The notes under the pieces were generated by a model that was not told the DNA's origin, ran no database searches, and saw only the letters and a program-made list of their open reading frames with translations. DNA of 36,073 nucleotides from a virus: IMG/VR virus record IMGVR_UViG_3300042894_003492, positions 1-36,073 of that record; one strand, 5' to 3'. This document shows, piece after piece, positions 1 to 36,073 of this stretch. Numbering within the stretch: position 1 is the stretch's first letter; the number at the start of each line of letters is the position of its first letter. The translations under genes were made by a program, and so were the position numbers.

Positions 1-862
1 TACTGAAGTTAAAAATTTTGGTACCACCTTTGAAGTAACAGATAAGTTTATCGGTAAAATTATTAAATCCGAAATAGTTCAAAGCATTCTAGATTGGGTT
101 CAAGCAAAAGAAAACGCTAATTTACAAGCTGAGTTACGAAAATTAAATAAAACATCTGATAAGTTAGATCCAAGTCGAATTATTAAACTTATTGATGCTG
201 TTGAAAAGAAAGATCGAAGTAAGTGTATCGTATTCATCACAGAAGGTGATTCAGCTGCAAAAGCTATTGGTAGTGCTAGAGATCCTCAAATACATGGGGT
301 GTTTCCATTAAAAGGTAAGCCGCTAAATGTTGGTAACACCACTGCTAAAAAATTAATGGAAAACGAAGAGTTTAAGAACATCTTAACTATAACTGGTTTA
401 AAATTAGGTGAAAAAGTAACAGATGTTAAGCAATTACGTTACGGTAAAATCTGCTTCTTAACCGATCAGGATCTAGATGGTACGCATATATCAGGGCTAT
501 TAATTAACATGATTCATACATTTTGGCCTGAATTGTTTACGCTTAATGTTATTCATAGATTCAAAACACCCTTAATCAAAGTTACTTGTGGTAAAGATAT
601 AATTGAGTTTTACGACGAACAAGATTTTCATAAATGGAAAGCTAAAAACACCAAGAAGTTTACATCAAAGTATTTTAAAGGTTTAGGTACCAGTACTGCA
701 GCAGACTTTAAAGGTTATCTTGCTAACTCTGAAAATAATCTAGTTAAGTATGAGATTGAAGATGAGCATGATGTTGCATCAATCAAGCTAGCGTTTAGTA
801 AAGATGTTGGTAAAACTGGTGAACGTAAAAACTGGTTGAATATTCTAAGCGGAGATGATTAA
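1..862 (+). CDS. 39: DNA topoisomerase II large subunit (gp39-type), C-terminal part, 5' truncated by window
   Basis: The reading frame is open from base 2, so the gene enters from outside the window; the GTG at 299 is internal. The visible part covers the TOPRIM region. The acidic EGDSAAKAIG motif is encoded near 241-270, followed by PLKGKPLNVGN, and the metal-binding DQDLDG lies near 466-483. Together with GLGTS further on, these identify the ATPase/TOPRIM subunit of a phage type IIA topoisomerase, which relaxes DNA and supports origin function with the gp52-type subunit encoded just downstream. In T4 itself this protein is split into gp39 and gp60; here the TOPRIM part is continuous with upstream coding sequence, so I see no split in the visible portion. 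The stop shares one base with the next start (TAATG). Confidence 0.95.
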   Translation, partial: TEVKNFGTTFEVTDKFIGKIIKSEIVQSILDWVQAKENANLQAELRKLNKTSDKLDPSRIIKLIDAVEKKDRSKCIVFITEGDSAAKAIGSARDPQIHGVFPLKGKPLNVGNTTAKKLMENEEFKNILTITGLKLGEKVTDVKQLRYGKICFLTDQDLDGTHISGLLINMIHTFWPELFTLNVIHRFKTPLIKVTCGKDIIEFYDEQDFHKWKAKNTKKFTSKYFKGLGTSTAADFKGYLANSENNLVKYEIEDEHDVASIKLAFSKDVGKTGERKNWLNILSGDD

Positions 863-1113
863 TGATACGTTTTACTGGTCGGCAATATAATATTACTACT
901 AACCCGGTTAGAATATTGGCAGAACATGTCCGCTCATATCGGATACAAGATGAGTTAGTTAAGATAACATTTCGGTCTGGAGCCACATTAAGATATGCCT
1001 CATTAGATAATATTGTAGATCCACAGGATAATCATATCTCATATCTTGAACTTAACCAATATAATAGATTAATTAATTTTTTACAAACCGCTGGGTGCAC
1101 TAATGAAGATTAA
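862..1113 (+). CDS. Hypothetical 83-residue protein between topoisomerase subunits
   Basis: Not recognised. The ATG overlaps the stop of the large topoisomerase subunit by one base, and GGAG about ten bases upstream can serve as ribosome binding site. Its own end overlaps the start of the gp52-type gene by 11 bases, so the three genes are almost certainly translated from one message. The protein is small and mixed in character, with no signal peptide, membrane segment or cysteine motif. A TFRSGATLRYASLDNI stretch could form a small beta sheet. Its position suggests a DNA-metabolism accessory role, but that is inference from context only. Confidence 0.75.
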   Translation: MIRFTGRQYNITTNPVRILAEHVRSYRIQDELVKITFRSGATLRYASLDNIVDPQDNHISYLELNQYNRLINFLQTAGCTNED

Positions 1114-2407
1114 ACATTTCTTTGATAACGAATTTAAGCAATACAGTATTGCTGATTGTGTACGATCAATTCCATCAGTAATAGATGGGTTTAAACCTTC
1201 TCAACGGAAATGTATATTTGGAATGATCAAGCGTGGTGAAAATGCAGGTGAAATTAAAGTGGCTCAAGTGTCAGGTTTTATATCTCAAATATCTGATTAT
1301 CATCACGGTGAAGCTAGTTTAAATGAAACTATTATTGGGCTTGCACAAAACTATGCTGGTAGTAATAACTTAAATTATTTTAAACCTAATGGTCAGTTTG
1401 GTAGTAGATTATCTAGCGATGCATCAGCACCAAGATATATCTTTACCGAGTTTACGGATAGCTTTAGAAAGATATTTAAAAAAGAAGATGATATTATATT
1501 AAATCATTTAGATTCTGATGGACAACCAATTGAACCAGATTTTTATTTACCTATACTACCTAATATATTAATAAACGGTTCAAGAGGTATGGGTACAGGA
1601 TACGCAACTCATATATTAAAACATAATCCTATAGATCTACGTGATAACATATTAGCTTTATTATCTGGTGAAGTACCTGAACGTATATTACCTTGGTATA
1701 ATGGATTTAAAGGTACTGTTAGTACTAATGGTGAGCAAATTATCAACACTGGTGTGTATGAATTAGTAAACACTACAACAATTAGAATTACAGAATTACC
1801 AATCGGCTTGTATCAAGATGATTATAAGGCTCATTTAATAAAAATGCAGGATGCGGGGCTTATTAAAGATAGTGAAGATAAGTCTACTGAGGCTTCATTT
1901 GATTTTTATATAAATGTTCCAAGAACTACAACGCAATTATCACATGAAGAGATTCTAACTAAGTTTAAGTTAATTGGTAAAGACACTCAGAACTTAACTG
2001 CATGGACTGAAGAAGGTCATATTAAAGTGTTCAAGTCGGTTCAGGATATTATCGATTACTTTGTTGCGTTTAGATTAGATAAGTATGAAGATCGCAGATT
2101 AAAATTATTAGAATTATTAAATGCGGATTTAACCTGGTATACAGAGAAGCGTAGATTTATTATGTGGTATATTGAAAACAGTAAATTGTTTTCAAGTAAG
2201 AGTAAAAAAGAGCTAGAAGACTTATTAACTGAACATGGATTTATTGATATTACCAGCTTATTGGATATTCGATTATATAATTTAACTAAAGATGATATTA
2301 GCAAGTTAGATAAAACAATCGAAAAAACAGAAAAAGATATTGCTGTGTTAGTAAAGACAAATTGTATTAAAATGTACAGAAAAGAGTTGCAAGAATTAGA
2401 GCTATAG
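1103..2407 (+). CDS. 52: DNA topoisomerase II medium subunit (gp52-type)
   Basis: 434 residues, close to the T4 gp52 length of about 440. This is the DNA-cleavage (GyrA/ParC-like) subunit. The N-terminal segment SIPSVIDGFKPSQRKCIFGM matches the conserved start of the family. SDYHHGEASL and NYFKPNGQFGSR lead into the catalytic region SAPRYIF, where Tyr112 is the expected nucleophile forming the covalent DNA link. NGSRGMGTGYAT follows near residue 155. The C-terminal part is helical and charged, as expected for the coiled-coil gate. It overlaps the preceding small gene by 11 bases. With the gp39-type subunit it forms the phage type IIA topoisomerase. Confidence 0.96.
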   Translation: MKIKHFFDNEFKQYSIADCVRSIPSVIDGFKPSQRKCIFGMIKRGENAGEIKVAQVSGFISQISDYHHGEASLNETIIGLAQNYAGSNNLNYFKPNGQFGSRLSSDASAPRYIFTEFTDSFRKIFKKEDDIILNHLDSDGQPIEPDFYLPILPNILINGSRGMGTGYATHILKHNPIDLRDNILALLSGEVPERILPWYNGFKGTVSTNGEQIINTGVYELVNTTTIRITELPIGLYQDDYKAHLIKMQDAGLIKDSEDKSTEASFDFYINVPRTTTQLSHEEILTKFKLIGKDTQNLTAWTEEGHIKVFKSVQDIIDYFVAFRLDKYEDRRLKLLELLNADLTWYTEKRRFIMWYIENSKLFSSKSKKELEDLLTEHGFIDITSLLDIRLYNLTKDDISKLDKTIEKTEKDIAVLVKTNCIKMYRKELQELEL

Positions 2408-2420
2408 GTGCATGTAAAGT

Positions 2421-2428
2421 AGTAAATA
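2421..2428 (+). promoter_or_regulatory. Weak late-promoter-like element (AGTAAATA)
   Basis: AGTAAATA lies 32 bases upstream of the ATG at 2461, the same spacing as the clear late elements in this window. It differs from TATAAATA at two positions. The same variant occurs before the gene starting at 33394 on the other strand, which is the only reason to list it. Confidence 0.35.
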
Positions 2429-2460
2429 CCTGAGTAACTTATTGTTTTCAGGAGGGAGAC

Positions 2461-2811
2461 ATGGATAGTATCTCATTCGATGTAGTGCATTTGCATTCAG
2501 ATGATACTGGGTTTGATGGAGTATTTCAACTACAAACTAGAAGTGAATCAGGTAACGTTAAGTATTATCCTAATTTGATAGAACTTGACAAATATATTGC
2601 ATTTTCAATATCAGAATATCGAATAGTGCACAACTCTGCTAACATATCGCCTGATCACCGGGATATGGTAATATATTACATTCTAAAACATTTTAAATAT
2701 ATTTTAAAATTTTGGTGTATTGGTCAGGAATTAAATACCAGTGATCGGTTAGAATTGTATACAAATTTTCAACCAATAACATATCAAGAAATGTTATCGC
2801 ATAAAGAATAA
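2461..2811 (+). CDS. Hypothetical 116-residue protein
   Basis: Not recognised. It begins at an ATG preceded by a very strong ribosome binding site (AGGAGGGAGAC), stronger than that of most neighbours, which suggests high translation. The protein is acidic to neutral, rich in Tyr, Ile and Asp, without cysteine pairs or signal peptide. A 53-base gap separates it from the gp52-type gene, so it may have its own transcript from the weak element at 2421. A perfect terminator follows immediately after the stop. Confidence 0.75.
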   Translation: MDSISFDVVHLHSDDTGFDGVFQLQTRSESGNVKYYPNLIELDKYIAFSISEYRIVHNSANISPDHRDMVIYYILKHFKYILKFWCIGQELNTSDRLELYTNFQPITYQEMLSHKE

Positions 2812-2815
2812 AAAG

Positions 2816-2842
2816 AAAGCGGAGTATGATACTCCGCTTTTT
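2816..2842. terminator. Bidirectional intrinsic terminator
   Basis: AAAGCGGAGTA, loop TGA, then TACTCCGCTTTTT: an 11-bp perfect stem with T-runs on both strands. It lies between the + gene ending at 2811 and the - gene ending at 2878, so it can stop transcription from both sides. Confidence 0.92.
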
Positions 2843-2877
2843 AGTTTCAAATCTAATTATTATAGTTATGTTGGAAC

Positions 2878-3354
2878 TTATTGTTTAGCTACAACCCATA
2901 CAAATTTATTGCCACCCATATAATTCACAGTGGTTGTTGCAACTGTTTGCCAATTATGCTCGTTTGAATATCTAGTAATAATTCGTTGATACAAACTTTT
3001 TAGTTTTGCATGATCAGTAGCGCAACCAAAATACAGCGTATCTACTTTATTATCATATACAAACTTAACTAATGTTTGCATAATGGTACTGAATACCGCT
3101 AACGCCTCATGTTTACCTGTGTCGGTATCTACTGGCATTCCATTTACTATTGCAGCAAACGAGAAAAAGAAGGTGTTATCCGTTAGCGCTTGATCCGGGA
3201 TAGCTTCATGTATTGGATTACCTTCTTCTACTTTAATCATTTGAATAGCGTACTGATTGCGATTAACAGCAAACATACCCATATGAGCTGGGCCCATATT
3301 CATCCAATGCACAGTCGGGATATCACGATCTTTTAATATCTCGTTTAATAACAT
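2878..3354 (-). CDS. Late protein of unknown function with capsid-targeting-like N-terminus
   Basis: 158 residues, not recognised. The N-terminus MLLNEILKDRD follows the M-x-L-x-E-I pattern shared by seven other proteins in this window; see the finding on capsid targeting. The rest contains a hydrophobic FFFSFAAIV stretch near residue 62 and a compact alternating pattern suggesting a small alpha/beta fold. No catalytic motif is obvious. The start shares one base with the stop of the upstream gene (TAATG), so both are translated from the transcript that starts at the late element near 4563. A head-packaged role is inferred from N-terminus and operon, not shown. Confidence 0.75.
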   Translation of the reverse strand: MLLNEILKDRDIPTVHWMNMGPAHMGMFAVNRNQYAIQMIKVEEGNPIHEAIPDQALTDNTFFFSFAAIVNGMPVDTDTGKHEALAVFSTIMQTLVKFVYDNKVDTLYFGCATDHAKLKSLYQRIITRYSNEHNWQTVATTTVNYMGGNKFVWVVAKQ

Positions 3355-4529
3355 TATTTTGATTCCGGTACGTGGTAGTATTTTTTAATTAAGAAATTCA
3401 AAAACTCAGTGTACTCTGGAATTTTACTCAATTCAGCAATATCTTCTTTAGGTATCGCAGTATTATCCTCTTGCATGAATTGATCTTTTTCCATATGTAA
3501 TTGAAAACGACGTTTCATACCTTTAAGTTTAGTAAAGATAATATAAATCTTACCTTTACCTTCACCATGGTAAGTATCAAACTGTGTACGTTCAACATGA
3601 GGTGCTTTTTCAGAATGTCCCAGTAAGCCTGTACACCAACCAACAGCTGCTTTGGGATAATAATCATTAAGCAACACACCACCAAAATACATTGAAGCAA
3701 ATTTATTATTCACTGTAAATGCATGAAATGTATCGTTAGTCGATGGTGACCCAACGATATTAGTAATACCTGATTCAGCTGTATGTTCAGCTTCAATAGC
3801 AGTCATATTATGTATTACATGACCGTATTCATCTTTAACAGGTTTACCGTCCTTCCCCATAACATTTTGATAAATAACATGCTTTTGACCCGCGGCGTAA
3901 ACCTTAGCTTTTTGTTCATTATCTAATTTTGTTTTGTTGGCATCGTCTAATTTAGGAACAATATCTTTTTGAAATGTTGCATATGTGTGATTATTAAGGT
4001 CAGTATTTACACCACCTTTCTTTAATGCAGCCCGTATTGCTTTATCGTCAAACTTCTTTAGATTGGTTTGAAGAGTCGTTAAATCCCCTATATGCAAATC
4101 TCTAGGCGCTTTTTTTGTACCTATGAATCTCGAGATAATCCATTTAAAATATGGATTATTAACAGTAGCAGTAACGTTGGGTCCAACATTAGTTGTATCT
4201 GTAATGTACTTAACAATTTCTTTTACACTTTTATCTTCTGCACCACCATCCTCCAGATAAGCAGCTTTGATCTGTGTTGCCAAATTAGCAATTGCGTACT
4301 CCTCATTTGGACCCTCAAGTAGCAGCCAATTATCAACCGCATACTCATCTAACTCATTTTCAGATACTAATCCAGCTAATTGCAACCAGCGACTATATTC
4401 AGATGATTTATCAGTCTCTGTTAACGTTGTTTTTTCTGGCAGCATAGTTACACTAGCTGGTAATTCTGCTACCTTATCGTGGCTCTCAGAAACTAATCCG
4501 GCCAACTGTAACATTCTATTAAGTTCCAT
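3354..4529 (-). CDS. Putative internal head protein with duplicated LQLAGLVSE motif and WCTG/FQLH C-terminal domain
   Basis: 391 residues. The N-terminus carries the motif LQLAGLVSE twice, at about residues 7-15 and 49-57, each ending in V-S-E, which resembles a cleavage site for the gp21-type prohead protease encoded just upstream on the other strand. The middle (about 75-230) is charged and helical. The C-terminal third has GWCTG, a GKGKIYIIF strand, RRFQLHMEKDQFMQEDN and a helical end; from memory this WCT...FQ.H...FM.E.D pattern recurs in uncharacterised proteins of large myophages. The ATG at 4529 follows AGGT and lies 33 bases downstream of a GATAAATA late element. I infer a late virion-internal protein; its activity is unknown. 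Confidence 0.8.
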   Translation of the reverse strand: MELNRMLQLAGLVSESHDKVAELPASVTMLPEKTTLTETDKSSEYSRWLQLAGLVSENELDEYAVDNWLLLEGPNEEYAIANLATQIKAAYLEDGGAEDKSVKEIVKYITDTTNVGPNVTATVNNPYFKWIISRFIGTKKAPRDLHIGDLTTLQTNLKKFDDKAIRAALKKGGVNTDLNNHTYATFQKDIVPKLDDANKTKLDNEQKAKVYAAGQKHVIYQNVMGKDGKPVKDEYGHVIHNMTAIEAEHTAESGITNIVGSPSTNDTFHAFTVNNKFASMYFGGVLLNDYYPKAAVGWCTGLLGHSEKAPHVERTQFDTYHGEGKGKIYIIFTKLKGMKRRFQLHMEKDQFMQEDNTAIPKEDIAELSKIPEYTEFLNFLIKKYYHVPESK

Positions 4530-4562
4530 ATTACATACCTATTAAAAAAATTTGATTACCTT

Positions 4563-4570
4563 TATTTATC
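4563..4570 (-). promoter_or_regulatory. Late promoter element (GATAAATA)
   Basis: On the minus strand this reads GATAAATA, one mismatch from the T4 late consensus TATAAATA, 33 bases before the ATG at 4529. It is divergent to the duplicated late element of the prohead protease gene. Confidence 0.7.
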
Positions 4571-4581
4571 GTGCTATTAGC

Positions 4582-4589
4582 TATAAATA
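4582..4589 (+). promoter_or_regulatory. Late promoter, first copy (TATAAATA)
   Basis: Exact match to the T4 late consensus, inside the first 62-bp repeat. A transcript from here would contain both copies of the ribosome binding site and the 13-codon leader frame. Confidence 0.8.
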
Positions 4590-4623
4590 TTATAATAATT
4601 TAATATTTAGGTGTAATCAAGCA

Positions 4624-4665
4624 ATGAAAACAGAACTATTAGCTATAAATATTATAATAATTTAA
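4624..4665 (+). other. 13-codon leader reading frame created by the duplication
   Basis: ATG at 4624 with its own AGGTG ribosome binding site; the peptide begins MKTELL like the protease and then runs into repeat sequence (AINIIII) and stops. It is probably a by-product of the duplication. It could reduce or modulate translation of the real start at 4686 on the longer transcript. Confidence 0.5.
4644..4651 (+). promoter_or_regulatory. Late promoter, second copy (TATAAATA)
   Basis: Identical to the first copy, 34 bases before the protease ATG at 4686. This spacing matches other late genes of the window, so it is the expected promoter of the gene. Confidence 0.82.
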
Positions 4666-4685
4666 TATTTAGGTGTAATCAAGCA

Positions 4686-5321
4686 ATGAAAACAGAACTA
4701 TTAGTAGAAACCTTATCTTACGAGCAAGGCAACCTAATTCAAGAAGCTTCTACCGATGGTAAGAACTTATTCTTGAGTGGTTGCTTTATGGAGTCAGAAG
4801 TCCGTAATAGAAACGGTCGTATATATCCAATTGCAGAAATGCAAGCAGCCGTACATAAATTAAACGAATCAATTAAAAACGATGGTGGTATTTTTGGTGA
4901 ATTAGATCACCCAAATTCATTAGTTGTTTCTAGTGATCGTATCAGTCACGTAATTACTGATCTTAGACTTGAAGGTAATCAGGTTTTTGGTAAAGCAAAA
5001 ATCTTAGGTACTCCAATGGGTCAAATTGCTAAAGTGTTGATCACTGAAAGTGGCGTTAAAATGGGTGTTAGTAGCCGTGGTGCTGGTGATGTTAACGAAA
5101 GTGGTATCGTTAGTGGATTTAACTTAATTACTATTGATATCGTATCGACACCAAGTTGCTCAAGTGCATACCCATCCTCAATATATGAGTCATTAGAATC
5201 AAGTAAAACTGGTCGCATTGTTATGTCATTAGCAGAATCAGTTCGCGAAGATCAATCAGCACAAAAATACTTAGTTGCTGAAGTTAAAAAATGGTTAAGA
5301 CAAGAATATAAACTTGGTTAA
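4686..5321 (+). CDS. 21: Prohead core protein protease (gp21-type)
   Basis: 211 residues, matching T4 gp21 (212). It is the serine protease that matures the prohead by cutting scaffold, capsid and internal proteins after short L/I-x-E motifs. NRNGRIYP near residue 41 is the typical substrate-strand region, GELDHP holds the probable catalytic His75, and GVSSRG holds the probable nucleophile Ser129 or Ser130; IDIVSTPSC follows near 152. The start is ATG at 4686 with AGGTG upstream, in the second copy of a perfect 62-bp duplication. A strong terminator follows the stop. The gp22/gp23-type scaffold and capsid genes that normally follow gp21 are not in the window. Confidence 0.95.
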   Translation: MKTELLVETLSYEQGNLIQEASTDGKNLFLSGCFMESEVRNRNGRIYPIAEMQAAVHKLNESIKNDGGIFGELDHPNSLVVSSDRISHVITDLRLEGNQVFGKAKILGTPMGQIAKVLITESGVKMGVSSRGAGDVNESGIVSGFNLITIDIVSTPSCSSAYPSSIYESLESSKTGRIVMSLAESVREDQSAQKYLVAEVKKWLRQEYKLG

Positions 5322-5331
5322 TTAGACATAA

Positions 5332-5358
5332 AAAAAGCGGATATTTTATCCGCTTTTT
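5332..5358. terminator. Bidirectional intrinsic terminator
   Basis: AAAAAGCGGATA, loop TTT, TATCCGCTTTTT: a 12-bp perfect stem with T-runs on both strands. It separates the prohead protease (+) from the acidic core protein (-), which ends at 5374. Its stem begins AAAGCGGA like the terminator at 2816. Confidence 0.93.
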
Positions 5359-5373
5359 CTTTAGAGCTTGAGA

Positions 5374-5754
5374 TTACTTTGTTTCTTCGTAATCTTCATC
5401 TTCTGCATCAAGCTCATCTTCATCTTCATCTTCATCTTCATCTTCGTCTGACATTTCATCTTCTTCATCAGATTCTTCGTCATCTTCTTCGTCATCATAG
5501 TCTTCGTCATCTTCTTCGTCATCTTCATCTGACATTTCATCATCTTCATCTGACATTTCATCCGACATTTCACCATCTTCGTCTGACATTTCATCATCTT
5601 CATCAGACATTTCATCATCTTCTGCTTTAACTTCAGCAACTAATTCACGCATTTTAGCAGTTGCATAATCGTGGAAATATTGTTCCGCCAATTCCTCATC
5701 TTCAGCGATGATTGCATCCAACATGCTTTTAAGCATTTCTTTTCTTTCGGTCAT
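5374..5754 (-). CDS. 67: Acidic prohead core protein, gp67-like
   Basis: 126 residues from the ATG at 5754; GGAG lies nine bases before it, whereas an upstream in-frame TTG at 5769 overlaps that ribosome binding site and is not needed. The N-terminal 45 residues form an amphipathic helical segment (MLDAIIAEDEELAEQYF...), followed by about 80 residues that are almost only Asp, Glu, Met and Ser, with repeated EMSDED units. This arrangement, a short helical head plus an extremely acidic tail, is that of T4 gp67, a prohead core protein cut by gp21. The neighbouring gp21 gene supports it. The gene is on the opposite strand to gp21, unlike T4. The repeats make the opposite strand look like His/Leu-rich frames, which are artefacts. 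Confidence 0.72.
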   Translation of the reverse strand: MTERKEMLKSMLDAIIAEDEELAEQYFHDYATAKMRELVAEVKAEDDEMSDEDDEMSDEDGEMSDEMSDEDDEMSDEDDEEDDEDYDDEEDDEESDEEDEMSDEDEDEDEDEDELDAEDEDYEETK

Positions 5755-5796
5755 TGAGTAATACTCCAAATTGTAATTTAAATCAAGTTTAACATA

Positions 5797-5804
5797 TATT
5801 TATG
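5797..5804 (-). promoter_or_regulatory. Late promoter element (CATAAATA)
   Basis: CATAAATA on the minus strand, 42 bases before the ATG at 5754 of the acidic core protein. The first base differs from the T4 consensus; the same CATAAATA occurs at 15540. Confidence 0.65.
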
Positions 5805-5819
5805 TATTTAGCAAGCATA

Positions 5820-5827
5820 GATAAATA
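5820..5827 (+). promoter_or_regulatory. Late promoter element (GATAAATA)
   Basis: GATAAATA followed by TTATA, 36 bases before the ATG at 5864. It forms a divergent pair with the element at 5797. Confidence 0.7.
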
Positions 5828-5863
5828 TTATACAAATTGTTTTAATTTACAGGTGAAAGAATA

Positions 5864-8800
5864 ATGGCTTTGGATAATAATGAGGTTCTTAGACTTCAAC
5901 GAATAATATATGATATCTCCGGTGCAGCAAGCGATTTTGCTAAATCGGTACGTACTATTTCTGAAGCTCAGAATAACCAAGGTCAAAATACCGTTAACCT
6001 AGGTAATAAATCAAAAGCTGCGGCAGATCAGTTAGGTGCGTTTAAGAGCGCTATTGAAACTGCTACTAAGTCATCTAAAACCGCTAATGCACTCCTAGGT
6101 GAACAGCTTAAGACGCTTAATAGATCAATTGAAGCTGAAAAACGTCAACAAGAGTCGATTAAAACAATAACAGATGCGTATAACACCGGTGCTAATTCTG
6201 TTAATAATTATGTATCTCACACTGTTAGTGCACTTACCAGATCTAACGCAAAAATATCATCATCGTGGAAATCAATTACTGATAATACCGCTAATGCGGT
6301 AAACGATCAGTTTAAACAGTTTGGTAGTGTTGTAGATGCGCAACAATATCAAAAAGCATTTGCAGAGTTTAATACTGCAATGGGTCTGAGCGGTAATAAT
6401 ATTACCCGAGCTAACATGTCAATTGTACAAGCGTTTGTGAACGCCGGAACCGCAATTGGAGAAACAACTACAGAATTTCATCATGTTAGAGAAAACCTAG
6501 CTAAAGCGGTACGCGAAAATAACGACGTTAGTGTTGATCCTGCGAATATTACTGCTATAGATGCTACCGTTACGGCATTAGCTACCGGTACTCAAAGTGT
6601 AGTTGATCGTTTACTAACACTTAATACTGCATTAAGCTCGATGACTGTTAACACTAGTACAGTGGGTAATGCATTAACAGAGATTCAAACGTATCAGGAA
6701 GATTACGCTGCATTACTAAGTAGTCTTGGGCCGTACGGTGGACAGTTTCAAGATGAATTACAGGAATTAACTAAAACTTTAGATGGTGCTAAACTAGAGC
6801 AAGCTAAAACAGCATTTTTAACTAAGCTACAATCTACCAGTGGCATAATAGATAAGCAAGATGCGAGTGGTGAGAACACAGCGGTATTCGATGCACTTAC
6901 TGAGTTATTGAGAGTTGGTAGGAATGCTGATGGTACCGCAAAGGTACAGGGTAAGTGGTTTGAAGAGTTAATAAAAGTTAATGATCAGTTAACTAATGCA
7001 ATGACTGGGGTTAGTAGCGTTAATGTTAACACCAGTATAACGGAAGATGCTGTAAAAAATCTACTAGCAGCACAAGTTGGGTTTGTAACTGATATTAAAA
7101 ATAGTTTTTCACAAGTTCACGCTGATATATTAAATGAGGCGGTAGCAGCCACTGCATCACAGCTTGGAAGAGATCATGTTAGTGTATTAACTGCAGTTGA
7201 AAACTATGCAGCGCAATCTATTAGTGCATTTGAAGCTAATGGTGCAAGAGTACTATCAGAGGCTGCTAAAACTTTTGCTGATGGGTCAGAAGTAGAGTTA
7301 CAAAACACTGTTGTTGCATTAGTGCGTGAAGCGCTAGTTGGCTCTAATAATCAAGCAGATGAGCTAAAGTCATATGAGCAATTAAAATATATTGGTGATT
7401 ATAATCAGTATATGGCTCAATTAACTGAAAAGTTGTTGAGCACTAATCAAATATTAGGCAAAGAAGACACCAAACTATTACAAAATCTAATCAAAAGTGG
7501 AAAAGATTCAGGCATTACTGATTCCGCAATGCTTGATGCTTTGGCAGATATTCAAGCTAAAGTAGCCACCGGGATTGATGTTAAAGTTGCTGATTCTGTA
7601 ACTAATAAGTTAACAGAGTCACAAGCGCAGCTATCGGATGCGTTTTCCCGAACTGCGGTAGATTTAGAGGGCTACAACAAAGGTCAAGGTAAGGCACTAG
7701 CAACCCTGCGTAGTAGTAATACAGCTACTGGTAAAATGCTTGCTGAGTTAGCTGCTATTAAACGCAATAATGGATCAATATCAGGTAGAGATGTTCGCGG
7801 TGCGGTAGAAACAGCAGGTGGTGGTGGCGCTATTGCAAAAGAAGTGCTTGGTGCTGTTGGTAATATGGTAAAAGCGGTATACGGTTTTGCAAAAGATGTT
7901 AATAAGTTTACATCTACAGAATACGATGCGTTTGTAAGCAACAACATACAGCTAGATCGTACCGCTACCGGATCAACTAACGCAACTAAACTAGACCTCG
8001 GTGAAGCTGATTTCATGAAGGTGTTTAGCGATTATAAAACCGCGTGGGTGAATGAAGGTGTTGGAGCTATAACGCAACAAATGCAAGCAACTCATGATCA
8101 ATATGAGCGCGTGTACGGTACCGATCCACAGGTTATAGCAAAAAATCAGTTAGCATTTAAGCAATTATCACAAATAACTGGATTAACTACTGATCAGATT
8201 GCTGATATGCAACATAGCATGAAGCAAATGTCAACGGTTGTTGGATTAAGTACTCAAGAAATGACAGATATGACTATGAACATATCTAAAGATGCAGCAT
8301 TTAGAAGCACATTACAAAAAATGAATTCTGCAGATCGTGCCGCAAGAGTAATGCAAATTCAAAAACAGGTAGAGTTTGCAGCTGCATTAGGTATGTCAAA
8401 GGAAGCTACTGAAGAGTTTGCTAAAGCAGTGCTAACAGTAGGTGAAGGGCTTTCACCGGATGAGATTTTAGGTGATGTTGGCGGCATAACTAATTTTGTG
8501 GCCACACTATCTCAAGCTGGTCAACAAGTAGGTGTATCAGCAGCCGACTACGGGTTATCTACAGACAAAATGAATGCATACAACGATGCATTAATGATTG
8601 ATGCTAGTGCACGTACAGAAGAGCAGAATAAATTAGTAGCTGAAACTGGAACACAAATTGCAAAGTTTCAGAATGATATTAAACAGGCACAAACAGAAAA
8701 AATTAAAGGTGCTGCTACACCTGAAGAGAAAAAAAGCTTATCTATGCAGTTCTCAGGTGTTAATACTATTGCACAGCAGAGCGAAGCAAAACTATCAGAT

Positions 8801-9574
8801 GCACTAAAAAAGACAATTGAAGTACCAGCAAGTCAACAATTAGAACAAGAATCTGCACTTAATCGTATGAAAAATGGTGCAAGTATTGAGGAGGTCAAAG
8901 CACAAGGTGAAGCGCTACAAAAAGCACAAGAGCCTGCATATCTTGAAGCTGAAAAAACTCTAGCTGATACGTTAAATCACATTTCATCGCTATTTGATGG
9001 GTTAGCTGGCGCTGTTGCAACTGCAGTAGCGGCACTAGTGTTAGGCGGTGGTGCGTTACAAAAAGGTGTTGGGTTAGCTAGAGCAGCCGGAACTGCAGCA
9101 ACTGCGATAGAAGGTGCGGGTATGTTAACTATGGCGGGTGAAGCTATTGCCGGTATAGGTACTATGGTTGCTGGGGCAGTGTCATCACCGGTAGTGCTTG
9201 GTGCACTTGGAGCTGCGGCAGTAGGTTATGCTGGATACGAGGCTTATAAGTACTTTTCAGATGATGATAAATCTGAAGGTACTGCAAAACCAGCTGCTGA
9301 TGCTAATAAACAAACTGCGGTTCAAATTACACCTGATGAACCTAAAAAACTACCATCGACTCAAATTACAGAATCATTAAGTAATGAAATATCAGCTACA
9401 ATTGCTGATGTCGGTAAACAATTACTAACATTCCTTGGTAGCGTTCCAGGTGATGTTACAAATACAGCTGCTTCAAATGCAGCGTTACTAGAGGTGATGA
9501 GCAACTGGGTTAAATCACAATCTAACCTAACTCCAGTGCCCGTTATAACACCGCAACCAAACGTTACACGGTAG
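5864..9574 (+). CDS. Very large virion protein, possibly the tail tape measure
   Basis: 1236 residues starting at an ATG behind AGGTGAAAG and a late element. The protein is Ala/Thr/Gln-rich and predominantly helical, with long stretches that look like coiled coil. A compact region (about 760-870) has LGMSKEATEEFAKAVL-type helices as seen in tape-measure central domains. A hydrophobic Ala/Gly-rich block at about 1040-1135 (AGAVATAVAALVLGGGA, then GIGTMVAGAV) could be two or three membrane-active segments, and the end is Pro/Asn-rich. Length, composition and neighbourhood with spike and baseplate genes favour a tape measure or an ejected internal protein; T4 gp29 is half this size and I see no direct match. 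It has no capsid-targeting-like start. It overlaps the convergent gene by 11 bases. Confidence 0.7.
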   Translation: MALDNNEVLRLQRIIYDISGAASDFAKSVRTISEAQNNQGQNTVNLGNKSKAAADQLGAFKSAIETATKSSKTANALLGEQLKTLNRSIEAEKRQQESIKTITDAYNTGANSVNNYVSHTVSALTRSNAKISSSWKSITDNTANAVNDQFKQFGSVVDAQQYQKAFAEFNTAMGLSGNNITRANMSIVQAFVNAGTAIGETTTEFHHVRENLAKAVRENNDVSVDPANITAIDATVTALATGTQSVVDRLLTLNTALSSMTVNTSTVGNALTEIQTYQEDYAALLSSLGPYGGQFQDELQELTKTLDGAKLEQAKTAFLTKLQSTSGIIDKQDASGENTAVFDALTELLRVGRNADGTAKVQGKWFEELIKVNDQLTNAMTGVSSVNVNTSITEDAVKNLLAAQVGFVTDIKNSFSQVHADILNEAVAATASQLGRDHVSVLTAVENYAAQSISAFEANGARVLSEAAKTFADGSEVELQNTVVALVREALVGSNNQADELKSYEQLKYIGDYNQYMAQLTEKLLSTNQILGKEDTKLLQNLIKSGKDSGITDSAMLDALADIQAKVATGIDVKVADSVTNKLTESQAQLSDAFSRTAVDLEGYNKGQGKALATLRSSNTATGKMLAELAAIKRNNGSISGRDVRGAVETAGGGGAIAKEVLGAVGNMVKAVYGFAKDVNKFTSTEYDAFVSNNIQLDRTATGSTNATKLDLGEADFMKVFSDYKTAWVNEGVGAITQQMQATHDQYERVYGTDPQVIAKNQLAFKQLSQITGLTTDQIADMQHSMKQMSTVVGLSTQEMTDMTMNISKDAAFRSTLQKMNSADRAARVMQIQKQVEFAAALGMSKEATEEFAKAVLTVGEGLSPDEILGDVGGITNFVATLSQAGQQVGVSAADYGLSTDKMNAYNDALMIDASARTEEQNKLVAETGTQIAKFQNDIKQAQTEKIKGAATPEEKKSLSMQFSGVNTIAQQSEAKLSDALKKTIEVPASQQLEQESALNRMKNGASIEEVKAQGEALQKAQEPAYLEAEKTLADTLNHISSLFDGLAGAVATAVAALVLGGGALQKGVGLARAAGTAATAIEGAGMLTMAGEAIAGIGTMVAGAVSSPVVLGALGAAAVGYAGYEAYKYFSDDDKSEGTAKPAADANKQTAVQITPDEPKKLPSTQITESLSNEISATIADVGKQLLTFLGSVPGDVTNTAASNAALLEVMSNWVKSQSNLTPVPVITPQPNVTR

Positions 9575-10619
9575 GTTGTTGACCTTGTTGTGCAGGTTGT
9601 TGTTCTGGTTGTGTTTGCTGTGCAGGTTGAGCAGCTCCACGAGCAGTTGCTTGCTTATTAATCATAGCTAATTGCTGCTGTAATCTACGAATCTGATCAT
9701 CATATAATTTACTTGCACGAGCTTTTTGTACAGATATTGCAGCAATTTTGGTTTGAATTGCATTTACATTAGCTGTAATATCTTCATTCATAATATCGTT
9801 AAAATTCATAACACCTTCATAGGTTGGAGTATTAGTTACTTCATTACGGTATTTCGCTAATTTAGCCAATCTATCCGCTTCTTTCTTTTCTTCAGCTTGC
9901 TTCTTAAAGTGCTCTTCAGCACGAAGCATATCTTCTTCATTTTTAACTTTAGTGTTAGTTAATTGAATAGTTAACTTTGCTTGCTCAGCTTCAGCTTGAG
10001 CTGTCTTTGCTTTTGCTTCAGCCGTTTTTGAATCAGCATCCGCTTTTAACATATCAATAACTTTAAGTAGTATGCTTGAATCATCTACAGCAGGTGCTGC
10101 CGGTGGTAGCTCAGCAGGTAGTTCACCTTCTGCTCCCTCTGGTGGAACATCACCCTCAGGTTTATCACCATCTTTTTTGGTATCAAGCACATTATCAACT
10201 TCTTCATCTTCTGGTAGCTTTGGCCACTCAACATATAAGATATCAAAAGAGTTTCTTAAGTTAAATAAAATTTCGTTAACATCAACGTGATCTTCATCTT
10301 GTAATATCTTACTTAACGCTTGTTTAAACTCACCATCTTGCTCTTTGCTAACATATACTTTTGTAATATTACCATCAGCATCTTCTATACCATACGCTAC
10401 AGAATCTTGTTTAAGCTCATTTGCTTTTTCTGCACCTTGTAATTTTGATACTACATCAACACTACTAAAATCATTAACTTTTTTATCTTCTGTCAACTTG
10501 TACTTTTTCTTACGCTTACGTGTTATTGGTTTTGAAAACATTGGCGCACGAAATCCAGCGATATCTCCACCAGAGATCGCAGCGTCACCGCTTTCATTTA
10601 AATAATCTGTCAGTCTCAT
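9564..10619 (-). CDS. Putative internal/structural protein with capsid-targeting-like N-terminus and coiled coil
   Basis: 351 residues from the ATG at 10619; an in-frame GTG at 10631 would lie between CGGAG and the ATG, so the ATG is preferred. It begins MRLTDYLNESGDAAISGGDI; L-N-E followed by Ser is a good match to a gp21-type cleavage site. A basic KPITRKRKKKYK patch lies near residues 30-41. Residues about 140-190 are Pro/Glu-rich, 190-250 form a continuous charged Ala/Lys/Glu coiled coil, and 265-320 another helical segment. The last 30 residues are Gln/Pro/Ala low complexity. It has a perfect TATAAATA element 41 bases upstream. Function is unknown; a packaged or scaffold-type structural role is inferred. 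Confidence 0.72.
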   Translation of the reverse strand: MRLTDYLNESGDAAISGGDIAGFRAPMFSKPITRKRKKKYKLTEDKKVNDFSSVDVVSKLQGAEKANELKQDSVAYGIEDADGNITKVYVSKEQDGEFKQALSKILQDEDHVDVNEILFNLRNSFDILYVEWPKLPEDEEVDNVLDTKKDGDKPEGDVPPEGAEGELPAELPPAAPAVDDSSILLKVIDMLKADADSKTAEAKAKTAQAEAEQAKLTIQLTNTKVKNEEDMLRAEEHFKKQAEEKKEADRLAKLAKYRNEVTNTPTYEGVMNFNDIMNEDITANVNAIQTKIAAISVQKARASKLYDDQIRRLQQQLAMINKQATARGAAQPAQQTQPEQQPAQQGQQPTV

Positions 10620-10646
10620 TATGCTATACACTCCGGAGATACAACT

Positions 10647-10654
10647 AATAAATA
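10647..10654 (+). promoter_or_regulatory. Late promoter element (AATAAATA)
   Basis: AATAAATA, 30 bases before the ATG at 10685, divergent to the perfect element at 10661; the two lie within 22 bases of each other. Confidence 0.62.
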
Positions 10655-10660
10655 TGATTA

Positions 10661-10668
10661 TATTTATA
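10661..10668 (-). promoter_or_regulatory. Late promoter (TATAAATA)
   Basis: Exact T4 late consensus on the minus strand, 41 bases before the ATG at 10619. Confidence 0.8.
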
Positions 10669-10684
10669 AAACTAAGAGATAGCT

Positions 10685-11353
10685 ATGACCACCTTGATTT
10701 TATCGGAAAATAACATACCACAAGAAACAGATAAATTACTAGAAACATTTAGCACTACCTGGCCATTTACTCAAACTGTTACATGTGAAGATGCAACCCT
10801 GTTATACACGCATTGCCCATCATTAGATGATATCTCAAATAATATTCCAGTGTTTCATATCTATGAATATCAAGGGCAATATGTTTGTGGTGTCTCTAAT
10901 TTTATAGATAATGCATATACCCTTAGTAAAACAATAATATTAGAGTCGACGATTGGGCAGCACGTTGATATAACTATTATGGGATTAAATAACAATCAAC
11001 CAATTAAAAGTAAAGTTGATACCGGTGCTGCATGCTGCAGCTTAAATGCAAAAAACATTAAATTAACTGATAGTACGGTTGAGTTTGAATACGGTAATTC
11101 AAAATACAAATTTAATTTATCTGGTCATCAACAAATTGAAACCGCAGATAATGGTGTTGAAGAACGTCCAGTAATAACAGTTACTTGCAAATTAGGTAAT
11201 GAAGTTATTAAAAATGTTCAAGTTAATCTTAACGATCGTACTGGATTAGATGACTTCTTAGCTGGTGTAAATTTGTTAAAACATACTAATAGCACAATCG
11301 ACCCTAAACTTGAAGGCTTAATATCACAGTGCTTAGCCCTCCTATCATCTTAA
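10685..11353 (+). CDS. Retropepsin-like protein with DTGA motif
   Basis: 222 residues. Residues 106-121 read PIKSKVDTGAACCSLN, which matches the active-site flap pattern of retropepsin-like aspartic proteases and of the RimB/COG4067 group (K-x-DTGA-x-x-S). About 70 residues later NLNDRTGLDDFLAGVNLL resembles the second conserved segment of that fold, where an Arg and a 'vLlG..fL' strand precede a V/I-D-P end; here the end is STIDP. The N-terminal 80 residues are a separate unknown region. Members act as dimers with one Asp per subunit, so a single DTGA is expected. It lies behind a late element, directly upstream of the spike genes, which suggests a structural or maturation role. Activity is inferred from motif only. 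Confidence 0.68.
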   Translation: MTTLILSENNIPQETDKLLETFSTTWPFTQTVTCEDATLLYTHCPSLDDISNNIPVFHIYEYQGQYVCGVSNFIDNAYTLSKTIILESTIGQHVDITIMGLNNNQPIKSKVDTGAACCSLNAKNIKLTDSTVEFEYGNSKYKFNLSGHQQIETADNGVEERPVITVTCKLGNEVIKNVQVNLNDRTGLDDFLAGVNLLKHTNSTIDPKLEGLISQCLALLSS

Positions 11354-11844
11354 TAGACGGTTTTATACCACCACTAAAATGTCAATCTGATAATGTGTTG
11401 GAATTCACCACTCATAAAGCTAATAGCGTGATTGCTGTTGTTGAAAAGTATTATAATGTCAAAATAGCTGAATTAGTACCTGCAAATTTTGGTGATGTAA
11501 TCGTACGGCCAATTTGTGATAATAGTGTATATTTTAATAGAAAATGGACCCGTATAAACAAATACGATTTTACTGGATACATACCTATCAGCACATACAA
11601 CAATACAACACCATTTGATATATCTACTGATGTGTATGGTGGCGAATTAATATTTAAGACGTTTAAGTTTAAACATGCACCAAATATGGGTGAGCTACTA
11701 ATATTTCCTAGCGCACCAAATTTTATTCATTATCATGATACTGTAAAAATTGGTAACTTACAGTATATTAAATTTTATATGGTATGCGATACACCATACG
11801 TGTACGATTATCGAAAATTTAACAATATTTGTAGTAAATGGTAA
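11329..11844 (+). CDS. Hypothetical 171-residue protein, possibly 2-oxoglutarate/Fe(II) oxygenase-like
   Basis: The frame starts at a GTG (11329) overlapping the end of the retropepsin-like gene by 25 bases; no ATG exists before residue 130, so the GTG, or another non-ATG start, must be used. The C-terminal part, GELLIFPSAPNFIHYH followed by GNLQYIKFYMVCD, resembles the last strands of prolyl-hydroxylase-type oxygenases (G-x-L-x-x-FPS ... H ... G-x-R-Y), genes that are frequent beside baseplate genes in T4-like phages. The canonical HxD motif is not clearly present and the usual Arg is Gln (LQY), so it may be inactive or unrelated. Ends 26 bases before the spike gene. Confidence 0.5.
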   Translation: MLSPPIILIDGFIPPLKCQSDNVLEFTTHKANSVIAVVEKYYNVKIAELVPANFGDVIVRPICDNSVYFNRKWTRINKYDFTGYIPISTYNNTTPFDISTDVYGGELIFKTFKFKHAPNMGELLIFPSAPNFIHYHDTVKIGNLQYIKFYMVCDTPYVYDYRKFNNICSKW

Positions 11845-11870
11845 GCTACACTAATTAATAAGGGTAAGTA

Positions 11871-14800
11871 ATGTACGGTCCAAATCAAAACGTAAATCCA
11901 TATACAGTGGTATCTACTGGGTTAATAGTAGATACTAACGACCCGCAAGGTCGAGGTAGAATAAAAGTATATTGTCAGGCATACGGAGACTTACCAGGTA
12001 CGCCATACGAAAACTTACCGTGGTGCAACTATATTACTCCATTTGGTGGAATGATATCTACAAATATTAATAGAGGTCCAGATGATTCTGTAACGGAAGG
12101 ATCTACATCGTATGGCATGTGGGCACTACCAAAAGTCGGTTCTGAAGCTGTTATTATGTGCTTAAATGGTGATCCAACTAGCAGAGTCTTCTTTGGATGT
12201 ATGCCTCCAAGATTCATGGAACATACTATGCCTCATGGTAGACATATTAAAGATAAAGATGGTAAATATTCTGGCCCACTATCATCTACCGAAAAACCTA
12301 TTCAACCATTATCAACTAACATAACAAAAGCGTTTGGCACAGATACTAATCGTCCTGAATACGTATCACGTGTTACAGATCCAGGGGTAACTGGATTAAG
12401 TGATCAATATATAAAAAACAAGTATACAGAATCACAAGTTGCTGATACCACGTCTGGATATAAACGATCTAGAATTAATCCAGATCGTAAATTTACCGCC
12501 AATGGTGACAACTACGATAGTCAGATATATTCAATGACTACACCAGGCTTTCATTCATGGTCAATGGATGATAGTGCTGATAATTGTAGAATACGTATTA
12601 GATCTTCTTGTGGACATAATATTATAATTGATGATACTAATGAAAGAATATACATTAACACAGCTGAAGGTAATAACTGGATTGAACTTGATCAAGATGG
12701 ATCTATTGATATCTACGCTAGCCAATCAATATCTATTAATTCTGATGCAGATATTAATTTAAATGCAAAGCAGTCTATTAGAATGCACGCAGAAGATATA
12801 CACATGAATGCTAATCATGATATCGTACTATCATCTAATCATGTCATCAGTAACAGTAGCGACGTTATAACCTCTACTGCAAAAACAAATTATTATGTAC
12901 GTTCACAAAAAACTAACTTACGTAGCACTAAAGAAATTAACACTACTAGCGATAAGATAACTACTATTGCAAAATCAAACTGCTACATTCAAGGTAAGGT
13001 GCTTAACCTTAAAGGTACTACAGCGTTAAAAGCTGAAGGTAAACGCACAACAGTTACCGGTACAAATAATCTAGTATTAAGTGGCAATACACTTGATGCG
13101 GTTACAACTAAATTTAACATTACTAATAAATCATCACTAACTATTAGAAGTGGTTCAATAATACTAGGTAGTGCCGCTATTAGTGCAACCAGTGGTATAG
13201 TAGCACCACAAGCTGTAGCAAGTAAGACTAAAGCAGCTCTAGGTGTTGCAGGCTCAGTTGGTTCAACTGGTGCAGACGTTACACCGGTATTAGTCGATGG
13301 AGTTTTAGTTGATCCAACTGTAACACCAGTTTCAAGTGATACGTCAGGTGATAGTGCTGCTTCTAACCTAACATCTGCACAACTAGCTCAGGTATTGGGA
13401 TCTATTTCAAGTGATAGTATTAGCGACACTATGGCAAATATGCCTAGTGAAGATCTTGGTCGTGCGTTATCAGAAATGTCAGATGAGGTTGTTAGTAATC
13501 TGCTTAGTAGTGTTGGTGCAGATATGTTTGGGCAAGTATCATCAAATATACCAGCTGATATGCTACCTGGTATTCTAGATAAGATTAGTGGAGCTGCAGC
13601 TGGCGGTATAATGCAATCATTACCACCAGAAGACTTAGATGGTATTTTATCTCAATTACCGTCACCTCAATTAGGTAATATATTATCAAAAATTCCATCG
13701 GATCAAATTAACGATGTGGTAGATAATATACCAGATACTAACATATTAAACGATATGCAAAGTGCTAAATTAGGTGACATGTTATCAAATATGCAGTCAG
13801 ATAAATTAGCAGCATTATTAGAAAAAATAGATCCTAATACGGTATGTAATTTACATCCTGCGCTCGCAGGCGAGTTAATTGCACGTGCAAATACAGAAAA
13901 ATCTACTGTAGATGCAAACGGGGTTGCAGTAGATCAAAACACTGTTACTCCTGATAACGCGCTTAAGTATCCTAATTTTGGTAGAATTTTAGCAACTAGA
14001 TCACCAGACGAGATTAATAGTGTACTGGCTAATATGGAGCCATCCGCATTAGGTGAAGCAATGTCGTATATACCGACCGACAAATTAACCGTAGATAGTA
14101 CCGATGTTCAACGATTTGATACATCAAAAATTATTCCCGGGAATTTTCAAAGCACCTTTTCAAATAGCATGACTGGTGCAGATATTGGCGCAAAAATTGC
14201 TGATTTACCACCTGAAGATGTCAATAATCTTATGGAGCAAATGTCACCAGATCAACGCGGTCAACTGCTAACCATGGTGCCAGATACCGGTGTTGTACTA
14301 CCACAAGTATCTAAATTTTTAACAAGTTTAAGTGACAAGGATAAAGTTGCAGTATTTACATCTGCTGCAAGTATGGATGCAACTGAAGCGCTAAATAGTA
14401 TGACAAATGATGAAGTTACGCAAATGAGTGCGGTGCTTCCAACGTTAAGTGGTCCTGATGCAACTGGAGTATTATCCGACTTTAATGATAAAGACGTAAC
14501 ATCACTACTAAATGGTATGGAGCCAGATGATGTTGGTAGTATGTTGAAAGATATACCAATTAATGATTTTACTGATTTAATTAATCGTGCACCACTTGCT
14601 GATTTAATTGATGTATTCTCAAATATGTCACCTGAATTATTGGGAGCTGATCTTGCACGTATCCCAGATGAGGAGCTTAATAACTTCTTAATGAGTATGC
14701 CAAACGAAACAATGATGAGCTTGTTAGATAAAATACCTGATCAAGATAGGGCAGCGATATTAACAAAAATGAATGGACCTAGAGCTGCATCATCATCAGC

Positions 14801-14957
14801 TGCATTAATAGCCGCATATCCATTGAGAATACCAAAACACGAACCATGGATTAGGTCAGATAATAAATCTAATACCGACATGACTCAGAAATATACAAAT
14901 AATGAGGCTGAAATTGGACGGACTCATAAAACTAGAAATAAGTATTGGAGTAGGTAA
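11871..14957 (+). CDS. 5: Baseplate central spike protein (gp5-type) with long helical-repeat extension
   Basis: 1028 residues, about twice T4 gp5 (575). Residues about 10-110 form the OB-fold (GLIVDTNDPQGRGRIKVY ... WALPKVGSEAVIMCLNGD). Residues 225-270 hold the conserved entry to the spike (TPGFHSWSMDD, IRIRSSCGHNIIIDD, IYINTAEGNNWIELD), followed to about 445 by repetitive beta strands (SINSDADINLNAKQSI) expected for the trimeric beta-helix needle. No lysozyme domain like that of T4 gp5 is seen. Residues about 495-975 are unusual: about 12-residue amphipathic helices of the form E-D-L-x-x-x-L-x-x-M-P-S repeat dozens of times, resembling MgtE N-domain repeats. The end has RIPKHEPW, which I recall from other phage gp5-like C-termini. 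AGGG precedes the ATG. Confidence 0.88.
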   Translation: MYGPNQNVNPYTVVSTGLIVDTNDPQGRGRIKVYCQAYGDLPGTPYENLPWCNYITPFGGMISTNINRGPDDSVTEGSTSYGMWALPKVGSEAVIMCLNGDPTSRVFFGCMPPRFMEHTMPHGRHIKDKDGKYSGPLSSTEKPIQPLSTNITKAFGTDTNRPEYVSRVTDPGVTGLSDQYIKNKYTESQVADTTSGYKRSRINPDRKFTANGDNYDSQIYSMTTPGFHSWSMDDSADNCRIRIRSSCGHNIIIDDTNERIYINTAEGNNWIELDQDGSIDIYASQSISINSDADINLNAKQSIRMHAEDIHMNANHDIVLSSNHVISNSSDVITSTAKTNYYVRSQKTNLRSTKEINTTSDKITTIAKSNCYIQGKVLNLKGTTALKAEGKRTTVTGTNNLVLSGNTLDAVTTKFNITNKSSLTIRSGSIILGSAAISATSGIVAPQAVASKTKAALGVAGSVGSTGADVTPVLVDGVLVDPTVTPVSSDTSGDSAASNLTSAQLAQVLGSISSDSISDTMANMPSEDLGRALSEMSDEVVSNLLSSVGADMFGQVSSNIPADMLPGILDKISGAAAGGIMQSLPPEDLDGILSQLPSPQLGNILSKIPSDQINDVVDNIPDTNILNDMQSAKLGDMLSNMQSDKLAALLEKIDPNTVCNLHPALAGELIARANTEKSTVDANGVAVDQNTVTPDNALKYPNFGRILATRSPDEINSVLANMEPSALGEAMSYIPTDKLTVDSTDVQRFDTSKIIPGNFQSTFSNSMTGADIGAKIADLPPEDVNNLMEQMSPDQRGQLLTMVPDTGVVLPQVSKFLTSLSDKDKVAVFTSAASMDATEALNSMTNDEVTQMSAVLPTLSGPDATGVLSDFNDKDVTSLLNGMEPDDVGSMLKDIPINDFTDLINRAPLADLIDVFSNMSPELLGADLARIPDEELNNFLMSMPNETMMSLLDKIPDQDRAAILTKMNGPRAASSSAALIAAYPLRIPKHEPWIRSDNKSNTDMTQKYTNNEAEIGRTHKTRNKYWSR

Positions 14958-15544
14958 TGGCACAACGGCAAACAGTTAACACACTGGGTATCGATCTTTC
15001 ATCGCTTATAGCGACACCAACAGTAAAAGGTACTAATACCAAATCAACTAGTATATTGAATGGTACTAATAACCTTAATTATAACGGTACACTATATAGA
15101 GGTTTTTCTACTATCGATTTTAATTCAGGTACAATTAAAAAAGGTGTGTTTCCAGCTACTAATACGCAAGGACTAACATCACCTATATCAGCAAATTATA
15201 ATATTGAAAATCCCGGTAATAATACATTTACCCTTACTGATGTTAGTCTAGTTGAACGAAATATACTAAATCATATTAATACAATAAAAGGTAGTCGAGT
15301 AATGATGCCTGGGTTTGGATCCATTATTCCTGAATTATTGTTTGAGCCGTTAGATGATGAAGTAGTGATTCAGGTTGAAGATGAACTTAAAACAATTATT
15401 GCGTATGATCCACGCGTTCAATTATTAAAAATTAAGTCAACTAAAATACCAAATACTAACACGTTAAATGTTGCAATGATGTTAATGTACATTGAATTAA
15501 ATGTTACTAAAAATATGGACTTTAATTTAGAATTCAGTGCATAA
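14957..15544 (+). CDS. 25: Baseplate wedge protein gp25
   Basis: 195 residues; T4 gp25 has 132, and the extra length is an N-terminal extension of about 60 residues rich in Thr, Asn and Ser. The core matches the gp25/GPW family: SLVERNILNHINTIKGSR, then MMPGFGSIIPELLFEPLDDE, the last carrying the conserved E-P-L signature, followed by a C-terminal strand. gp25 is one of the sheath-nucleating parts of the baseplate wedge. The start overlaps the spike stop by one base (TAATG), so the two are translationally coupled. Confidence 0.93.
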   Translation: MAQRQTVNTLGIDLSSLIATPTVKGTNTKSTSILNGTNNLNYNGTLYRGFSTIDFNSGTIKKGVFPATNTQGLTSPISANYNIENPGNNTFTLTDVSLVERNILNHINTIKGSRVMMPGFGSIIPELLFEPLDDEVVIQVEDELKTIIAYDPRVQLLKIKSTKIPNTNTLNVAMMLMYIELNVTKNMDFNLEFSA

Positions 15545-15547
15545 ATA
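15540..15547 (+). promoter_or_regulatory. Late promoter element (CATAAATA)
   Basis: CATAAATA spans the stop codon of gp25 and lies 27 bases before the ATG at 15575. It would drive the four-gene cluster 15575-18097 independently of the spike genes. Confidence 0.62.
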
Positions 15548-15574
15548 ATCAATTATACCTTAGAGTTTACAGTA

Positions 15575-16147
15575 ATGAAATTATACGAAATCGCAGTTCC
15601 AGATGTAGATATTGCTAAATTAAAGCAGTTATGTGCTCCTTATATTGAAGTATTAAAGCATACTGACGGTGCTCCATTATTTCGTGGATATAAAGGTAGT
15701 AGATTTACCAACGTTGAAGGTTTTAATGTAATAGAACCTAACTTAAATAGAGTTCCGGTTGATACCCCTCGAGTGCTACACGATGCACTAAATCAATCGT
15801 TCAAGCGTGCATTTGGTTTTCCATATCGCAATGGCGTTTTTGCATCTAGCAGTTATGATGATGCACGGTATTACGGACCGGTTTATGCGGTGTTTCCAAT
15901 TGGCGAATTGCACTATATTTGGAGCAAACAAATTAGTGATTTATATGTTCAATTGGATAAAACCTTTGACTTTGAGACACTTGAAAGCTCTAAACAATCA
16001 TTAATAAATGCTGTTGCTAGCATAGCTGATGCGTATCAAAATAATGAATTGGATAAAGCTATACAAACAGGTCATGAAGTTATGCTTAACAATAAGTGTA
16101 TTATGATTCAAAATTATGGTATGATTAAAGATGCGGTGATGTCGTGA
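15575..16147 (+). CDS. Paralogue A of a three-gene family; possible ADP-ribosyltransferase-like packaged protein
   Basis: 190 residues beginning MKLYEIAVPD, a capsid-targeting-like start. Homologous along its length to the next two proteins. Shared landmarks are C-x-P-Y-I near 20, LFRG (Arg37), V-D-T-P near 62, YRNGVFASSS (85-93), YAVFPIGELHYIWS (104-117) and GHEVM with Glu168. The order Arg-Gly, then F-x-S/T-S, then E-x-x near the end resembles the R-S-E layout of mono-ADP-ribosyltransferases such as T4 Alt, a protein packaged in the head. From memory, similar RG ... RS-x-x-FvTG ... E-v-M proteins are common and uncharacterised in myophages. The fold is inference. The late element at 15540 precedes it; the stop overlaps the next start (GTGA). 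Confidence 0.72.
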   Translation: MKLYEIAVPDVDIAKLKQLCAPYIEVLKHTDGAPLFRGYKGSRFTNVEGFNVIEPNLNRVPVDTPRVLHDALNQSFKRAFGFPYRNGVFASSSYDDARYYGPVYAVFPIGELHYIWSKQISDLYVQLDKTFDFETLESSKQSLINAVASIADAYQNNELDKAIQTGHEVMLNNKCIMIQNYGMIKDAVMS

Positions 16148-16782
16148 GATTACATGAAGTTATAGATGCAACTGATTTATCACATATTGTTGAAACTATT
16201 AAGCAGCATTGCGGACCGTATATTGAAATACTAAAGCAAAATAACGGTGATTGCTTGTTTAGAGGTAGTAATAGCGGTAAAGCCTATCCAGGTCATATTA
16301 ACTTAATTAAACCTAGATTAGATAGAACTCCATTAGATACGCCTAGATTAATACATAAGTTTTTAAATCAAGAGTTTCAAACAAAATTTCATTTTCCGTT
16401 ACGTAATGGAATATTTGCCACAGGTAATCAACCACGTGCAGCTGGATATGGTTCCGTCAGCGTAGTGTTCCCAGTAGGTGAATTAAATTTCATCTGGAGC
16501 CCTAATATAGAAGATCTGTTTGCTGTTGTTGACACTACAATTGCTAACTTGGGAGATGGTACAGCGTTTGATCCAGATGAGGATCGTTTAGACAGTACTT
16601 TACCTGCTAGTGACTACAACAATAAGCTGCTGCTTGATAAACTCAATCAATATATTAATACCTATACAAATAAAGATTTACTTGCAGCTACTGCCAGTGA
16701 TCACGAAATAATGTTTGCAAATGATTGCTATATGGTTAGTATCTATGATTATGGAAAAGTAGTTCAGGAGTTAATAAAATGA
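16144..16782 (+). CDS. Paralogue B of the family; possible ADP-ribosyltransferase-like packaged protein
   Basis: 212 residues starting at GTG 16144 inside GTGA, translationally coupled to paralogue A. N-terminus MRLHEVIDATD fits the shared capsid-targeting-like pattern. Landmarks line up with its neighbours: C-G-P-Y-I (23-27), LFRG with Arg40, PLDTPRLIH (63-71), LRNGIFATGN (86-95), VVFPVGELNFIWSP (107-120), and HEIM with Glu188. An insertion of about 20 acidic residues (GDGTAFDPDEDRLDS) lies before the last conserved block, longer than in A. The second motif is A-T-G rather than A-S-S, so a strict S-T-S element is absent. Confidence 0.72.
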   Translation: MRLHEVIDATDLSHIVETIKQHCGPYIEILKQNNGDCLFRGSNSGKAYPGHINLIKPRLDRTPLDTPRLIHKFLNQEFQTKFHFPLRNGIFATGNQPRAAGYGSVSVVFPVGELNFIWSPNIEDLFAVVDTTIANLGDGTAFDPDEDRLDSTLPASDYNNKLLLDKLNQYINTYTNKDLLAATASDHEIMFANDCYMVSIYDYGKVVQELIK

Positions 16783-17372
16783 AACTAAATGAAATTCTTA
16801 ATAATGATAATCATAGCATCGATGAAATTGTAGCAATATTAAAACGTGATTGTGCTCCAATTATTGCGGAGTATAATAACGTTGGGGTGCCATTATCTCG
16901 AGGAATACAAGATAGCAATATACCACCAATGACCGTTATTCATCCATCACTAGATAGTAGAAGTCCTAAAGATACTAATATAACGATTCATAATTATATT
17001 AACGATTACTTTACTAAGCATGCTGGGTTACCATTCCGTAATGCGATCTTTGCAACCTCTGATTGGGAAGTTGCAGAAGTTTATGGTGAAGCATATGTGT
17101 TGTTTCCTATTGGACCATTAAAGTACTTGTGGAGCCCTCAAGTAGGTGATTTGTACGATACAGTGTCAAAGCTTGAATCTAGTAAAGATGCAGATCCAGC
17201 AAAAAAATATGATCAACAATTCTATCAAAAATTAGATCAATATCTTTCAACATATATATCTAAGAACCTCCACGCAGCATTAGAAGATGGTAGTGAAGTT
17301 ATGATTGCTAATAACTGTTACGTGGTCACAATGGACTTATGGTTTGATCATTTAGAAGAGGCACTTTCATGA
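16779..17372 (+). CDS. Paralogue C of the family; possible ADP-ribosyltransferase-like packaged protein
   Basis: 197 residues, coupled to paralogue B through ATGA. It begins MKLNEILNNDN, the closest to the shared N-terminal pattern. Landmarks are C-A-P-I-I (25-29), LSRG with Arg41, SPKDTNITIH (62-71), FRNAIFATSD (86-95), VLFPIGPLKYLWSP (107-120) and SEVM with Glu173. The three paralogues have diverged widely outside these blocks, which suggests an old duplication with different targets rather than a recent copy. The stop overlaps the start of the kinase gene (ATGA). Confidence 0.72.
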   Translation: MKLNEILNNDNHSIDEIVAILKRDCAPIIAEYNNVGVPLSRGIQDSNIPPMTVIHPSLDSRSPKDTNITIHNYINDYFTKHAGLPFRNAIFATSDWEVAEVYGEAYVLFPIGPLKYLWSPQVGDLYDTVSKLESSKDADPAKKYDQQFYQKLDQYLSTYISKNLHAALEDGSEVMIANNCYVVTMDLWFDHLEEALS

Positions 17373-18097
17373 AATTGCATGACATATTATCAGAAGGAAT
17401 CTACGACAAAGGTATTTTTAAGTGCTTATTCTTAGGTGGTATTCCTGCTAGTGGAAAAAGCACAATCGTGAAAGATATTATTCAAGAACTAACTGTATCA
17501 CATAGCATTAAACCACGCGTATTAGATTACGATAAATTTTATGAATACTTGAGCAAGAAGCATGATGTACCTATTAGTACAAGCGCTGAAGTTGAGGCTC
17601 CAGGAGCAGTATCAATTCAAAATAGAACTAAAGAGTTAATGTCATCACAACTTGAGTTATACCTAACCAGTATGCTACCAGTTATTATTGACACTACCGC
17701 ATCTAATGTTCATAGCACTATCGTGCGTATGCGTAGACTACGTCAATACGGTTATGATGTAATGATGTTATATAAAGAATCTGAATTAGAGCGATCATTA
17801 ACTCGGGCTGAATCACGTAGACGCTTTGTGCCACCAGAGTATATTAAAGATACGCACGAATCAAAACCTAGAACGATTGAAAAGATGCAAAAAGTGTTTA
17901 ATAATGCACACTATCCGTTGCAAATACTAGGTGTAGATGAGGAGGTGGTGACTGTAATGCCTGCTATAGTACAATTCTTTACTAGTCCAATACGTAATCC
18001 TATTGGCTTGCAGCAGGTTGATAGTCTAAAATCTGCAGAACGTAAATATATTATACGTGGGCAGACTCCTCCAGTTGATTGGTATGGAAAATATTAA
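17369..18097 (+). CDS. P-loop kinase (zeta-toxin/AAA-like) with capsid-targeting-like N-terminus
   Basis: 242 residues, last gene of the coupled four-gene cluster. N-terminus MKLHDILSEGIYDKGIFK contains L-S-E followed by Gly, a good gp21-type cleavage site. Walker A is GGIPASGKST at 23-32. A hydrophobic strand ending in D-T-T (VIIDTTAS, about 106-112) takes the Walker B position as in zeta-toxin and polynucleotide-kinase relatives, and an Arg-rich lid (RAESRRRFVPPEY) follows. The C-terminal segment FFTSPIRNPIGLQQV is a separate small element that I recall in other phage proteins of this type. Substrate unknown: a nucleotide, nucleic acid or protein phosphorylation role is possible. It overlaps the convergent gene by four bases. 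Confidence 0.8.
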   Translation: MKLHDILSEGIYDKGIFKCLFLGGIPASGKSTIVKDIIQELTVSHSIKPRVLDYDKFYEYLSKKHDVPISTSAEVEAPGAVSIQNRTKELMSSQLELYLTSMLPVIIDTTASNVHSTIVRMRRLRQYGYDVMMLYKESELERSLTRAESRRRFVPPEYIKDTHESKPRTIEKMQKVFNNAHYPLQILGVDEEVVTVMPAIVQFFTSPIRNPIGLQQVDSLKSAERKYIIRGQTPPVDWYGKY

Positions 18098-18348
18098 TGA
18101 AGTTTTCCAAATTGATGTTCAAATGATGCTTCGTCGTATAGCACAGATTGAATAGTACCAGGTACAGTAGGCCATACAACTACGTATTCACCTAACGCAG
18201 CCTCTTCTTCACCTACATATAATGATTTTGAACCATCATATATAAGAGTGTTTTCTAAATTAAATTGAGCCGTCATATCATAAATGGCTTGATAGTTATT
18301 ACCATTCCATTTTACAGCAGTTACTGTGTGCTTAAAAGCGTATTGCAT
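18094..18348 (-). CDS. Small late phage protein of the 'GDYIV' type, function unknown
   Basis: 84 residues from the ATG at 18348. An upstream in-frame ATG at 18360 is followed at once by GGAG, which sits six bases before the 18348 ATG, so the later start is used. The layout, an N-terminal AFKHTVTAVKWNG strand, then a short loop, then a G-E-Y-V-V-V strand and a final FEHQF, resembles a widespread family of small uncharacterised phage proteins (K-x-V-x-V-x-A-x-x-W/F ... G-D-W/Y-I-V ... F-x-x-x-Y). It has an AATAAATA element 33 bases upstream, so it is probably late. Confidence 0.68.
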   Translation of the reverse strand: MQYAFKHTVTAVKWNGNNYQAIYDMTAQFNLENTLIYDGSKSLYVGEEEAALGEYVVVWPTVPGTIQSVLYDEASFEHQFGKLH

Positions 18349-18381
18349 ACATAGCTCCATAAATCTAAGGTGTATATTATA

Positions 18382-18389
18382 TATTTATT
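18382..18389 (-). promoter_or_regulatory. Late promoter element (AATAAATA)
   Basis: AATAAATA on the minus strand, 33 bases before the ATG at 18348; next to the early promoter of the opposite strand. Confidence 0.6.
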
Positions 18390-18411
18390 CCATATAACAT
18401 GCACGTATAAC

Positions 18412-18440
18412 TTGATTTATAATTGCAGGTGTACTATAAT
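18412..18440 (+). promoter_or_regulatory. Early promoter (TTGATT-17-TATAAT)
   Basis: -35 TTGATT at 18412-18417 and -10 TATAAT at 18435-18440, spacer 17, followed by ATTATTTTTT. The -10 and downstream bases match those at 19855. It drives the HD-Pnk gene with a short leader. Confidence 0.9.
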
Positions 18441-18466
18441 ATTATTTTTTTATCGTGGTGATTATT

Positions 18467-19588
18467 ATGGACACAAATCAAAAAGTAGAGTGGTTGCAAA
18501 TAGAATTCCCTAAATTGTGGAGTGATATGGAGAACAGTAATCACCATTTTAATGCAACTACATTAAACCCGTATCACCTAGAAGGTCGTGTGAGTACTCA
18601 TACACTTATGGTGGCTAAAATAGCTGAATTATATAATGAAGATGATATTGTACAATGGGCTGCATTGCTACATGATATCGGCAAACCATCAGCTCGTATC
18701 GAGATTCCAGAAAAAACACGTGCTAGATTTGTACAACATGAATCGATTAGCATGTTTTTAGCGATTGATATATTAAATAGAACAGATATGTCAACAGAAG
18801 ATAAAATAATGACTCTGCGTACTATAGCTGGTCACAGTTTACTATTTGATTTAGTATTAATTGAAGATAATGACATTGTGCTAGATGAAAAAGCTCTTAA
18901 TATATTTGAAGGTGAACGTACGTTTTTATCGTATGTTAGTCGAATTACTCGATGCGACACACTCGGTAGATTTGCAAAAGGTGCTGATGCTCGAACTAAA
19001 TTAGGTGAATTAATAGTTAACCGCACAAAAACAATTGTTGATCGGTTAGTTGATAAACCTGATATTAATATTACTAAAAATAGATTAACTATACTATGTG
19101 GTCTACCTGGTAGCGGTAAATCTTCATACGTTGAAACGTTACCTGCAGATACAATTGTTATCTCCAGAGATAACGTGCTTGAAGCTATTGCAGCTCGTAT
19201 GAACATTACATACAATGAAGCGTTTCACTTACAAGCTAATGATAAGCAAGTTAAAACCGCTATCGATGATGAAATTGCTAGAGTAGTTCAGTCCGCTAAA
19301 TCAACTAATGCAAACGTAGTTGTCGATATGACTAATTTGAGCAAAAAATCAAGACGTCGTTGGATTGGTCAGTTTGGTAAACATTATAGAGTTGAGTGCA
19401 TACTATTTTTAACTGGTATGTCAGAACTTGCACGGCGCAATGAAATTAGAAGTCAAGCTGGTAAATCTATAAGTGATGATGTATACTTACATATGATGAA
19501 ATCGTTTACACTACCTATGTATAATGAAGGAATATCTCGCATTGAATATAGGTTATTTGAAGGGAATACAAATGCAACAACACATTGA
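18467..19588 (+). CDS. HD-Pnk: HD phosphoesterase fused to polynucleotide 5'-kinase (RNA/DNA end healing)
   Basis: 373 residues from the ATG at 18467; GTG codons at 18455 and 18458 overlap the likely ribosome binding site. The N-terminal HD domain has His45 (STHTLMV), His69-Asp70 (ALLHDIGKP), His91 (FVQHESI) and a late Asp164 (RCDTLGR). The C-terminal kinase has Walker A GLPGSGKSS (212-220), ISRDN near 233-237, VVVDMTN and an Arg-rich SKKSRRRWI element. This architecture is that of the characterised bacterial HD-Pnk enzymes (Runella), which remove 2',3'-cyclic or 3' phosphates and phosphorylate 5'-OH ends. It replaces the kinase plus HAD phosphatase of T4 PseT. An RNA ligase follows, completing end healing and sealing. 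Confidence 0.9.
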   Translation: MDTNQKVEWLQIEFPKLWSDMENSNHHFNATTLNPYHLEGRVSTHTLMVAKIAELYNEDDIVQWAALLHDIGKPSARIEIPEKTRARFVQHESISMFLAIDILNRTDMSTEDKIMTLRTIAGHSLLFDLVLIEDNDIVLDEKALNIFEGERTFLSYVSRITRCDTLGRFAKGADARTKLGELIVNRTKTIVDRLVDKPDINITKNRLTILCGLPGSGKSSYVETLPADTIVISRDNVLEAIAARMNITYNEAFHLQANDKQVKTAIDDEIARVVQSAKSTNANVVVDMTNLSKKSRRRWIGQFGKHYRVECILFLTGMSELARRNEIRSQAGKSISDDVYLHMMKSFTLPMYNEGISRIEYRLFEGNTNATTH

Positions 19589-19835
19589 CGATATTAATAA
19601 TCTAACTAATTTATATGATGAATCGCTGAGAGCTAGAGCACTGCAATGGCTTGATCGGTATACAGACGCATCTATCACACGTACCTGTACTACTGAGGAC
19701 GGGTGCATCTGTATTGAATATAACTTAGATGATTTATACCATCAATGTGTCGTATTTGAGACAAAAAGACTTATCATGTGGAACACGGTAGGTAACGTTC
19801 GTAAGAATTATCGCAGAGTACAATATTTAACTTGA
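19572..19835 (+). CDS. Hypothetical 87-residue protein between HD-Pnk and RNA ligase
   Basis: Not recognised. The preferred start is ATG 19572, preceded by AGGGA; it overlaps the end of HD-Pnk by 17 bases, so it is coupled to it. An earlier in-frame start would lie deep inside the HD-Pnk gene. The protein is acidic in its first half and has four cysteines (TRTCTTEDGCICIEYN, then HQCVVF), not spaced as a classic zinc finger. Its stop overlaps the -35 box of the RNA ligase promoter. A role with the RNA-repair enzymes is possible from location only. Confidence 0.72.
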   Translation: MQQHIDDINNLTNLYDESLRARALQWLDRYTDASITRTCTTEDGCICIEYNLDDLYHQCVVFETKRLIMWNTVGNVRKNYRRVQYLT

Positions 19836-19860
19836 CTTAACACTATAATTGTACTATAAT
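19832..19860 (+). promoter_or_regulatory. Early promoter (TTGACT-17-TATAAT)
   Basis: -35 TTGACT at 19832-19837, overlapping the stop codon of the preceding gene; -10 TATAAT at 19855-19860; spacer 17. GTACTATAATATTATTTT is identical to the promoter at 18412. Confidence 0.92.
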
Positions 19861-19899
19861 ATTATTTTAAAGCAATCAATTAAATCAAAAGGTGCATAA

Positions 19900-21021
19900 A
19901 TGACTTTTCCAATTATTAATAATATCAACGACTTACTACCACATATCAGCGATAAGTCTGAAATTAACGTAGTTAGACATGAAAATGGTTGTACAGTAAT
20001 TAGCTATATGTTTCAAGATCGAGATACATTTGCTGGTGAAGACGCAGAGTGGGCTCGTGAATGTAGAGGTATCACATTTGACGCAGAAGGTAATGTTGCA
20101 TCGAGAACATTTCATAAATTCTTTAATGTAAACGAGCGTCCTGAAACAAAAGAAGAAGTTATTGACTGGAATGATATTCAATCAACTTATGATAAGCGTG
20201 ATGGGTCAATGATTTCACCTGTACGCATTAATGATAAGATTGTTTTTAAAACTAAAAAGAGTTTTGATAATGAAATTAGTCAGAACGTAAACGCTATATT
20301 TAATGATGAGTCTCCTGAATATCGATTAAGTGAGTATCTATTAACTCAAGAAATTAAAGCTACTCCAATTTTTGAATATACCGCACCTAGTAATCGTATT
20401 GTATTAAAATACGATGAAGTAAAGCTAACATTATTAGCTGTACGTGAGAATATTACTGGTAGGTATTGGACTTATAGTGAGCTTCTTGAGCTATGTAATA
20501 AATTATTTCGTACTATCAACCTAGTAGATAGATTTTCAGTTGATACTAATGATGTAAATTGGTTAGGAAAATTAAAAGATGTGCTAGCCTCAGCTGAAAA
20601 TTTTGAAGGCTATGTTTTTGAAACAAGTGCAGGTGAGCGATATAAATGGAAATGTGCTTGGTACGACTTACTACATCATAACTGCACATTTACAACTGAA
20701 CGTAATATCGCGGAAATGGTTGCAGATGAAAAAGTAGACGATTTTAAAGCTTATTGTGTCAGCATTGGTGATACAGAACTGTTTAATAAAGTAGAAGCTA
20801 TTGAAACCCGCGCGGTTAACTTATTACGAGATCTTACACTTGCAGTTGATGCTACAGTAGTAATTGATGGTGGATTAGAAGTTAAAGATTTTTGCTTAAA
20901 GCATAAAGATAATCCATTGTTTCATTTAATGATTGCTGCATTTAGGCATAAAGAAGTTAACTATATTGATTACTTTAAAAAGTACGTACTAAATATTGAA
21001 TTTAGTGCAGATACCATTTGA
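19900..21021 (+). CDS. rnlA: RNA ligase 1 (T4 RnlA-type)
   Basis: 373 residues; T4 Rnl1 has 374. It is an ATP-dependent ligase that joins 3'-OH and 5'-phosphate RNA ends, in T4 to repair tRNA cut by the host anticodon nuclease. Motif I is KRDGS with the adenylated Lys at residue 99, the same position as in T4. Upstream, ECRGITFD is the typical Rnl1 strand before motif I. FEYTAPSNRIVLKY carries the E-x-x-x-P-x-N-R-I-V motif, FEGYVF is motif IV-like, and YKWKCAWY is motif V. The C-terminal 120 residues are helical, as in the tRNA-recognising domain of T4 Rnl1. AAGGTG precedes the ATG, and it has its own strong early promoter. Confidence 0.96.
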   Translation: MTFPIINNINDLLPHISDKSEINVVRHENGCTVISYMFQDRDTFAGEDAEWARECRGITFDAEGNVASRTFHKFFNVNERPETKEEVIDWNDIQSTYDKRDGSMISPVRINDKIVFKTKKSFDNEISQNVNAIFNDESPEYRLSEYLLTQEIKATPIFEYTAPSNRIVLKYDEVKLTLLAVRENITGRYWTYSELLELCNKLFRTINLVDRFSVDTNDVNWLGKLKDVLASAENFEGYVFETSAGERYKWKCAWYDLLHHNCTFTTERNIAEMVADEKVDDFKAYCVSIGDTELFNKVEAIETRAVNLLRDLTLAVDATVVIDGGLEVKDFCLKHKDNPLFHLMIAAFRHKEVNYIDYFKKYVLNIEFSADTI

Positions 21022-21046
21022 TTTTTATGTTAAAATATACTACAAT
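21018..21046 (+). promoter_or_regulatory. Early promoter (TTGATT-17-TACAAT)
   Basis: -35 TTGATT at 21018-21023, overlapping the RNA ligase stop; -10 TACAAT at 21041-21046; spacer 17; followed by AGTATTTTAA. It drives the operon 21079-23203. Confidence 0.85.
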
Positions 21047-21078
21047 AGTATTTTAAATCAATTATAAAGAGGTTTAGA

Positions 21079-21303
21079 ATGCTTTGTAGTATATGCGGAG
21101 ATGATACCGCGGTATCGTTTGAAGATCTAGAGATTTTTGAACATAGAGGTGTAGTTAAAGAGCTACCATCGTATTTTAGTGAGTGCGATCAATGCGGTAT
21201 ATTTGCTACACAGTTACAAATAAACAAAAATGCTGCAATTACTCGTAAGTTTCGTGAAGATGTAAATAAAATGTTCTTACGTTATGCAAACGTTATTTTT
21301 TAA
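21079..21303 (+). CDS. YgiT/MqsA-type zinc-finger protein
   Basis: 74 residues. Two Cys-x-x-Cys pairs, C3/C6 (CSIC) and C36/C39 (CDQCG), separated by a beta-rich linker, match the YgiT-type zinc-binding domain found at the N-terminus of MqsA antitoxins. The DNA-binding helix-turn-helix part of MqsA is missing; a short charged helix follows instead. No MqsR-like toxin is visible next to it. AGAGG precedes the ATG. It is the first gene behind the early promoter at 21018, so it is made at the start of infection. A regulatory or host-modulating role is possible but unproven. Confidence 0.75.
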   Translation: MLCSICGDDTAVSFEDLEIFEHRGVVKELPSYFSECDQCGIFATQLQINKNAAITRKFREDVNKMFLRYANVIF

Positions 21304-21516
21304 ATGGTGAATACTATGGTAGTTAACGACCAAAACTTAAATAGTAAAATTAGTAGATCTGCTATGATATCAGAACTAGAACTTAAACAAATTATGTCCG
21401 ATCGCAGTATGTGTCACGCAGAAAGCGTTGCACGTGACACCCCATCTAAAAGTACTGCTCGTATGCAACAAGCGTTAGACTTTAAGTTTGATGAAATCTT
21501 TAGGAACAGTAAATGA
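21304..21516 (+). CDS. Hypothetical 70-residue protein
   Basis: Not recognised. The ATG directly follows the TAA of the zinc-finger gene, which favours re-initiation; a second in-frame ATG at 21316 has GGTGA before it and is the alternative start (66 residues). The protein is hydrophilic and helical, with conserved-looking SELELKQIM and ARMQQALDFKFDEIF segments. It ends in ATGA overlap with the nucleotidyltransferase gene, so translation is coupled. Confidence 0.68.
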   Translation: MVNTMVVNDQNLNSKISRSAMISELELKQIMSDRSMCHAESVARDTPSKSTARMQQALDFKFDEIFRNSK

Positions 21517-22445
21517 ATATTATAGTTGAAACATTGTTCGGTAGTCACTTGTACGATTTAGACACACCTAACTCCGATAAGGATTATAAAGGTATAGTTT
21601 TACCTACCGCTAGTGAAATTTTATTAGGTAAAGCAAGCTATCACGTCGACAAGAGCACCAGCAATCATTCTGGTAAAAATACTAAAGATGATATTGATCG
21701 TACATTTTACTCATTAAGTTACTTTATTGATCTTGCGTGTAAAGGTGAAACGGTTGCACTTGATATGTTGCATGGTGGTGTAGATAAACGTATTGTCACC
21801 AGTGATATCTGGGATTTTCTTGTGAGTAATCGCCATCGATTTTATACAAAATCAATGAAGTCATATATTGGATACGTACGTAAACAAGCAGCTAAATATG
21901 GCATTAAAGGCTCACGGGTTGGTGAGTTAGAAAAACTCATTGACTACCTTAAAAACCACGACGCTAACTTAGTTGTTGAAGATATGTACTTTCCAATAAA
22001 TGACTTTGGAAAGTGGATCGACTACAAAGGTAACAGATACTATGAATTTGCTGGTAGCAAGTTTCAAGACAATCTAAAAATTAAGTATATGCTAGATACG
22101 CTTGAAAAAATTTATGCAAATTATGGAGAGCGTTCTAAATTAGCAAAAGAAAATCTTGGAGTTGATTGGAAAGCTGTGTCGCACTGCTTACGTGCCGGGT
22201 ATCAAGCTCGAGACATCTTTACTAAAGGTTACTTTGAATATCCACTAGATGAAACAGATTTTCTGATAAAGGTTAAAGCTGGTGAGCTAGATTTTTTGAC
22301 GGAGGTCGAACCAGAAATTGAACGAATCACTAAAGAAACATTAGCGTTATCAGATGAATCTACACTACCGCAAGACGTAGATCGTGAATTTTGGAATACG
22401 GTTATTGAGACCATACATCTTGATATTGTAAAAAAGACATTGTAA
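21513..22445 (+). CDS. Predicted nucleotidyltransferase (COG3541-like)
   Basis: 310 residues. The N-terminal GSHLYDLDTPNSDKDYKGI (10-28) is the G-S ... D-x-D signature of the DNA polymerase beta nucleotidyltransferase superfamily, with Asp22 and Asp24 as metal ligands. The rest is helical, with SYFIDLACKGETVALDML and WKAVSHCLRAGYQARDIF typical of the large stand-alone phage and bacterial members of this group. Its substrate is not established. Placement in an early operon next to HD-Pnk and RNA ligase 1 raises the possibility that it acts on RNA 3' ends, but this is inference. Coupled at both ends (ATGA upstream, TAATG downstream). Confidence 0.85.
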   Translation: MNIIVETLFGSHLYDLDTPNSDKDYKGIVLPTASEILLGKASYHVDKSTSNHSGKNTKDDIDRTFYSLSYFIDLACKGETVALDMLHGGVDKRIVTSDIWDFLVSNRHRFYTKSMKSYIGYVRKQAAKYGIKGSRVGELEKLIDYLKNHDANLVVEDMYFPINDFGKWIDYKGNRYYEFAGSKFQDNLKIKYMLDTLEKIYANYGERSKLAKENLGVDWKAVSHCLRAGYQARDIFTKGYFEYPLDETDFLIKVKAGELDFLTEVEPEIERITKETLALSDESTLPQDVDREFWNTVIETIHLDIVKKTL

Positions 22446-22465
22446 TGAATTGGAGACATTTTGAT

Positions 22466-23203
22466 ATGGGTATGTTTGATACTACAACGCTGCACTGCCC
22501 TAAATGTGGTACAGGTAACCAGATACAATCTAAAGGTGGTGATTGCGTACTTGCTGAATACGAACGCTTTGAACAGACACCCATTGATGTATTAGCTGGT
22601 CTATTAGAGGCTAATAAGGTAATTACATGTACACATTGTGATACACCTTACCGTGTAAAAGCTCAATTTAATGTTATGGCTACTAACATTGTGTCTGAAT
22701 TAATTACTTGGATAGAAGAAACAGATAGTAGATTAGCTAATAAGCTTGCACCTACAGTTATTGATGATGCATATACTTTTGTACAAACATACTCGTTATT
22801 TTCAATACCGTTAATGGCATCTATTGATGGTAATATTACGCTTATATGGAAACTAGCAGATAGTGATAAATTATCTGTTACCTTTACTGGTAACCAGCAA
22901 TACAATGTGCAGCTCGTTGTTAATAATGAGATGTTGGATGATACATTGAATATAGATCAAACATTACCATCTAATGTTATGATACAGCTACCATGGATTA
23001 ATCATTTTTCAATTCGCGATAATGATGTAGTAAGCCATATAGGTACCGCGTTTGCAAATAATCGAATAGCAACAGTTAACTTTCATCATACCCATGTAGT
23101 ACTTAAAGAGCTTGCTGATAAGCTAAGTGAAATTTATTCGGTATGGGATGAAAAATATATTTCATCCCATTTGTATTTTATTAACGCAGCTAGTATGGAA
23201 TAA
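22466..23203 (+). CDS. Zinc-ribbon protein of unknown function
   Basis: 245 residues from the ATG at 22466. An ATG at 22445 overlaps the previous stop and is followed by TTGGAG, which lies about ten bases before 22466; the later start also gives the MGMFDTTTLHCPKCG opening that I recall from many small phage proteins. Cys11/Cys14 (CPKCG) and Cys55/Cys58 (CTHC) can form one zinc site around QSKGGDC. The C-terminal 180 residues are an unrecognised domain with helical and beta segments. A perfect 11-bp inverted repeat lies in the last codons. It is the last gene of the early operon. Confidence 0.72.
   Translation: MGMFDTTTLHCPKCGTGNQIQSKGGDCVLAEYERFEQTPIDVLAGLLEANKVITCTHCDTPYRVKAQFNVMATNIVSELITWIEETDSRLANKLAPTVIDDAYTFVQTYSLFSIPLMASIDGNITLIWKLADSDKLSVTFTGNQQYNVQLVVNNEMLDDTLNIDQTLPSNVMIQLPWINHFSIRDNDVVSHIGTAFANNRIATVNFHHTHVVLKELADKLSEIYSVWDEKYISSHLYFINAASME
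23143..23170 (+). terminator. Candidate terminator inside the 3' end of a coding region
   Basis: ATGGGATGAAA (23143-23153), 6-base loop, TTTCATCCCAT (23160-23170), then TTGTATTTT. The stem is perfect but the T-run is interrupted. It would stop the early operon just before its last gene ends, in front of the convergent late gene. Confidence 0.5.
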
Positions 23204-24220
23204 CTAGCCAGCTTTTGACTTGAATAATTCAAGATTGTGAATAAGCGTATCGTGAACCCATGGGAACTTAACGTTGCGCTTAGCATAATCAAACAAGCTT
23301 ACTGGGCTATCATTTAACGCAGATTGCTGATACGTGGCAAGATTTGTACGGACATTATTAAAATCTACTACACCGTTAAGCCATACTAACAATAACAATT
23401 TAACATCTGTATCGCTACGACCGTGTAAGAATTCATACAATGAGCGATCTGCAGCTTTTGATTCTAACAACCGTTGAAGTTTCTGACATAACTCACCAGA
23501 TATTGATCTTAAAATAACACTCACTTTTTTAGTTTTATCATCTAATGCTTCTTCAAGAGCATCAATGTTGTAAATGCTCAGTAACTCTGATTTACGTTTC
23601 GTAAAATCATTATTGAAAATAGTATCTAGAACAACTAGTTTGTCTTTGTTTAGTAGCAGTACTTGTACTTGCTCACCATCGTGAATTAGTTCATTAGAGT
23701 CTGCAAACCCACTATAATTTAAAGCAAGTAGAATTTTAGCCCATTGTTGTTGATATCTTTCAGGACTTAACTCTTTAGCAATGTATTTTGTTAATTGCCA
23801 GAACGCTTCAAATGGTTGTTTGTATGCAATGCGCTCAAGTTCTTTATCTAGATTAACTAAATGTGAGTATCTATTTTTTAAAACATTAATATCGTTTTCT
23901 AAGTTTCTATATCTATCAGTAGCTAAGATTTCGTGTGGAAATTTTATGATATGAATATATGGGTGGTTGTTTGCATACGGATAATTGTCAAAGTTTTGAT
24001 TTTGCTCAACATTATACTTAGCCCAAGTTGACTTTAGCGGGTAAGCATATATTCCGGCTGGAGCGTCGGTTGACTTAGTGCTAATCGGTGGCTTACTGTT
24101 TTTTGACATACTAATATAAACAGCAGCATCATTCTTATACGGTAGCAACTGCTCATACGCTGATCGTTTTGTTTTAGGTGCTGAAGATTCTTCAGCTTCA
24201 AATAATTCATATAATTTCAT
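23204..24220 (-). CDS. Putative packaged protein with capsid-targeting-like N-terminus and 'GIYAYPL' motif
   Basis: 338 residues beginning MKLYELFEAEESSAPK, which fits the shared N-terminal pattern and has L-F-E followed by Ala as a possible protease site. Residues about 33-60 read VYISMSKNSKPPIS ... APAGIYAYPL. From memory, 'iSfT...G(I)...TP.GIYaYPL' proteins recur uncharacterised in many myophages, usually with similar starts. The rest is helical with no known catalytic motif. There is no clear Shine-Dalgarno before the ATG, but a perfect TATAAATA lies 30 bases upstream. Its stop abuts the convergent early operon with no gap. Confidence 0.76.
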   Translation of the reverse strand: MKLYELFEAEESSAPKTKRSAYEQLLPYKNDAAVYISMSKNSKPPISTKSTDAPAGIYAYPLKSTWAKYNVEQNQNFDNYPYANNHPYIHIIKFPHEILATDRYRNLENDINVLKNRYSHLVNLDKELERIAYKQPFEAFWQLTKYIAKELSPERYQQQWAKILLALNYSGFADSNELIHDGEQVQVLLLNKDKLVVLDTIFNNDFTKRKSELLSIYNIDALEEALDDKTKKVSVILRSISGELCQKLQRLLESKAADRSLYEFLHGRSDTDVKLLLLVWLNGVVDFNNVRTNLATYQQSALNDSPVSLFDYAKRNVKFPWVHDTLIHNLELFKSKAG

Positions 24221-24250
24221 GGCAACTATTCATTTGTAGTGTAAATCGTA

Positions 24251-24258
24251 TATTTATA
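24251..24258 (-). promoter_or_regulatory. Late promoter (TATAAATA)
   Basis: Exact T4 late consensus on the minus strand, 30 bases before the ATG at 24220. The gene it drives is an island of late transcription between early blocks. Confidence 0.82.
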
Positions 24259-24292
24259 TCAATCATGTAGCATCTAAATTAGGAGACAACAT

Positions 24293-24535
24293 ATGTCGTT
24301 AACATCACTTAAAAACGAATTTGCAGAACTTGAACTATCCACCGTAATCTTATTAGATGAATACTTAGCTGCATATGAATTAGCGGTTAAGTATCAAGAT
24401 CAATCAAAAATATTATATGATAAATATATCCAGACCAAAAACCTTAGAGTTCAGGCTCTGCATAGATTGCAAGATGCATGCGATCACGAGCAAGTAGAAG
24501 ATCATATCTGCACTATATGTGGTGCAAACATTTAA
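24293..24535 (+). CDS. Small helical protein with C-terminal Cys/His zinc motif
   Basis: 80 residues, with TAGGAGACAAC before the ATG. The first 60 residues form a long amphipathic helix. The end, CDHEQVEDHICTICGANI, has Cys, His and a final C-x-x-C and probably binds zinc. The 94-residue protein at 31087 has the same plan (helix, then C-x-H, then C-x-x-C), so the two may be distant paralogues. Function unknown; its promoter was not identified with confidence. Confidence 0.72.
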   Translation: MSLTSLKNEFAELELSTVILLDEYLAAYELAVKYQDQSKILYDKYIQTKNLRVQALHRLQDACDHEQVEDHICTICGANI

Positions 24536-24555
24536 AACAAATATAGGACAATATT

Positions 24556-24702
24556 ATGTATATGCTAGTAGATAAAGATGATAACAGTATCCCATTTCAT
24601 AACTACGATGAAGCAATTAATGCTATGTGTTTACATAATGCAATGAATGAAAATAATTTATGGAACATAATTGAGGTAGTTCACGAGGATGAGGTATCAT
24701 GA
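24556..24702 (+). CDS. Hypothetical 48-residue protein
   Basis: Short gene: ATG at 24556 with AGGA upstream, ending in TGA at 24700-24702, which overlaps the next ATG (ATGA). The peptide starts MYMLVDKDDNSIPFHNYDEA and is acidic. Tight spacing on both sides and a proper ribosome binding site support it as real. No function is recognised. Confidence 0.62.
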   Translation: MYMLVDKDDNSIPFHNYDEAINAMCLHNAMNENNLWNIIEVVHEDEVS

Positions 24703-24914
24703 ATAAACCAAACTTTTATAAATTGCTAAGCTCCTATTTAAAGCTATTAGTAGTCTCGCCCGTGGGTGTTACTGTTAGTGAGTCTGATGTTAAACAAGTA
24801 GTAACTAACCGATACTTTGATCAGTTTGTTGAGTTCTTAATAGCTCAATGTGGTGAAATTGGATATAATGTTATCGTTAACGAGAAACAATACCATATAA
24901 TTAGGGCAGAATAA
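24699..24914 (+). CDS. Hypothetical 71-residue protein
   Basis: Not recognised. Coupled to the preceding gene (ATGA) and to the following one (TAATG). It reads as a small alpha/beta protein, with an N-terminal helix LLSSYLKLLVV, a DQFVEFLIAQC helix and a C-terminal strand pair. It has no signal peptide and no metal motif. Confidence 0.68.
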   Translation: MNKPNFYKLLSSYLKLLVVSPVGVTVSESDVKQVVTNRYFDQFVEFLIAQCGEIGYNVIVNEKQYHIIRAE

Positions 24915-25357
24915 TGAAAATATATACCGGGAACTGGTCAAAGCATAGACCATTTTATGACTTTTTTGAAAAGCTTGGTATTTCAAATGAGTTAAACCAT
25001 CAAATACATAACGGTTTAAAATGGCTTAAACTTATTGAGTGGGACCGTATCAACTATATTAAAGTTGATAAATGGGATACATGGAATGCTGATGATACAC
25101 TAGCTACTATCATTGCAGCAGTTATGATTAAATTTAAAGATGAAGGTATCAACGGATATCCTCCATCATTTGATACTAAAGATTCAAATGGTTTAGATGA
25201 AATTGAAGGCTGGACGTATATAATTGATGAAATTATATACGTGTTTAGTAACTATGCAATGATGTGGGATCATGATGACGACTATATTGCAAATAAAGCA
25301 CGCTTTGATAACGGAGCGCGCTTATTTGCAAAATATTTTACTCATCTGTGGGATTAA
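24914..25357 (+). CDS. Conserved phage protein of unknown function ('DTW...LWD' type)
   Basis: 147 residues. KVDKWDTWNADDTLATII near residue 50 and the C-terminal GARLFAKYFTHLWD match a family I recall from many myophages, with I-D-x-W-D-T-W-x-M-D-x-T-L near the front and L-F-x-K-Y-Y-x-x-L-W-D at the end; its role is not known. Between them lie EGWTYIIDEIIYVFSNY and an acidic WDHDDDY patch. The start overlaps the previous stop by one base. The stop abuts the convergent gene ending at 25358. Confidence 0.8.
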   Translation: MKIYTGNWSKHRPFYDFFEKLGISNELNHQIHNGLKWLKLIEWDRINYIKVDKWDTWNADDTLATIIAAVMIKFKDEGINGYPPSFDTKDSNGLDEIEGWTYIIDEIIYVFSNYAMMWDHDDDYIANKARFDNGARLFAKYFTHLWD

Positions 25358-25651
25358 CTATGCTTGCGCAAGTGTAGCCCAAACAGGTGTTACGCCTGCG
25401 CTAGTGCAAATCATCATATTCTTTTTTTCAGAATTATAAAATAGCTGCCCCACAACTGGCTTCGTTGGGGCAGATGATGATGCAAAATGTTCCATTAGAT
25501 GCAATACATTTGTGTTTAATTCCCGACCGTAATCTGGATATTGTCTACCAAAAAACGATAAGCTGGTACTAGTATCTTTACCTGTCTTATCAGCTATACT
25601 CGGAATTACAACTGTACCTGCATAATTTTTGACAGCATATGGTGTACTCAT
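25358..25651 (-). CDS. Small virion-type protein, paralogue of the protein at 33098
   Basis: 97 residues. The pattern LSFFGRQYPDYGRELNTNVL, then HFA, then P-x-x-GQLFYN is shared with the 98-residue protein at 33098-33394 (FIGHGLEDYGGTLQQNVI ... PGQLIY) and resembles a module (G-R ... YG ... N-x-x-x-L-x-E-x-F-A ... P ... G-Q-L-W/F-Y) that I recall from the N-terminal parts of tail-fibre or accessory virion proteins in T4-like phages. AGGTAGCTAAGC before the ATG overlaps the end of the endolysin gene, so the two are co-transcribed late. Structural role is inferred. Confidence 0.68.
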   Translation of the reverse strand: MSTPYAVKNYAGTVVIPSIADKTGKDTSTSLSFFGRQYPDYGRELNTNVLHLMEHFASSSAPTKPVVGQLFYNSEKKNMMICTSAGVTPVWATLAQA

Positions 25652-25653
25652 GC

Positions 25654-26124
25654 TTAGCTACCTACATGTTCAAATAATTGTGATTCTTTTTCACGTCGTG
25701 CAACTAAACCTTTTAGCACTTTGCCGTTTGATTTATTCCACTTGTGAAACTCTTTAGCTGCAGCCGCATAATCTTTAGCGTTTACTTTTTTAAGTAGTGT
25801 TGACGCGTTCAAGTTACCAATACCACAATTATACGCAAAACTGGTTAACGCACCTAATTGATTTTCAGTAAGAGGTACTTGTACCGCTTTTAATACTTTA
25901 TCTTCAAATGTTTTAAGCACATCTTCAAAAAGTTTATCTGCTTCTGCTTGTGTAATTTTATCAGTCGCGTGGACAGCGCGTCCATCTGCGTAAAAAGTGT
26001 TACCCCACCCAATAGTCCAAAACTTTTTCCCAGGTGGTAGTGACTTTGAAGTTGCACATTCATACGCTTCAAGCTCGCAACTTTCATAGAATTTAATTAA
26101 ATCTATTGATTCTTTGTTTATCAT
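25654..26124 (-). CDS. e: Endolysin, GH24 lysozyme (T4 e-like)
   Basis: 156 residues from the ATG at 26124, which has GGAG nine bases upstream. A longer in-frame start at 26166 would put the late promoter inside the gene and is rejected. Catalytic Glu14 lies in KFYESCELEAY, TIGWGNT (37-43) is the conserved T-I-G-Y/W-G strand, and TSFAYNCGIGNL with VLKGLVARREKE gives the usual GH24 C-terminal half. It cuts the peptidoglycan glycan strand for lysis. There is no signal peptide, so a holin is needed; none is recognised in the window. Confidence 0.94.
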   Translation of the reverse strand: MINKESIDLIKFYESCELEAYECATSKSLPPGKKFWTIGWGNTFYADGRAVHATDKITQAEADKLFEDVLKTFEDKVLKAVQVPLTENQLGALTSFAYNCGIGNLNASTLLKKVNAKDYAAAAKEFHKWNKSNGKVLKGLVARREKESQLFEHVGS

Positions 26125-26147
26125 CGTTATGCTCCAGTACAAAACAA

Positions 26148-26155
26148 TATTTATA
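26148..26155 (-). promoter_or_regulatory. Late promoter (TATAAATA)
   Basis: Exact T4 late consensus on the minus strand, 23 bases before the endolysin ATG. It decides the start of that gene. Confidence 0.82.
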
Positions 26156-26224
26156 TAACTTAACATCTAGCTATTAAAACCGCTAAATAAGTAAAGTTAC
26201 ACAGGAACCGCTAACGCGCATTCA

Positions 26225-26232
26225 AATAAATA
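26225..26232 (+). promoter_or_regulatory. Late promoter element (AATAAATA)
   Basis: AATAAATA followed by TTATAA, 30 bases before the ATG at 26263; divergent to the endolysin promoter. Confidence 0.65.
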
Positions 26233-26262
26233 TTATAATTAGTCCGAGCATCAGATAACTCT

Positions 26263-29200
26263 ATGGCCATTACACTTTCAAAAGCAGAATCTTGGGACAA
26301 AATCTACCAAGCAAGTAAATTTATTAATTTTGCGTCGTTTGATTTTGCCGCAGTTAAACAATCGTTAATTGAGTATTTTAAACTGTATCATCCAGAATTT
26401 AATAACTGGATTGAAACAGACGAATTTGTAATGCAAATTGAAGCATTTGCGTATGTGTGTGAATTGTACTCGTATCGACTAGATATGATTGCAAATGAAA
26501 ATTTACTATCAACAGCTCAACGCAAAGATTCTATACTTAAATTAGCTAAGTTTATATCGTATAATCAGTCTCGTAATATTGCGGGGACAGGGCTAGTAAA
26601 AATTACATCAATTAGCACTACTGAAGATGTATATGACTTTAACGGTAACAATCTAGCCAATAAGAAAATTACATGGAATGATGCTAATAATGCAAATTGG
26701 AAATCACAATTTTTTACGGTGATTAGCGCAATTATTAATAGCGATTTTGGTGATGTGGTACCTTCAAACCGAGTTCAAATATACGATCAAATATTTGAAT
26801 TATATACAATTAAAAATATTCCGCTAACCAATGGTGTAATTAGCTATTCTGCAAAAGTTGCAAATAATAATATTCCGATGGAATTAGTGTCTGCAGAATT
26901 GAGTGAAGCTGGTCCATCAGAGCAGCGTCCAAATTCAAATAATAAGTTTAATGTGATATACGGTATAGATGGGCTAGGTGATTCATCTAACTATACTGGA
27001 TTCTTTATGCTTACTAAACAAGGTAGCTTACAGAAAACTCAGTCAACGTTTGATGGTGTTACTACTCATAGCTCATATACACCAGCATTTGATAACGTAA
27101 ATAATACAGATGTTTGGGTAAATCAGTTAGTTAATGATTCTGATGTAAATGCAATTAAATGGACTGCGGTTGATACTACTAACGCTCAAAATATTATTTT
27201 TAATAGCGACTATAGTAAAACTAAGTATGAAATTGAAACACTAGATAATGATAATATTAAAATATTATTTGGTGATGGTGATTTTGCCGATATTCCAAAT
27301 GGTAAATTTGATTTCTGGTTTAGAGTGTCGGATCCAAATCCATCACCTATTCCTACATCTGCAATTAGTGATCTTACAACTAGTATTGCATATACAGGTA
27401 GTGACAATAACACGTATTACACGATTATTAATTACTCACTTGTACACCCAATTCAAAACGCAGCACCTAGTGAAGATAAAGATCATATAAAAGTTAATGC
27501 TCCATCTGTTTACTATACTCAAAATAGAATGGTAAATGGTCAGGATTATAACTCGTATCTATTGCAAGATCATTCAATACTAAAGTTATCTGCGATCAAT
27601 AGAACATATGCAGGTCATAGCAAATACACCACGTTTAATGATGCAAGCGGCACGTACGATGTTATTAATCACTTTGGATCTGACTTATCGGTGTATATTA
27701 ATTATGATGTAGCTACAATTAAGGTGTCTGCTAATACATCAGCTATCGCATTAATATCAAACTATTTACAGCCATTGTTATCTAATGCACAAAATACCTG
27801 CTACCGCACACTAAAAAAATTACCAGCTCGTAGATTGTTCACCCCGGCTGAAAAACATAGATTTGTGTTTGAGCAATTAGGTGAGATTTACGATATTACT
27901 GATGGTAATCCACCAAATCCAAAATTACCGGCTGACATATATTACATTGAAAATGAGAGCACTTATAAGCCTACGACGACAATTCCCGCTGCGGAACGTG
28001 CCAAGCTTGAGTGGATATTTTCCATTAATAAAGCAAACGGGTTCTGGACTATAACGTATCGCACCGCTGCGATTGTAACTCATAGCCCAACCACTAAATT
28101 TTGGAACAATAATACAACAGATATTATAAACATATTGGATATTAATACTGGTAGTTCACGCACTGCTGCTAATAGTCCAAAACAAAGTTATGATATTATT
28201 TTACCAGTGATAGGTAACCGTACATACGACTCAACTAGCAATACAGGCCTACAAGACTTCAATAGCTTGCTTGTCACAGTGATGGATAAAAATAACGACG
28301 GGTTTCCAGACATTGAAGAAGTTACTAAGCTGATTAATAATACTATTGTAACTAATGTTGCAGATACACAATTATATGAAGATAGTAAGTATGGTCGGTT
28401 ATTTAATAGAGTATTTAACGCACCGTTTGATTCATACAATATTAGTAATCCAACTATTCAATTAGACTATGATTTCTTAACTACTGATGTTACAATTACA
28501 GGTAACGTCACTAAAGAGTATGATGTTGATGCTGCGGGAGTTAAAACAACTAACATTACTTGGACAGAAAGTGCAAACCCTATTGCAAACAGTATCACTA
28601 TTACTAACCCAGGTCCAAACTCTATAATTACTGTAACTATTAAAGATTTTGTATATCTGTATCGTGCAACATTAGACGATGCGTTTCAACCGGCTCCAGG
28701 TAATGAAAGTGTTAAAGCATGGTTAGTTGAAGAACTTGCACTTAACCACATACACTATATTCGTAAACCAGGTAGAAGTAACCTTAACTTCTTATGGCAG
28801 CATACACCTACTACTGATACTAGAATCAATCCATCAACATCGAATATTATTGATTGTTTTATTATTACTAATGGGTACTATGAAAGCGTACTATCATGGG
28901 TACAAGGTACGTCTAATATTAAACCAGTTAAACCAACTCCATATGAGCTTAGCAACACGTATGGTAAATTAATACAAAATAAAATGATATCGGATGAACT
29001 TGTATTGTCATCAGGTGAGTTTAAAATTATATTTGGTAAATACGCATCGCCTGAGCTACAAGCAACTGTAGTAGTGGTTAAGTCTGATACATCTACATTA
29101 ACTGATAATCAGATTAAAACACAAATAGTTAGTGAAGTATATAACTATTTTGATATTAATTATTGTAACTTTGGTGATACGTTTAACTTTACAGCGTTGT

Positions 29201-30330
29201 CAGCACATCTACATAATCAATTATCTAGTAACGTTAATTCTATAGTAATTAAACCTAAGAATACGCAATTTGGTGGGCTGTTCCAAATTCATGCATTAGA
29301 GAATGAGATTATTATTCCTGCTATCACGTTAGACGACATAGAAATTGTATCATACTTAACATCATTAAATATTGGGGCAGCTGCTAACAACGTAAGTAAT
29401 GTAAATTACGGTACAGCTACAAACGATCTCGCAGATATGGTTGCAAGATATGAAGCAAACTTTACAAATAAACCATCTAGTAATGAAGCGAGTCCTGCAC
29501 AACCTAGAGTAAGAATTTCACCACCATCACCAATTTCATTAATTGATAACCTGGTACCGAGACCAACTACGCTTACACCGAGCACAACTACAACTCGTGC
29601 ACCAAGCACTAGCACCACTAGTACAACAACTAGCACTAGTACAACACGTGCACCAAGCACTACTAGTACAACAACTAGCACTAGTACAACACGTGCACCA
29701 AGCACAACAAGCACTACTAGTACAACAAGCACTACAACGACAACAACTACAACTACTCAATCACCTACTGCTATACAAAAACCAATAAAACTTAGAATAC
29801 TTGGTAATCGACAAATTGGTTCAGTATTAACGGCTGATCTAAGCGACTTTACAGCTGCAGGTATGACTATTGATGGTCCACCAGATTGGGATTTTAACTT
29901 CTCTTGGGTGGCAAATACAAATGCATATACAATACCAACTCTTGCAAGTACATCTTTGACGAGATCATTAAACGTCACGTGTAGAGTTTTTGTTAACGGT
30001 GTAGTGTATGCGACGTATACTAGACTAGAAATATCTAACACAACTGGTGCATTACCAGCAGGACCTTTCTGGATATCAGGCGACACGGTAGCAGGGCGTA
30101 TGCTAACAGCTAACTCTAGTAATCTAAGTGACGCTGATGGTATTGTAAGCGGTTCAATGCATTATGTTTGGACAAAAGATGGTGTTAACGTGAATAGAGA
30201 TAATATGACATACACACCACCTTCGACTGCGATTGGATCAGTAATTGATTGTACCGTTCAATGGAACACTACTGCTGGTGAGACAAAATATGTACAATCA
30301 GCAAACCAAGTCACACTTACAGCTCCTTAG
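26263..30330 (+). CDS. 6: Baseplate wedge protein gp6 with C-terminal Thr/Ser linker and Ig-like domains
   Basis: 1355 residues, twice T4 gp6 (660). The N-terminal 110 residues match the family closely: FINFASFDFAAVKQSLIEYF, LYHPEFNNWIETDEFVMQIE, YRLDMIANENLLSTAQRKDS and LAKFISYNQSRNIAGTGLV. gp6 forms the backbone ring of the baseplate wedge. The gp6-like body runs to about residue 1090. Residues about 1105-1165 are almost only Thr and Ser with three RAPST blocks, a flexible mucin-like linker. Two beta-rich modules follow (about 1170-1265 and 1265-1355); the second, GDTVAGRMLTA ... LSDADGIVSG ... YVWTKDG, is typical of Ig-like/cadherin-like bacterial adhesion repeats. The extension probably projects from the baseplate and binds surfaces. 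No clear Shine-Dalgarno precedes the ATG. Confidence 0.93.
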   Translation: MAITLSKAESWDKIYQASKFINFASFDFAAVKQSLIEYFKLYHPEFNNWIETDEFVMQIEAFAYVCELYSYRLDMIANENLLSTAQRKDSILKLAKFISYNQSRNIAGTGLVKITSISTTEDVYDFNGNNLANKKITWNDANNANWKSQFFTVISAIINSDFGDVVPSNRVQIYDQIFELYTIKNIPLTNGVISYSAKVANNNIPMELVSAELSEAGPSEQRPNSNNKFNVIYGIDGLGDSSNYTGFFMLTKQGSLQKTQSTFDGVTTHSSYTPAFDNVNNTDVWVNQLVNDSDVNAIKWTAVDTTNAQNIIFNSDYSKTKYEIETLDNDNIKILFGDGDFADIPNGKFDFWFRVSDPNPSPIPTSAISDLTTSIAYTGSDNNTYYTIINYSLVHPIQNAAPSEDKDHIKVNAPSVYYTQNRMVNGQDYNSYLLQDHSILKLSAINRTYAGHSKYTTFNDASGTYDVINHFGSDLSVYINYDVATIKVSANTSAIALISNYLQPLLSNAQNTCYRTLKKLPARRLFTPAEKHRFVFEQLGEIYDITDGNPPNPKLPADIYYIENESTYKPTTTIPAAERAKLEWIFSINKANGFWTITYRTAAIVTHSPTTKFWNNNTTDIINILDINTGSSRTAANSPKQSYDIILPVIGNRTYDSTSNTGLQDFNSLLVTVMDKNNDGFPDIEEVTKLINNTIVTNVADTQLYEDSKYGRLFNRVFNAPFDSYNISNPTIQLDYDFLTTDVTITGNVTKEYDVDAAGVKTTNITWTESANPIANSITITNPGPNSIITVTIKDFVYLYRATLDDAFQPAPGNESVKAWLVEELALNHIHYIRKPGRSNLNFLWQHTPTTDTRINPSTSNIIDCFIITNGYYESVLSWVQGTSNIKPVKPTPYELSNTYGKLIQNKMISDELVLSSGEFKIIFGKYASPELQATVVVVKSDTSTLTDNQIKTQIVSEVYNYFDINYCNFGDTFNFTALSAHLHNQLSSNVNSIVIKPKNTQFGGLFQIHALENEIIIPAITLDDIEIVSYLTSLNIGAAANNVSNVNYGTATNDLADMVARYEANFTNKPSSNEASPAQPRVRISPPSPISLIDNLVPRPTTLTPSTTTTRAPSTSTTSTTTSTSTTRAPSTTSTTTSTSTTRAPSTTSTTSTTSTTTTTTTTTQSPTAIQKPIKLRILGNRQIGSVLTADLSDFTAAGMTIDGPPDWDFNFSWVANTNAYTIPTLASTSLTRSLNVTCRVFVNGVVYATYTRLEISNTTGALPAGPFWISGDTVAGRMLTANSSNLSDADGIVSGSMHYVWTKDGVNVNRDNMTYTPPSTAIGSVIDCTVQWNTTAGETKYVQSANQVTLTAP
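29617..29705 (+). repeat. 45-bp direct repeats in the gp6 Thr/Ser linker
   Basis: A segment from ACTAGTACAACAACTAGCAC to GCACCAAGCAC occurs at 29617-29660 and again, identically, at 29662-29705, an offset of 45 bases; shorter related pieces continue to about 29760. The offset is a multiple of three, so length changes keep the frame. Confidence 0.9.
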
Positions 30331-30340
30331 TAATACAAGG

Positions 30341-31084
30341 TTAAATGTAAAATGATTTAAATTCAAACGTATTAAATATTTCCTCATTTGGGTAGCCACG
30401 GATGTTAGATACAATCTTACATCCGTTGTACTCAACATCTAACCCATCGTGCGCATGACCATAAATCCAATATGATACATTGTTGATATATTTTAACAGA
30501 TCAGCGCAATAACAACCATTAGACTCAAAATCATCTTGATGGTGGGGGCTAGCCGTTATAATCGACGGGCTATGATGCGAGACAACAACATTAGTATACT
30601 TACTATAGTTTACACTAGCTAAAAATTTAATAAACTTATCATGTTCTTCTAACCATGAATAAGTATTAAATCTATCACCACCCGCTGTAATCTTTCTAAA
30701 ATCGCTTAAGAATTTATTAGCAGTCATAATAGTGCGGGCATCTAACGCATTAAATGATGTCCATCCAGTACCACCAATAAATTGAATGTCATCTATAACT
30801 AAACACTCGTTGTGTAATACATGTAAATTATCAAGCTTATAAAAACTTTTTAATTTTACAATATCACTAAGATCACCATCAAAAAACTCATGGTTACCAG
30901 CAACATATATTACGTGGTTAAATCTATCTGCAACTGTATTAAAAAATAACGCAACATGCTTTTCATGTAATTGATTAATTTGAACAATATCACCAGCTAA
31001 CACTAACACATCACCTGATAAATCAGGATGTACACGATACTCACGATATTCTAAGTGCATATCAGATGCATACGTTATCTTCAT
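30341..31084 (-). CDS. Calcineurin-like metallophosphoesterase
   Basis: 247 residues. All metal-site motifs of the family are present in order: D-x-H at 8-10 (SDMH), GD at 31-32 (LAGDIV), GNHE at 63-66, SHH at 169-171 and GHAH at 209-212. Such enzymes hydrolyse phosphodiesters or phosphomonoesters with two metal ions; this one is not close enough to SbcD/gp47 or a lambda-type protein phosphatase to assign a substrate. AGGAG precedes the ATG. It is the last gene of the minus-strand operon that starts at 32870 and may be expressed early. It ends 11 bases from the convergent gp6 gene with no visible terminator. Confidence 0.92.
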   Translation of the reverse strand: MKITYASDMHLEYREYRVHPDLSGDVLVLAGDIVQINQLHEKHVALFFNTVADRFNHVIYVAGNHEFFDGDLSDIVKLKSFYKLDNLHVLHNECLVIDDIQFIGGTGWTSFNALDARTIMTANKFLSDFRKITAGGDRFNTYSWLEEHDKFIKFLASVNYSKYTNVVVSHHSPSIITASPHHQDDFESNGCYCADLLKYINNVSYWIYGHAHDGLDVEYNGCKIVSNIRGYPNEEIFNTFEFKSFYI

Positions 31085-31086
31085 TA

Positions 31087-31371
31087 CTACACTCCTGTAC
31101 TAATTCCAAAATTATTGTCGCAAAATTTACATGTAGCTATTCCATCAACTACAACTAAGTATTCTTGTGGGTGAATACATTCCTGTAACATCTGAGTACG
31201 CAATTCATGAATTTCTAACGCGATTGGTATTTTTTGATCTTCAAGTATTAACACTTGATCTGATAATTCATTAATACGTTCCACTAGTACTTGTAAGTTC
31301 GTGTACTTTCTATTCCATGCAGTCTTATCTGATTGAACAGCTTGATTAGCAATTATTTTTTTAACGTTCAT
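31087..31371 (-). CDS. Small coiled-coil protein with C-terminal zinc motif
   Basis: 94 residues with AGGA before the ATG. Residues about 20-65 form an amphipathic helix (LQVLVERINELSDQVLILED); the end has C-x-H (ECIHPQE) and C-x-x-C (CKFC), likely a small zinc site. The plan matches the protein at 24293. It lies between clamp loader and phosphoesterase genes with short gaps of 10 and 2 bases, so it belongs to their operon. Function unknown. Confidence 0.75.
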   Translation of the reverse strand: MNVKKIIANQAVQSDKTAWNRKYTNLQVLVERINELSDQVLILEDQKIPIALEIHELRTQMLQECIHPQEYLVVVDGIATCKFCDNNFGISTGV

Positions 31372-31381
31372 TATATTTCCT

Positions 31382-32269
31382 TTATACTCTACTTAGTTCA
31401 ATAATACATGCAATCAACGTAATCAATGGATTCATACCACTCTTTGATAAGTAATCAGCAATAATAACTATACCGGTTTCATATGCATCAACCTCCGCAA
31501 ATTTACTACATAAATGCAAGTTTTGATATAATGATACATATATGTCTTCGTAATCTATATCTTTTTGTGCTGCTAGATCCAATCTCAATTGTCGCCAATT
31601 ATTACCTACAATATAATCAACTACATTAAACTTCTTAACTTCTACCTTAACTAATGTACCGCTACTACTATTAAGCTGCAACGTACCGATAGTTTTTCTA
31701 ATATCCGGATAACATATATCTACATAATAATCAACTGTATCTAAATCAAACTTGATGTTTTCTTTAATTAATATCTTAACAGCTAACTCTGTAATATCAT
31801 CTCTATCACTTGGCTTAATTGTAAGCTCAACACAACGCGATTTTAATGCATCGTGTATTAGGTGAGGATAGTTACCAGTTAATATAAACTTAGCGTTATC
31901 AGTGTACTGTGGACTAATAATACCACGTAGCACAGCTTGCGCAGATTTTGATAAGTAATCAGCCTCATCTAATAACACCACCTTATATTTTCCAAACGAT
32001 GCTGTCTCAATGAACGACTTCACTCGATCTCTAATATAATCAACGTTATTATCGTCCGATGCGTTAATACGTAGAAAATCTAATGGATCAATACCGTGAT
32101 GCTTAACTAATAACTCAGCTAATGTGGTCTTACCGGTCCCAGGCGACCCCAGTAACATTAAATGTGTTATATCTTCCAACGACATAAGAAACTGTTTAGT
32201 TTCTGCATCATTAAATACGTAATCCTCTAATGACGTTGGTGCGTGAGCAATATCCCATGGTAACTTCAT
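31382..32269 (-). CDS. 44: Sliding-clamp loader ATPase subunit (gp44-type)
   Basis: 295 residues; T4 gp44 has 319. Walker A is GSPGTGKTT (41-49), Walker B VVLLDEAD (97-104), and the arginine-finger SRC motif is at 144-146 (LKSRCVEL), all as in AAA+ clamp loaders. It opens the gp45-type clamp for DNA polymerase and, in T4, also for late transcription. The small subunit gp62 and the clamp gp45, next to it in T4, are not in the window. AGGA lies before the ATG. It belongs to the operon behind the early promoter at 33021, with a possible weak internal promoter just upstream. Confidence 0.95.
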   Translation of the reverse strand: MKLPWDIAHAPTSLEDYVFNDAETKQFLMSLEDITHLMLLGSPGTGKTTLAELLVKHHGIDPLDFLRINASDDNNVDYIRDRVKSFIETASFGKYKVVLLDEADYLSKSAQAVLRGIISPQYTDNAKFILTGNYPHLIHDALKSRCVELTIKPSDRDDITELAVKILIKENIKFDLDTVDYYVDICYPDIRKTIGTLQLNSSSGTLVKVEVKKFNVVDYIVGNNWRQLRLDLAAQKDIDYEDIYVSLYQNLHLCSKFAEVDAYETGIVIIADYLSKSGMNPLITLIACIIELSRV

Positions 32270-32311
32270 GCTGTATATCCTTGTTTTAAAACGACTATTA
32301 TAGCTGATTTA

Positions 32312-32668
32312 CTATTTGTATACCACATTATATTGACTACGCTTAGGTGATCCATACAATTCATTGCGCCAGTATTTTGTCCAATTAGTGGGGCCTAGTA
32401 TAGGAATTAAATATTGATCTAATACCTTAATGCTACTATCAGGTGGTAAATTAAACTTACCAGTTGGTTGATAATCACGGCGTTTTTTACGTCTAATTAT
32501 CTCCGGAGCAACTACTAACGCTGGTGTCACTTCTTCGTCTTCTTCATCTAGATCTTCTTCTTCATTATCTTCCTCATCTTCATCCTCAAGATCGTCGGAG
32601 CTGTCGATAATAATCTCATCATTCTCATCATCAATGAGTTCACTAACATCCAATTCTACATCATCCAT
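32312..32668 (-). CDS. Acidic hypothetical protein, 118 residues
   Basis: Preferred start is ATG 32668 with AAAGGTG upstream; the in-frame start at 32716 lies inside the previous gene. The first 65 residues are almost entirely Asp and Glu with a few Leu/Ile, then a VVAPEIIRRKKRRDYQP basic switch follows, then a folded-looking tail (DQYLIPILGPTNWTKYWRNE). Such an acidic stretch could mimic DNA or bind basic proteins. Its position before the clamp loader gene suggests a replication or transcription accessory role. It does not resemble T4 gp33 or gp62. Function unknown. Confidence 0.72.
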   Translation of the reverse strand: MDDVELDVSELIDDENDEIIIDSSDDLEDEDEEDNEEEDLDEEDEEVTPALVVAPEIIRRKKRRDYQPTGKFNLPPDSSIKVLDQYLIPILGPTNWTKYWRNELYGSPKRSQYNVVYK

Positions 32669-32681
32669 AATAACACCTTTA

Positions 32682-32870
32682 TTACTGTTCAATAAATTCA
32701 CTAAACTTACACTCACCTAACATTTTTTTATAAATCGTTGTTACAAGAGCGTAATTACCTTCTTTACCCTCATCTTTTACTACCTTGCTAGCCTTTGCCC
32801 ATAATTCATCAGATTTCTCTACTGATATGTTATGCTTCTTTGCCATCTTTTTAATATATGCTGTTGGCAT
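32682..32870 (-). CDS. Small conserved phage protein (MPTAYIKK type), 62 residues
   Basis: The sequence MPTAYIKKMAKKHNISVEKS, with DELWAKA and a final IYKKMLG, matches a small helical protein that I recall as frequent in phages and bacteria (M-P-x-x-Y-x-K-x-x-A-K-K-x-G ... W-x-K-A-K ... F-K-K-M-L-G). No function is established. CAGGAGTTACA provides the ribosome binding site. First gene after the early promoter at 33021, behind a leader of about 145 bases. Confidence 0.78.
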   Translation of the reverse strand: MPTAYIKKMAKKHNISVEKSDELWAKASKVVKDEGKEGNYALVTTIYKKMLGECKFSEFIEQ

Positions 32871-33020
32871 TGTAACTCCTGTTGATTATATTGTTATCTC
32901 GTGAGTATCTTTGATCTGCTCAATGACCGTAACTTATTAATACCTTATGTAAGGATAATAATGTCATTTAATGCTGCTAGTATTACGTAAGGTAAAACAG
33001 ATAAGGTGTAATTTAGATAT
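32871..33020 (-). other. Non-coding 5' leader of the early minus-strand operon
   Basis: About 145 transcribed bases between the promoter at 33021 and the ATG at 32870. It contains several copies of CCTTA and its complement TAAGG, one as a short hairpin (CCTTA-CA-TAAGG, near 32943-32954). No open frame of note. A structured or regulatory leader is possible but nothing specific is recognised. Confidence 0.45.
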
Positions 33021-33049
33021 ATTATATAATATCTTTAAGGTAAAATCAA
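33021..33049 (-). promoter_or_regulatory. Early promoter (TTGATT-17-TATAAT), minus strand
   Basis: -35 TTGATT at 33049-33044, -10 TATAAT at 33026-33021, spacer 17. It drives 32870 down to 30341. Confidence 0.88.
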
Positions 33050-33050
33050 C

Positions 33051-33074
33051 GTACTGGAGTATTAACCCCAGTAC
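33051..33074 (-). terminator. Weak candidate terminator hairpin
   Basis: GTACTGG and CCAGTAC form a 7-bp stem with a 10-base loop, directly upstream of the -35 box and downstream of the gene ending at 33098. Only a broken T-run (GTTGATTTT) follows on the minus strand. Confidence 0.3.
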
Positions 33075-33097
33075 ATAACACTACGAATCTTTATATC

Positions 33098-33394
33098 TTA
33101 TAAATCTACAACTTTTAACTTTACGAACGTGGTTTTTGATGTGTACAATCTTAACTCATCTCCACCAACATAAATCAATTGACCTGGTACTGCTTTACTG
33201 TAATCACTTGCTGCGTGTGTGTAAAAATTAGTTAAAATATCTATCACATTTTGTTGTAATGTACCACCATAATCTTCTAGCCCATGGCCTATAAATTGAA
33301 CCATAGTATCTGAGTTTACAGCATTATCTTGAACTATATAATCAGCAGCACCATTGCCTGGTGTTGCCGTCTTTCTTAAACTATATGCCGCCAT
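33098..33394 (-). CDS. Small virion-type protein, paralogue of the protein at 25358
   Basis: 98 residues from the ATG at 33394, preceded by CGGGAATAATA; the longer frame from a TTG at 33421 is not needed. FIGHGLEDYGGTLQQNVIDI and PGQLIYVGGDELRLY align with the protein at 25358-25651 (FFGRQYPDYGRELNTNVL ... VGQLFYN), both with a G-x-x-x-x-D-Y-G ... N-V ... G-Q-L-x-Y layout. The N-terminal AAYSLRKTATPGNGAADY differs. I infer a small tail-fibre-associated or structural protein. It sits between early operons, with a weak AGTAAATA element 33 bases upstream. Confidence 0.65.
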   Translation of the reverse strand: MAAYSLRKTATPGNGAADYIVQDNAVNSDTMVQFIGHGLEDYGGTLQQNVIDILTNFYTHAASDYSKAVPGQLIYVGGDELRLYTSKTTFVKLKVVDL

Positions 33395-33427
33395 TATTAT
33401 TCCCGTATATTGTTGATACAATATATG

Positions 33428-33435
33428 TATTTACT
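33428..33435 (-). promoter_or_regulatory. Weak late-promoter-like element (AGTAAATA)
   Basis: AGTAAATA on the minus strand, 33 bases before the ATG at 33394. Two mismatches to the consensus; the same variant and spacing occur at 2421. Confidence 0.38.
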
Positions 33436-33462
33436 AATATTCTAACAATGGTATCATACTGG

Positions 33463-33711
33463 TTAAAAAAATTCGTGAACTAAATGTTTATAGTCCTCAG
33501 CTGATAAAATTACAGTCTCCTTAGATTGATTATGTAACACTATCGGCTGCATTGAATATACTACCACGTGATCATTTGTTTGAATAATTAAATACTCGTG
33601 ATGATGCTGATCAAAGTGAATAGCTATCTTTCTATAGTAATTTTCTTGATATTCATCGCTACCTAGTGCAATAGTGCTATACAACATTAGCGCTAATAAT
33701 ATTTTTTTCAT
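33463..33711 (-). CDS. Small exported protein with signal peptide
   Basis: 82 residues. The start MKKILLALMLYSTIALGSDE is a classic Sec signal peptide: two Lys, a hydrophobic core of about 13 residues and a small-residue site (A-L-G) before SDE. The mature part of about 64 residues is rich in His (DQHHHEYL) and Tyr and lacks Cys, so it is not a lipoprotein. Periplasmic location is predicted. GGAG precedes the ATG, which overlaps the stop of the upstream gene (ATGA). It lies in the DNA ligase operon, so it may be early; a superinfection-exclusion or envelope role is only speculation. Confidence 0.75.
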   Translation of the reverse strand: MKKILLALMLYSTIALGSDEYQENYYRKIAIHFDQHHHEYLIIQTNDHVVVYSMQPIVLHNQSKETVILSAEDYKHLVHEFF

Positions 33712-34109
33712 GCTTCACTCCAAAAAACTGTAATTATAAACAAGCAATCAGATCCGCCAACATCAGTGTGCTGCGTTTTATATCCAACTTCGTTGAGTTT
33801 AAGTTCAATTAGTCTACACATCTCCGCAAACGTATTACTCGATCCAGCTTTATATCCATCTGTATTCAAGTAAAAGTACACTCGACTTAAATTAGGACTA
33901 ACTGAACATGCATATGTAGTGCTACTTGCAAAATGAAAATTAATTGTCTTTGCACCCATATCGTTAGCATTAATGATAGCCTTGCTCATATCATTAATTG
34001 TTTGACTCATAATATTATCAAATGCTGCAGAACGTATTGTAGACATAACTTCATCTGGTAGCACATTAATCATAGTACGCTTTATTAAATTGCAGAGAAA
34101 GTTTACCAT
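33708..34109 (-). CDS. Hypothetical 133-residue protein
   Basis: Not recognised. AGGTAAGG lies just before the ATG at 34109; a second in-frame ATG at residue 13 (MINVLPDEVM) has no clear ribosome binding site. The protein shows a helical first half (about 15-50) and a beta-rich second half (INFHFASSTTYACSV, SRVYFYLNTDGY), then a helix and a final strand (CLFIITVFW). No catalytic motif. Eight bases separate it from the ligase gene, and it overlaps the next gene by four bases, so it is in the ligase operon. Confidence 0.7.
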   Translation of the reverse strand: MVNFLCNLIKRTMINVLPDEVMSTIRSAAFDNIMSQTINDMSKAIINANDMGAKTINFHFASSTTYACSVSPNLSRVYFYLNTDGYKAGSSNTFAEMCRLIELKLNEVGYKTQHTDVGGSDCLFIITVFWSEA

Positions 34110-34117
34110 AACCTTAC

Positions 34118-35461
34118 CTATTTTAATGATGCTATAGCGCTATCAAACGAATCTTTAATTCGTTCTAACGTATCCGCCTCATCTTTATCGTGCCTAATTT
34201 CAATAAATCGAGGTAAAAATAATGAGTGAGGTTTGCTAGTTTTTGATAATAACAACCCGTTAAACTGAATAGCAATAATCTTACCGACTAACTCATCACG
34301 CTGCTGAAAGATACTTGCCCGTTCATGATCTTTAAAGCCTGATACATTGACCCACACTAATCCATCACTAGACTTACATCTGATCGCCCCAAATGTTTTT
34401 GCATTCTTATTTTTACCTGGAGTAAATTCAACAATCTCTAAATCAGCATCTACTACTAATTTTAACTTTACCTGAAATTTACTAGTTGTGTCCATCCAAA
34501 CACCATCCGGGTGCTTGATAACTGCACCTTCTAATCCTTTTTCTAACTGCTCAACGTAGAACTCAAATGCTTCATCTACACTGTATACAAGTTTTGTTTC
34601 AATAACCTTAACATATTCAGCACCTGCTAACGAAGTGGTTAATCGTTGATATCGTTCACTGTATGGTACAATACCTTTATTCTTAGGTATAGCATATGCT
34701 AAATCGATGTGATCCCAAACCATAAACACAGGCTTCTCGTTCCCTGCAAACACACCACCTTGTGACACACTATTTAAAATTCCATTACCAATCTCACGAG
34801 GTAAAATCTCACCATCTCGCTCAACTAATAACTCACCATGAGTTTGTGTACCTGGCGTGAAATGTGATTTAATATCAGCTACTAATTCACCAAAGTGTGA
34901 TAAGTCCATTGGGTTACCATTACGCGATAAGAACTCTACATCACCAGTTACGTAATAATTTGCATTTTGATACATCCCATCTGCTTTAAGTTGAGCATAT
35001 ACACCAGACTCAAACGGCCATTTAGTAATATCAACCGATTTAAGCACTTCACATCGCATATAAGGAAAATCTGGAATTAAATCCTTCCATACCTTGTTAA
35101 CAGTACTCACATTAACACCGCATTTTAAATCACCTTCAATAATACGAGTAAGTACTACCGCGTCATCCGCATTTACAGCTGCTAATAAAAACGATAAATG
35201 CGATACAGCCATTAACCCAGTAACTTCTCGAGATGAAAACTTAGATAACTGACTAATAGCTTTATCTAATGTAATAACATCATCAGTATTGTTTGGAGTA
35301 TAAGTAGGTATTTTTTTAATATAATATTTTACCAACGGATTTAATGCTGCAACAATTACTTCTTGTAACAATTCATTATCTTTATACGCAGTTAAAATTG
35401 CGAGTTTCACACCGGTTTTTGGGGTTGCGGCTAATGTGTTTAATATAGCAAGAATGCTCAT
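34118..35461 (-). CDS. 30: ATP-dependent DNA ligase (T4 gp30-type)
   Basis: 447 residues; T4 gp30 has 487. It seals nicks during replication, repair and recombination. Motif I is KADG with the adenylated Lys at residue 159, the same number as in T4 ligase. FLSRNGNPMD, HGELLVER (motif III region), VFMVWDHIDL, LEGAVIKHPD (motif IV) and VKLKLV (motif V) follow in the family order; the C-terminal OB domain includes FGAIRCKS and the end LFLPRFIEIRHDKDEAD. AAGGT precedes the ATG at 35461, and a strong early promoter lies 30 bases upstream. The two genes downstream follow without promoters. Confidence 0.97.
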   Translation of the reverse strand: MSILAILNTLAATPKTGVKLAILTAYKDNELLQEVIVAALNPLVKYYIKKIPTYTPNNTDDVITLDKAISQLSKFSSREVTGLMAVSHLSFLLAAVNADDAVVLTRIIEGDLKCGVNVSTVNKVWKDLIPDFPYMRCEVLKSVDITKWPFESGVYAQLKADGMYQNANYYVTGDVEFLSRNGNPMDLSHFGELVADIKSHFTPGTQTHGELLVERDGEILPREIGNGILNSVSQGGVFAGNEKPVFMVWDHIDLAYAIPKNKGIVPYSERYQRLTTSLAGAEYVKVIETKLVYSVDEAFEFYVEQLEKGLEGAVIKHPDGVWMDTTSKFQVKLKLVVDADLEIVEFTPGKNKNAKTFGAIRCKSSDGLVWVNVSGFKDHERASIFQQRDELVGKIIAIQFNGLLLSKTSKPHSLFLPRFIEIRHDKDEADTLERIKDSFDSAIASLK

Positions 35462-35491
35462 TTAATGTACCTTATCTCTAACGAAAACAAT

Positions 35492-35520
35492 ATTATAGCA
35501 CCTCAAAGTACTAAAATCAA
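35492..35520 (-). promoter_or_regulatory. Early promoter (TTGATT-17-TATAAT), minus strand
   Basis: -35 TTGATT at 35520-35515, -10 TATAAT at 35497-35492, spacer 17, then ATTGTTTT, close to the plus-strand early promoters. It drives DNA ligase and the two following genes. Confidence 0.92.
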
Positions 35521-35534
35521 TGTATTATTTAGAC

Positions 35535-35561
35535 AAAAAAAAACCTGTTATTACTAACAGG
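35535..35561 (-). terminator. Intrinsic terminator after thymidylate synthase
   Basis: On the minus strand: CCTGTTA, loop GTAA, TAACAGG, then a run of eight or more T. It ends the thymidylate synthase transcript and lies just before the ligase promoter. Confidence 0.9.
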
Positions 35562-35649
35562 CTGAAACTAGTTTTGACACTAGAGAGAGGAGAAACTAAG
35601 TTGAATTAGTTACATATATTAATAACTAATACTAATATAGGCAACTAAT

Positions 35650-36073
35650 TTATACCGCTACTTTGGCTGCTATAGCAGGGTAATGCTCATAATTATTTAA
35701 TGTTAAATGCTCATATCGAATATCGTCAATATCAGTTAAGTCAGAGCTAATGGTAATAGTTGGTAACTTATATTTGGTATAATCACGTTTAAGTAATTCC
35801 ATAGTTTGTTCAATATGGTTTTGATATAAATGTACGTCTCCACCCATATAAACTAACTTACCTACTTTTAATCCGGTTAAGTGTGCTATTATATGAGTTA
35901 ATAATGCATAACTTGCAATATTATATGGAAGACCTAAAAACACGTCATTAGATCTCATATAATATAAGCATGACAACGCGCCATCACGAACATAGAATTG
36001 GAATAATAAATGACATGGTGGTAATGCAGCTGTATCAACGGTAGCTGGATCCCAGGCGCTTACAATATGTCGT
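35650..36073 (-). CDS. thyA: Thymidylate synthase (ThyA/Td type), C-terminal part, 5' end outside window
   Basis: About 140 residues are visible; the frame is open to the window edge, and the TTG at 35976 is internal. The edge sequence reads R-H-I-V-S-A-W-D-P ... ALPPCHLLFQFYVRDG, with the catalytic Cys codon at 36013-36015. SCLYYMRSNDVFLGLPYNIA and YMGGDVHLYQNHIEQT, then the C-terminal end AAKVAV, are all canonical. It makes dTMP from dUMP with methylenetetrahydrofolate, feeding phage DNA synthesis. In the visible part there is no intron such as that in T4 td; the upstream half cannot be checked. A terminator lies about 90 bases downstream. Confidence 0.97.
   Translation of the reverse strand, partial: RHIVSAWDPATVDTAALPPCHLLFQFYVRDGALSCLYYMRSNDVFLGLPYNIASYALLTHIIAHLTGLKVGKLVYMGGDVHLYQNHIEQTMELLKRDYTKYKLPTITISSDLTDIDDIRYEHLTLNNYEHYPAIAAKVAV

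Follow-up and report, generated by a model that had tools for sequence, protein, structure and literature searches.

According to PMC9026906, the internal proteins of phage T4 carry N-terminal targeting peptides (CTS) of 10–19 residues that are removed by the gp21 protease after an L/I-x-E site. For giant phages, PMC5694885 describes several cuts within one propeptide. Head targeting by a short leader is already known; the putative case described here has another motif and a link to the C-terminal tail of the scaffold. A description of a motif of this type was not found in the open-licence papers searched.

The window, that is, the whole stretch of DNA that was analysed, is a complete virus record of 36,073 bases. 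Contig G001 differs from it at 5 positions across 26,775 overlapping bases and carries on to the capsid genes. The gene under study opens with an ATG at 4529, its stop codon ends at 3354, and it adjoins a gp21-type protease gene back to back. As in the T4-type CTS phages, the protease is encoded by the phage.

3354..4529, minus strand: ORF of 391 aa, a putative late head-targeted protein (the window protein), with orthologs beside the protease in L034, L035–L038 and L040–L044.
4686..5321, plus strand: gp21-type prohead protease, the candidate processor of the boxes described below (Pfam Peptidase_S77, E 7.8e-23; PHROG 207, head maturation protease, E 2.3e-56).

The window protein contains the peptide LQLAGLVSE twice, at residues 7–15 (window 4485–4511) and 49–57 (4359–4385), the positions given in an earlier sequence-only reading. 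That reading was also correct that the DNA of the copies has diverged at third positions: six of nine codons differ, each at the third base (TTA CAG TTG GCC GGA TTA GTT TCT GAG versus TTG CAA TTA GCT GGA TTA GTA TCT GAA). Its claim that selection has kept the peptide holds for the core of the motif, which is conserved, but not for the exact nine residues, which read LQLAGVITE and LQLAGLLTE in the closest relative, L034. The similarity between the copies extends outward as E-x-[NS]-R-[MW]-LQLAGLVSE. Since the longest exact repeat in 2000 shuffles of the protein never exceeded six residues, a nine-residue repeat is not attributable to chance. The helices said to flank the copies are predicted at residues 2–9 and 44–51, solely by a poor AlphaFold2 model calculated from six sequences (mean pLDDT = 41.9). 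The name "LAG box" was coined in this analysis, and the boxes and nearby candidate sites are as follows.

4485..4526, minus strand: LAG box 1, residues 2–15, ELNRMLQLAGLVSE, kept in L034 as ELDRMLQLAGVITE.
4359..4400, minus strand: LAG box 2, residues 44–57, EYSRWLQLAGLVSE, which aligns with the single box of other orthologs; R47, L49, L51, A52 and G53 are invariant in ortholog alignment A1.
4416..4424, minus strand: L-T-E in the linker, residues 36–38, a candidate cleavage site that fits the T4 rule L/I-x-E and is kept in L034 (KTTLTE.DK).
4314..4322, minus strand: L-L-E, residues 70–72, a candidate cleavage site that fits the T4 rule; E72 is invariant in six aligned orthologs.

What the family keeps is the core R-h-L-[QE]-L-A-G-h, in most cases with hydrophobic-x-E behind it. 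This triplet is V-S-E behind both boxes of the window protein, and I-T-E and L-T-E in L034.

Orthologs occupy the same locus adjoining the protease. In L034, where the protease is 94% identical and the window-protein ortholog 52% identical, two boxes are present (MELDRMLQLAGVITES and SDYSRYLQLAGLLTES). A single box is found in the L035–L038 type (MELDRILQLAGLLSES) and in the L040–L044 type, which includes L213 (MQK[DE]LNRLLELAG). Since L034 also has two boxes, the doubling predates the split between it and the window phage, and is best explained by duplication within a leader that originally had a single box. The alignment of the single box with box 2, shortly ahead of the kept E72, suggests that box 1 is the later addition.

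Searches with the whole window protein did not assign it to a family. Pfam returned sub-threshold matches only, and there were no matches in PHROGs at E 0.1, in PADLOC, among PDB sequences with a profile at E 1, or by tblastn against the phage collection at E 0.01. The C-terminal part alone gave no match at E 10. One of two leader-only queries was without matches and the other returned three uninformative terminase matches at E 5. Two of the six aligned orthologs matched PHROG 28193, a family of unknown function, weakly (E 4e-4). Two assignments were considered and rejected. A gp22-type scaffold (PHROG 10922) is recognised by a profile match together with a place between the protease and major capsid genes or beside the latter; PHROGs returned nothing for the window protein at E 0.1, and the phage encodes its scaffold as a separate gene. 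The profile of PHROG 15988, a virion structural protein, was likewise without a match.

The scaffold of the window phage, encoded beside the capsid gene (G001 35433–36392), ends in SYFMKLAGIV. The gene adjoining the capsid gene of XacN1 ends in NMMKLAGIKG, and in a relative of the G025 type the scaffold ends in ILRLAGLG while the cargo box reads ILQLAGL. In the wider phage group, 23 of 24 scaffolds end in [AS]G[ILVM] followed by zero to five residues, and 13 of these read LAG. The 23 are from the window phage, the G025 type, L039, L045, L046, L048, L049, L053, XacN1, RAS14, Cassandra, Atu_ph07, Phosso, SCTP-2, G002/G005, G014, G003, RaK2, CBB, GAP32, slurp01, 7t3 and BF; the sole exception, Slicko01, has a homologous scaffold that lacks the tail. 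The label "scaffold" reflects gene place plus PHROG 10922 or tblastn homology; PHROGs itself assigns no function, and three records (BF, UB and 7t3) annotate the homolog as a scaffolding protein. The tails of L006, L053, L009 and L124–L127 were first spotted through the motif and then judged to belong to scaffolds by their protease and capsid-gene neighbourhood, while the remaining scaffolds were chosen by place, N-terminus or homology. T4 gp22 is without an [AS]G-hydrophobic tail.

Within single phages, the box core occurs among the 68 ORFs of G001 twice in the window protein and once at the scaffold C-terminus, along with two look-alikes that were taken for chance matches. In G025 (81 ORFs) the carriers are the ortholog and the tail of the scaffold, again with look-alikes. 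A box and the scaffold tail of its own phage do not correspond letter for letter: the permutation result is marginal (p = 0.049; 0.027, 0.085 and 0.021 at three lengths), and in RaK2, XacN1 and others, LAG, LSG and NAG are mixed between the scaffold and the boxed protein.

The cyanophage-type scaffolds (L056–L112) keep a different C-terminal helix, SMxxYLxxL-like, and the tail described above is absent from all 48 complete ORFs scanned, duplicates included. From this separate conserved helix, a kept scaffold tail may be general, with a sequence specific to each group. Outside scaffolds, the stretches searched held no convincing carrier of the SMAxYL-like tail, with one match in a 68-aa ORF.

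The box also opens proteins of other phages. A search of viral contigs with the pattern NRML[EKQ]LAG matched 24 stretches, 20 of them in frame. Sixteen of these 20 lie within the first 21 residues of several unrelated proteins, an N-terminal leader common to otherwise unrelated proteins as in the CTS type; one lies at residue 34 and three at residues 290, 311 and 373. A hydrophobic-x-E triplet follows within seven residues in 17 of the 20, compared with a base rate of 13% for seven-residue stretches of these proteins; the 20 include many homologs, and among distinct tails the figure is 9 of 12. A protease search of 20 of the matched contigs, 18 of which have the box in frame, was positive in four, the others being fragments or other phages. 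Wherever a contig held both an NRMLxLAG protein and a protease, a LAG-tailed scaffold adjoined the protease (four of four, in three distinct lineages).

Among cultured phages, an N-terminal box is found in a 362-aa protein of RAS14, in Cassandra_0521 and in two proteins of Atu_ph07, one of them a NUDIX protein; the RAS14 and Cassandra proteins carry additional boxes. XacN1 ORF218 starts with an LSG version, and no credible N-terminal LAG protein was found in XacN1 beyond such LSG forms. A relationship between the RAS14 protein and XacN1 ORF218 was rejected as weak and partly due to low complexity (E 0.067). In the NUDIX protein (L197 19073–19519, equivalent to Atu_ph07 199073–199519; Pfam E 6.3e-11), the leader MNIDKLKKLAGIKK stands in front of the domain and is close to the scaffold tail EINDLKRLAGIKK.

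These counts bear on an account without targeting, in which an amphipathic helix was duplicated by accident and LAG strings recur by chance. The string L..LAG[h] is not rare, with 10 internal matches in five phage sequence sets, and it is modestly enriched at N-termini across those sets (4.3-fold, p = 0.015). Enrichment at C-termini is larger (9.5-fold, p = 6e-4) but is made up of the five scaffolds themselves and is partly circular, since these scaffolds prompted the choice of those genomes. When the E site was included, the box pattern stayed within the shuffle range in seven of eight sequence sets and rose above it only in the window and G001, where three of five matches sit in other proteins. 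Set against these figures, 23 of 24 scaffold tails carry the motif, both boxes are retained between the window phage and L034 despite 52% identity over the whole protein, and the boxes of the structural-protein family discussed next are conserved far above the remaining sequence in seven of seven members. On this balance an account without targeting is improbable.

RaK2 ORF050, annotated as a virion structural protein by RefSeq and belonging to PHROG 15988, contains the boxes LARMMELAGQ and LKRMTQLSGIVTE. Two boxes are present in all seven aligned members of this RaK2-type family, with a column identity of 0.85 for box 1 against a mean of 0.44, and of 0.58 for box 2, about the level of the C-terminal part (0.61). 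The member CBB_213 is listed among the proteins of purified CBB virions identified by mass spectrometry (5 unique peptides, coverage 18.93%; PMC5259590, Table 4). This places a doubly boxed protein in a real virion. The CBB_213 gene clusters with neck and tail genes, and detection in the virion does not place the protein inside the head.

The same family lends some weight to a reading in which the boxes are lasting, uncleaved binding sites by which a structural protein or core component is tied to the shell or a different virion protein, the glutamate being incidental. Its boxes lie deep inside the protein (residue 28 and about residues 140–160), one is followed by QAE rather than hydrophobic-x-E, and CBB_213 is listed in mature virions (PMC5259590, Table 4); the three internal pattern matches noted above point the same way. 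This reading is nevertheless unlikely given the hydrophobic-x-E close behind the box for the window family and the majority of N-terminal cases (the 17 of 20 above), and given that L-T-E in the linker and L-L-E at 70–72 are conserved. It is less probable still that the boxes address tail, neck or other non-head assembly and only secondarily resemble the scaffold tail. While the genes for RaK2 ORF050 and Cassandra_0521 are close to head-closure and tail genes, the motif is borne by the scaffold, a head-core protein, in nearly every case, and the window gene adjoins the prohead protease in all orthologs seen.

The sequence-only reading called the window protein late. The T4 late promoter has the consensus octamer TATAAATA, and there is some support for this timing, as a similar octamer starts 41–45 bases ahead of the start codon in four of four genes checked, as GATAAATA in three and TATAAATA in one.

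4563..4570, minus strand: GATAAATA, an octamer resembling the T4 late promoter, which begins 41 bases upstream of the start codon of the window protein gene.

Overall, TATAAATA is not above chance in the window (5 occurrences, at 4582, 4644, 10661, 24251 and 26148, versus about 10 expected). Those at 4644, 10661 and 24251 start 37–42 bases ahead of a gene start and are likely late promoters. The occurrence at 4582 is a copy within an exact 62-base tandem repeat (4574–4697, also in G001), in which lie the prohead protease start codon and the promoter-like TATAAATA. An ATG is present in both copies, and the one in the first copy opens just a short frame; the stretch of L034 that was read has one such site.

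A second type of N-terminus was also observed. Many other proteins start with an M[KRL]LxE[IL]L-like sequence, often followed by hydrophobic-x-E, that resembles the T4 CTS. With a pattern written after the N-termini had been seen, 7 of 56 ORFs (the window gene included) matched, compared with 1 of 277 internal Met positions.

Window 9564–10631, 15575–18097, 23204–24220 and 2878–3354, and G001 37989–39480: proteins with M[KRL]LxE[IL]L-like leaders.

Window 15575–17372 encodes three paralogs in tandem, which belong to PHROG 11975 (unknown function) and all have a leader of this kind; they are followed by a leader-bearing Zeta_toxin/AAA_33-like kinase at 17369–18097 (Pfam E 5.6e-9).

Since the motif ends the scaffold and recurs in a virion protein, it is probably an address tag into the growing head. 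The preferred reading is that this large T4-type phage uses the doubled LAG boxes to dock one of its late proteins in the prohead and that protease clipping follows, to which a probability of about 0.5 is given. The two boxes would bring the protein into the prohead, where a box, having the form of the scaffold C-terminal tail, would probably occupy the position of that tail, either at the inside surface of the major capsid protein or in the core. Once assembly is complete, the adjoining gp21-type protease would probably cut at hydrophobic-x-E sites that follow the boxes or lie in the linker, and cleavage would free the remainder of the protein inside the head. From the comparisons above, we infer packaging of the protein, its docking partner and its cleavage, as well as the gain from doubling, which may be a tighter or bivalent docking.

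The sequence-only reading had offered two functions for the repeat, targeting and cleavage signals in series or binding sites for the prohead scaffold. Both fit a core that equals the scaffold tail, opens several unrelated proteins, mostly precedes hydrophobic-x-E and occurs twice in a virion-detected family, so that the reading is partly supported. The sites behind the boxes are V-S-E and not L/I-x-E, however, and the proposed order, with the second cut after the first, finds no support. Because this peptide forms the tail of the scaffold itself, the protein may, instead of binding the scaffold, vie with it for its partner, such as the shell.

More tentatively, the C-terminal docking peptide of the scaffold could be a portable address tag, of which one to three copies are found in unrelated late proteins, some with a built-in protease site, such that cargo is loaded by mimicry of the scaffold tail. 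If true, there would be a second code for addressing proteins to the head, alongside the T4 CTS type, and it could be read from the sequence alone. A motif common to the scaffold tail and other proteins is a direct, testable candidate and would help to predict which of the many unnamed large-phage proteins are carried in the head.

Four known systems may be compared with the window protein. In the RaK2 ORF050/CBB_213 family there are also two boxes per protein, and their form, [SA]RM[LM]xLAG, is very like NRMLQLAG of the window protein; however, no overall similarity was found, the boxes lie further inside, and box 1 is followed by QAE. The gp22-type scaffold tail of large T4-type phages (PHROG 10922) shares the core [hydrophobic]-x-[hydrophobic or polar]-L-A-G-[I/L/V], which there forms the very end of the scaffold chain, whereas in the window protein, which is not a scaffold, it is N-terminal and doubled. 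In the giant Salmonella phage SPN3US, as described in PMC5694885, there is more than one protease site per propeptide and the paralogs gp53 and gp54 share identical first 15 residues; in contrast, its propeptides are mostly longer than 100 residues, it belongs to another phage group, and no LAG box was seen in that text. The T4 CTS of IPI–IPIII (PMC9026906) is also a short N-terminal leader on otherwise unrelated proteins, with a gp21-type protease and an E-site near the end of the leader. The window protein differs from it in having another peptide, in two copies, with a motif common to the scaffold C-terminus and V-S-E in place of L/I-x-E, and in being known here by its sequence only. Taking the T4 leaders and the multi-cut propeptides together, the simplest account of the window protein would be a two-copy targeting leader that uses the tail motif of the scaffold and is then cut.

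Follow-up and report, generated by a model that had tools for sequence, protein, structure and literature searches.

A 62-bp tandem duplication at the predicted late promoter of a prohead protease gene in a T4-like phage

Two identical 62-bp units lie end to end at the start of a prohead protease gene in a phage contig, which raises the question of whether the second copy belongs to the genome, how it arose and what it would do to expression of the gene. We addressed this in the window, the whole 36,073-bp stretch of DNA analyzed, which is part of a large T4-like phage and encodes topoisomerase II subunits, a clamp loader, baseplate gp25- and gp5-like proteins, an endolysin and a DNA ligase; a gp23-like major head protein is encoded on an overlapping contig. 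The best explanation overall, to which we assign a probability of about 0.75, is a real and recent duplication that arose by a short-homology step, placed two late promoters in series and left expression unchanged or modestly raised. The features concerned are listed below.

4563–4570, minus strand: GATAAATA, predicted late promoter of the divergent gene at 3354–4529 (minus strand), 41 nt upstream of its ATG and outside the duplication
4574–4635, plus strand: unit 1 of the duplication, 62 bp, comprising CTATTAG, the late promoter, the ribosome-binding site (RBS) and ATGAAAACAGAA (TRF, sequence)
4582–4589, plus strand: outer predicted late promoter P1, TATAAATA, with a predicted +1 at ~4595 (motif enrichment)
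4624–4665, plus strand: 13-codon leader frame MKTELLAINIIII on the P1 transcript, with its TAA stop at 4663–4665 (sequence)
4636–4697, plus strand: unit 2, with the same sequence as unit 1 (TRF)
4644–4651, plus strand: inner predicted late promoter P2, TATAAATA, with a predicted +1 at ~4657 (motif enrichment)
4671–4675, plus strand: AGGTG Shine-Dalgarno-like site of the protease gene, with its unit 1 copy at 4609–4613 (sequence)
4686–5321, plus strand: gp21-like prohead (head maturation) protease, 211 aa (PF03420, E = 7.8e-23; phrog_207, E = 2.3e-56)
4698–4704, plus strand: third copy of CTATTAG, 7 bp, forming protease codons 5–7 and, with 4574–4580, marking the presumed microhomology (sequence)
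5331–5358, both strands: bidirectional terminator-like hairpin with a 12 bp stem and A and T flanks (fold −13.9 kcal/mol, z −3.2)

Structure and setting of the duplicated region

The perfect tandem duplication at 4574–4704 comprises 2 × 62 bp + 7 bp, reported by TRF as a period of 62 with 2.1 copies, a 100% match and 0% indels. Duplicated in each unit are CTATTAG, the TATAAATA box, AGGTG, ATG and the first four codons of the protease gene. Because 62 is not divisible by 3, the two ATGs, the outer one at 4624 and the true protease start at 4686, lie in different frames. A perfect 131-bp match with a period of 62 cannot be a product of chance. In 568 kb of sequence taken from the window and from related loci, perfect noncoding tandem copies with a unit of at least 20 bp occurred elsewhere only as the 57–58 bp arrays of relatives L011 and L012 and as a pentamer run in L018 and L019; the remaining tandem matches look like coding low-complexity sequence. 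A preliminary description of this DNA had proposed a 62-bp tandem duplication with two TATAAATA promoters, two Shine-Dalgarno sites and two ATGs, with which TRF and the sequence agree. Its 13-codon leader frame on the outer message could be read at 4624–4665, and its identification of a prohead protease was confirmed by the match to PF03420 (Peptidase_S77), which scored 81.4 bits against a cut-off of 27.

The same description had called the duplicated promoter a late one, and positional enrichment argues strongly for this role of the TATAAATA boxes. Within the 74 kb formed by the window and the overlapping contig, NATAAATA (ATAAATA) occurred 15–90 nt upstream of 19 of 65 ORFs, compared to 0.9 expected (binomial p ~3e-22), and the ORFs it precedes, which lie on both strands, are head and tail genes and others that are probably late. 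A count of TATAAATA over the whole window revealed no enrichment, the signal being positional. The first base before ATAAATA varies (T, G, C or A), as is the case in reported late promoters from other T4-like phages (PMC1524935), and the +1 predictions take the box as −13 to −6 according to T4 spacing (PMC1524935). In L002, the next relative, TATAAATA stands at the place of the window's box at 4563–4570. Upstream of the ORFs, AGGTG was found in 5/65 cases and AGGT in 13/65. Among ~40 proteins scanned, which included the clamp loader, the late sigma factor gp55 and the co-activator gp33 were not found; the contigs are genome fragments.

The protease gene is flanked on its 5' side by the divergent gene and on its 3' side by the hairpin and then a convergent acidic gene, and therefore only protease expression should be affected. 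On the basis of its modeled fold, the hairpin would end the protease transcript, while a consensus terminator scan called no terminators and left 5331–5358 unflagged. The gene is probably monocistronic, and P1 and P2 are probably its only promoters. Here it stands alone, with topoisomerase genes as neighbors and a late promoter of its own, an arrangement roughly like that in Agrobacterium phage Atu_ph07 (L093). In the isolates XacN1, RAS14 and Cassandra (L090, L091 and L092), the protease gene belongs to the head operon, where it follows the portal gene with almost no spacer; these spacers were set aside as not comparable because the upstream head-operon gene nearly abuts gp21.

Several other features of the window were recorded. 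Many proteins, several of them encoded behind late promoters, share short common N-termini (such as MKLYELFEAEE, MKLHDILSEG, MRLTDYLNES and MLLNEILKD); carriers lie at 2878–3354(−), 3354–4529(−), 9564–10619(−), 15575–18097(+) and 23204–24220(−). These N-termini resemble the T4 capsid targeting sequence cleaved by gp21, and judging from this resemblance the proteins may be loaded into the head and later ejected. At 15575–17372(+), three consecutive paralogous genes each carry the shared N-terminal motif, the first and third matching phrog_11975/phrog_15932; after them, 17369–18097 encodes a kinase-like protein of the zeta-toxin/AAA_33 type (PF06414, E 5.6e-9). At 11871–14957(+), a baseplate protein resembling gp5/VgrG (Phage_base_V) is an unusual fusion, its C-terminal half consisting of repeats that match MgtE_N (E 3.1e-34). 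Lastly, a Thr/Ser-rich tandem repeat, STTSTTTSTSTTRAPSTT, forms a linker at 29581–29755(+) within a 1355-aa structural protein.

Reality, age and origin

An exact search of IMG/VR and of bacterial and archaeal genomes with the core of the duplication unit yielded a sole match, the 65,161-bp IMG/VR contig IMGVR_UViG_3300042890_003772 (G001/L001), in which protease and duplication are identical to those of the window. No near relatives of the window were detected by megablast among annotated phages. Base-by-base comparison over the 26,775-bp overlap revealed 5 SNPs and zero gaps, and L001 represents the same phage species. The contigs terminate at different positions, with the duplication internal in both, 4.6 kb from the end in the window and 22 and 43 kb from the ends in L001. 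If the true genome had a single unit and the second were an assembly artefact, exactly identical copies would be expected, and both contigs are metagenomic and were probably assembled with similar software. Assemblers of this kind, however, collapse tandem repeats and do not create them, and an overlap of 7 bp would not be long enough to mislead one. Moreover, an artefact is improbable because two assemblies that differ in SNPs and in their ends show the same event, remote from those ends, although the samples could share reads or a co-assembly. We thus regard an artefact as very unlikely indeed and the duplication as genuine. Of the two possibilities in the preliminary description, a very recent event or an artefact, the latter is largely excluded by this separately ended contig with 5 SNPs in 26.8 kb, and the former accords with two identical copies here and one unit in the nearest relative.

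Comparison of unit numbers in related genomes gave two for the window and L001 and one for L002 (protease/gp21 94% identical at the amino acid level; unit GTGCAGTTTAACTATAAATATTTAAATATTTAAATATTTAGGTGCATACACGCAATGAAAACAGAATTATTAG) and for L003–L006 (protease 75% identical). The duplication is therefore derived and, as judged by sequence divergence, young. Between the window and L002, 29 of 78 fourfold sites in the protease gene differ, corresponding to 0.51 substitutions per site after correction, as do 8 of 46 bases in the stretch from promoter to ATG. The two 62-bp copies show 0 differences, which sets an upper 95% bound of ~0.05 per site. By this reasoning, the duplication would be younger than roughly 10–28% of the time since the L002 split, assuming that the copies diverge like spacer or fourfold sites, without homogenization by recombination.

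A candidate for the route by which it arose is provided by the 7 extra bases, which probably mark the mechanism of origin. CTATTAG occurs at 4574, 4636 and 4698, that is, at both unit ends, and one copy now forms the junction between the units. Among random breakpoint pairs, 0.12% share 7 bp or more. In T4, tandem duplications and amplifications have junctions at short microhomologies, typically of 6–10 bp (PMC9391042), and the same route is therefore the most economical explanation here. Short-homology recombination or template switching would have joined the CTATTAG of protease codons 5–7 to a CTATTAG just upstream of the late promoter, thereby copying 62 bp with promoter, RBS, start codon and four codons. 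We infer both the microhomology step and the ancestral upstream CTATTAG, where L002 differs: this relative has the downstream arm as TTATTAG and a different sequence upstream of the promoter.

Consequences for protease expression

From P2, an ordinary message with a 29-nt leader and without the leader start codon would be expected. The P1 message would carry an extra 62 nt including the 13-codon frame, which reads ATG AAA ACA GAA CTA TTA GCT ATA AAT ATT ATA ATA ATT TAA and stops 20 nt before the true ATG, ahead of the second Shine-Dalgarno site and thus of the true RBS. With a second late promoter, transcription would be expected to rise by at most a factor of about two, or not measurably, and a gain could be counteracted by interference with translation of the P1 message. 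With both promoters presumably in use, late expression of the protease would most likely stay the same or increase modestly. Hairpin regulation by the leader RNA was considered and rejected; the two predicted leader RNAs fold no better than shuffled sequence and were in fact less structured than the shuffles.

Selection of the second late promoter for raised prohead protease dosage would fit the presence of the duplication in both contigs of the species and the apparent lack of another promoter for the gene. It also has a precedent in T7, where evolution with an altered RNA polymerase expressed at a low level repeatedly produced promoter duplications (PMC6171733). We nevertheless consider it rather unlikely: the two contigs, 5 SNPs apart, may represent one lineage, a young neutral duplication would look alike and T4 needs only ~55 gp21 copies per prohead core (PMC9958956), such that a higher dosage is not obviously useful. 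An effect in the opposite direction, in which the leader frame on the outer transcript occupies ribosomes and lowers protease synthesis, appears quite improbable. The leader shares the RBS of the gene, and a ribosome terminating so close to the true ATG could cover the second Shine-Dalgarno site, but close upstream termination could equally favor re-initiation, the inner promoter still yields an unburdened message, leader RNA structure is not unusual (z +1.65) and none of the relatives compared has a comparable leader. Such damping, suggested in the preliminary description, is possible but unsupported, with the leader ending before the second Shine-Dalgarno site, no leader ATG on the P2 message and an unstructured leader RNA. 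The accompanying premise that the protease is toxic when mistimed is weakened by T4 gp21, which is made as a zymogen in which the N-terminus keeps the active site blocked up to completion of the prohead (PMC9958956).

A further possibility concerns the spacer itself, which in a sister group (protease 62–64% identical) holds a different tandem array:

L008, 2759–2951; L011, 999–1248; L012, 2760–2951: 57–58 bp array containing ACCAT...ATGGT inverted motifs, located in the spacer on the 5' side of the protease promoter

Copy numbers are 3.3 (L008), 4.4 (L011) and 3.3 (L012), and L009 and L010 lack the array. The units contain no promoter and are unrelated in sequence to the 62-bp unit. Arrays in the same spacer suggest that it is somewhat prone to duplication, an anecdotal observation from two lineages. 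Recurrent gain and loss of units in the spacer that separates the two divergent late promoters, with numbers varying in populations, would agree with the patchy occurrence of the arrays but seems unlikely to us, as the 57–58 bp units exclude the promoter, only two lineages are involved and short direct repeats from which such events could start are frequent throughout (~19 pairs per kb). It would be a long shot to regard the spacer between gp21 and its neighbor as a copy-number-variable regulatory site, at which slippage or recombination creates subpopulations that differ in how many promoters or spacer units they have and thereby tune protease dosage.

Comparison with known systems

A real, recent short-homology duplication with neutral to modest effect, the reading we prefer, would be a natural case of a mutation class mostly known from laboratory evolution, with the promoter of one structural gene doubled in a single recombination step. 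If the second promoter alters protease dosage, the locus offers a clean test of promoter number versus capsid maturation; if it is neutral, it shows how readily such duplications arise.

The TATAAATA box is the same 8-bp element as in the gp55/gp33/gp45-dependent T4 late promoter (PMC2988020, PMC1524935), found as far upstream of late structural genes as expected, with no need for a −35 element and with a variable first base; unlike in T4, two boxes 62 bp apart precede one gene, and gp55 was not located on the incomplete contigs. The T4 duplications of rII, genes 16–18 and dmd-tifA (PMC9391042) likewise are tandem copies that keep one 6–10 bp microhomology between them, in a setting of T4-like replication and recombination, but the unit here measures only 62 bp, is regulatory instead of covering whole genes and was found in nature, not under laboratory selection. 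Experimentally evolved T7 (PMC6171733) shares a duplicated phage promoter that can alter expression without point mutation, yet involves promoters of a single-subunit RNA polymerase and a known selection, whereas the promoter here is of the T4 late type and has no selection known to act on it. A new kind of system is thus not required: the origin is of the T4 short-homology type, and the outcome is of the T7 promoter-duplication type.
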